From the NCBI GenBank assembly GCA_028277585.1, contig JANQFY010000088.1, positions 1 to 34,680 on the forward strand: 34,680 bases of DNA, written 5' to 3'. The position numbers were made by a program, and so were the translations under genes. The first letter of the stretch is position 1. Each line of letters starts with the position of its first letter. This DNA is from Sedimentisphaerales bacterium (GTDB lineage: Bacteria; Planctomycetota; Phycisphaerae; Sedimentisphaerales; Anaerobacaceae). A model generated the notes under the pieces. It worked only from the letters and a program-made list of their open reading frames with translations, searched no databases and was not told the DNA's origin. Shown in pieces: positions 1-34,680 of the stretch.

Positions 1-438
1 AGCGCCGGTGACATAGCCCTGCGCCTTGAGTAGCTTCGCAACCGTTGCCGTCTCGGCCGGCAGAGGCAATTGGCCCTGGTAGCTGTCCCACGTTCCCACT
101 TCGCTGTTGTCGCGAACGTAGGCGTGCCCGCCGTGCTTGCCCGTCATCAGCGTACAGCGAGCCGGGGCGCAGACGGCCGAACCGGTATAGTAATCGGTGA
201 AGCGCATCCCCTTGCGGGCCAGTTGATCGATATGCGGCGTCCTGATCTTCTTCTGACCATAGCAGCCCAACTCGGCGTAGCCCAGATCGTCCGCCATGAT
301 GAAAATGATGTTGGGCTTGCGATCCTTCGAATCGCCCTCGAATCGGCTTCCCAGGCTCCCACACCCCGGCGCCGCCAGCATCCCGGCCGCTAGCCCTACG
401 CCCTTAAGAAAGTCACGCCGTCTCAATCCATTGCCCAC
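1..438 (-). CDS. S1-family sulfatase, N-terminal part (3' end outside window)
   Basis: The 146 visible codons encode an exported type I sulfatase, which hydrolyses sulfate esters. A Tat-like signal (RRRDFLKG at about residues 6-13, then a short hydrophobic stretch ending near C26) is followed by the sulfatase start [14 protein letters not shown], which carries the metal-binding Asp pair at residues 50-51. The formylglycine motif is C90-A-P-A-R, so this is a Cys-type sulfatase that needs maturation. It has Ala where many homologues have Ser in CxPSR. I chose the GTG at 438 because it follows an AAAGG stretch at a usable distance; a GTG at 444 is equally possible. An in-frame TAG lies about 70 bases upstream. 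The gene is divergent from the glycosidase-sulfatase unit at 785. Its specificity cannot be read from this fragment. Confidence 0.9.
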
Positions 439-604
439 AGCCACACCACCTTTCGATCGAACACCAATTCCAGCCCCATCAGAACGCCACCCATTCTAAC
501 ACCCCCCGCCCCGTCGGCAAGGAATACCGCTTCGGCAAACGTAGGGACAGGCCACCGTGCCTGCCCTTTTCGTTGGAGGTCATGAGCCGTCGGGCATCGC
601 AAAT

Positions 605-633
605 CAGGGTGACCACAGGGAGTCGCCCCTACG
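605..633. repeat. Dispersed GC-rich hairpin repeat, copy 1
   Basis: GGGTGACC and GTCGCCCC form a hairpin around ACAGGGA, followed by CTAC. The 24-base core matches the copy at 22645-22668 at 20 positions. One altered base still leaves a G-T wobble pair, so the fold is kept. Confidence 0.6.
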
Positions 634-717
634 GGGCAACGAGAAGCCGATCGAGTTCAGCGGAGGCAGTAGACCAAGCCCGTGGAACGCGTCATGCCTC
701 GAAAGGTCGCGAGAGCA

Positions 718-747
718 TTGACGGATTCGTCGTCGCCGTGGTACAAA
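718..747 (+). promoter_or_regulatory. Candidate sigma-70 promoter of the glycosidase-sulfatase unit
   Basis: TTGACG at 718-723 and TACAAA at 742-747 are 18 bases apart. They lie 37 bases upstream of the ATG at 785, giving a short leader. Assigned from consensus match only. Confidence 0.45.
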
Positions 748-784
748 GGCGTCGTGTCGCTTGCGTTTTCTCGAGGAATCTGTC

Positions 785-1795
785 ATGGAGCGCGTTGGCT
801 CGAGACTGTGCCATTTCACGATAGTCCTGGCCCTTCTGGGTGGAGCCCGACCCGGTTGGGCGGGCAACCATGTCTTCAGCGTGCAAGGGGAAAAGACGTA
901 TTTGAATGGCACTCCGTTTCTGGTCAAGGGCTTGCGGTGCTCAAACGCACTGATCTCGGACGAGACGACCGATGAACTGATTGAGAACCTCGACACGTTC
1001 GCCTCCTATGGCGTCAACACAATCAGCGTGTTCTTCATGGGCTCCCGGTTCGGCGACGTGAAGGGCTATCGCACTGATGCCAGTCTGGACCCGATCTACG
1101 CAGCGCGGATGGGGCGGATCATTGAAGCGGCCGACCGACGCGGCATGGTCGTCCTGGTCGGGTGCCTCTACTGGGGGGGCTCACGGGCCAAGCATGAAAG
1201 CTGGACACAGGCCGAAGCGAACGCCGCGGTCGCGAACACTGTCGCCTGGCTCAAGCAACACGACTATCGCAACGTCTTCGTCGACGTGGACAATGAAGGC
1301 ATGGCCAAGCGGGCCAAGGGCTTCAACAACCGACAGATGGTCCAAGCGGGCAAAGCCGTCGATCCGACCTGCGTAATCGCGACGAACTTCCGTGGTCCCC
1401 CGCCGCCCGAGGCGGATCTGAGTATCCATTTCGCCACGCCGGTACCGGGCAAGCCGTATATCGACAGCGAAGCGACACCCAAGAACGCTCCGGGCAACTA
1501 CTGGGGAACCTATAGCAAAAAGAAAGACATCTACAACTACATCAACATCGGCCTCTACAACGACGCAATGAAGGCGAACCAGAAGACCGACACCATCGCC
1601 CATCTGAACGCCGGACGCGGGTACATGCTCGCCTCGACCTGGCTGCAGTGCGTCGCACCCCACGGCCCGAATCATCGTCCCGGAGGCAGTGGAGCGGAAA
1701 ACGACCCGGGCATTCGGTGGTGGCTCGAATTCTTGCGAGCGGAATACGGCCCATACACACCGCCCGCAACCCGACGAAAGAACAACGAACGATGA
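785..1795 (+). CDS. Secreted clan GH-A glycoside-hydrolase-like protein
   Basis: This 336-residue protein is predicted to be an exported TIM-barrel glycosidase. It begins with a Sec signal peptide (hydrophobic FTIVLALLGGA, cleavage near AWAG-type sequence at about residue 27). Then comes a cellulase-like start in which a bound-ligand strand (YLNGTPFLVKGLR) precedes a helix and the strand GVNTISVFF. Candidate catalytic residues are E171 in VDVDNEG (the Asn-Glu acid/base signature of clan A) and E229 in YIDSEA (nucleophile position). I chose the ATG at 785 because it has AGGA eight bases upstream and gives a clean signal peptide; an in-frame TTG at 761 would only add a charged extension. The sulfatase gene follows after 13 bases, so both probably act on one sulfated glycan. 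The exact GH family is not clear. Confidence 0.75.
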   Translation: MERVGSRLCHFTIVLALLGGARPGWAGNHVFSVQGEKTYLNGTPFLVKGLRCSNALISDETTDELIENLDTFASYGVNTISVFFMGSRFGDVKGYRTDASLDPIYAARMGRIIEAADRRGMVVLVGCLYWGGSRAKHESWTQAEANAAVANTVAWLKQHDYRNVFVDVDNEGMAKRAKGFNNRQMVQAGKAVDPTCVIATNFRGPPPPEADLSIHFATPVPGKPYIDSEATPKNAPGNYWGTYSKKKDIYNYINIGLYNDAMKANQKTDTIAHLNAGRGYMLASTWLQCVAPHGPNHRPGGSGAENDPGIRWWLEFLRAEYGPYTPPATRRKNNER

Positions 1796-1808
1796 CAGGA
1801 GTAGTGCG

Positions 1809-3173
1809 ATGAGCGTGCAGTCCCGACGCAGTTTCCTCAAGACACTGAGCATGGCCGCCGGCGCCGCCGTGGCGCCGCGGGCACTCTTCGGCCAAGCGAA
1901 GAAACACCGACCCAATGTGCTGCTGATCTTCACGGACGATCAGGGCAGTATCGATGTGAACTGCTACGGGGCCAAGGACCTGATCACGCCGCACCTGGAC
2001 CGCCTCGCGCGGGAGGGGACGCGTTTCAGTCAGTTCTATGTCGCCGCGCCGGTCTGCTCGCCCTCGCGAGCGGCGCTGATGACGGGCCGCTACCCTCAGC
2101 GGGCAGGCGTACCGGGCAACGTCTCGTCCACACACGGCTATGCGGGGATGCCCACCGAACAGGTGACGATCGCCGAAATGATGAAAGCGGCCGGCTATGT
2201 CACGGGCCATGTCGGCAAGTGGCACTTGGGCTACACGCCCGAGACCATGCCCAACGGCCAGGGCTACGACTATTCGTTTGGACATATGGGCGGCTGCATC
2301 GACAACTACTCGCACTTCTTCTACTGGCAAGGCCCCAACCGTCACGATCTCTGGGAGAACGGTCAGGAGATCTGGCGCGATGGCGATTTCTTCGGCGACC
2401 TGATCGTCAACGAATGCAAGCACTTCATCGAAGAGAACAGGGAGAACCCCTTCTTCCTCTACTGGGCGATCAACATGCCGCACTACCCACTCCAGGGGGT
2501 CGAGAAGTGGCGCGAGAAATACAAACACCTCGGCGCCCCCCGGCGGATGTACGCCGCGTTCGTCTCGACACTTGACGAGATGATCGGCGAGGTCGTGACG
2601 CACCTCGACAAGCTGGGTCTGCGCGAGGACACGATCGTGATCTTCCTCAGCGACCATGGTCATTCGCAAGAGATGCGCACCTTCGGAGGAGGCGGCGATC
2701 CGGGCCCCTACCGAGGGCACAAGTTCACGCTCTGGGAGGGAGGCATTCGTGTGCCCTGCATCGTCTCCTGGCCCGGACGCATCCCCAAGAACGCCGTGCG
2801 CGACCAGACCGCGATCAGTATCGACTGGATGCCCACCATCGCCGAATACTGCGGCGTCCCGGCGCCCAAACGCAAGATCGATGGCAAGAGCATTGTCTCG
2901 CTGATCGAGTCGGATAGCGCGTCTTCACCCCACGATGTACTTCATTGGGAAAGCGGCAAACACTGGGCCGTCCGCCAGGGCAACTGGAAACTCGTCCACA
3001 ATGGGCCGGCCACCGAAGAGAACGGCAAGAAGCTTCCCAAGGTCGAGAACTTCCTCAGCAACATAGCCCAAGACGTCACCGAAACCAAGAACCTGGCTCA
3101 AGAGCATCCCGACATCGTTCAGCGCCTCACGAATCTGCACCAGAACTGGATCAGGGAAGTGCAGCAGAAGTAG
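1809..3173 (+). CDS. Tat-exported S1 sulfatase
   Basis: A 454-residue sulfatase of normal family length. The Tat signal is RRSFLK at residues 6-11, with a hydrophobic segment up to about residue 28. RPNVLLIFTDDQG carries the Ca-binding pair D43-D44. The formylglycine motif is C83-S-P-S-R followed by AALMTGRYP. Further sulfatase landmarks are GKWHLG (Lys and His in the active site), the IFLSDHGH block and the C-terminal block with HWESGKHWAVRQGNWKLV. The start ATG at 1809 has AGGAG at 1798-1802. The gene is co-transcribed with the glycosidase 13 bases upstream. The Cys needs oxidation to formylglycine; the radical SAM maturase at 9799-10941 could do this. The substrate is not predictable here. 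Confidence 0.93.
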   Translation: MSVQSRRSFLKTLSMAAGAAVAPRALFGQAKKHRPNVLLIFTDDQGSIDVNCYGAKDLITPHLDRLAREGTRFSQFYVAAPVCSPSRAALMTGRYPQRAGVPGNVSSTHGYAGMPTEQVTIAEMMKAAGYVTGHVGKWHLGYTPETMPNGQGYDYSFGHMGGCIDNYSHFFYWQGPNRHDLWENGQEIWRDGDFFGDLIVNECKHFIEENRENPFFLYWAINMPHYPLQGVEKWREKYKHLGAPRRMYAAFVSTLDEMIGEVVTHLDKLGLREDTIVIFLSDHGHSQEMRTFGGGGDPGPYRGHKFTLWEGGIRVPCIVSWPGRIPKNAVRDQTAISIDWMPTIAEYCGVPAPKRKIDGKSIVSLIESDSASSPHDVLHWESGKHWAVRQGNWKLVHNGPATEENGKKLPKVENFLSNIAQDVTETKNLAQEHPDIVQRLTNLHQNWIREVQQK

Positions 3174-3764
3174 GAGAACGCAGGCCCCAGCCGCAGTATC
3201 CTCAGGATTCGCGATCTTCTGTACAGCCTCGCCAGACGTGACACAAGCTTGTTAAACTAGACAACCTGAGAGCTTCGCGTACTGAGACGGGAGGCAACGT
3301 CAGAAGACTCGTCTAATCCTCCCAGCCGGGCCGAATAGAACGAGAGGTTCCAATCCCGCCGGAATCTGAACTTCTCCCTTCATCCAACTGCTCCGCTGTT
3401 GTGCTCGTGCCTTCGGTCATCCCCAGTCGACTGATTCGCTGAGTGAATGCGACACCGGATTCTACGAGCATTAGTGAAGAAGGAGCCACGCAATCCGTGG
3501 ATTGGGCGCAGATTCCCCAGAGACCTCGAAGGGTAGAGAATCTGGAAAAAGGGTTTGACCTTTGCCTGCGGATCGAAGTAGCATATATGGTACGAATAGG
3601 TCATTTGAGCGAGCATCCCGAAGCTTCTGTGTCCAGAGAGGCTTCGACTCAGGGATCGACTGATGTCGCGGACAAAGAGACATCTCACCGACGCGGGCAC
3701 ACGTAGACGGTCTCCGGCGTCTGCGGAATCGACTCGACGCCGGTCCAAGACTTCATCAGTAGGT
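3174..3764. other. Long non-coding gap with a candidate promoter
   Basis: I see no gene in these 591 bases; short reading frames here lack ribosome sites and recognisable sequence. A perfect dyad (CAATCC-GT-GGATTG) lies at 3491-3504. A possible promoter (TTGACC at 3555-3560, an 18-base spacer, TAGCAT at 3579-3584) would drive the lipoprotein genes from 3765 with a leader of about 170 bases. Confidence 0.4.
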
Positions 3765-4139
3765 ATGCGAAGAACCCGTCTTGTCGTAGCGCTGGTGCTC
3801 GTGCCCGCCTTCGCGTCCGTCTGCCTGACATCTTGTGCAGGGCCAGTCGCGTTCGGGCCTGACCGCTTCGGGATCGGCCTGTACAGAACTCAGTCTCACA
3901 ACATCAATCCCGACGTCACGTACCTCAGCATCGAAGGGATCGGCCTGTTGTTCACTCCGGGGCGAGTCAGTCTCGGCTACGCCCAGGACGATCTCGTTGC
4001 CGGAAGGCTAGACAATCGCAATTACTTGGTAAGGACTCCCCTGGCAGATTTCGCTGTCGGAGAGGCCGCCCAAGACGCCGCTATCGAATCTGTTTTCCCG
4101 GATGGTCCCCACTTAGAGAAAGGAGAACGGCATGATTAG
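3765..4139 (+). CDS. Small lipoprotein of unknown function
   Basis: This 124-residue protein starts MRRTRLVVALV and has a lipobox ending in LTSC at about residue 20, so it should be a lipid-anchored envelope protein. The mature part contains short beta-type segments (FGIGLYRTQ, GIGLLFTPG, VSLGYAQDD). The G-L-x-P-x-V-x-LGY pattern recurs in the next lipoprotein. The start ATG at 3765 is preferred over an upstream ATG at 3663 because only this start puts the charged n-region directly before the hydrophobic core; the ribosome site (AGTAGGT) is weak. The end overlaps the start of the next gene by 8 bases, which indicates translational coupling. I do not recognise the family. Confidence 0.65.
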   Translation: MRRTRLVVALVLVPAFASVCLTSCAGPVAFGPDRFGIGLYRTQSHNINPDVTYLSIEGIGLLFTPGRVSLGYAQDDLVAGRLDNRNYLVRTPLADFAVGEAAQDAAIESVFPDGPHLEKGERHD

Positions 4140-5112
4140 GAAGACCTTGTTTCCCATTTTGGGTACAGTTCTCTTGTGTTCAGTAACGAGTTGCAGGCAA
4201 GATGGTCTTATTGATCGGTCGCTGGTCTTCTCAACACACACCACCATGGGTCTTGAGTTGTCGGTGAGTCCTGCTGAGACTTCCGGCCCGGTCAACATGG
4301 TTCTAGGCTACAAAAGAACCGAAGGGGTGATCAATCCCGTATACCATTCCGATGGCATCGAGACCCCGCATCAGGTAACACACGCCGCCGGACAAGATGG
4401 CGCGGCCACCGTCACCACGACCGGAAGACGCCCCAGATACCGAGAAGAGTCCTACTCGGTGATTGCCAAGTTTGCCGGCGAGACAGGCGGTAAGGCCGAT
4501 CAAGTCGCATCGGCCGGCATGTCTGTCGCGCAATGGTTTGCCACCGGCGAAGCGGCCAAGACAATCGCAAGCCAGCCAGGCATCGCCGGCGCCGTCAGTG
4601 GCAGCAGCGACATTGCTGATGCCGCCGCCCAGGAAGCGCTCTCGGCCGGTCGCGATTCGAGAGGCAAACTGATCGCCTTTACGTTGCTCAGTCCGATCTA
4701 CGAAGAGCTGCGCCGACGTGCAAGAGATGAGAATGACTCACAAGCAAGGGCCCTCGCCGACAAGTTGGACACCATCAAGCCTGACGGCATGCAATGTGAT
4801 TTCCCAAGATACACGTACTGGAAAGGAGACCTCCAGGATACGGAAACCTGGCCTCTGATGCCGAGCGACCCTTTTCTGCAGTTCCATGCCTGTTGCACGA
4901 GACTCGGTGAGACAATGAAGCACCTGAAGAAGGCGGTGACGGATCAGCAGCTGGCGAAGTACAACGGCGCGGCCGTCGGTGATCTGACAAAGGAAAGAGC
5001 AAGACTCTACGACGAACTGGACAAGCTCAAGGATAGGAAGCTAGCCTGGGAGCAGGTTGTTCGGAATAATCGGGACATCATACGTGCCGCTGTGGACCAC
5101 CTCTATCGTTAG
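4132..5112 (+). CDS. Lipoprotein of unknown function with C-terminal helical region
   Basis: A 326-residue protein with signal MIRKTLFPILGTVLLCSVTSC, giving a lipid-anchored Cys at about residue 21. Residues 35-65 hold a beta motif (TTMGLELSVSP, then VNMVLGYKRTEGV) that resembles the LGY segment of the upstream lipoprotein. The middle is Ala/Gly rich, and the last 120 residues are charged and predicted helical, possibly coiled coil, with several Cys (C-D-F-P near residue 222, HACC near 253). AAGGAG sits at the right distance before ATG 4132. The 8-base overlap with the preceding gene and the 23-base gap to the next one make this the middle gene of an operon. No enzyme motif is visible. A role as an envelope or secretion component is possible but unproven. 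Confidence 0.75.
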   Translation: MIRKTLFPILGTVLLCSVTSCRQDGLIDRSLVFSTHTTMGLELSVSPAETSGPVNMVLGYKRTEGVINPVYHSDGIETPHQVTHAAGQDGAATVTTTGRRPRYREESYSVIAKFAGETGGKADQVASAGMSVAQWFATGEAAKTIASQPGIAGAVSGSSDIADAAAQEALSAGRDSRGKLIAFTLLSPIYEELRRRARDENDSQARALADKLDTIKPDGMQCDFPRYTYWKGDLQDTETWPLMPSDPFLQFHACCTRLGETMKHLKKAVTDQQLAKYNGAAVGDLTKERARLYDELDKLKDRKLAWEQVVRNNRDIIRAAVDHLYR

Positions 5113-5135
5113 GCGATCTATCAGGAGCAAGAACA

Positions 5136-5330
5136 ATGGCCACCATACCTTCAGCAGGTGACACATATCAACAGAAGATACGTCAGCGAAACAACGAACT
5201 TGCACGTCTTCTGAACGGACCGTGGGCGGACGATAACATAATCAGGGTGTGGCGAGACCCCGCACCCACGAATCCGCCCGATCCGGCTGGTCCGGCAGAT
5301 GGGACATGGATTTGCGAGACAGCTGGCTAG
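5136..5330 (+). CDS. Small hypothetical protein
   Basis: A 64-residue protein with no signal peptide or membrane segment. The first half is polar and helical (QQKIRQRNNELARLL), and the second half is Pro-rich (DPAPTNPPDPAGPADG). AGGAG lies eight bases before the ATG, and the gene follows the lipoprotein gene after 23 bases in the same direction, so I treat it as the third gene of that operon. I do not recognise it. Confidence 0.55.
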   Translation: MATIPSAGDTYQQKIRQRNNELARLLNGPWADDNIIRVWRDPAPTNPPDPAGPADGTWICETAG

Positions 5331-5522
5331 TGTTCTGGCATGATCCTCATAGTATGCGAGGGCCGTCTGCGCCTCGCGAAAGGGCCGTATCGGGGATTGG
5401 GGTGCTCAGGGCACCGCCTCAGTCACTTACTCCGCAGAAGCGCTCAGCCCCTAGCACGCACGACACATGGCACGGTGGCAAGCAACGGACCGTGCGCGAG
5501 GGTGACTGGGAACTCGACGCGT

Positions 5523-7763
5523 TCACGGCGATTCGCAGATGATCCGTTCCCAACGGAGGTGAGGGTAGGTTTCGTTTTCGCAGAGGCGCCAGACCTTGGC
5601 AAAGTCCCACTCGTCAAAACTGGCTTGTTGTCTCAACTGCTCGTCGGTTAGCGGTTTGCCGGCCCCGAAGTCGCGTCCTCCATGGGCGAAGTCGGTCAGG
5701 TAGTAGCAATTCACGGTTGGGGTCCCCCGGGCGGTGTAGCCCACCAGATAGCCCAGGTGCTCGGTGGTGTGAGGCGCCAGGACGGCGCCGACGGCGTAAC
5801 AGTTCACCAGCGGGCCCTGGAAGTTGTACCCGACGAGACCACCCACCTGGTTGCTGCCCTCCCGGGCCGTGACTGTCGCAACGGCATAGCAGTCGGCGAT
5901 CGCGCCGCGACGGTTGGCTCCGACCAGCCCGCCCAGGGAACGACTGTCGCCCCCGGCCGAGATGTTCCCCGTTGCAAAGCAGGCGACCACGTTGCCCGCG
6001 TTGACGCCCGCCAGACCTCCCACCTCGGACGAGCCGAAATAGGCGTCGATCGCGACCTCCTCCAACCCCAGATCGTAGACCCAGGCGTCGCTCTCGATGC
6101 GACCGAACAGCCCCACGGGGCTGGGCGCCGCACTGCGGATGGTCAGATTGCTAATCCGATGCGCGTGGCCGTCGAAGAATCCGTAGAAGTCAGAAATCGG
6201 TGCTCGACTCCACGTGATTCCAGAGAGGTCAATATCCTCGACCAGCTTGAACCAGGCCCGTCGGTCGTAGCGGCTGATGGCCCCAAGATCCTCAGCGGTC
6301 GCGATCAGATAGGGATCGAACGATCGGCCGGCGCCCTCCAGGGCATGCAGTTCATTGGGATCGGAAAACGCGGTCAGGAGAGGATATCCTCCTCCTTCCG
6401 GGACGCGCCAGGTATCAGTCGTGCCGTCGGCGCGATCGCCCAGCAAATCCCAGCGAGCCGAGCGGAAGGTCTGTCGATCGTACATCTGGGCAGTGGACAA
6501 CCCCCGCCCCACGGCGCTGCTCGATGCGCCGCTGGTCTGGACGTCCCAGAAGGCGCCCGCGACCTGTGTATCGCCGGGGCTGGCAATATGCCCGATCAGT
6601 CCCCCGCGTCCGGCCGGTTCGTCGCTGACGAGCACAGGTCCGGCCGCATAGCAATCCAGAACCACACTGCGCGCCTGCAGTTGACCGACGAGCCCACCCA
6701 GAAAACGACTGTCTTTTCGCCCCCTGACGGCGCCGGTCGCATAGCATGAGACGATCCGTCCCCCGAGGCACGAGCCGACCAACCCACCCAGCCGATGACT
6801 GCCGCTCGCGCCCGAGGTGGGGCCTGTCGCGTACGAACCATCGATCCGCGCGTACCAGTTCTGTCCCACCAAAGCGCCGAGATCATAACTGCCCGCTCCG
6901 CCGCTCACAACACCGTCGGTACGGCAACGTAGTACAAGGCTCCCCGAATCGAGCCGCCCGGCAAGCCCTCCGATCCCCCAACCTCTGTCACCGCCGGATA
7001 CGGTCGCGGAAGCGAAACTGTCCTCAATCGCACCGCCTAGTGACATGCCAACCATGCCGCCAAGAAGGGATGAGCCCGGGCCGCCAAGGACATCGCCCGC
7101 CGCTTCGCAACGAACGATTCGACCCTGATGCAATCCCACCAGGCCGCCGACGAGCAGACTGTTGTCGCCCCCCTCGACCGCGACATCGACCCGACAGTTG
7201 GCCATCCCCCCAAGGTTGACTGCGATCAGACCGCCCAGCCAGCGGCTGCGCGGCCTGCCCAGGATGCGACCGGTCGCCGTACAGTTCACGACCCCACCCT
7301 CGCTAACACCCGCCAGAGCGCCCAGACGAGAATTCCCCTCGATGCGCACCCGTTCCAGAGTCAGATCATAGACCCGCCCCTCGGGCCCGATGGCGCCGAA
7401 GAGCCCGAGGTATTGCCCTTCCCCGTCCGAGATCGTCAGGTTGCTGATCGTGTGATCATCGCCGAAGAAACGCCCCGTGAACTCGGGTCGGGGCGAGGCA
7501 CCGGTGTACGAAGCAATCGGCGCCGCTTCGAACACCCTTCCTTCCGGCCGGCCCGGTGCAAGATCGATATCGGCGATGAGTCGATAGTGCGTATTCAGCA
7601 GATTCGGGTCGTTGCCGATCGAGAGCAGTTGCTCGGCGGTAGCGATTCTGTACGGATCCGCCAGTTCACCCGTTCCTCCGGCGAACTCAACACCCCACCC
7701 CGGCGAGGCCGGGAAGCAGAAGAACCAGAAGACTATGACTGGAAGCGAGCGTTTGCCCCACAT
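5523..7763 (-). CDS. Secreted GLUG-repeat protein
   Basis: A 746-residue exported protein with a signal peptide (MWGKRSLPVIVFWFFCFPA). It is composed of two related halves. Each half opens with a GTGxxxDPYxIATAEQL head and a DIDL strand, followed by many GLUG-type repeats of the form GGLVGxNxxGxIxxCYAxGxV; the second half starts at about residue 480. Proteins of this class form right-handed beta-helix or stacked-strand rods on the cell surface or outside the cell, and some bind adhesins or glycans. The ATG at 7763 has AGGAG eight bases upstream; an earlier ATG at 7814 lies inside the preceding gene and has no signal peptide. It is the second gene of a unit with the metallopeptidase-like gene, which ends five bases before it. 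No C-terminal sorting signal is visible. Confidence 0.9.
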   Translation of the reverse strand: MWGKRSLPVIVFWFFCFPASPGWGVEFAGGTGELADPYRIATAEQLLSIGNDPNLLNTHYRLIADIDLAPGRPEGRVFEAAPIASYTGASPRPEFTGRFFGDDHTISNLTISDGEGQYLGLFGAIGPEGRVYDLTLERVRIEGNSRLGALAGVSEGGVVNCTATGRILGRPRSRWLGGLIAVNLGGMANCRVDVAVEGGDNSLLVGGLVGLHQGRIVRCEAAGDVLGGPGSSLLGGMVGMSLGGAIEDSFASATVSGGDRGWGIGGLAGRLDSGSLVLRCRTDGVVSGGAGSYDLGALVGQNWYARIDGSYATGPTSGASGSHRLGGLVGSCLGGRIVSCYATGAVRGRKDSRFLGGLVGQLQARSVVLDCYAAGPVLVSDEPAGRGGLIGHIASPGDTQVAGAFWDVQTSGASSSAVGRGLSTAQMYDRQTFRSARWDLLGDRADGTTDTWRVPEGGGYPLLTAFSDPNELHALEGAGRSFDPYLIATAEDLGAISRYDRRAWFKLVEDIDLSGITWSRAPISDFYGFFDGHAHRISNLTIRSAAPSPVGLFGRIESDAWVYDLGLEEVAIDAYFGSSEVGGLAGVNAGNVVACFATGNISAGGDSRSLGGLVGANRRGAIADCYAVATVTAREGSNQVGGLVGYNFQGPLVNCYAVGAVLAPHTTEHLGYLVGYTARGTPTVNCYYLTDFAHGGRDFGAGKPLTDEQLRQQASFDEWDFAKVWRLCENETYPHLRWERIICESP

Positions 7764-7768
7764 CGTCA

Positions 7769-8614
7769 CTACTCCTCGAAGACATCCAGCAAGGGGCTGA
7801 AAGCCGGTGACCAATCCGCCCAGTCGATATCCTCGAAGTAGAACTGGAACTTCCCACCCCGATAGAAACCCTGGTTGCCCGGCCGGGGTCGCAAATCCCC
7901 GTAGCCCGGCGCCTTGCGATAGAAGGCAAAGCGAGCGACGTTCTCACCCTTCATGGCGTCGATCTGCATGACGCTGGCGTAGAACCGTTTGTCCTCGAGC
8001 ACCCGTTGCTGAGCGTGGACCAACTCGTGCGCCAGCCCCACCAGAGGAGGGAAACTGTGCCAGCGCTGCGACCGATCGAACACGGATGCAGTCGCAGGAT
8101 TCCAGCGCACCGTCCCCGTAGGTTGATAGGCAACATTGGCCCCGTCGGTTAGTTCGATCCGCGGCGCGACCCATTCGTCGGCGAAGGGATCATACAGCAC
8201 AGGGCTGCTCTCAAGCGTTGCGACAATGCTGCGATAGGCCGGGCAGAGATAGAGGAGCGCCTGCAAGGGCCAGAAGATTGCTTCGTCGCCCCCGGCCAGT
8301 GTCCAGCCGACCTGCTCCGTTTTCTTGGCCGCCAGGTCGGGATCAAGTCGGGCGTAGGCACACCAATCGTCGACGGTTCGGAATCCCTGCGTCCAAACCA
8401 CGACATCATTGACATCGAGGCAAGCGAACGTCAGCAGAGGCGCCCCGTTGGCGTCCTGCACGGCGGCTGGGTCAGTCAGATCCAGGAACGTATAGGCCGA
8501 AGCGGCGGAATCTGCCTGCGCGCAGACTGGGAGGGACAGAATGATCTGGAAGACGATAAAGGTGAGACCCACTCTCGGGACCGCCCTCTCACCACCTCCG
8601 GTAGGTCTCTTCAT
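7769..8614 (-). CDS. Secreted HExxH putative metallopeptidase, M91 (NleD)-like
   Basis: A 281-residue protein with a signal peptide (hydrophobic GLTFIVFQIILSLPV, cleavage near AQA at about residue 33). The zinc motif is H196-E-L-V-H200 in the setting GLAHELVHAQQ. It is preceded by TVRWNP and followed by a GENVARFAFYR segment and a GYGDLRPRPG segment. That order (strand with WxP, helix with HELxHA, then an E-N-xx-R segment and a G-x-R-P turn) resembles the NleD-type effector peptidases of family M91. This is an inference from pattern, not an alignment. The third zinc ligand is not certain; E207 and E234 are candidates. ATG 8614 has AAGGAG at a good distance. It is transcribed ahead of the GLUG-repeat gene, five bases apart. 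Confidence 0.7.
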   Translation of the reverse strand: MKRPTGGGERAVPRVGLTFIVFQIILSLPVCAQADSAASAYTFLDLTDPAAVQDANGAPLLTFACLDVNDVVVWTQGFRTVDDWCAYARLDPDLAAKKTEQVGWTLAGGDEAIFWPLQALLYLCPAYRSIVATLESSPVLYDPFADEWVAPRIELTDGANVAYQPTGTVRWNPATASVFDRSQRWHSFPPLVGLAHELVHAQQRVLEDKRFYASVMQIDAMKGENVARFAFYRKAPGYGDLRPRPGNQGFYRGGKFQFYFEDIDWADWSPAFSPLLDVFEE

Positions 8615-8672
8615 TGCCCTCTGCTCCTTTCGCACGCGGTCAAACAGGAACCAGATCACAATGCCGCCCGAA

Positions 8673-8693
8673 CCGGGGCGAAACACGCCCCGG
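8673..8693. promoter_or_regulatory. Hairpin in the leader of the metallopeptidase-GLUG unit
   Basis: CCGGGGCG and CGCCCCGG form a perfect 8-bp stem with a 5-base loop between the promoter at 8705-8713 and the start codon at 8614. There is no U tract, so it is not a clear terminator. It may affect transcript stability. Confidence 0.4.
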
Positions 8694-8704
8694 CTCATGA
8701 CTCA

Positions 8705-8713
8705 AGTATACCA
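8705..8713 (-). promoter_or_regulatory. Extended -10 promoter of the metallopeptidase-GLUG unit
   Basis: Read on the minus strand the sequence is TGG followed by TATACT, an extended -10 element, about 90 bases upstream of ATG 8614. No strong -35 is visible, as is usual for extended -10 promoters. Confidence 0.45.
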
Positions 8714-8762
8714 GATGCCGAACTGAATCGACGCCGAGAACACCGATTTCCTTGCCTGTCTT

Positions 8763-9737
8763 CTAGCCGAATGTCTTGCGCAGTAGCTTGAGGCCCTTGG
8801 GAACCGCCGTGCGGTAGTCCTCGTTGCCCTCGAACTCGAGCGAGACATAGCCCTTGAAGTTGTGCTTCTTCATGATCCGCCCGATCCGGGGGTAATCCAA
8901 ATCCAGCGTGTACCAGAGCCCCCCGCCGTAGTAGACCTTGGCCTGCATGAAAACGGTCTGCGGCGCGCACATGTCGAGCTTGTCGTACGGGTCTTCAAGG
9001 AAGTTGCCCGTGTCGAGCAGAACCTGCAACCAGGGCGAATCGATCGCATTGACGATGCGCAGCAGCCCCTCGGGCGTGCGGGCCAGACCCCAGTGATTCT
9101 CCAGGCCCAGAATGACGCCGTACTTCTCGGCGGTGGGCAGGCACTTCTCGATGCTATCGATCACCCACTTGAAGCCGTCGTCCTCGGTGTAGCCAGGCAA
9201 GATCGGTTCGATGCCGCGATTGGCCATGAGTTCGTCGAAGCTGCGCGTGGTCCGCCACCGGCCCGTGTTCAGGCGGATGATCGGAATCCCCATCTGATGG
9301 GCGATCTCGATCTGCTTGATGGTCAGGTCGATGTTCTCCTGACGCTTGGCCTTGTCGGGATAGACATAGCCCTGGTGGGTGGACATGCAGCACAGATCCA
9401 GCCCATTGATCAGGGCGTGACGTTTGATCTTGTTCAGGGCGGCCTTGCTCTGGTCCTCGATCTGGATGAGCAGGACGTCCACGGCATCGAATCCCATGCG
9501 GGCCGCCTCGTCGATGCACTGAACGATCGGCATCTTCATTCCGCGTTTGAAACGCCAGAAGGAATAGGTCGAGACAGCGATCGGGTTGCCGCGGCGACCA
9601 CCGTGGTCATGCGCCTGGCCGCTGTGTTCGTGCGAATGCTCCCCATGCTCATGCGAGTGCTCGCTGGCGTTGACAGCGGCGCCACTCAGTACGGCTCCGG
9701 TCCCAGCCAAAAAAGCTCTTCGATTCAGTGCGTTCAT
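8763..9737 (-). CDS. Exported sugar isomerase/epimerase-like TIM-barrel protein
   Basis: A 324-residue protein of the xylose-isomerase-like TIM-barrel superfamily (AP endonuclease 2 fold), whose members isomerise or epimerise sugars or their oxidised forms. The Tat-like signal is NRRAFLAG at residues 4-11. It is followed by an unusual His-rich linker (residues about 26-48, with SHEH and HSHEH repeats) that could bind metal. The barrel shows the expected acidic/His metal positions in GLENHWG and in LLDTGNF, and ends with GYVSLEFEG. ATG 9737 has AAAGGA upstream. The gene follows the sulfatase maturase after 61 bases and is probably the last gene of the polysaccharide operon. It would then process a released sugar, though its export signal implies action outside the cytoplasm. 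Confidence 0.85.
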   Translation of the reverse strand: MNALNRRAFLAGTGAVLSGAAVNASEHSHEHGEHSHEHSGQAHDHGGRRGNPIAVSTYSFWRFKRGMKMPIVQCIDEAARMGFDAVDVLLIQIEDQSKAALNKIKRHALINGLDLCCMSTHQGYVYPDKAKRQENIDLTIKQIEIAHQMGIPIIRLNTGRWRTTRSFDELMANRGIEPILPGYTEDDGFKWVIDSIEKCLPTAEKYGVILGLENHWGLARTPEGLLRIVNAIDSPWLQVLLDTGNFLEDPYDKLDMCAPQTVFMQAKVYYGGGLWYTLDLDYPRIGRIMKKHNFKGYVSLEFEGNEDYRTAVPKGLKLLRKTFG

Positions 9738-9798
9738 CGTATCGGTCCTTTCTGATCCGTCGATATCGGTTGTGGTCTGCCAGTGGCCAGGCCGTATC

Positions 9799-10941
9799 TT
9801 AGGCCAAATACTCCGGCCTGGCAAGGGCGCCCGAATGGACCTGGGCGGCCAATTGGTTGAAGCGAGGCAACGCGTAATCGAAGAACTGCCGATAGCTCTC
9901 GCAGAAGTAGCTCTCGCGTCCATAATCGTCCTTGTCGAACGGGGCGCGGTCCTTCATACACCCGCCGCGGCAGATCGCCAGATGGCGACAGACCAGACAC
10001 TTGTTGCAGAGGTTCTGCTTCTTGCGGGCGAAGGTCTTCTTCTTCGCACAGGCTGCGAGCTGCTCGATTGGCGTCTCGAAGATGTTGCCCAGATGCCATT
10101 TCGGATCGACGAAGAAATCGCAGGGGTAGACGTCCCCTCCGTGCTCGATCACCACGTACTGGCTGCATTGCCGATCGAACGTGCAGATCGTATGGCGTCC
10201 CCCGGCGCAGTACGTCAGAAGCGAATCGAAGTCACGGATGCTGAGCTTCTGGGGCCCATAGTCGACCCAGCGGTCGAAGATGCGACACATGAAATCGCCG
10301 TACTGTTTGGGCGTCACCGAAAACGCTGCAATCTCATCCGTCTCCGGATCGACTTCAACGCATGGGATGAACTGCAAATAGCGAATCCCCAGTCCAATCA
10401 AGAAGTCGAAGACCTCGTCGGCGTGATCAGCGGTGAGGTTGTTGACCAGCGACAGCGTGTTGTACTCAACGTTGAACGCCTTCATGCGCTCGATCGCCGC
10501 CATGACCCGGTCCCACGTGCCGCGTCCGCCCAGATCAAGGCGGTAGTGATCGTGCAGTTCCTTGGGGCCATCGATGCTGACGCCGACCAGGAACTTGCTC
10601 TCTTGCAGAAAGCGACACCAGTCGTCGTTGTCGAGCAGGATGGCGTTGGTCTGGAGCGAGTTGCCCACCTCCTGGCCGGAGACGCCGTGGGCCTTCTGGA
10701 GTTCGACCGCCTTCTTGTAGAAGTCCAGCCCCATCAGGGTTGGCTCGCCTCCCTGCCAGGCGAAGCCCGACATCTGGAAGCGCAGCTTCATGTAATCGGT
10801 GACGAGTTTCTCCAGAATCTCATCGCTCATGCGCTGCCGGCCCTGCCCGATCTCCGGAGCGCGGCACTTGTAGAAACAGTACTGGCAGTCAATATTACAG
10901 TCGGAACCCGACGGCTTGATCAATAGCGTGAATGGCTGCAT
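9799..10941 (-). CDS. Anaerobic sulfatase-maturing enzyme (radical SAM, SPASM)
   Basis: A 380-residue cytoplasmic enzyme that converts the active-site Cys (or Ser) of sulfatases into formylglycine without oxygen. The N-terminal radical SAM motif is C15-x3-C19-x2-C22 (DCNIDCQYCFYKC). It is followed by the family block FAWQGGEPTLMG, then SLQTNA and VGVSIDGP. The C-terminal SPASM region carries the two auxiliary cluster ligand sets (CTFDRQC, VYPCDFF, CNKCLVCRHLAICRGGC, then a distal C). All these features match anSME/AslB proteins in order and length. It lies 38 bases downstream of the lyase gene in the same direction and two genes after a Cys-type sulfatase, so that sulfatase and probably those at 1-438 and 1809-3173 are its clients. 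Start ATG at 10941 with a purine-rich AGAGAAG site. Confidence 0.95.
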   Translation of the reverse strand: MQPFTLLIKPSGSDCNIDCQYCFYKCRAPEIGQGRQRMSDEILEKLVTDYMKLRFQMSGFAWQGGEPTLMGLDFYKKAVELQKAHGVSGQEVGNSLQTNAILLDNDDWCRFLQESKFLVGVSIDGPKELHDHYRLDLGGRGTWDRVMAAIERMKAFNVEYNTLSLVNNLTADHADEVFDFLIGLGIRYLQFIPCVEVDPETDEIAAFSVTPKQYGDFMCRIFDRWVDYGPQKLSIRDFDSLLTYCAGGRHTICTFDRQCSQYVVIEHGGDVYPCDFFVDPKWHLGNIFETPIEQLAACAKKKTFARKKQNLCNKCLVCRHLAICRGGCMKDRAPFDKDDYGRESYFCESYRQFFDYALPRFNQLAAQVHSGALARPEYLA

Positions 10942-10979
10942 TAACTTCTCTCTTTGTCTTGCACTTCAGCGACACCGCC

Positions 10980-12974
10980 CTACGGGCGAGCCGGTTCGAT
11001 CGTGATTGTCCATTTGTCCTTGACCGGGGGCTTCTCGGCGTTGAGGAGAATCCGTGTAATCTCCTCGGGCCAGACCGAACGGAGCCGGCCGTCCCTGACC
11101 TCGATGACCTCTGTCGCCACGGTCAGTTGGCCCCCATCACACCGTATGCGCGCCGCCGGTCCAGGTTCGCCATTGGCGGTTTCGAGCAACAGAGTCCCGG
11201 GCCGTTCGACCTTCACCCGGCACGGCGTCATCAGGCTCAACATCATCGTCTGGGGGGCCTTGCTCAACGCGTAATCATCGGTCAACGTGATCGCCTTGCC
11301 CCGATCCAGACGGATCGTGCGGCGCCATGACTTGAGGTTCGCCTCTTTCGGATAGGTGCCCGCGATGTCAAGCTTGAGTTGAGCAAAATCATCCCCTGAC
11401 TCGTATGAAACATCCTTGGCCGCGTAGCGTCGGCCCGGCGCCTGCATCACGCCGTCGATGGTGGGCAGGCTGTGATACGCCGACTGCATCGTCCAGATCT
11501 CGTAGCGCCGCGAGCTGAACGTCTTACGACTGTAGGTCTCGACGCCGATGTCGATAATCATGGGCCGTCCATCCAGGTACACGATGAAGTTGCCCACGTC
11601 GTTGTGGTTGTGGCTCTCGGCGTTGTGTCCCCCTTTGGCGGCCAGGTAGAGTCCCTTCGTACTGCCCTCACGGTCACGGGCGGTCATTACCTGAATCCCG
11701 CTCATCCAAACATCGCGCACCAGAGGCAGCTTCCCTTTCGCCCGAGCCAGTTCGGAGACGCCAAAGATCTGCGCCAGACAGCGCCCCGTCGTATAGGTAC
11801 CGGTTCCCTCGAATGCCGACTCCAATCCGCCGGACTTGGCGAAGGCATGGGCGCCGAACGCCGCCATGCGATCGTCGTCGATCCGACGACCATAACGATA
11901 GACCAACGAGGCCGGGACACCCACTCGAGCCGAGGCGTCGGCGAAATTCACGAAGTAGCGATCGGCGATATGCACCCGATAGATGTACCGGCCGATCTCC
12001 TGGACGAGCGACTGGTCATAGACGTTGATCGCACCGTCGCTGGCGCTGTAGAGCAGGTCGAGACAGTCGAACAACGAAGCACCCGCCCGCGTCCAGTAGC
12101 CAGGCCCCTCATCGCAACCGCCATCATCCCCGTAAGCATCGAAGAAACTGTCCAGGCTGCGGGCGATCTTCGCGACCGCCGCGATGCGCCGCTCCTGATC
12201 CGTCTCGATCAACAGCACCGAGGCCAGCCAGTTCGAATTGCACCACGGATTCCAGTTGTTGACCGAGCGCGAAGAGAAACCCATCCACCAGAAATCATCC
12301 CGATCCAAACACGGGGTCAGAACGCGGCGATCAACCTCCAGCGCGATGCGCTTGCGAACGAGCGGCGACACCTTGTCAAGCTGCTCGCCCAGCAGGTAGC
12401 TGGTCCAGGCCAGGCTCTCGGAGGTCTCAGCAACGAACAGCGCAACGATAGGCTCATCGAAATCGGGCAGGCCGGAGCCGGCCTTCTGCGCTCCGACATG
12501 GGCGGGGACCCCCCAGAACGATTCCTCGCAAATCGCCCAGATCCCGTTGACGATGTCGTCCAGGAAACGGCCCTTGCCCTCGACGCACTCGGCGATAACG
12601 AGACTGGTCAATGCCCTGCGGCGAGCGAAGTGCTCGCGCTCGTACCGGCTGCGGTTGCCGTTCCGGGCGAACTCGAGAAACAGAGTCGCGGGCAGCGCGG
12701 GCCAATCGTACCCCAGGTACTCCTCGCCATTGGCAAGCAAGTCCTTACGGACTTCCGCGGGCAAGCCCTCCCAGGCCGACCGCTCGTTCCAGCGGGGCCA
12801 GGGATGCCAGTCCTGCCGCGCCAGCAAGAGTTTCGCGACTTTCTCCTGAGGATAGAGTTCGCCCAGTTTGAAGCGCCCTTCTCGGGCGGACGCGCCGCCG
12901 CAGAGAACAACAGTAAGGAGCACAAGACTCGTTACCATTGTCGACCTTGCCAGAGTGCAGTGCTTTCGTTCCAC
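10980..12974 (-). CDS. Secreted heparinase II/III-like polysaccharide lyase
   Basis: A 664-residue exported protein with the lyase architecture of the heparinase II/III group: an N-terminal alpha/alpha toroid (to about residue 350) and C-terminal beta sheets. The toroid holds conserved segments NWNPWCNSNW and DDGGCDEGPGYW. The sheet part holds KGGHNAESHNHNDVGNFIVY, whose His/Asn cluster is the catalytic and metal site in this group. The family cleaves uronic-acid-containing polysaccharides (heparan-type glycosaminoglycans, alginate) by beta elimination. I prefer the GTG at 12974: AGGGAG lies six bases upstream and it gives a normal signal peptide ending near GGASA. An ATG at 13013 overlaps the sulfatase stop (TGATG), and an ATG at 12938 is internal to the signal. 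Third gene of the operon. Confidence 0.85.
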   Translation of the reverse strand: MERKHCTLARSTMVTSLVLLTVVLCGGASAREGRFKLGELYPQEKVAKLLLARQDWHPWPRWNERSAWEGLPAEVRKDLLANGEEYLGYDWPALPATLFLEFARNGNRSRYEREHFARRRALTSLVIAECVEGKGRFLDDIVNGIWAICEESFWGVPAHVGAQKAGSGLPDFDEPIVALFVAETSESLAWTSYLLGEQLDKVSPLVRKRIALEVDRRVLTPCLDRDDFWWMGFSSRSVNNWNPWCNSNWLASVLLIETDQERRIAAVAKIARSLDSFFDAYGDDGGCDEGPGYWTRAGASLFDCLDLLYSASDGAINVYDQSLVQEIGRYIYRVHIADRYFVNFADASARVGVPASLVYRYGRRIDDDRMAAFGAHAFAKSGGLESAFEGTGTYTTGRCLAQIFGVSELARAKGKLPLVRDVWMSGIQVMTARDREGSTKGLYLAAKGGHNAESHNHNDVGNFIVYLDGRPMIIDIGVETYSRKTFSSRRYEIWTMQSAYHSLPTIDGVMQAPGRRYAAKDVSYESGDDFAQLKLDIAGTYPKEANLKSWRRTIRLDRGKAITLTDDYALSKAPQTMMLSLMTPCRVKVERPGTLLLETANGEPGPAARIRCDGGQLTVATEVIEVRDGRLRSVWPEEITRILLNAEKPPVKDKWTITIEPARP

Positions 12975-13012
12975 CTCAATCTCCCTGTCAGACGGTATCA
13001 TGCCGCGCCGCA

Positions 13013-14458
13013 TCAGTACACATACCCGGCCCGGAACTTGTGCAGTTCCTTCGACAATTCCTGAACCAGGTCAGCATTCTCCGGGCGCTCGGAGATGTTC
13101 ACGTTCTCGTCCGGATCGAGCTTCTGGTCGAACAGCATCCGCGCCCGCCGCTTCCCGTCCTTGTGATACCACTCGGTGTAGCAGTACCGATCGGTCCGCA
13201 CGGAGTCGCCCCTCTGGTACCGACTGTAGATCGCCTCCTTCCAGGACGCGTTCGGGTTCTTCATCAGCGGCACGAAACTGCGCCCCTCAAGATGCCCCGG
13301 CCTGGAAAGGCCCGCCAGTTCGCACAGCGTCGGGTAGATGTCCACGAATTCGGTCAAAGCGTCCGTCTTGATGCCCTTCTGAAAACCGGGGGCGCGGACG
13401 ACCAGCGGTGCGATCAGTGACGTCTGGAAGTGACAGTGCTTGCACCAGAGCGTGTGTTCGCCCAGGTTCCAGCCGTGATCGCCCCAGAGGACGACGATCG
13501 TGTCGTCACGCAAGCCAAGCCGGTCGAGTTCGTCCAGCACACGGCCGATCTGGGCATCGGTGTAGCTCGTGCAAGCGTAGTAGCCGTGAATGAGCTTGCG
13601 GGCCATCTCATCAGTGACCGGCCCTTTCTCAGGAATGCCATGGTAGGCCCTCAATTCCCCCCAGTTGTGGATCGCGGCATCGGGAGCGTCTTTGGGACGA
13701 TACGGATTGTCGGCCAAATCGATCTTGTCCGCGTCGTAGAGGTCCCAGTACTTCTTTGGCGCATTGAAGGGCAAGTGCGGCTTGACGAAACCGACCGCCA
13801 GGAAGAAGGGGTCGTCCATCTTCTCGAGCCGGCGCAGGTCGGAGATCGCCTTGTCGGCCGTCTTGCCGTCGGCGTAAGCGCTGTCCTCGACGTCGGCGCA
13901 CTCATAGGCCGGTCCCAAACCCCTCTCGGCCGCTTGAGCGATCGCCATGTTCTCGGGTCTCAGATACCCCCTGCCCCCCCATTCGCCTTTGGGTCGCCAA
14001 GCCGGCACGGACCAACTGCCTTTGCCATCATCGCGATGATGGTAGATCTTACCGTTGGAGATCGTGTAGTAGCCGTTCTGTCGAAAATGACGAGGCAACG
14101 ACAGCGGCGCGCCCCAGTCGCGATCCGCATGATGGAGGTAGCCTCGGAACGACCGGTCGCGCGTCGCGCGAATGCCCGAGAGCAGACTGGCCCGCGACGC
14201 CCCACAAACGGGCGACTGACAATAGGCTCGATTGAAGACGACCCCATCTTGCGCCAGCCGATCAATATGAGGCGAAACGATGTGGTTCTGTCCGTAGCAC
14301 CTCAGTTCCGGGCGCAAGTCGTCCACCGCAATGAACAGGACGTTGGGCCTCTTGGTCTTGCCCTGGGCCGCGGCCAACGCCCCCGGGACCGCCATCGCCA
14401 AGGCGCCCTGCCCGACCGCTCCAAGGAATCCACGTCGCGAGTAGCTTGATGAGTTCAT
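13013..14458 (-). CDS. Iduronate-2-sulfatase-like S1 sulfatase
   Basis: A 481-residue exported sulfatase. The Tat signal is SRRGFLGAV near residues 7-15. RPNVLFIAVDDLRPELRCYG is typical of the iduronate-sulfatase-like subgroup and holds the metal pair D46-D47. The formylglycine motif is C85-G-A-S-R, with Ala at the usual Pro position, a variant accepted by anaerobic maturases. Later blocks are GFVKPHLPF, the VVLWGDHGWNLGEHT metal/active-site segment and a C-terminal EWYHKDG. It removes sulfate from glycan residues; by subgroup, 2-O-sulfated uronates are likely but not shown. Its start overlaps the stop of the upstream glycosidase gene by 4 bases (ATGA), and its stop TGA overlaps an ATG in front of the lyase gene. 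Both point to one operon. Confidence 0.93.
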   Translation of the reverse strand: MNSSSYSRRGFLGAVGQGALAMAVPGALAAAQGKTKRPNVLFIAVDDLRPELRCYGQNHIVSPHIDRLAQDGVVFNRAYCQSPVCGASRASLLSGIRATRDRSFRGYLHHADRDWGAPLSLPRHFRQNGYYTISNGKIYHHRDDGKGSWSVPAWRPKGEWGGRGYLRPENMAIAQAAERGLGPAYECADVEDSAYADGKTADKAISDLRRLEKMDDPFFLAVGFVKPHLPFNAPKKYWDLYDADKIDLADNPYRPKDAPDAAIHNWGELRAYHGIPEKGPVTDEMARKLIHGYYACTSYTDAQIGRVLDELDRLGLRDDTIVVLWGDHGWNLGEHTLWCKHCHFQTSLIAPLVVRAPGFQKGIKTDALTEFVDIYPTLCELAGLSRPGHLEGRSFVPLMKNPNASWKEAIYSRYQRGDSVRTDRYCYTEWYHKDGKRRARMLFDQKLDPDENVNISERPENADLVQELSKELHKFRAGYVY

Positions 14459-15825
14459 TTCTTCTCCTCTTGAGTCTGTCTAGGCCTGGGAATCACATCA
14501 ACCACGACAACGCTGGACAAATCACCGGCGATCATGACAGGGCGATGTCCCACCACGAACGCCAGTCGATTCGCAACAAAGGGTCCCCTACTCCCCGCCC
14601 AATCACGGAAGCCCCAGCGCATCACGTAGGCGTCGTGCCCCAGGGGCTGGATCGTTACAGGTCGATCGGCATGCTCGGCTTCCAGAATGACCTGGTGATC
14701 TCGATCGTCGCTCGACCATAGCGCCCAGCAGTCGCGCCCTTCGTGGCGAAACCGCAGCCCACTCACATGCTCATCGTCGGTGGCGACGCGACCAACGTAG
14801 TCGCCTTGCCCCACCAGCGGCGCGATGTCGGCCAGTACGTGATAGGCCGGCTTGGGTGTCAGATCGGGACGCACCAGCCCGAAGGTATCCTCGTTGTGCT
14901 CCGGGTCCCATCCATCGTCCTGAAAGTCGTACCACCAGAGCCCTCGAAACGATGGCGACGTTCGCGCGAGCAGATAGAGTCGAGCCAGGTAGGACGCCGC
15001 CAGTTGCGGATCGGTGCCTCCCTTTGTGACATGCGTGGGCCAACCCATCTCCGTCACGTAGAACGGGACCTCCGCGCCGTCGTTGTAACGGCGCAGCATC
15101 TGCTGAACGCTCGTCATCCAGGTCGAACACGCTTCGGGGCCGCGCTGGGGAAACTTCTCGCTGTAGTTATAGCTGTGGATCGAGATGGCGTCGCAATAGT
15201 CCAGCGCCCCGAGCTCGAGAATGCCTTCAAGCCAACCCTTCTTGACACCGCCGCTGGTCGAAGCGCCCGCGATCACCGTCACGTCGGGATCGGCCGCCTT
15301 GATTCTCGGATAGACCGCTCTGAGCAGCTTGACATAGTCCCTGGGCGAGCCCCCCCTGCGATAGGGCTTAGGCAATCCGATGCCGATGTCCCACTCGTTC
15401 CAGACCTCGTAGAGCCGAACGTCCGCGCCGAAGTGCCGCACAACGAACTCGCTGTAGCGACAGAATCCTTCGATCGCCTCGGGTGAACGGGGGCGATCCC
15501 CGTCATCGTAGAACCGATTCGCGTAGTCGAGGATCAGCATGACGTTGAGACGTCGGGCAGCCGCTTGACGCACGTACGTATCAAATCGCTCGGGCATCGC
15601 GAGCGTGCCCTTCTCCCGTTCGACCGCACTCCAGACAACCTCGTCACGAATCGCGTCGATCCCGGCATGCTCGATGCTGTCGAGATTCATCGTGACGATA
15701 CCCTTGTCCTGGCTGAAATGTGTGCAGGCGCCTACGTAGAACCGACGGGGCTGACCCACCGCGGAAACCACCAGAACCAGCACAAAGAAAACGGCGTTTG
15801 GCATCACACGACGCACTCTATCCAT
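14455..15825 (-). CDS. Secreted GH39/GH5-like clan A glycosidase
   Basis: A 456-residue exported TIM-barrel glycosidase, the first gene of the polysaccharide operon. After a signal peptide (PNAVFFVLVLVVSAVG) the barrel starts with THFSQDKG and GIDAIRDEVVWSAVE, a pattern shared with GH39 and related clan A enzymes. The acid/base Glu is in LYEVWNEWD and the nucleophile Glu in FYVTEMGWPT. A C-terminal beta region (residues about 350-450) follows the barrel. The start ATG at 15825 is chosen because AAGGAG lies exactly six bases upstream; an ATG two codons earlier leaves no spacing. The 4-base overlap with the sulfatase gene indicates coupled translation. The substrate should be the same sulfated uronate-containing glycan as its neighbours (inference). 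Confidence 0.82.
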   Translation of the reverse strand: MDRVRRVMPNAVFFVLVLVVSAVGQPRRFYVGACTHFSQDKGIVTMNLDSIEHAGIDAIRDEVVWSAVEREKGTLAMPERFDTYVRQAAARRLNVMLILDYANRFYDDGDRPRSPEAIEGFCRYSEFVVRHFGADVRLYEVWNEWDIGIGLPKPYRRGGSPRDYVKLLRAVYPRIKAADPDVTVIAGASTSGGVKKGWLEGILELGALDYCDAISIHSYNYSEKFPQRGPEACSTWMTSVQQMLRRYNDGAEVPFYVTEMGWPTHVTKGGTDPQLAASYLARLYLLARTSPSFRGLWWYDFQDDGWDPEHNEDTFGLVRPDLTPKPAYHVLADIAPLVGQGDYVGRVATDDEHVSGLRFRHEGRDCWALWSSDDRDHQVILEAEHADRPVTIQPLGHDAYVMRWGFRDWAGSRGPFVANRLAFVVGHRPVMIAGDLSSVVVVDVIPRPRQTQEEKK

Positions 15826-15878
15826 GGGCATCTCCTTAACTCTCGGTCCGAACCGACAGGGTCAAGACCAGGAGGCCC

Positions 15879-15887
15879 ATGATACCA
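15879..15887 (-). promoter_or_regulatory. Extended -10 promoter of the polysaccharide operon
   Basis: On the minus strand TGG is followed by TATCAT, giving a leader of about 45-50 bases before ATG 15825. The -35 region is poor. The motif resembles the extended -10 elements at 8705-8713 and 18682-18690. Confidence 0.4.
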
Positions 15888-15925
15888 GAGCGGGGGCGAC
15901 TCGACCACGCCTTTTCGGACGTCAG

Positions 15926-18611
15926 TTACGGCGTGCAGTCGGCGCCCTCGATCGGCTCGTTGAAGCCATAGAAGCGAATCCGTGGCGGCGTGTCTTCCCA
16001 CTCGGTGGGCCGGCACTCGCGAGCGCCGGTGGTGTAGTAGATCAGGCGGATGTTGTTGGCCTGCAGTTCGTTAAGGATCGACGCGGAAAGGTCCGGCTCC
16101 AGGGCCGGCTCGAACAGGAAGTTCTTGGGGCACAGATGGGCCCCACCTCCGACGCTCTGCGAGAAGAAGCCCGTCAAGACGATGGGATCGTTGGTCAAAC
16201 CCTCGATCTGCGTCCGAGCGAACTGGATGGAGGTGGGACAAGACGGGTCCCAACTCCAGCGCATGTGAAACTCGACCGTGATGGACACACCCGTATTGGG
16301 ATCGTCGAAGGAACACATCTGGTAGTCCTGCTCGGCTGGTTCCCAGGCCTGATAGAGCGCCAAGCCCTCGGTGGTGATCTGCTCGGACTCGCTCACCGGC
16401 ACCGCCTCGTCATAGTCAACGTCGATGGTGACACGCAGCGCGTCGGCTGTGACAATGGGATCGGGAACCGTGCTCTGGAACAGCGGCGTGGTCCGTAGAC
16501 GATAGGTCCTGGGATTGCACGAATCGCCGAATCGCCAACCATCGATCAAGTCGAACCGATCGAAATCCCACTCAGGGGCTTCGTACACATGCCAGGCATC
16601 GGATAACTCGGCCGGAGAGGAAACGACGCGTCGGACTTCTCCACCCGAGGCATACTCAATCTCAGCCTCCTCATACAGGCATGTCTGCAGATTCGCCTCG
16701 CTGAGCCAGATGGTCCTGGGGCGCAATGTCCAGAGTGACTTGAGGCGGTGGTTGGCGAAGACGTTCCCCCCTCTGCCCTGCAACGTGCGGTACTGTCGCG
16801 GCTCGCCCAGCATGAGGGGCGTGTCATACTCGGCCGCACCCGGCTGGGGAATCTCACGAATCTGCTTGACCACGAGCGTCCCGTCCGGCGCGAGTTTCTT
16901 GAACTCCAAGTCGAGCACAGGACTGTCCTTCTGCGCCGCTTGGCAATACTGCTCGGCGGCCTCGACCAGCAGATCGTAGAGTTCGATGTACTCGGCTTCC
17001 CAATCGAGCACGGTGTCCTCACGAAGTGGAACCAGGCTCGAGCGCTGCGCGATCCAGGGCATCGGGCCCATGAAGCCGGCGTTGATACGGACCACCTCGG
17101 GGATCGCATCGGCCGGTGGATTGGTCACGGACACCGCCCCTTTCTGGCAGACCACTTCCACGGCCCAGCCTGGGCCATGGCTCCGCTGCATGGTCGCCAC
17201 GCCGTTGGCCAATTCGATCTCGTCGGGGAAAGAGCGATGGACCAACAGCGCCATGCCCACGTCGCTTTCGTCGAGCCCGTGCTTGAGTCGCTCCAGGAAG
17301 GCGTTGTCGTTGTAGAAACTGGCAAAGACCTTGCGGATGGCCCGCAGAACGCCGCGTTCCTTACCCTTCTCCGGATCGCACGCACACGGCCCGGCCGAGT
17401 CACCGTCCAGATCGTCCGCCAAACAGCCACTATAGCTGTCGTACAGCCCCGCCCCGATGAAGCGGTCGCTGTCCTCAACGTTCGTCGAACTGCGGAAGCG
17501 GATTTTCCGATTCGCGTCGAACCCGAATCCGACCAGCGCGTCGAGGACCACCGACTCCAACTCACTCCCGAACGAGGTTCGCTGCGTATCCTTGAACAGA
17601 TCGCGAATCGCCGCCAGATCGGTCGCAAGCTGCTGCATCTGAGCAGGTGGGTAGCTGGTGTATTGAGACAAGCGGAAATCAATCTCGTCGCGGAGCGTCG
17701 TCCCGGCCGCCCCACCGGACAGGGGGCGATCCAGAAGAGCTGTCCACAGATCGAATGAGAACGCCATGGCGCGGGGACTGTGGTCCGGGATCGCGCGACG
17801 CAGAAGACCGAAGTTGGACGCCTTGGGCGCGAGCCAGGATGGCAACGTGCGAGTTGGGCGTCGCGGGCGAGAGCGTCACGATCCCCGCCACCGAAGGCAC
17901 TTCGGCGGGCACCCCGTCAGTCAACAGGATACCGTCGGGCTTAAGTTCCCCGGCCGTATAGGCCGCCTAGATCGCCGAACCCGTCACGAACTTGAGCGTC
18001 CCCAGAGCCCAGCCGTACGCGTAGGCCGTGTTGCCCTCGGCCCACTGCCCCGTCGAACCCAGCGGCACGCCCTGCGCCTCGAGCCATTCGCGGTTCTGCT
18101 GCGCGACGGGGTATTGCTCGTAGGTCGGGAAGTAGTACGCCGTGACGTTGGGATCAGCGACCACCGCGCCTTTGATCTGGTAGAAATAGCGAACGATCTC
18201 CTCGCGGGAATACGCCTCGTGACGCGTCAGTTGGATCCCGTATTCGTTCGGTACCGCTCCCCACCCGGGAGGAAGGATGACCGCCCCGAGAACCGCCTGC
18301 TGACCGTCGGCATGGAGCGTCACAGCGTCGAACTCCCCGATCGTCAGGCCGATGAACGGGTCGAGCCACTCGGATGCGAAGTCATAGTGCAGCGCGTACC
18401 GCCGTGAATCCTGGAAATGAACGGCATTCGGATCGTATCCATCCGCCATAACGATCGTGAACTTGACGTAGGCGGGCAACGTCCAACTTTGAAACGGATC
18501 TTCCGGAAACACGATCGAATCCCGCCACGCCGTCTCATCGCCCCCGCCCTGCGCCAGCACAACGGAACTCGCCAACAACACGCTCGCCAAAACAAACCAG
18601 CACCGCCCCAT
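15926..18611 (-). pseudogene. Decayed gene for a secreted PEP-utiliser/PPDK-like protein
   Basis: I read two neighbouring reading frames as one broken gene. The 5' part (18611-17967) encodes a signal peptide (CWFVLASVLLASSVVLAQ) and an N-terminal domain, and stops at TAG 17967-17969 after FVTGSAI. In the same frame the sequence continues AAYTAGELKPDGILLTDG and then GIVTLSPATPNSHVAILAR, the His-bearing swivelling domain of PEP-utilising enzymes (His codon 17849-17847). At about 17825-17816 the frame jumps into KASNFGLLRRAIPD, the start of the ATP-grasp/PEP-pyruvate-binding domain, which contains RSSTNVEDSDRFIGAGLYD. The linker expected between these domains is missing. The tail runs to TGA at 15926, with an unrecognised beta-rich C-terminal region. 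A promoter at 18682-18710 still looks intact. If the sequence is correct, no full-length product can be made. The 3' part alone could only start at internal codons without good ribosome sites. Confidence 0.75.
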
Positions 18612-18681
18612 GAACCATCACCCCTTCAACACTCAAGCATCCTGTCACCGCGGCCCTCGCAACGGCCGAATCACATCATGT

Positions 18682-18710
18682 ATTGTACCAGAAGGCCCCC
18701 ACCAGCTCAA
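18682..18710 (-). promoter_or_regulatory. Promoter upstream of the PEP-utiliser pseudogene
   Basis: On the minus strand TTGAGC (18710-18705), a 17-base spacer and TACAAT (18687-18682), with TGG directly before the -10. It lies about 70 bases upstream of ATG 18611 and is one of the best consensus matches in the window. Confidence 0.55.
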
Positions 18711-18762
18711 CAGCCTCGGAGAGTTGCGCCGCCAATGGGTGCTATGATACTTGGCCCACCAG

Positions 18763-20667
18763 CTAGTCGGAAGCACGACCTGGAACCCCGTCGCTCAGCA
18801 GTTCCTTGAGTTTCGACAGGTGAGCCTTGTACACATCGCGAGGATCGCAGGCGTGCTTCTTGCAGAGCGAGGCCGCCATGCCTATGACTTCGCCCATCAT
18901 GCCCGTGGTCCTCTGCACTCGCACCGTCCCCAGCGCCACGTGGGTGACGCTGATGTGGCGGCCGGCCATCAGGAGGTTTGGGATATTGCGCGAGTAGAGG
19001 CATCGGTACGGGATCGGATAGGGCTCGATCTTCAGGTGACGCGCGATGGACCGGAAGGGTTCCCCATCGTAGCCGGGCGTCTTCTGGGGATAATGAAGAT
19101 CGATCGTCCAGGTCGTGGTGACACAGGCGTCGGGGAAGCTCTTGCGCCCGACGATGTCCTGCTGGCGCAGAATGACGTCGCCCACGAGTCGGCGAGACTC
19201 GCGTTTGCCACCAATGAACGCCACCCAAGCCAAGCGACGACGAGCGAACTCATCCTTATAGCGATCGTGATTCTTCAGAACGGCCCAGTTGCCATACGTG
19301 ACGCGCAGCGCGTAGTCGCGAATGGTCTCGATCTCCTTGATCTGGTCGCGACGGGCCCCCGTTTCCCAGTTCCAGTCGCCCCGCGTGCTCTTGGTGCAGT
19401 TCGTCTCATCGAACTGCACGGCCCAGGGACACTCGGGAAACGTCGAGGGCTCCTTCTCTTGAAGCGAGTACCATTGCACGGACGTCCCCATCACCAGTTT
19501 GTCGCCGCGCTGGGGCGCCAGTTCCTCGCCCGTACGGCGCCGGGATTCGCGACCGACCCGAAAATCAGCGCGGGCCAGGAAACCCAGGTTCCCATCCCCC
19601 GTGCAATCAGCAAACAGGGAGGAACGAAACGTACGACGCTCGCCCGTCCTGATGTCCTGGGCCGTGACCGAGACAATTCGGTCGCCATCCATCGCGACCT
19701 CGTTGACGTGCATGTTGAGGTACAGATCGATATTCTCTTCCGCGGAGACGACATCCGCCTTCTTCCGGTCCTCGTAGTTGGAGGCCGGCCCGGCGTTATG
19801 AGTCTTCTTCTCCGGATGCCTCTCGATCGTGTCGAAGATCCTCTGGCTGCGCGGTGTATTGGGGTCCTGCCGCGCCTCCCACAGATTCCAGTGCCCAACG
19901 GGCCCGATCTCATCGACCAGGGCGCCGAGTCTCGGATAGGGTTCCTGGAAGATCAGGCCGGACAGACCGACGCGGACCTCCGAACTGTTGTTGCCCCCCA
20001 GCACGGGTCGATTCTGAATCAGCGCCACGCGACAGCCCCGCCGAGCCGCACTGACGGCCGTGCAGCAACCGGCCATGCCACCGCCGACCACCACGAGATC
20101 GTAACGCCCCGCCACCGGGGGAACGTCGGGATAGCCGAGCAATCTCCTACGGAAGGTGGTCATTTCCGACCCTTCATTGGGCGGCCTGAAGGAATCGCGC
20201 GTGCTGAAGAGAATCGCATCGCAACGCCCGTCGAAACCAGTGAGATCGCGCAGCGTCAGCCCAACGCTCCCCTGCTCGATCCGAACTTTCCCCCCACACT
20301 GCCAATGCCAGTCAGCGCCTTCGGTCCCGAATTGGGTCTCCAGCGGCCGACCAGCAACCAGAAGCTGGAATCGCCCCGGCGCCCCGGGCGCCTTCCACGG
20401 CGCGACCCAATCCCGGGTGCGCACCCACACGTAATACTCGCCTCCGACGGAGAACTCGACCTGTGTCACCGCGTCCTTCACGGGTACGCCCAGCCCATGG
20501 GCCAGCACATAGGGCGACCCCATCTGATCCATGGATTGCTGATCGATCACCCATCCCCCCCGATCGGCGAAACTCTCGGCCTCCACCAGAACCATGGCTT
20601 GCCCCGTCCCAACAGAACAGGGCAGGAGGAGTAACAGTAGCGCCAGGTACTTCCCTAAATACATCAT
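18763..20667 (-). CDS. Secreted FAD-dependent oxidoreductase
   Basis: A 634-residue exported flavoprotein of the FAD_oxidored group often found in planctomycete glycan loci. A signal peptide (LGKYLALLLLLLPCSVG) precedes a beta-rich ligand-binding-like domain at about residues 25-165 (MVLVEAESFADRGGWV to DAILFST). The dinucleotide-binding motif follows near residue 190 (YDLVVVGGGMAGCCTAVSAARRG), then the family block LGGNNSSEVRVGLSG. A second FAD-contacting part occurs in FADCTGDGNLGFLA, and the C-terminal NLLMAGRHISVTHVALGTVRV is typical of the family. Substrates of these enzymes are mostly unknown. The start is one of two tandem ATGs (20667 or 20664), with GGGGA upstream. It is not closely linked to either neighbour. 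Confidence 0.88.
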   Translation of the reverse strand: MMYLGKYLALLLLLLPCSVGTGQAMVLVEAESFADRGGWVIDQQSMDQMGSPYVLAHGLGVPVKDAVTQVEFSVGGEYYVWVRTRDWVAPWKAPGAPGRFQLLVAGRPLETQFGTEGADWHWQCGGKVRIEQGSVGLTLRDLTGFDGRCDAILFSTRDSFRPPNEGSEMTTFRRRLLGYPDVPPVAGRYDLVVVGGGMAGCCTAVSAARRGCRVALIQNRPVLGGNNSSEVRVGLSGLIFQEPYPRLGALVDEIGPVGHWNLWEARQDPNTPRSQRIFDTIERHPEKKTHNAGPASNYEDRKKADVVSAEENIDLYLNMHVNEVAMDGDRIVSVTAQDIRTGERRTFRSSLFADCTGDGNLGFLARADFRVGRESRRRTGEELAPQRGDKLVMGTSVQWYSLQEKEPSTFPECPWAVQFDETNCTKSTRGDWNWETGARRDQIKEIETIRDYALRVTYGNWAVLKNHDRYKDEFARRRLAWVAFIGGKRESRRLVGDVILRQQDIVGRKSFPDACVTTTWTIDLHYPQKTPGYDGEPFRSIARHLKIEPYPIPYRCLYSRNIPNLLMAGRHISVTHVALGTVRVQRTTGMMGEVIGMAASLCKKHACDPRDVYKAHLSKLKELLSDGVPGRASD

Positions 20668-20788
20668 GCGTTTCCCCGCATCCAACGTCGAATCTCCAGG
20701 CGGGGAAGTACGAAGCACCCCACCCAAACGGTATGCTACCGGTCGCCTGGCCTCTCTGCAAGCGCGGGAGGGTGAACCTGCGTCGCCA

Positions 20789-22012
20789 TCAGTCGGCGGT
20801 ATGGTGGCGGGTGAGCCAATCTTGGGCCCATTGTTCGGCCTGGGTCTTGGTGTGGAGGTCGCCTTCGAGTTGAGCGATGTAGAGTTCCTCGGCCAGTTGG
20901 CCCACCTGGGGACCCGGCGCCGCGCCGAGGCGGATCAGGTCGTGTCCATTGAGTAGGGGCTTGGGCTTGACGTCTACGCCGCGCAGTTCGTGGACACGAC
21001 GACGCAGCCGCGCCAGGGCCGTCAAGGCTTCCTTCTCGCCGAACGCCTTCTGTGAGGCTCGCTCCAGTTCGTAGAGGTCCCAGAAATAGGGCTGGGCCAG
21101 CAGCTTCTTCAGCGAGGCCAGGGACATCTCATGATCCAGCAACCGGCGGCGATGCGTCAGGAGGAAGGCGAGGTGCCTTGTCTGGTTGCGACTGGGTTTC
21201 AGGAGGCAACACTGCGTCTCAACCGACTCAGGATCACAGCCGGTAAAGAACGCGGCCAGCGCCAGGGGGAAGTCGACCCGCTTGCGCAGCCGGCCCAGGA
21301 CCTCAACAGCACCTTCGCGCTGGGCGGCGGGCAGATCGGGAAAGATCGCACGGGCCAGTCCACTGTCGAACAGCATCCCGGCCGCCGCGCGTCGGTTCGG
21401 ATGGGTGAGCATGGTCTCCAACTCGCCCGCGATGCGCTCACCACTGATGCGCGTGATACGTTCGGCGTTCTTGCCGATCGCGGCGAATGTCTCGCCCTCG
21501 ATCGGAAAGTCGAGTTCCGTCGCAAAGCGGACCGCGCGGAGCATGCGAAGATAGTCCTCACCGAACCGCTCCTGAGGATCGCCGATGGTGCGCAGGATGC
21601 GCCTCTCCAGATCGACCTGCCCTGCGACATAATCGAGGACCTGCTCGGCGACGGGATCGTAGAACATGCCGTTGATGGTAAAGTCGCGCCGGCTCGCATC
21701 GGCGGCCGCGGTGGTGAACGTCACCTCGTCCGGATGGCGTCCATCCCCGTAGCCGGTCTCAGAGCGGAAGGTCGCCACCTCCACCTGCGTCTTGCGGTCC
21801 AGGACGATGACGACGCCGAACTTGGCGCCGACCTCCAATGTTCGGGGGAATATCGCCGTGACCACCTCGGGCCGCGCATCGGTCGCGACATCGTAGTCCT
21901 TGGGACGCCGGCCCAGGAGCATGTCCCGCACACACCCACCGGCCAAGAGAGCCTGATGCCCTTCACGCTGCAGACGCCGAACGATATCGATCGCCGCCTG
22001 CCTATTCGTCAT
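20789..22012 (-). CDS. cca: CCA tRNA nucleotidyltransferase
   Basis: A 407-residue class II nucleotidyltransferase that adds or repairs the 3' CCA end of tRNA; the related poly(A) polymerase PcnB has the same head domain. Near residue 24 is the GG motif with VRDMLLGRRPKDYDVATDA, whose D-Y-D pair binds the catalytic metals. RRDFTINGMFYDP and FGEDYLRMLRAVRFATELDF are the second and third signature blocks, including the ED-x-LR-x-LRA-x-RF segment that reads the nucleotide. The C-terminal half is helical, as in the tRNA-binding body. The usual INAM is INGM here. The start ATG 22012 overlaps the end of rsmD by 11 bases, so the two RNA-modifying genes are translationally coupled. Confidence 0.92.
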   Translation of the reverse strand: MTNRQAAIDIVRRLQREGHQALLAGGCVRDMLLGRRPKDYDVATDARPEVVTAIFPRTLEVGAKFGVVIVLDRKTQVEVATFRSETGYGDGRHPDEVTFTTAAADASRRDFTINGMFYDPVAEQVLDYVAGQVDLERRILRTIGDPQERFGEDYLRMLRAVRFATELDFPIEGETFAAIGKNAERITRISGERIAGELETMLTHPNRRAAAGMLFDSGLARAIFPDLPAAQREGAVEVLGRLRKRVDFPLALAAFFTGCDPESVETQCCLLKPSRNQTRHLAFLLTHRRRLLDHEMSLASLKKLLAQPYFWDLYELERASQKAFGEKEALTALARLRRRVHELRGVDVKPKPLLNGHDLIRLGAAPGPQVGQLAEELYIAQLEGDLHTKTQAEQWAQDWLTRHHTAD

Positions 22013-22589
22013 GGCCCGGCACCTGATACAAAACGAGCGTCATGGACCCCCAGTTGCGTCGATCGATCGCGCTGAACACTCCGTAGGTGTCGAGCAGGTC
22101 CACGCCGCGTTCGACCCGCACGATCGCGATGCCCTGCTCGGCCACCTGGCGCGACAGCACGCCCATGAGTTGGTCGAGCAGCGAATCGGGTCCGACCTCG
22201 CGCGTGCGGGCGTAAGGTGGATCGACGAAGACGAGATCGTACTTGGGCTCTCCCACCCCCGCCGACGGGGCGCCGACGCGGAAAGCGTTGGCCCGAACGA
22301 CCTTGGACTGGGCGACGAAGCCGGTTTTGGTGATGTTCTTGTCCAGATAGGCGGCGATCTTGGGGTCCTGCTCGACGAACGTGGCGAACTGCGCCCCCCG
22401 GCTCAATGCTTCCAGGCCCAGCGAACCGACCCCGCAGAACAGATCCGCCACCCGCCGGCCCACGAGCAGATCGCGGCTGCGCAGGACGTTGAACAGGGAC
22501 TCCTTGATCCGGTCCGTCACCGGGCGCGTGTCCTTCGTGTCGGGACACAGCAATTTCAGTCCCCTCTTCTCGCCGGCGATGATTCGCAT
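22002..22589 (-). CDS. rsmD: 16S rRNA (guanine966-N2)-methyltransferase RsmD
   Basis: A 195-residue SAM-dependent methyltransferase that modifies G966 of 16S rRNA. MRIIAGEKRGLKL is the typical N-terminus. RPVTDRIKESLFNVL follows, then the SAM-binding motif DLFCGVGSLGLEALSRGA at about residues 49-66, and the catalytic (D/N)PPY box as LVFVDPPYA near residue 121. Length and block order match the RsmD family throughout. The gene is followed by cca with an 11-base overlap. Upstream, 76 bases packed with hairpin repeats separate it from the Dabb lipoprotein gene. Confidence 0.95.
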   Translation of the reverse strand: MRIIAGEKRGLKLLCPDTKDTRPVTDRIKESLFNVLRSRDLLVGRRVADLFCGVGSLGLEALSRGAQFATFVEQDPKIAAYLDKNITKTGFVAQSKVVRANAFRVGAPSAGVGEPKYDLVFVDPPYARTREVGPDSLLDQLMGVLSRQVAEQGIAIVRVERGVDLLDTYGVFSAIDRRNWGSMTLVLYQVPGHDE

Positions 22590-22603
22590 AATAGACGCCC
22601 CTA

Positions 22604-22668
22604 CTGCGGGATCGCGTCATGTGACGCGTGCCGTCCCGCAGGAGGGCAACCACAGGGGGTTGCCCCTA
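22604..22668. repeat. Composite hairpin repeat between rsmD and the Dabb gene
   Basis: Two structures lie side by side. CTGCGGGA (22604-22611) pairs with TCCCGCAG (22634-22641) and encloses a second dyad, CGCGTCA-TG-TGACGCG. Then GGGCAACC (22644-22651) pairs with GGTTGCCC (22658-22665), followed by CTAC. The second hairpin is the better copy of the repeat at 605-633. Its edge supplies the TAG stop of the Dabb gene. It may act as a terminator or transcript-end structure. Confidence 0.65.
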
Positions 22669-23103
22669 CTTGGCCCAGTAGTCCACCACCACGACGTCGT
22701 CCAGGTGCGGCTTGAGCAGATCGCCGAACTCCTTGTGGGCCGGATGGGGCATGTACGTCGCCCGGTCCGCTTCGCTCAGGAAACTCACGAAGAAGCAGTG
22801 GGTGAAACCCTTCTGAAGGTTCTCGACGCTGACGTCGGTGCCCCACTCGTAATCGTAGATCGCATCGATCTTGCTGGGCAGCGCGCTGAAGGCATTCTCG
22901 ACCTTGCGAATATCAGCAGCGCTGGTGCCCTCTTTGAACTTGAACAGGACGACATGACGCAGCACCTGCGTAGGCGCCGGGGCCTGGGTCTGAACGTGGC
23001 AGCACGAGGCCGGCTCCTCGCAAACCCGCTTGGTCTCCTGGACATGGACGCAACCGCCGAGCAACACCGAGACGATCATCAGAAAAACTACGTTTCGAGC
23101 CAT
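22666..23103 (-). CDS. Dabb-domain lipoprotein
   Basis: A 145-residue lipoprotein. MARNVVFLMIVSVLLGGC gives a lipid-anchored Cys at residue 18, followed by a Cys/Pro-rich linker. From about residue 49 there is a complete stress-responsive alpha/beta-barrel (Dabb) domain: LRHVVLFKFKEGTS, the helix AADIRKVENAFSALP, YDYEWGTDVS, THCFFVSFLSEADRATYMPHPAH and DDVVVVDYWAK. Dabb domains form small dimeric barrels, and their roles differ between proteins. An ATG at 23109 is also possible, but ATG 23103 is nine bases from GAGG and gives the cleaner signal. The stop codon lies in the hairpin repeat. A lipid anchor on a Dabb domain is seen in several planctomycete proteins; the function here is open. Confidence 0.88.
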   Translation of the reverse strand: MARNVVFLMIVSVLLGGCVHVQETKRVCEEPASCCHVQTQAPAPTQVLRHVVLFKFKEGTSAADIRKVENAFSALPSKIDAIYDYEWGTDVSVENLQKGFTHCFFVSFLSEADRATYMPHPAHKEFGDLLKPHLDDVVVVDYWAK

Positions 23104-23254
23104 ATGCATTGACCTCACCAAAGAAACGTGAACATTCTCCACCTGCAACGTTGCCGGATTCTATCCGCCCGCACCGTCGGCGTCCAGACCAAACCCCGAT
23201 CCGATACTCAAGAACACCACGGGAGCTGAGGGCCGCCGCACCTCCAGAGCAGCG

Positions 23255-23569
23255 TTAGGACTTGACCATACTGAAGCGTGCTTTGACCCCGGCTTCGCAG
23301 ATCATGAAGACGTGGAGATAGTTCAGCATGAACGTGCGCCCCTTGGCGTCCTCCAGTTCGAGGTATTGAACAAACGGGCGGGCCGCATCGTCAATCTCCT
23401 CGAAGGTTCGCTTGCCCTTGATCTTCACGTCCTTGCAGACGGTGAGTCCCCGCCTCAGATGGTAGTAGACGTCGTAACGCTTCAGCAGATCGAAGTTCCG
23501 CAGGGGCAAGCTGCTCGATGATGGGGTCGCTGTCGCCTTTTTCGTTGCCTTCTTCCTGGCCTTGGCCAT
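23255..23569 (-). CDS. Small basic protein of unknown function
   Basis: A 104-residue protein with a strongly basic, Lys/Ala-rich N-terminus (AKARKKATKKATATP), a Ser run and then a compact folded part from about residue 23 (YDVYYHLRRGLTVCKDVKIKG to HVFMICEAGVKARF). There is no signal peptide. The start ATG 23569 has GGGAGG five bases upstream. The basic Ala/Lys tail resembles nucleic-acid-binding tails, so binding to DNA or RNA is possible, but I do not recognise the core domain. It is divergent from the deaminase gene. Confidence 0.7.
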   Translation of the reverse strand: MAKARKKATKKATATPSSSSLPLRNFDLLKRYDVYYHLRRGLTVCKDVKIKGKRTFEEIDDAARPFVQYLELEDAKGRTFMLNYLHVFMICEAGVKARFSMVKS

Positions 23570-23889
23570 GGGGGCCTCCCTTCTTCCGATTTCACACAGC
23601 GCGACATGCCGGCGTTTCTATGTGGCGTCTCGGAGCGCCGCCTGTGATTCCAAGGCCGACGTCCGTCTGGCAATACCGCCTGAGTCGCCAGGAAGGTCAT
23701 CATCCACGGGTGCGTGTTCGCAGCGACACCCTCAATTCTACGCAGGCCAATCGAGCTTTGTCAATGGAACCGACCGGCGTTTCGACACCGATCGGAACCG
23801 ATCGATTGATTCTGCGGGGTGTTGCGACTACTATGAAGCTGAAGGCATGGTGCCCGAGAAACGCCCTGAGTAAGATGTGGAGGACGACA
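23570..23889. other. Divergent intergenic region
   Basis: This region separates the small basic protein gene (-) from the deaminase gene (+). I see no gene in it. The only clear signal is the deaminase promoter at 23806-23834. Confidence 0.5.
23806..23834 (+). promoter_or_regulatory. Promoter of the deaminase gene
   Basis: TTGATT (23806-23811), a 17-base spacer and TACTAT (23829-23834). The predicted transcript starts near 23841, which excludes the ATG at 23833 as the start codon. Confidence 0.5.
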
Positions 23890-24498
23890 TTGAAGCAGGC
23901 ACAAGTGATACTTCAGTTGCCCGACTGGCTACGTGCACTGAACGAGCAACAGACGGATCCATTCGAAGACGTCCCAGCAAGGATGGACTTCGTCATCGAC
24001 CTGGCGCGGAAGAACATCGAGCGCGGCACGGGCGGGCCCTTCGGCGCGGCGATCTTCGCCAGCGACACGGGAGAGCTTCTGGCGCCGGGTGTCAACCTCG
24101 TCGAGCCGGCCCATTGTTCGATCGCCCACGCCGAGATGGTTGCCATCGCCCTGGCCCAGCAGACCTTGGGCGTCTTCGATCTGAGTGCAAACGGTCGCAC
24201 GTGCGAACTGGTGACCAGCACCGAGCCCTGCGCGATGTGCCTGGGCGCTGTCCCCTGGTCGGGGGTGCACCGGGTCGTCTGCGGGGCGCGGGGTGAGGAC
24301 GCCTGCGCGATCGGATTCGACGAAGGCGCCAAGCCGACCGACTGGATCGGCGCATTGGGCGAACGGGGCATCGAAGTGACGCGCGACGTCCGCCGCGATC
24401 AGGCCCGCACCGTTCTGCAACAGTACCACACCTCCGGCGGCTTGATCTACAACGCCGAACGGATCGATACCCACCGGTCCGACGCCGCCTCAGAGTGA
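23890..24498 (+). CDS. Nucleoside deaminase (CDA fold, guanine-deaminase-like)
   Basis: A 202-residue zinc-dependent deaminase of the cytidine deaminase superfamily, acting in nucleobase or nucleoside salvage. The zinc site is intact: HAEMVAI (His ligand and catalytic Glu) and TEPCAMCLGA (two Cys ligands). The N-terminal GGPFGAAIF and the C-terminal LIYNAER agree with the guanine/cytosine deaminase branch. The start is uncertain: TTG at 23890 is preceded by GGAGG with a six-base spacer, while ATG at 23875 adds five residues (MWRTT) without a good ribosome site. It is convergent with the prepilin-like gene, with a hairpin repeat in the gap. Confidence 0.88.
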   Translation: MKQAQVILQLPDWLRALNEQQTDPFEDVPARMDFVIDLARKNIERGTGGPFGAAIFASDTGELLAPGVNLVEPAHCSIAHAEMVAIALAQQTLGVFDLSANGRTCELVTSTEPCAMCLGAVPWSGVHRVVCGARGEDACAIGFDEGAKPTDWIGALGERGIEVTRDVRRDQARTVLQQYHTSGGLIYNAERIDTHRSDAASE

Positions 24499-24501
24499 TT
24501 C

Positions 24502-24521
24502 GGTGGGGCAAGCCCCCCCTA
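24502..24521. repeat. Hairpin repeat in a convergent gap, possible bidirectional terminator
   Basis: GGGGC-AA-GCCCC at 24505-24516, followed by CCCTAC, resembles the dispersed repeat at 605-633 and 22644-22668 in shortened form. It sits between the ends of two convergent genes, where a terminator is expected. Confidence 0.45.
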
Positions 24522-24545
24522 CCTCGGTTGAGTCACGAGTCGCCG

Positions 24546-25532
24546 CTAATACTGCTTGAACCGCCGCATCCACTGGGGCCAGTCTTCGCGCTGCACGCCG
24601 CCGGCCTTGGTCCAGGGCCCGGCCGTTTCGTAGTTCTTGTACCACTTGAGCGTCCAGAGTTCCTTCAAGCCCACCTCGCGCACCGACCAGTCCAGAAACA
24701 GCCCATTGACCCCGCCGTTGTGCCGGTTGATGCACGACTGCTGTCTCGTGCTGTTCGTAGTCACAGGTATTGCATCGCATTCGGGTGGATCATTGAAGAC
24801 AGCCGCCCCCGAATTGAGAGCCGCGCTGTCAAGCATGACGGGAATACGGTCCGCACCGCGAACGTCGGTCGTGCCCCATCCCTCGATGGATGGCGTCCGC
24901 CCCGAATGGTCAACAAAGTGGTAGGGGTTTAGGCCGTAGGTGCCATAGTGAGCGCGATGCTCCCGGGCGTAGTAGAGCCTCCAGGCCCGGAAAGTGCCAC
25001 CCAACAAGCCTTTACTGTCGGGCGTCTCCACCGCTGGTCTGCTGGCCATCGGACAGACGCGCACTGTGGGAGTCAGATGGCCGACATACGACGATTCGCC
25101 CCAGTAAAGCCAATCTACCGCAGGGTCTTGCGGAACGATCTTCCCCACCCGGAAGGTTCCGCCGTTCTCGTCGGCGAGCATGGCGCCATGGAGCCCCCAC
25201 TGCTTCAGACTGGCCTGACAGACCACCGCCCGCGCCTGCTTCCGCGCCCGCGACAGGGCGGGCATGAGCATCGCCATCAGCAGGACCACAATGGAGATGA
25301 CCACCAACAGTTCGATCAGCGTGAATCCGCAGCTTCTCGGCTTGGCATCTTGAGCGGAGCGCCGCGGAGCCGATGGACCTGCCCCATGGCCGGGCGCGCC
25401 TCTCGTTCCAGGGGAGATCTCTCCGTTCCAGCCCGGCGACGCCGGGCCTTCAGTCGAGATGACAGGAAGACTAGGCCGCACCGACTTTCCACTCGCGACG
25501 ACACAAGGGTCGTATCGTTCTCTCCGCCTCAT
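24546..25532 (-). CDS. Prepilin-like secreted protein with extended leader
   Basis: A 328-residue protein with the type IV/type II prepilin cleavage-methylation motif [12 protein letters not shown] at about residues 69-80, followed by the hydrophobic helix and [10 protein letters not shown]. The mature part is the planctomycete-type globular domain, with [12 protein letters not shown] and a C-terminal [14 protein letters not shown] and LWTLKWY. Such proteins are probably pseudopilins or substrates of a type II secretion-like system, and dozens occur per genome. The leader before the cleavage Gly is about 68 residues instead of the usual 5-20, and a palindromic repeat (25400-25465) is read through in frame within it. 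The start ATG 25532 has GGAG eight bases upstream. Confidence 0.85.
25400..25465. repeat. Dispersed palindromic element inside the prepilin leader
   Basis: Two palindromes lie close together: GGGGAGATCTCTCC (25411-25424) and GCCCGGCG-A-CGCCGGGC (25431-25447). They are flanked by TCTCGTTCCA and TTCAGTCGAGATGACAG. The arrangement matches a class of mobile-looking intergenic elements I know from other environmental genomes. Here it is translated as part of the leader. Confidence 0.55.
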
Positions 25533-25757
25533 GGCGTTCGCTCCAATCCTCTCAGTAGGAGCCCGATTGCCTTAGCGCCGACCAAACCGCTCGCCTGGGC
25601 GGAAAGATCGGTACCTCCACACATTGTCCACGGCGAATCTCGTAACCCCAGTATGGGCGCGATCCTGAGCGAAAGCAAGGAATTCGGCTCGGTTCGGGGG
25701 CGATCCTTCGCAGGCGGCTCGCGTAGTATATCTGGTGGACAGAAAGGAGACTGACGC

Positions 25758-26084
25758 ATGGCAACCTTGGATCAGAAGCGTTGCGTACCTTGCCGGGGCG
25801 GTGTTGAACCGCTGGCCGGGCAGCGACTGAGCGAATACGCCGCCCTGCTGGACGAACGATGGAGCGTGATTGACGGTCATCACCTCCACCGCGAGTACCC
25901 GTTCGACGACTTTCGCCAGGGATTGGACTTCGTCAATCGGGTGGGCGAACTGGCCGAGAGCGAGGGGCACCATCCCGATCTGACTCTCAGCTACGGCAAG
26001 GTCACGATTACGCTCTGGACACACAAGATTGACGGCCTGCACGAGAACGACTTCATCCTGGCGGCCAAGATCGATCGACTGTGA
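25758..26084 (+). CDS. phhB: Pterin-4a-carbinolamine dehydratase
   Basis: A 108-residue protein of normal family length. It dehydrates 4a-hydroxytetrahydrobiopterin, recycling the cofactor of aromatic amino acid hydroxylases; many bacterial copies also appear to serve other pterin pathways. The signature is ESEGHHPDLTLSYGKVTITLWTH at residues 67-89, with H71-H72-P73 and the Trp/His pair, followed by the LHENDF segment with its conserved Asp. The N-terminal CVPCRGG (Cys 9 and 12) is common in this branch. Start ATG 25758 has AAAGGAG upstream. No phenylalanine hydroxylase gene is visible in the window. Confidence 0.93.
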   Translation: MATLDQKRCVPCRGGVEPLAGQRLSEYAALLDERWSVIDGHHLHREYPFDDFRQGLDFVNRVGELAESEGHHPDLTLSYGKVTITLWTHKIDGLHENDFILAAKIDRL

Positions 26085-26123
26085 AGTAAGGGCTTGAGGG
26101 ACGCGTAGCGACGTAGAGATTCG

Positions 26124-26528
26124 CTACTGAGCGGCCGGGGTCTCGATGGGGCGGTTTTCGCGGGTCCAGACGGCCATGTCGCCAACAAGATGGTAGACCC
26201 TGGTGAAACCCGCCTGGGTGAGTGTGTTCTGGGCGATCCGGGCGCGGATGCCGGCCGCACAGTAGACGACCATATCGCAATCCCGGTGCGGCTCGAGTTC
26301 GGCGAGGCGATCAGCCACCTGACGATACGGAATGTGCAGGGCTCCGGGGATAGCGCCGGAGCGGTATTCGTTGTCCGAACGCACGTCCAAGACAACGCAA
26401 TCGGTCTGGCCCAATCGCTGAGCCAGTTGCGCGGTCGACATCTCCGGCCCCCGCGGGCCCATGCGGTGCCTGAGCACGACCGCACCGAGAAGCAGAACCC
26501 CCACGATCACAGCAAGTGTCCAGCCCAT
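26124..26528 (-). CDS. Membrane-anchored rhodanese-like protein
   Basis: A 134-residue protein with one N-terminal membrane segment (MGWTLAVIVGVLLLGAVVL) and a single rhodanese domain. The domain begins EMSTAQLAQRLGQ and contains VVLDVRSDNEYRSGAIPGALHIP. The active-site loop is VVYCAAGIRA, with the catalytic Cys and the loop Arg. It can transfer sulfur from a persulfide, with the domain probably outside the cytoplasmic membrane. ATG 26528 has GGAAGG upstream. It is convergent with the pterin dehydratase gene, about 40 bases apart. Confidence 0.9.
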   Translation of the reverse strand: MGWTLAVIVGVLLLGAVVLRHRMGPRGPEMSTAQLAQRLGQTDCVVLDVRSDNEYRSGAIPGALHIPYRQVADRLAELEPHRDCDMVVYCAAGIRARIAQNTLTQAGFTRVYHLVGDMAVWTRENRPIETPAAQ

Positions 26529-26703
26529 GGCCGCCTTCCATCTTCCTTCCAAGCGAGAAACTCCATCAGTACGCGGCATTCGATCGACGCCAACTTCTCC
26601 GTTCCCCGGCTCTACGCGGCTCTCCCCCGCCGGTTCACAGAATACGAAAGCAAGCCGATGCGGCGATGCGTGCGTTTTTCTGAGATTTTTTCCATTTGCC
26701 CGC

Positions 26704-26734
26704 TTGACCCGTCTACAGGTTCACACTCTAGGCT
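26704..26734 (+). promoter_or_regulatory. MerR-type promoter with 19-bp spacer
   Basis: TTGACC (26704-26709) and TAGGCT (26729-26734) are separated by exactly 19 bases. This overlong spacer is the hallmark of promoters that MerR-family activators remodel. It lies upstream of the small gene at 26793 and the merR-type gene at 27029, so autoregulation is likely. No convincing dyad is visible inside the spacer. Confidence 0.55.
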
Positions 26735-26735
26735 C

Positions 26736-26759
26736 GGATTGTCATGGCCGTGACAACCG
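26736..26759. promoter_or_regulatory. Dyad operator next to the predicted start of transcription
   Basis: TTGTCATGGCCGTGACAA at 26739-26756 has perfect 6-base arms, and flanking CGG/CCG extend the symmetry with a one-base offset. It lies just after the predicted -10 and before the ribosome site. Binding by the MerR-type protein or another repressor is possible. Confidence 0.45.
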
Positions 26760-26792
26760 TGTAATGTAAGCTAACTGAAAAGGAGAAGACAC

Positions 26793-26972
26793 ATGAGTGA
26801 ATTCGGTGTGGATCAATGGGTCGAATTGTTTGACGCGGTCGGCCTGGACAAGGCCAAGCGCCGCCAGTGGCACGCGTTGTTCGAGCAGCGCCATCCCGAG
26901 GCGCATCAGCGCTTCCTGGAGTGGCTCGGGCTGGATAACGCCATGATCAAGGACGCCAGAAGCATGAGCTAA
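26793..26972 (+). CDS. Free-standing copy of the MerR regulator's C-terminal domain
   Basis: A 59-residue protein with a strong start (AAAAGGAG before ATG 26793). Residues 5-48 align without gaps to residues 117-160 of the MerR-family protein encoded 56 bases downstream: 21 of 44 positions are identical, including the WV, AxGLD, RRxWH, FE, PEAHQ and FLE blocks. There is no DNA-binding helix, signal or membrane segment. The protein is therefore the effector or sensor domain of the regulator without its DNA-binding part. It could compete for ligand, pair with the regulator, or carry out the domain's unknown function. The gene shares the promoter at 26704 with merR. High confidence that it is real; the function is open. 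Confidence 0.85.
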   Translation: MSEFGVDQWVELFDAVGLDKAKRRQWHALFEQRHPEAHQRFLEWLGLDNAMIKDARSMS

Positions 26973-26984
26973 GAGATAGCCAAC

Positions 26985-27016
26985 GGTCGGCGGCCCCGCA
27001 AGCAGGGTCGCCGGCC
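26985..27016 (+). promoter_or_regulatory. Strong RNA hairpin between the small gene and the merR-type gene
   Basis: A 12-bp stem (26985-26996 with 27005-27016; two G-U pairs) and an 8-base loop end directly at the AGGAG ribosome site (27017-27021) of the regulator gene. There is no U tract, so full termination is unlikely. It could protect the upstream mRNA or limit regulator translation. Confidence 0.55.
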
Positions 27017-27028
27017 AGGAGTTCTACT

Positions 27029-27556
27029 ATGTACACAGTCTCCAAGATCGCCCGGCAGTTCGGCCTGTCGCGCAGCACATTGCTCTACTACGACCGTATC
27101 GGGTTGCTGAGCCCTTCCGGCCGTAGTCCCGGCGATTATCGCCTCTACGACCAGGCCGACTGCGACCGTCTCGAACAGATTTGCCAGTTGCGCCAGACGG
27201 GGCTTTCGCTCAAAGAGGTCGCCGAGATCCTCGACGGGAACGACTCGGCCCCACAGCGGTTGCTCAAACAGAGGTTGGCCGACCTGAACCAGGAGATCAA
27301 CCAGTTGCGTCAACAGCAACAGGTGATTGTCAAGCTCTTGGGCAATCCACAACTGATCCGATCCACCCGTATCATGACCGAAGAGACGTGGGTGATGATG
27401 CTGGAAGCGGCCGGGCTCGACGCGGTCGCGCGAAGGCGATGGCACCAGGCGTTCGAGCGGCACGCACCGGAAGCGCATCAGGATTTTCTGGAATCGCTCG
27501 CCTTTACACCTACTGAGATCGAGCAGATCCGAGCCGCCAGTCGTCAAGAGACCTGA
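27029..27556 (+). CDS. MerR-family transcriptional regulator with novel C-terminal domain
   Basis: A 175-residue regulator. Residues 1-70 are a complete MerR winged helix-turn-helix: YTVSKIARQFGLSRSTLLYYDRIGLLSP, then DYRLYDQADCDRLEQICQLRQTGLSLKEVAEIL. Residues 75-105 form the dimerisation coiled coil (LNQEINQLRQQQQV). The C-terminal domain (117-160, TWVMMLEAAGLD, RRRWHQAFE, PEAHQDFLESL) is the sensing part and is duplicated as the separate 59-residue protein upstream. The domain has no Cys metal site of the MerR/CueR type, so a heavy-metal ligand is unlikely; its Trp/His/acid-rich face suggests a small-molecule or protein ligand (inference). CAGGAG lies eight bases before the ATG. It ends 10 bases from a convergent gene. 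Confidence 0.93.
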   Translation: MYTVSKIARQFGLSRSTLLYYDRIGLLSPSGRSPGDYRLYDQADCDRLEQICQLRQTGLSLKEVAEILDGNDSAPQRLLKQRLADLNQEINQLRQQQQVIVKLLGNPQLIRSTRIMTEETWVMMLEAAGLDAVARRRWHQAFERHAPEAHQDFLESLAFTPTEIEQIRAASRQET

Positions 27557-27566
27557 GCGGGCCGCG

Positions 27567-27866
27567 TCAATCGACTTCGACGCGCATCTCGAAATCAGAA
27601 ATGTCGATCGCCGGTTTGCGTATGAAATCAATCCACGCGCCGCACCGGCATTCGGCGTAGAAATGCTGAACGTCGCGGAAGTCCGCCTGGTCCCGCTGGT
27701 TGCACAAATCCTTGGTCCGGAAGCCCTTGACACAGGCGCCGCAACTCGGACACGGGCATGCGAAATCGACCCAATCGAACGATTCTTCCGGGCGATCGAT
27801 CAGGGTGCGGGGTTCGTGATGCGGCAGCGTGAGGGCCGTTGCTCCTTCACCAAATCTCCCAACCAT
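27567..27866 (-). CDS. Small Cys-rich zinc-ribbon-like protein
   Basis: A 99-residue protein without a signal peptide. Cys residues are grouped as CPCPSCGAC (about residues 37-45), a single C near 55 and CRC near 73-75, a pattern that suggests one or two zinc sites. Aromatic and acidic segments (DWVDFAC, DISDFEMRVEVD) flank them. The ATG at 27866 has GGAG five bases upstream; longer starts have no ribosome site. It converges with the merR-type gene at a 10-base distance. I do not recognise the family. Confidence 0.65.
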   Translation of the reverse strand: MVGRFGEGATALTLPHHEPRTLIDRPEESFDWVDFACPCPSCGACVKGFRTKDLCNQRDQADFRDVQHFYAECRCGAWIDFIRKPAIDISDFEMRVEVD

Positions 27867-28054
27867 GGTTCTCCGTCTCCCTAATTGGCGCGGTCGAACC
27901 GACGGCGCCAAAGTGACAAAAAGCAGTCCCTTATCCGAGGCGTCCGTTCCGCAGATAGATTGATGAGGCGATTACAAATTCCCTGCATCACCAAGATATG
28001 ATCTTACTGCAAACACCAGGGCTGTGTCAAGCGCAAAGATGGGCCCAGAACCGT

Positions 28055-29134
28055 TCACCGCCGCTGCGAGAGGCGTCGCTGATCGGCGAAATCGCGGCCG
28101 TAGCGTCGGATCGCGTCCTTCCGGATGTGCTCCATGATGGGCGGGAAGTGGACCGCCGGTTCGACCCGCTTGCGGCGCTGCTCGGCGTCGGGGTAGGCGA
28201 CGGCCAGAATGGCGTTTTTCTCCCACTCGCGCGGCTCAATCTCCAACTTCGCGTAGAAACCATGCCTGGCCAAAATGTCAAGCGTCGGGGCCGGATACGA
28301 CACGGCCGTTGCGTCCTTGCAGGGCTCTGCGTCGGGCAGCCGCGTCGGGGACACCTCACCGTCCTCGAGACCGATGTCGAAGTTGCGCTCGATGATATCG
28401 ACAGAAAACAGCGACGAGCCGGTGAACCAGTCGCCCTTGACCTGGCGGGTTGCTTGTTTGGCCGCGTCGGCCGGCACGGGGCCCAGTCTGTCTATTTCCT
28501 CGCGCAGGGCGATCGTCATCGCCTCATTGAAGGAGTGCTCGCTGTCCTGCAGGGCTCGCACGGCCAGGTGCGTGCCGAGCAAATTCGAGTACGAATCCTC
28601 CCAGGAGAAAGCCGACGAGAACGCGGTGGGAAGCCCCACGCATTTGTATCCGAACCACGTGAGGATCTCGTGCCAGGTCGTCAGGTAGAACGCCAGGTGC
28701 GGCCCGAGCGCCGCGGCGACCTCCTCGGCAGCAGCGCGACGTTGCTCGTTCGGGCGTTGGGCCCAGTCCGACGGATAGGACAGCTCGACGAAATGGCGTG
28801 AGCGATCGACAGCCAGCTTGTATGAGAACCGCGTGTCGCCCTCCATCAGGTGTCGATAGGTTTTGTCGGTCAGATACTTTGTCCAGTCGGCGGCAATCCG
28901 CAAATGCGCCAGGTCGATGTGCCCGCCGCGACAGGTGTAGACGATGCCGTTCTGCTCGGAGAGGCTGAAGAGATACCCATGTTGACCCAGCTTCTGTGGA
29001 TTCGAATAGGGCGCGCCAAGCGTGGGAGTCGGGTAGGTCCCCAGTCGTGAGCGAGGTCGAGGCCCGTCCTGACAGCCAAGGGACATCAGAGCGAGCAGGC
29101 ACAGAACGACGACAGTGAGTGACCTCATGGACAC
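28055..29134 (-). CDS. DUF4056 lipoprotein
   Basis: A 359-residue lipoprotein. The signal MSMRSLTVVVLCLLALMSLGC places the lipidated Cys at about residue 21. The mature part matches the DUF4056 family along its length: NGIVYTCRGGHIDLAHLRIAADW, YRHLMEGDTRFSYKLAVDRS, TTWHEILTWFGYKC, FSWEDSYSNLLGTHLAVRAL, FNEAMTIALREE and FTGSSLF. The conserved His/Asp/Glu in these blocks suggest a metal or active site, but the family has no known function. A GTG at 29134 is chosen because GGAGG lies eight bases upstream; an ATG two codons later is too far from it. A good promoter lies at 29163-29191. Confidence 0.85.
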   Translation of the reverse strand: MSMRSLTVVVLCLLALMSLGCQDGPRPRSRLGTYPTPTLGAPYSNPQKLGQHGYLFSLSEQNGIVYTCRGGHIDLAHLRIAADWTKYLTDKTYRHLMEGDTRFSYKLAVDRSRHFVELSYPSDWAQRPNEQRRAAAEEVAAALGPHLAFYLTTWHEILTWFGYKCVGLPTAFSSAFSWEDSYSNLLGTHLAVRALQDSEHSFNEAMTIALREEIDRLGPVPADAAKQATRQVKGDWFTGSSLFSVDIIERNFDIGLEDGEVSPTRLPDAEPCKDATAVSYPAPTLDILARHGFYAKLEIEPREWEKNAILAVAYPDAEQRRKRVEPAVHFPPIMEHIRKDAIRRYGRDFADQRRLSQRR

Positions 29135-29162
29135 GGCTAGATCCTCCAAGAATGCAGGCGCG

Positions 29163-29191
29163 ATCCTATGCTGAATCGCGCAGAAAGTCAA
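29163..29191 (-). promoter_or_regulatory. Promoter of the DUF4056 gene
   Basis: On the minus strand TTGACT (29191-29186), a 17-base spacer and TAGGAT (29168-29163), about 30 bases upstream of the GTG at 29134. Confidence 0.5.
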
Positions 29192-29229
29192 GGGATTTCG
29201 CCCGATTGGCAACGTCCAGGCCTAACCGT

Positions 29230-30303
29230 CTACTCACGCAGTAGTTCCTCGATCTTGCTTCGCATCCATTTCTCACCCCCGGCCCCCTCCCAGTTGAGTT
29301 CGCCATACCACCAGTAACGAACGAAACCCTCCTTGTCGACCAGGTAGACACTGGGCCAGACGCGGTTGGCCCAGGCATCCCAGTTGCGGCTTCTGTTGTC
29401 GATGGCGATCGGATACTTGAGCCCGGCTTCGGTCGCCTTACGCCGCACCTGATCGACGACCCGCTCACCCTGGGTCTCAGGCCGGTGGATCCCGACGATC
29501 TTGAGTTCGTCGCGGGCGAAATAGTCGAACCACCCGTTGTAGTGCGGCAGATTCCGGATGCAGTTGATGCACCCATAGGTATAGAAATGCACGACGACGA
29601 CCTGCCCGCGCAACTGCGCGAGCGTCAGCGGGTCCGAGTTGATCCACGCCTCGACCCCATCCAACTCCGGGGCCCGACAGGCCGCTTGGCGGACCTGCGT
29701 CAAATCGAACGCCTGCCCCGTCAGCTTGCGCAGGGCATGCAACTGCTCCTTGCTGAGGATCGCCAGGATCTCCCGCTCGCCCCGGATCTTGCGGCGCCGA
29801 ACCCGATCCGCGTTGCGCGTCATCGCCCCGCCGCGCTGCAGCGTTGTTAGTTCACGCTCCAACACCTCCAACTCCGTCTTTATCCGCTGCGTCTGAGTGG
29901 CCGAGAGCTTCAGTTGCGCCGCTACGGCCGACTCGACGAGGGCGGGCAAGCCTCGGGCCTGTAGCGTGATCTGCTTCAAACGCTCTCGCTGCTGCGGTGA
30001 TAGGAACCCAGACAGCTCGGTCCGGAGCTTGCGGAGGAGCTGTTCGGCCGGCTCGCGACGCTCCTCCGGAGGCAGATCTCTCAGCCGCCAGAGAGGAATC
30101 TCGACCTCTTCGGCCGCCGCCACGACGGCCGCGACCTGGGCCGGCTGCAACGCCAGATCCTGGTGCACACGCGAATCGCGCAGCAACATCGTCAACGGAT
30201 GCGGAATCGGAACGTTTGCTCCACAAACCGACGCCCCGAAGGCAACGAGCATCACGCCGAGCCATCCCAGGTTGCTTCCCACCGTATGTTTGGACTGCTT
30301 CAC
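29230..30303 (-). CDS. Secreted thioredoxin-like protein with LTxxQ-type helical N-terminus
   Basis: A 357-residue protein with a signal peptide (GWLGVMLVAFGASVCGA). Residues about 45-200 are helical and contain repeated Leu-x-x-x-Gln steps (LSPQQRERL, LSATQTQRI, LSKEQLHAL), reminiscent of Spy/CpxP-like LTxxQ proteins. Residues about 205-357 are a thioredoxin fold of the TlpA/DipZ C-terminal kind: VVVVHFYTYGCINCIRNLPHY with the redox pair C245-C248, IVGIHRPE, and a cis-Pro in the RVWPSVYLVDKEG segment. It would act on disulfides or methyl-accepting partners outside the cytoplasm. The start is a GTG at 30303, with AGAGGTGA upstream. It is divergent from the LamG gene. Confidence 0.87.
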   Translation of the reverse strand: MKQSKHTVGSNLGWLGVMLVAFGASVCGANVPIPHPLTMLLRDSRVHQDLALQPAQVAAVVAAAEEVEIPLWRLRDLPPEERREPAEQLLRKLRTELSGFLSPQQRERLKQITLQARGLPALVESAVAAQLKLSATQTQRIKTELEVLERELTTLQRGGAMTRNADRVRRRKIRGEREILAILSKEQLHALRKLTGQAFDLTQVRQAACRAPELDGVEAWINSDPLTLAQLRGQVVVVHFYTYGCINCIRNLPHYNGWFDYFARDELKIVGIHRPETQGERVVDQVRRKATEAGLKYPIAIDNRSRNWDAWANRVWPSVYLVDKEGFVRYWWYGELNWEGAGGEKWMRSKIEELLRE

Positions 30304-30478
30304 CAGAATCTCACCTCTGAACCAACCATCTCACTGACCAAATCAATCACCCAACGCGAAACGTATACGGTGATCGCGCTGCCTTCGGTTCGTTTGGCGT
30401 GGTTTTTCCACGTGCCCATATTCTCTAAAAACGCACACCTGAAATGGGGTGACGAGCAAAAATACGTATTTACCGAAA

Positions 30479-30506
30479 TTGAGTCATTGCGCCAGATTCC
30501 TACAAT
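30479..30506 (+). promoter_or_regulatory. Promoter of the LamG protein gene
   Basis: TTGAGT (30479-30484), a 16-base spacer and TACAAT (30501-30506). The transcript would start near 30513. Confidence 0.5.
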
Positions 30507-30512
30507 AGAGAT

Positions 30513-30669
30513 AGATAGAGGAGCAGGTGCTCTCCGTACATCCGTCGTTTCGGGAGAAGGCCCCGAAACGGGCTGGTAGGCTCCCTCTCCAAGGAACTGT
30601 GTCGCTGCCCCCGTCGAAACGGGGCGCGCAGAAGGCAGATACGGGTAGGTTCGCATAGGAGGACAGACC
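30513..30669 (+). promoter_or_regulatory. Structured 5' leader of the LamG gene
   Basis: Three hairpins can be drawn: GAGCA-GG-TGCTC (30521-30532), CGTTTCGGG with CCCGAAACG (30546-30554 and 30562-30570, 7-base loop) and CCCCGT-CGAA-ACGGGG (30609-30624). A GGAGG site follows, about seven bases before the ATG. The fold does not match any riboswitch consensus I can recall, so I leave it as a leader of unknown role. Confidence 0.4.
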
Positions 30670-33621
30670 ATGTGCAGACGACTGTGTACCTTGGCAACAA
30701 GCGTTCTCGTGCTCGGCTCCGTTCTAGTCGGGGTCGCACCAGCCGGCGATCCTACGCTGGTGGGCTGGTGGAAGTGTGATGACGGGGCCGGAACCGTCGC
30801 CCGCGACTCCAGCGATTATGGCAACGACGGCGCATTCAACGGCGATCCTCAGTGGGTGGAGGGCTATTTCGGCGGCGCCATCGAATTTGATGGATCGGGC
30901 GACTACCTCGATTGCGGGGACGATCCGAGTCTGGACCTGACCACATGGACGATCACTTTCTGGCTCAACCTTAACGAGAACAAGAACTACAATGGGTATA
31001 TCGTCAAGGGCCTCGATGCGGCTGAGAACTTCGAAGTCCTGACGTATGGAGCGGGCAATTTCCACTTTCCCATCCTGTTTGAGGACGGCGGCCGGGGTTT
31101 CTCCAATACCGAGAACGGAGTCTCCATCGTTGGCGAGTGGTCGCACTACACCTACACCTACGACGCATCGGAGGGCCGGCGGTTCTACAAGGACGGCGTC
31201 CTGATCTTCGAGGACACCGAATCGAGGGTTCCCCAGACCAGCGACGAACCGTTGATCATCGGCAATGAAGGCGGCACGGACCGCTTCGTCCCCGGCGTCA
31301 TGGACGACATTCGTATCTACAACCGCGTCCTGACGGCCGAGGAACTGGCCGACGTACTGCTGGGGAAAGGGCCCGGTTCGGGGCTGGCTGCCGGCCCGAA
31401 TCCTGAGAATGAAGCGACGGATGTGCCGCGCGACGTCCCCCTGTCCTGGGAAGCAGGTGAGTTTGCCGTCACGCACGACGTGTATCTGGGAACCGTCTTC
31501 GAGGATGTCAACGAGGCCAGTCGTACCGATGACAGAGGCATGCTCATCAGCCAGGGTCAGACGACTACGACGATCGATCCCGAGGGCGTTTTCGAGTATG
31601 GTCAGACCTATTACTGGCGTGTTGATGAGGTCAACGGCGCGCCCGACAACACGATCTTCAAGGGCGAGACCTGGAGCTTCACCGTCGAGCCGCTGGGCTA
31701 CCCAATTGAGAACGTCGTCGCCACGAGCAATGGCGTCCCCCAAGCCGGCGCCGATCCAGTCAATGCGGTTAACGGCTCCGGGCTTAACGAGAACGACGAG
31801 CATTCGATCAACAGTACGGACATGTGGCTGGTCGCCTCGACGGGGGATGAGCCGCTGTTCATCCAATTCGAGTTCGATGGCGTTTACAAGCTGCACGAAA
31901 TGCTCGTCTGGAACTACAACGTCGCGTTCGAGCTATTGCTCGGCTTCGGGCTCAAGGATGTCACAATCGAGTATTCGGAGAACGGCGCCGACTGGATGGC
32001 GCTGGGTGACGTGACGCTCAATCAGGGTGCGGCCAACGCCGCGTACACCGCCAACACGATAGTCGACTTCGGCGGCGTCGCGGCCCAGCATGTCCGGCTC
32101 ACCGTCAACAGCGGTTACGGGATGATGGGGCAGTTCGGGCTCAGCGAAGTCCGCTTCCTTTACGTCCCGGTCCAGGCCCGCGAGCCGCAGCCGGAAGACG
32201 GCGCTGTGGATGTCGGCGCCAATGCCGACCTGAGTTGGCGGGCCGGGCGCGAAGGCGTCTCGCATGAGGTCCACCTCGGCGCCGATCCTGACGCGCTGGA
32301 ACTTCTCGACACAGTCAGCACAACCACCGTCGATCCCGGCGCTTTGGACCTGGCGGCAACGTACTACTGGCGGATCGATGAGGTCAACGACGCCGAGGCG
32401 ATCAGTACGTGGGAAGGCAAGGTCTGGAACTTCTCGACGGAGACCTATATCGTCGTCGAGGGCTTCGAGAGCTACGATGATGAGGAGAATCGCATCTATC
32501 AGACCTGGGTCGATGGCTATGGCGTCGACGGCAACGGTTCCCAGGTCGGGCACCTCGAGTCGCCGTTCGCTGAGCAAACGATTGTCAGGAGCGGCGCACA
32601 ATCAATGCCGTTGTTCTTCGACAGCACGGGCGGCACCGCCCTCTCAGAGGCCGAGCGGTCGCTGGATGTCCCAATGGACTGGACGGCCCATGGCGTCAAA
32701 TCGCTGTCCCTGGCGTTTGCCGGCGACGCGACCAACACGCCCGGCCAACTGTACGTCAAGGTCAACGGCACGAAAGTTCTCTATGACGGCGCGATGGCCG
32801 ATCTGCAGGTTTCCGGATGGCTGGCCTGGACGATCGACTTGGCCGCGCTGGGCAACGTGAGCAACGTCACGACCCTGACGATCGGCATCGAAGGCGCCGG
32901 CGCCCAGGGCGTGCTGTACGTCGATGACATCCGACTGTACCCGCTGGAGAGTGAGATGATCGAACCGGCCGAGCCCGATGCGGCCGGCCTGGTCGCCCAC
33001 TACCCGCTCGACGCCGACTTCCAGGACGCCAGCGGTAACGGCAACCACGCGGCGCCCGTCGGCGACGTGGTCATCACCAATGATCCGGCCCAAGGCGGGG
33101 TCGCCAGTTTCGACGGGCTCGGCGATGGCCTGCAAGTGCCGGCCCTTGACGGTGGGACCGCTGCCGAGATGACCATCTCTCTATGGATGAATACGGACAT
33201 CGCCTGGAGCAGTGGGTTCTTCGCGGTCTATCACAACGACGGCTGGGATGCCGGCGACATCCACATGCACATCAGCGGGGGCGGCTACTTCACCGCCGGC
33301 GTCAACGGCCTGTCCGGCGGAGACCTGGCGAGCGGAACGATGCCCGTGATCGACGAATGGTACAACGTCACGGTAACGATTTCGACCGCCGAGACGGCTC
33401 TCTATATCAATGGAGTCCAGGAGGCCCTGCGGATTCCGACCGCGGCCCCGGAGACTTTCAACCTGGGCGAGGGCCATCTCGGCGCCTGGCTCAACGGCGC
33501 GAACATCGAGCGTGCGCTGACCGGCCAGATCGACGAGGTGCGTTTCTACAATCGCGCCCTGTCCTACGGCGAGGTCATGAGCCTGGCCGGCCGCACGACG
33601 CCGCTCTACAGGGCTTTCTGA
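30670..33621 (+). CDS. Large secreted LamG/discoidin multidomain protein
   Basis: A 983-residue exported protein built for carbohydrate or surface binding. Domain order by residue: signal peptide 1-26; a first LamG/concanavalin-like domain about 30-235 (GWWKCDDGAG to GVMDDIRIYNR); an Ig/Fn3-like linker with TYYWRVDEVN about 240-345; an F5/8 type C (discoidin-like) domain about 348-500 (IENVVATSNG to AQHVRLTVNSGYG); a second Fn3-like linker with TYYWRIDEVND about 505-595; a jelly-roll-like domain about 596-765 (VEGFESYDDEENRIYQTWVD to YVDDIRLYP); a second LamG domain 775-980 (GLVAHYPLDADFQDASGNGNHA to IDEVRFYNRAL). There is no catalytic domain or C-terminal sorting signal. Such proteins are hallmarks of glycan-degrading Phycisphaerae. 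ATG 30670 has GGAGG upstream; a terminator follows the gene. Confidence 0.93.
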   Translation: MCRRLCTLATSVLVLGSVLVGVAPAGDPTLVGWWKCDDGAGTVARDSSDYGNDGAFNGDPQWVEGYFGGAIEFDGSGDYLDCGDDPSLDLTTWTITFWLNLNENKNYNGYIVKGLDAAENFEVLTYGAGNFHFPILFEDGGRGFSNTENGVSIVGEWSHYTYTYDASEGRRFYKDGVLIFEDTESRVPQTSDEPLIIGNEGGTDRFVPGVMDDIRIYNRVLTAEELADVLLGKGPGSGLAAGPNPENEATDVPRDVPLSWEAGEFAVTHDVYLGTVFEDVNEASRTDDRGMLISQGQTTTTIDPEGVFEYGQTYYWRVDEVNGAPDNTIFKGETWSFTVEPLGYPIENVVATSNGVPQAGADPVNAVNGSGLNENDEHSINSTDMWLVASTGDEPLFIQFEFDGVYKLHEMLVWNYNVAFELLLGFGLKDVTIEYSENGADWMALGDVTLNQGAANAAYTANTIVDFGGVAAQHVRLTVNSGYGMMGQFGLSEVRFLYVPVQAREPQPEDGAVDVGANADLSWRAGREGVSHEVHLGADPDALELLDTVSTTTVDPGALDLAATYYWRIDEVNDAEAISTWEGKVWNFSTETYIVVEGFESYDDEENRIYQTWVDGYGVDGNGSQVGHLESPFAEQTIVRSGAQSMPLFFDSTGGTALSEAERSLDVPMDWTAHGVKSLSLAFAGDATNTPGQLYVKVNGTKVLYDGAMADLQVSGWLAWTIDLAALGNVSNVTTLTIGIEGAGAQGVLYVDDIRLYPLESEMIEPAEPDAAGLVAHYPLDADFQDASGNGNHAAPVGDVVITNDPAQGGVASFDGLGDGLQVPALDGGTAAEMTISLWMNTDIAWSSGFFAVYHNDGWDAGDIHMHISGGGYFTAGVNGLSGGDLASGTMPVIDEWYNVTVTISTAETALYINGVQEALRIPTAAPETFNLGEGHLGAWLNGANIERALTGQIDEVRFYNRALSYGEVMSLAGRTTPLYRAF

Positions 33622-33680
33622 ACGAGTCGTAGATTGCACTAGCGCACATCCGAGGTTCAGGATGCTGCAAGAAGCTCCCC

Positions 33681-33716
33681 AAGGGGCTGTAGGCCTTACC
33701 TGCAGCCCCTTTCTCA
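33681..33716 (+). terminator. Rho-independent terminator of the LamG gene
   Basis: A 13-bp stem (33681-33693 with 33699-33711, one G-U pair) with a 5-base loop (CCTTA) and a TTTCT tract, 60 bases after the stop codon at 33621. Confidence 0.85.
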
Positions 33717-33813
33717 TCTCCACCTCCTCAGTATTCCCGGCTGAATGAGCCGCTCCTCCATGGGACGGCCGGGCATGTGATGTACTTTTCTTCATTTTTT
33801 TCTATTTCGCCCC

Positions 33814-33859
33814 TTGGCGCCTTACGACACTTGTAGTATTATGAGCTACAGTTGTAGTA
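33814..33859 (+). promoter_or_regulatory. BlaI-type promoter and operator
   Basis: TTGGCG (33814-33819), a 17-base spacer and TATTAT (33837-33842). TTGTAGTA occurs twice, at 33831-33838 and 33852-33859, 21 bases apart, and the second forms the dyad CTACA-GT-TGTAG (33846-33857). TACA/TGTA half-sites are the known target of BlaI/MecI repressors. Their overlap with the -10 and the start of transcription predicts autorepression. Confidence 0.7.
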
Positions 33860-33872
33860 AGGAGAAACGCCT

Positions 33873-34247
33873 ATGAAGCTAACGAATTCCGAGTGGCAAC
33901 TGATGAACTGCCTGTGGGAGCGGCATCCGGCGACGGCGCGAGGGATTGCCGAACGGCTCCCCGAAGACATCAAGTGGGCCTACACGACCATCCGCACGCT
34001 GCTGGCTCGACTGGCCGAGAAAGGCGCGATTCGCGAGTACAAGGAAGGCAATACCAGCTTGTACGAGCCGATCCTGACCCGCGACAACGCCCGGCGCAGC
34101 GCGCTCAAGACCCTGGTCAACCAGGCGTTCGATGGCGCGTACGGCCCCTTGATGCATTTTCTGGTCAACGACAAACGCCTCAGCAACGAGCAACGGGAAG
34201 CGCTGACCAAGGTCCTTGAAGACCAATCAGAGACGAAGGGAGAATGA
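33873..34247 (+). CDS. BlaI/MecI-family transcriptional repressor
   Basis: A 124-residue repressor of normal family length. The winged helix covers residues 1-75: LTNSEWQLMNCLWERHPATARGIAERL, WAYTTIRTLLARLAEKGAIREYKEGNTSLYEPIL, in which TTIRTLLARL is the recognition helix. The C-terminal part forms the dimer and carries the site that the partner protease usually cleaves. AAGGAG precedes ATG 33873. The membrane metalloprotease-sensor gene follows after four bases, and an operator lies upstream. In Planctomycetota such pairs are numerous and mostly not linked to beta-lactam resistance; no beta-lactamase gene is visible here. Confidence 0.95.
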   Translation: MKLTNSEWQLMNCLWERHPATARGIAERLPEDIKWAYTTIRTLLARLAEKGAIREYKEGNTSLYEPILTRDNARRSALKTLVNQAFDGAYGPLMHFLVNDKRLSNEQREALTKVLEDQSETKGE

Positions 34248-34251
34248 GGAA

Positions 34252-34680
34252 ATGAGCGAAGCGATCAATCATTACGCGGGCCTGTGGTGGAACTGGCAAT
34301 GGGCAATGCTCTGGCAGACGGCGCTCCTGGTCGCCGTCGTCGCGCTTCTCGACCGGCTGGTGCGCAAGTGGGCGTGGCCCCAACTGCGCTACGCCCTTTG
34401 GCTGTTGATTCTCGTCAAACTGGTGCTCCCCCCGACGTTGACCTCGCCGGTGAGCGTCACCTCGACCGTCCCGGCCCTGGCGCAGGAGGCCGCAGTCATG
34501 CATGTTGCGGTTCCTCCGACGGCAGATCAGACCGTCAGGGTTGCGCCCTCGACACCGATGGTGGCAAAACCGACCGTCACAGAGGCTCAGCCGGCGCCGG
34601 TCCTCACATCGGCGCCAATCAAGCTGGAAACCACGGCGCCCCCCCTTTCCTGGCGTGCCTGCGCCATGGGTGTATGGCTG
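34252..34680 (+). CDS. BlaR1/MecR1-family M56 sensor protease, N-terminal part (cut by window end)
   Basis: The 143 visible codons encode the start of a membrane protein. Two hydrophobic segments (WAMLWQTALLVAVVALL and ALWLLILVKLVLPP) are joined by a short basic loop (RLVRKWAWPQLRY), the typical beginning of M56 proteases of the BlaR1 type. A Pro/Thr/Val-rich extracytoplasmic stretch follows, and a further segment begins at the edge. The metalloprotease HExxH motif would lie outside the window. The start ATG 34252 has GAGGAA upstream and lies four bases after the repressor stop. The pair forms a signal-transduction unit in which the protease inactivates the repressor. Confidence 0.88.
   Translation, partial: MSEAINHYAGLWWNWQWAMLWQTALLVAVVALLDRLVRKWAWPQLRYALWLLILVKLVLPPTLTSPVSVTSTVPALAQEAAVMHVAVPPTADQTVRVAPSTPMVAKPTVTEAQPAPVLTSAPIKLETTAPPLSWRACAMGVWL

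What the first reader, a model, noticed from the sequence alone, without database searches (positions are those of the whole stretch)
26704..27556. A regulator whose sensing domain is also encoded as a separate 59-residue protein
The C-terminal domain of the MerR-family protein (residues 117-160) and the upstream small protein (residues 5-48) align without gaps with 21 of 44 identities, including the blocks WV, GLD, RRxWH, PEAHQ and FLE. The genes share one promoter. A free sensor domain next to its parent regulator could act as a ligand buffer, a decoy partner or the actual effector that the regulator mimics. I know of no described system of this form. It could be a small self-contained regulatory cassette.
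Basis: partly seen in the sequence, partly recalled or inferred. Interest (0 to 1): 0.8.

Follow-up and report, generated by a model that had tools for sequence, protein, structure and literature searches.

The report
Self-contained sensor-domain copy regulatory cassette
A bacterial gene switch sits in a two-gene unit whose only other product is a 59-residue free copy of the switch's own sensing part, apparently made in larger amounts and probably used to soak up whatever molecule the switch detects.

Summary
It is not a local accident. In sampled genomes I counted 37 with a stand-alone S; in 32 of 37 it lies directly upstream of a MerR with the same domain, and three of the other five S genes are at contig ends. 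S and M look like two old lineages that travel together. Of 30 pairs analysed, 27 have a MerR-type promoter match (25 with at most 1 mismatch; 19-bp spacer), 25 have a significant hairpin between S and M, and in 26 S has the stronger ribosome site. Apart from diverse ABC ATPases, no other gene family recurs in three or more of 29 loci; the own genome has one exact promoter copy. The domain matched no Pfam, NCBIfam or PDB family. Best reading: an autoregulated, ligand-induced sink that works like Streptomyces TipAL/TipAS, but with an unrelated domain and a separate gene. The ligand is unknown and sink function is inferred. Related regulators under similar promoters follow an EamA transporter or carry a fused methyltransferase.

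The parts
26704..26734 (+). MerR-type promoter/operator: -35 TTGACC (26704-26709), 19-bp spacer, -10 TAGGCT (26729-26734)
   Evidence: Sequence; motif with up to 3 mismatches before S in 27 of 30 pairs; 1 exact site in own genome
26741..26754 (.). palindrome GTCATGGCCGTGAC in the leader, of unknown role
   Evidence: Similar GGCC-centred palindromes seen by eye in several other S leaders; no RNA-structure signal (mean z -0.03 over 26 leaders)
26780..26785 (+). ribosome-binding site of the small gene (AAGGAG)
   Evidence: -8.7 kcal/mol against -6.9 for the MerR gene; S stronger in 26 of 30 pairs
26793..26972 (+). stand-alone sensor-domain protein (S), 59 aa, four predicted helices; conserved H27, E31, H38
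26985..27016 (+). intergenic stem-loop between S and MerR (12-bp main stem); read as a read-through or processing element
   Evidence: spacer 26973-27028 folds at -29.7 kcal/mol, z -4.6 (z -4.0); p<0.05 in 25 of 30 pairs; control stretches z -0.19
27029..27556 (+). MerR-family regulator (M), 175 aa: winged HTH (residues 2-69), coiled-coil helix (74-105), C-terminal sensor domain (about 117-171)
   Evidence: Pfam MerR_1 1.9e-18; model; domain match

Best explanation
It is a two-gene, autoregulated detoxification or buffering cassette. SHOWN BY SEQUENCE: a MerR-type promoter with a 19-bp spacer precedes first a 59-aa stand-alone copy of the regulator's sensor domain and then, after a hairpin, the regulator itself; S has the better ribosome site in most pairs; S and M keep the same three residues (H27, E31, H38). 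INFERRED: the MerR dimer sits on the over-long spacer, is inactive without ligand, and on binding the ligand through its C-terminal domain distorts the DNA and switches the promoter on. The hairpin and the stronger ribosome site make S the abundant product and M the scarce one. S binds the same ligand, lowers its free concentration and so both protects the cell and switches the operon off again. It works like TipAL/TipAS, but the sink is a separate, anciently diverged gene and the domain is a different one. The ligand is unknown; a small organic compound is favoured over a metal because relatives of the regulator, under similar promoters, follow an EamA transporter or carry a fused methyltransferase with an acetyltransferase gene next to it.
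For: Homology. 32 of 37 stand-alone genes directly upstream of a domain-bearing MerR, same strand. Promoter match in 27 of 30 pairs, hairpin p<0.05 in 25 of 30, S ribosome site stronger in 26 of 30, Wilcoxon p=0.0002. No other specific recurrent neighbour in 29 loci; one exact promoter site in the own genome. S and M separate lineages. H/E/H kept in S and M. Alternative arrangements under similar promoters: EamA transporter, MerR-methyltransferase fusion. Precedents: TipAS (PMC7762955, passages) and the isolated GyrI-like domain of STM3175 giving albicidin resistance (PMC10414762, passages).
Against: No ligand, binding or expression data. Stand-alone copies differ consistently from M (W44 where M mostly has S; W9 and W26 often F or L in S), so they may bind the ligand differently or bind something else. 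In 5 of 30 pairs the spacer hairpin is not significant, in 4 of 30 S has the weaker ribosome site, in 3 of 30 no promoter match was found. G1516 has S and a promoter-like site (2 mismatches) but no MerR match in its genome. A hairpin can also stabilise or process an mRNA without lowering M. Many genomes have a domain-bearing MerR without S.
Confidence: 0.5

Rival explanations
1. S is a protein partner of the regulator: it docks on M (or on its target surface) and tunes it, as a decoy, co-activator or anti-activator, rather than holding the ligand.
For: S and M stay paired over long distances (32 of 37) and diverged as two lineages, as expected of partners. S has its own signature (W44 in 29 of 37 S rows, Ser there in 40 of 45 M rows). 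S-M identity within a genome is slightly higher than under shuffled pairing (p=0.005).
Against: The three conserved residues are shared by S and M and lie in helices 2 and 3, which fits a common ligand better than an S-only interface. S in excess is also expected of a sink. In two Vibrio plasmids a transporter gene takes the place of S before the MerR.
Confidence: 0.22
2. S is an enzyme, carrier or chaperone acting on the ligand (turnover or delivery to another protein) and is the true effector of the operon.
For: The conserved His/Glu/His could be a catalytic or metal site. Relatives include a methyltransferase fusion and a neighbouring acetyltransferase gene. S can occur without a MerR match (G1516).
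Against: 59 residues in four short helices is small for an enzyme; the same residues are kept in M, where catalysis is not expected; no specific gene recurs that could receive a delivered ligand.
Confidence: 0.18
3. Toxin-antitoxin-like or selfish two-gene module, with MerR as the neutralising regulator.
For: Two genes, self-contained, patchy distribution, MerR-type promoter; no match in the five congeners.
Against: S is homologous to the regulator's own sensor domain; S occurs without a MerR match (G1516) and M often occurs without S, so neither depends on the other; no PADLOC match for S, and for M only its HTH part matches one model, mad1.
Confidence: 0.04
4. The small ORF is a vestigial or chance duplicate without function.
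For: Small and without any family annotation.
Against: Kept in frame with its blocks in 37 genomes, mostly with promoter, ribosome site and spacing.
Confidence: 0.02

Closest known systems
TipAL/TipAS (Streptomyces lividans tipA)
   Same: MerR regulator with a C-terminal ligand-binding domain; the domain is also made alone; the regulator activates its own gene; the free domain is the predominant form and traps the ligand (PMC7762955, passages).
   Different: TipAS comes from an alternative start codon of the same gene; here it is a separate, diverged gene upstream. The domain is not Pfam TipAS (one search lists no TipAS match at E up to 1) and is about 55 residues. Ligand unknown.
STM3175/YgiV and GyrI-like domains
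   Same: The isolated ligand-binding domain of a regulator can itself give resistance by trapping a compound (PMC10414762, passages).
   Different: STM3175 has an AraC-type DNA-binding domain and a GyrI-like ligand domain; no GyrI-like match here. I saw no dedicated paired cassette in the passages read.
Metal- and redox-sensing MerR regulators (CueR, ZntR, CadR, MerR, SoxR)
   Same: N-terminal winged helix, long helix and 19-bp spacer promoter (the last is general knowledge of these families).
   Different: All listed NCBIfam models score below their curated cut-offs; the C-terminal domain is outside these models' matched stretches.

Membership tests
MerR family | N-terminal winged-HTH of MerR type | tested here: met
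   MerR_1 E=1.9e-18, 66.7 bits against cut-off 21.6
MerR family | long dimerisation helix after the HTH | tested here: met
   predicted helix 74-105, mean pLDDT 76.6, only 3 rows in the alignment; dimer not modelled
MerR family | target promoter with over-long (19-bp) spacer | tested here: met
   26704-26734; hexamer after 19 bases in relatives, not always TA-rich. That M binds there is not shown
MerR family | ligand-dependent activation of its own promoter | not testable with these tools
   needs a reporter assay
TipA class | TipAS-type effector domain (PF07739) | tested here: not met
   no TipAS match at E up to 1 for either protein
TipA class | effector domain also encoded alone | tested here: met
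   stand-alone gene 26793-26972; production of the protein not tested
TipA class | short form made from a second start of the same gene | tested here: not met
   separate upstream gene here and in 32 of 37 genomes with S; an additional internal start in M was not tested
TipA class | binds thiopeptides | not testable with these tools
   -
Known equivalog MerR sensors (CueR, ZntR, CadR, MerR, SoxR, NmlR) | score above curated NCBIfam cut-off | tested here: not met
   best 55.6 bits against 143
Any fold with a solved structure | clear structural match of the S model | tested here: inconclusive
Toxin-antitoxin module | toxic product neutralised by its partner | not testable with these tools
   -

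The most novel reading that the evidence does not exclude
A previously undescribed ligand-binding domain family (about 55 residues, four helices, H-x3-E-x6-H) that bacteria deploy in interchangeable formats under one conserved promoter: as a MerR sensor, as a free sink made in excess from a hairpin-separated two-gene cassette that spread between phyla as a unit, and fused to a methyltransferase, all against one still unknown compound or class of compounds.
Probability: 0.35. Interest if true: 0.8.

Novelty: new variant of a known kind. Interest (0 to 1): 0.62.

Why it matters
If right, it is a minimal natural feedback circuit (promoter, sink, hairpin, sensor) in under 900 bases, and shows that the TipAS principle of making the sensor domain alone, in excess, as the protective protein arose again with an unrelated domain and as a separate gene. 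It defines an unannotated domain family with a clear residue signature and a recognisable promoter, so the ligand can be sought directly with a reporter. The alternative arrangements under similar promoters give independent clues to that ligand.

Tried and rejected
Recent local duplication: rejected; in the first set all 19 S rows and all 28 M rows have a nearest neighbour of their own type, and S is one side of a branch (85/87; 84% of bootstraps). In the enlarged set (36 S against 48 others, G1685 counted with M) the free search did not find S as one clade (0% of its bootstraps), but the tree holding S together had a log-likelihood 9.84 higher, p-AU 0.716; 83 of 84 rows have a nearest neighbour of their own type. 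The exception, G1685, is a stand-alone copy closest to M: perhaps a second, independent origin. With 53 columns these trees are weak.

Mis-binned contig: unlikely for the window. A 677-aa protein of the same contig is 69-79% identical in 5 of 5 congeners. Synteny ends near window 23.1 kb in G003 and G002 and near 18.5 kb in G004, and neither S nor M was found in the fetched stretches, so the cassette lies in a variable part. L006 is a 4.9-kb contig of a Sumerlaeaceae MAG with S and M 85% and 89% identical to G961: transfer or mis-binning, not decided.

Larger regulon: three further own-genome promoter matches with 2 mismatches, against two in the reversed control. Structured leader RNA: mean z -0.03, p<0.05 in 3 of 26. 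Rfam 26600-27700: none at gathering thresholds. Fold search: nothing clear. Plasmids: one record matches P0001, and that is a MerR; phages: none. Conserved neighbours: in 29 loci with up to about 5 kb on each side, the clusters spanning 3 or more loci were S/M, opposite-strand ORFs mostly overlapping S or M, and ABC ATPases of different types. Literature: full-text searches listed no paper that I recognised, from titles and abstract starts, as describing this domain or cassette; only the open-access library was searched.

Errors of mine, corrected: residue labels are one too high; one search picked wrong genes in several rows and was replaced; one search filed the M domains of G1379 and G1391 as S, corrected; the L051 row has wrong coordinates and that alignment is not used. 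Rows left out: G1379 and G1391 are pairs by reading but not in the 30. Hits G483, G542, G557, G668, G706 and the decayed G575, the methyltransferase fusions, and fragments G1170, G1427 and G1639 were left out of the trees; G557 and G706 appear to lie in unrelated proteins. In many genomes the search tool scored only part of its first candidates, so misses are possible.

Full report
OBSERVATION. The window carries a 59-aa ORF (26793-26972, S) 56 bases before a 175-aa MerR-family gene (27029-27556, M). M has a MerR HTH (MerR_1, 1.9e-18). S has no match in Pfam or NCBIfam (E up to 1), PADLOC or PHROGs (E up to 0.1), or PDB sequences (E up to 1). The C-terminal part of M lies outside the stretches matched by its strongest hits; one weaker NCBIfam model, FtsR, reaches residue 172 at 39.9 bits against a cut-off of 150. 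PADLOC's mad1 matches M only at residues 2-47.

SPREAD. With one query, 2 of 99 related genomes matched, the own one and G076, which has only the MerR form (ORF). With an 8-row profile: 1 of 392 genomes of the own phylum (only the own genome); 16 of 369 in the class of the Chromatiales MAG G480 at E up to 0.001, some weak and not all real; 2 of 20 in the order of G722; 11 of 194 in the phylum of G482; 1 of 40 in the phylum of the Sumerlaeaceae MAG; 12 of 335 in the class of G957; 20 of 398 in the phylum of G480. These samples overlap, and the tool scored only part of its candidates in many genomes.

ADJACENCY. I count 37 genomes with a stand-alone copy. In 32 it lies directly upstream of a domain-bearing MerR on the same strand (30, G1379 and G1391). 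The other five: the S genes of G480, G556 and G1426 are at contig ends; G1516 has no MerR match; G1685 has its MerR on another contig and its S is M-like. In the phylum of G482 all 11 matching genomes had the pair, and four of those pairs (G947, G957, G965, G1016) lie in contigs of 3.2-6.1 Mb.

ANATOMY. In one search, 30 of the 32 pairs were processed by one rule (G1379 and G1391 missed by its HTH pattern; start codons were chosen as the ATG with the best ribosome-site energy, for S and M alike). The spacer from S stop to M start is 22-180 bases. The promoter motif lies 38-104 bases before S in 27 of 30: 17 without mismatch, 8 with one, one with two, one (G1376) with three, which is weak; G1047, G1035 and G1009 have none at that limit. 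The motif was derived from early members of this set. A -10-like hexamer, often TAnnnT, follows after 19 bases, the spacing typical of MerR targets (established knowledge). S has the better Shine-Dalgarno energy in 26 of 30 (mean -6.3 against -3.1 kcal/mol, p=0.0002). The S-M spacer folds better than dinucleotide shuffles at p<0.05 in 25 of 30 (mean z -3.3); 29 of 30 have a stem of at least 9 pairs, G1376 has none. Control stretches in S genes (a few reach into the leader) have mean z -0.19 (34 stretches of 17 pairs). In the window the main stem is 26985-26996 with 27005-27016. In G1028 and G1009 a T-run follows, as in a terminator; in the window it does not.

TWO LINEAGES. Mean identity is 0.45 within S, 0.50 within M, 0.446 between S and M of one genome and 0.417 between genomes; the slight excess within genomes is significant by permutation (p=0.005), so some co-evolution or exchange is possible. 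S and M separate in the first tree (85/87); the enlarged set does not reject it (p-AU 0.716), though its free tree did not show it. H27, E31 and H38 are the same in all 37 S-labelled and 45 M rows (two of those S rows were in truth M domains; the S domains of G1379 and G1391 printed keep all three). Caution: the script's pattern for finding the domain itself demands the two His and Glu or Gln; however, all 32 pairs placed by the profile search passed it. In the methyltransferase fusions the two His are kept and the Glu is Glu, Asp or Asn (my reading).

STRUCTURE. S models as four helices (6-15, 20-33, 35-44, 49-58; pLDDT 88.5). M shows four helices in the same order after its coiled coil (118-127, 132-145, 147-156, 161-173, lower confidence). 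H27 and E31 are one turn apart in helix 2 and H38 is in helix 3.

OTHER ARRANGEMENTS. A similar promoter precedes an EamA transporter followed by the MerR in two Vibrio plasmids; a 133-145-aa protein of unknown family before the MerR in G723; the MerR itself in G516, G802 and, more weakly, G076, in an Acinetobacter plasmid (2 mismatches) and, weakly (4 mismatches), a Pseudoalteromonas plasmid, and in G1681, G1669 and G1675 (2 mismatches); and MerR-methyltransferase fusions in G542 and in Morganella and Pseudoalteromonas plasmids, the latter two followed by an acetyltransferase gene (the Pseudoalteromonas fusion judged by eye). In G747 the MerR start overlaps a 131-aa frame that I read as the end of a transporter (not tested); no close promoter match was found there. 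Across 29 loci no family beside S and M recurs in three or more loci except ABC ATPases of different types and opposite-strand ORFs mostly overlapping S or M.

MECHANISM. Since the only conserved products of the cassette are the sensor regulator and a free copy of its sensor, with signals that favour the free copy, the economical reading is a ligand sink under feedback control, as in TipAL/TipAS (PMC7762955, passages). That an isolated sensor domain can protect is shown for STM3175 (PMC10414762, passages). Shown: homology, order, promoter, hairpin, conservation. Inferred: ligand binding, excess of S, activation, protection. The partner and enzyme rivals are not excluded.

NOVELTY. The principle is known; the domain, the separate and anciently diverged gene, the hairpin arrangement and the cross-phylum cassette I did not find described in the searches listed. 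I file it as a new variant of a known kind.

Noticed in passing
window 26741-26754; leaders of G1028, G1111, G1152, G1177, G1264, G1458: A palindrome centred on GGCC (e.g. GTCATGGCCGTGAC) lies just behind the -10 box in the window and in several relatives; it has no RNA-structure signal and may be a second protein-binding site.
   Followed up: partly
L044 3001-4685, L045 3001-4718, L027 1216-2388: MerR regulators fused to a SAM methyltransferase, with what looks like a form of the same sensor domain between, under a similar promoter; in L044 and L045 an N-acetyltransferase gene follows.
   Followed up: partly
L041 2005-3525, L042 2012-3522: A similar promoter precedes an EamA-type transporter followed by the MerR in Vibrio plasmids.
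   Followed up: partly
L018 703-1137: Protein of unknown family (no Pfam or NCBIfam match) as the first gene under the same promoter, before the MerR.
   Followed up: no
L115 about 1506-1668 (G1685): A second kind of stand-alone domain, close to the MerR form, with its own promoter-like site (2 mismatches) and no MerR beside it: perhaps an independent origin.
   Followed up: partly
window about 23100-34680: Synteny with congeners G003 and G002 ends near 23.1 kb; nine tested proteins from 23.5-33.6 kb, S and M among them, plus the 23.5-24.5 kb ORF, were not found in the syntenic stretches.
   Followed up: partly
window 24546-25532: Prepilin-like protein with N-terminal methylation motif and a weak H-X9-DG match.
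   Followed up: no
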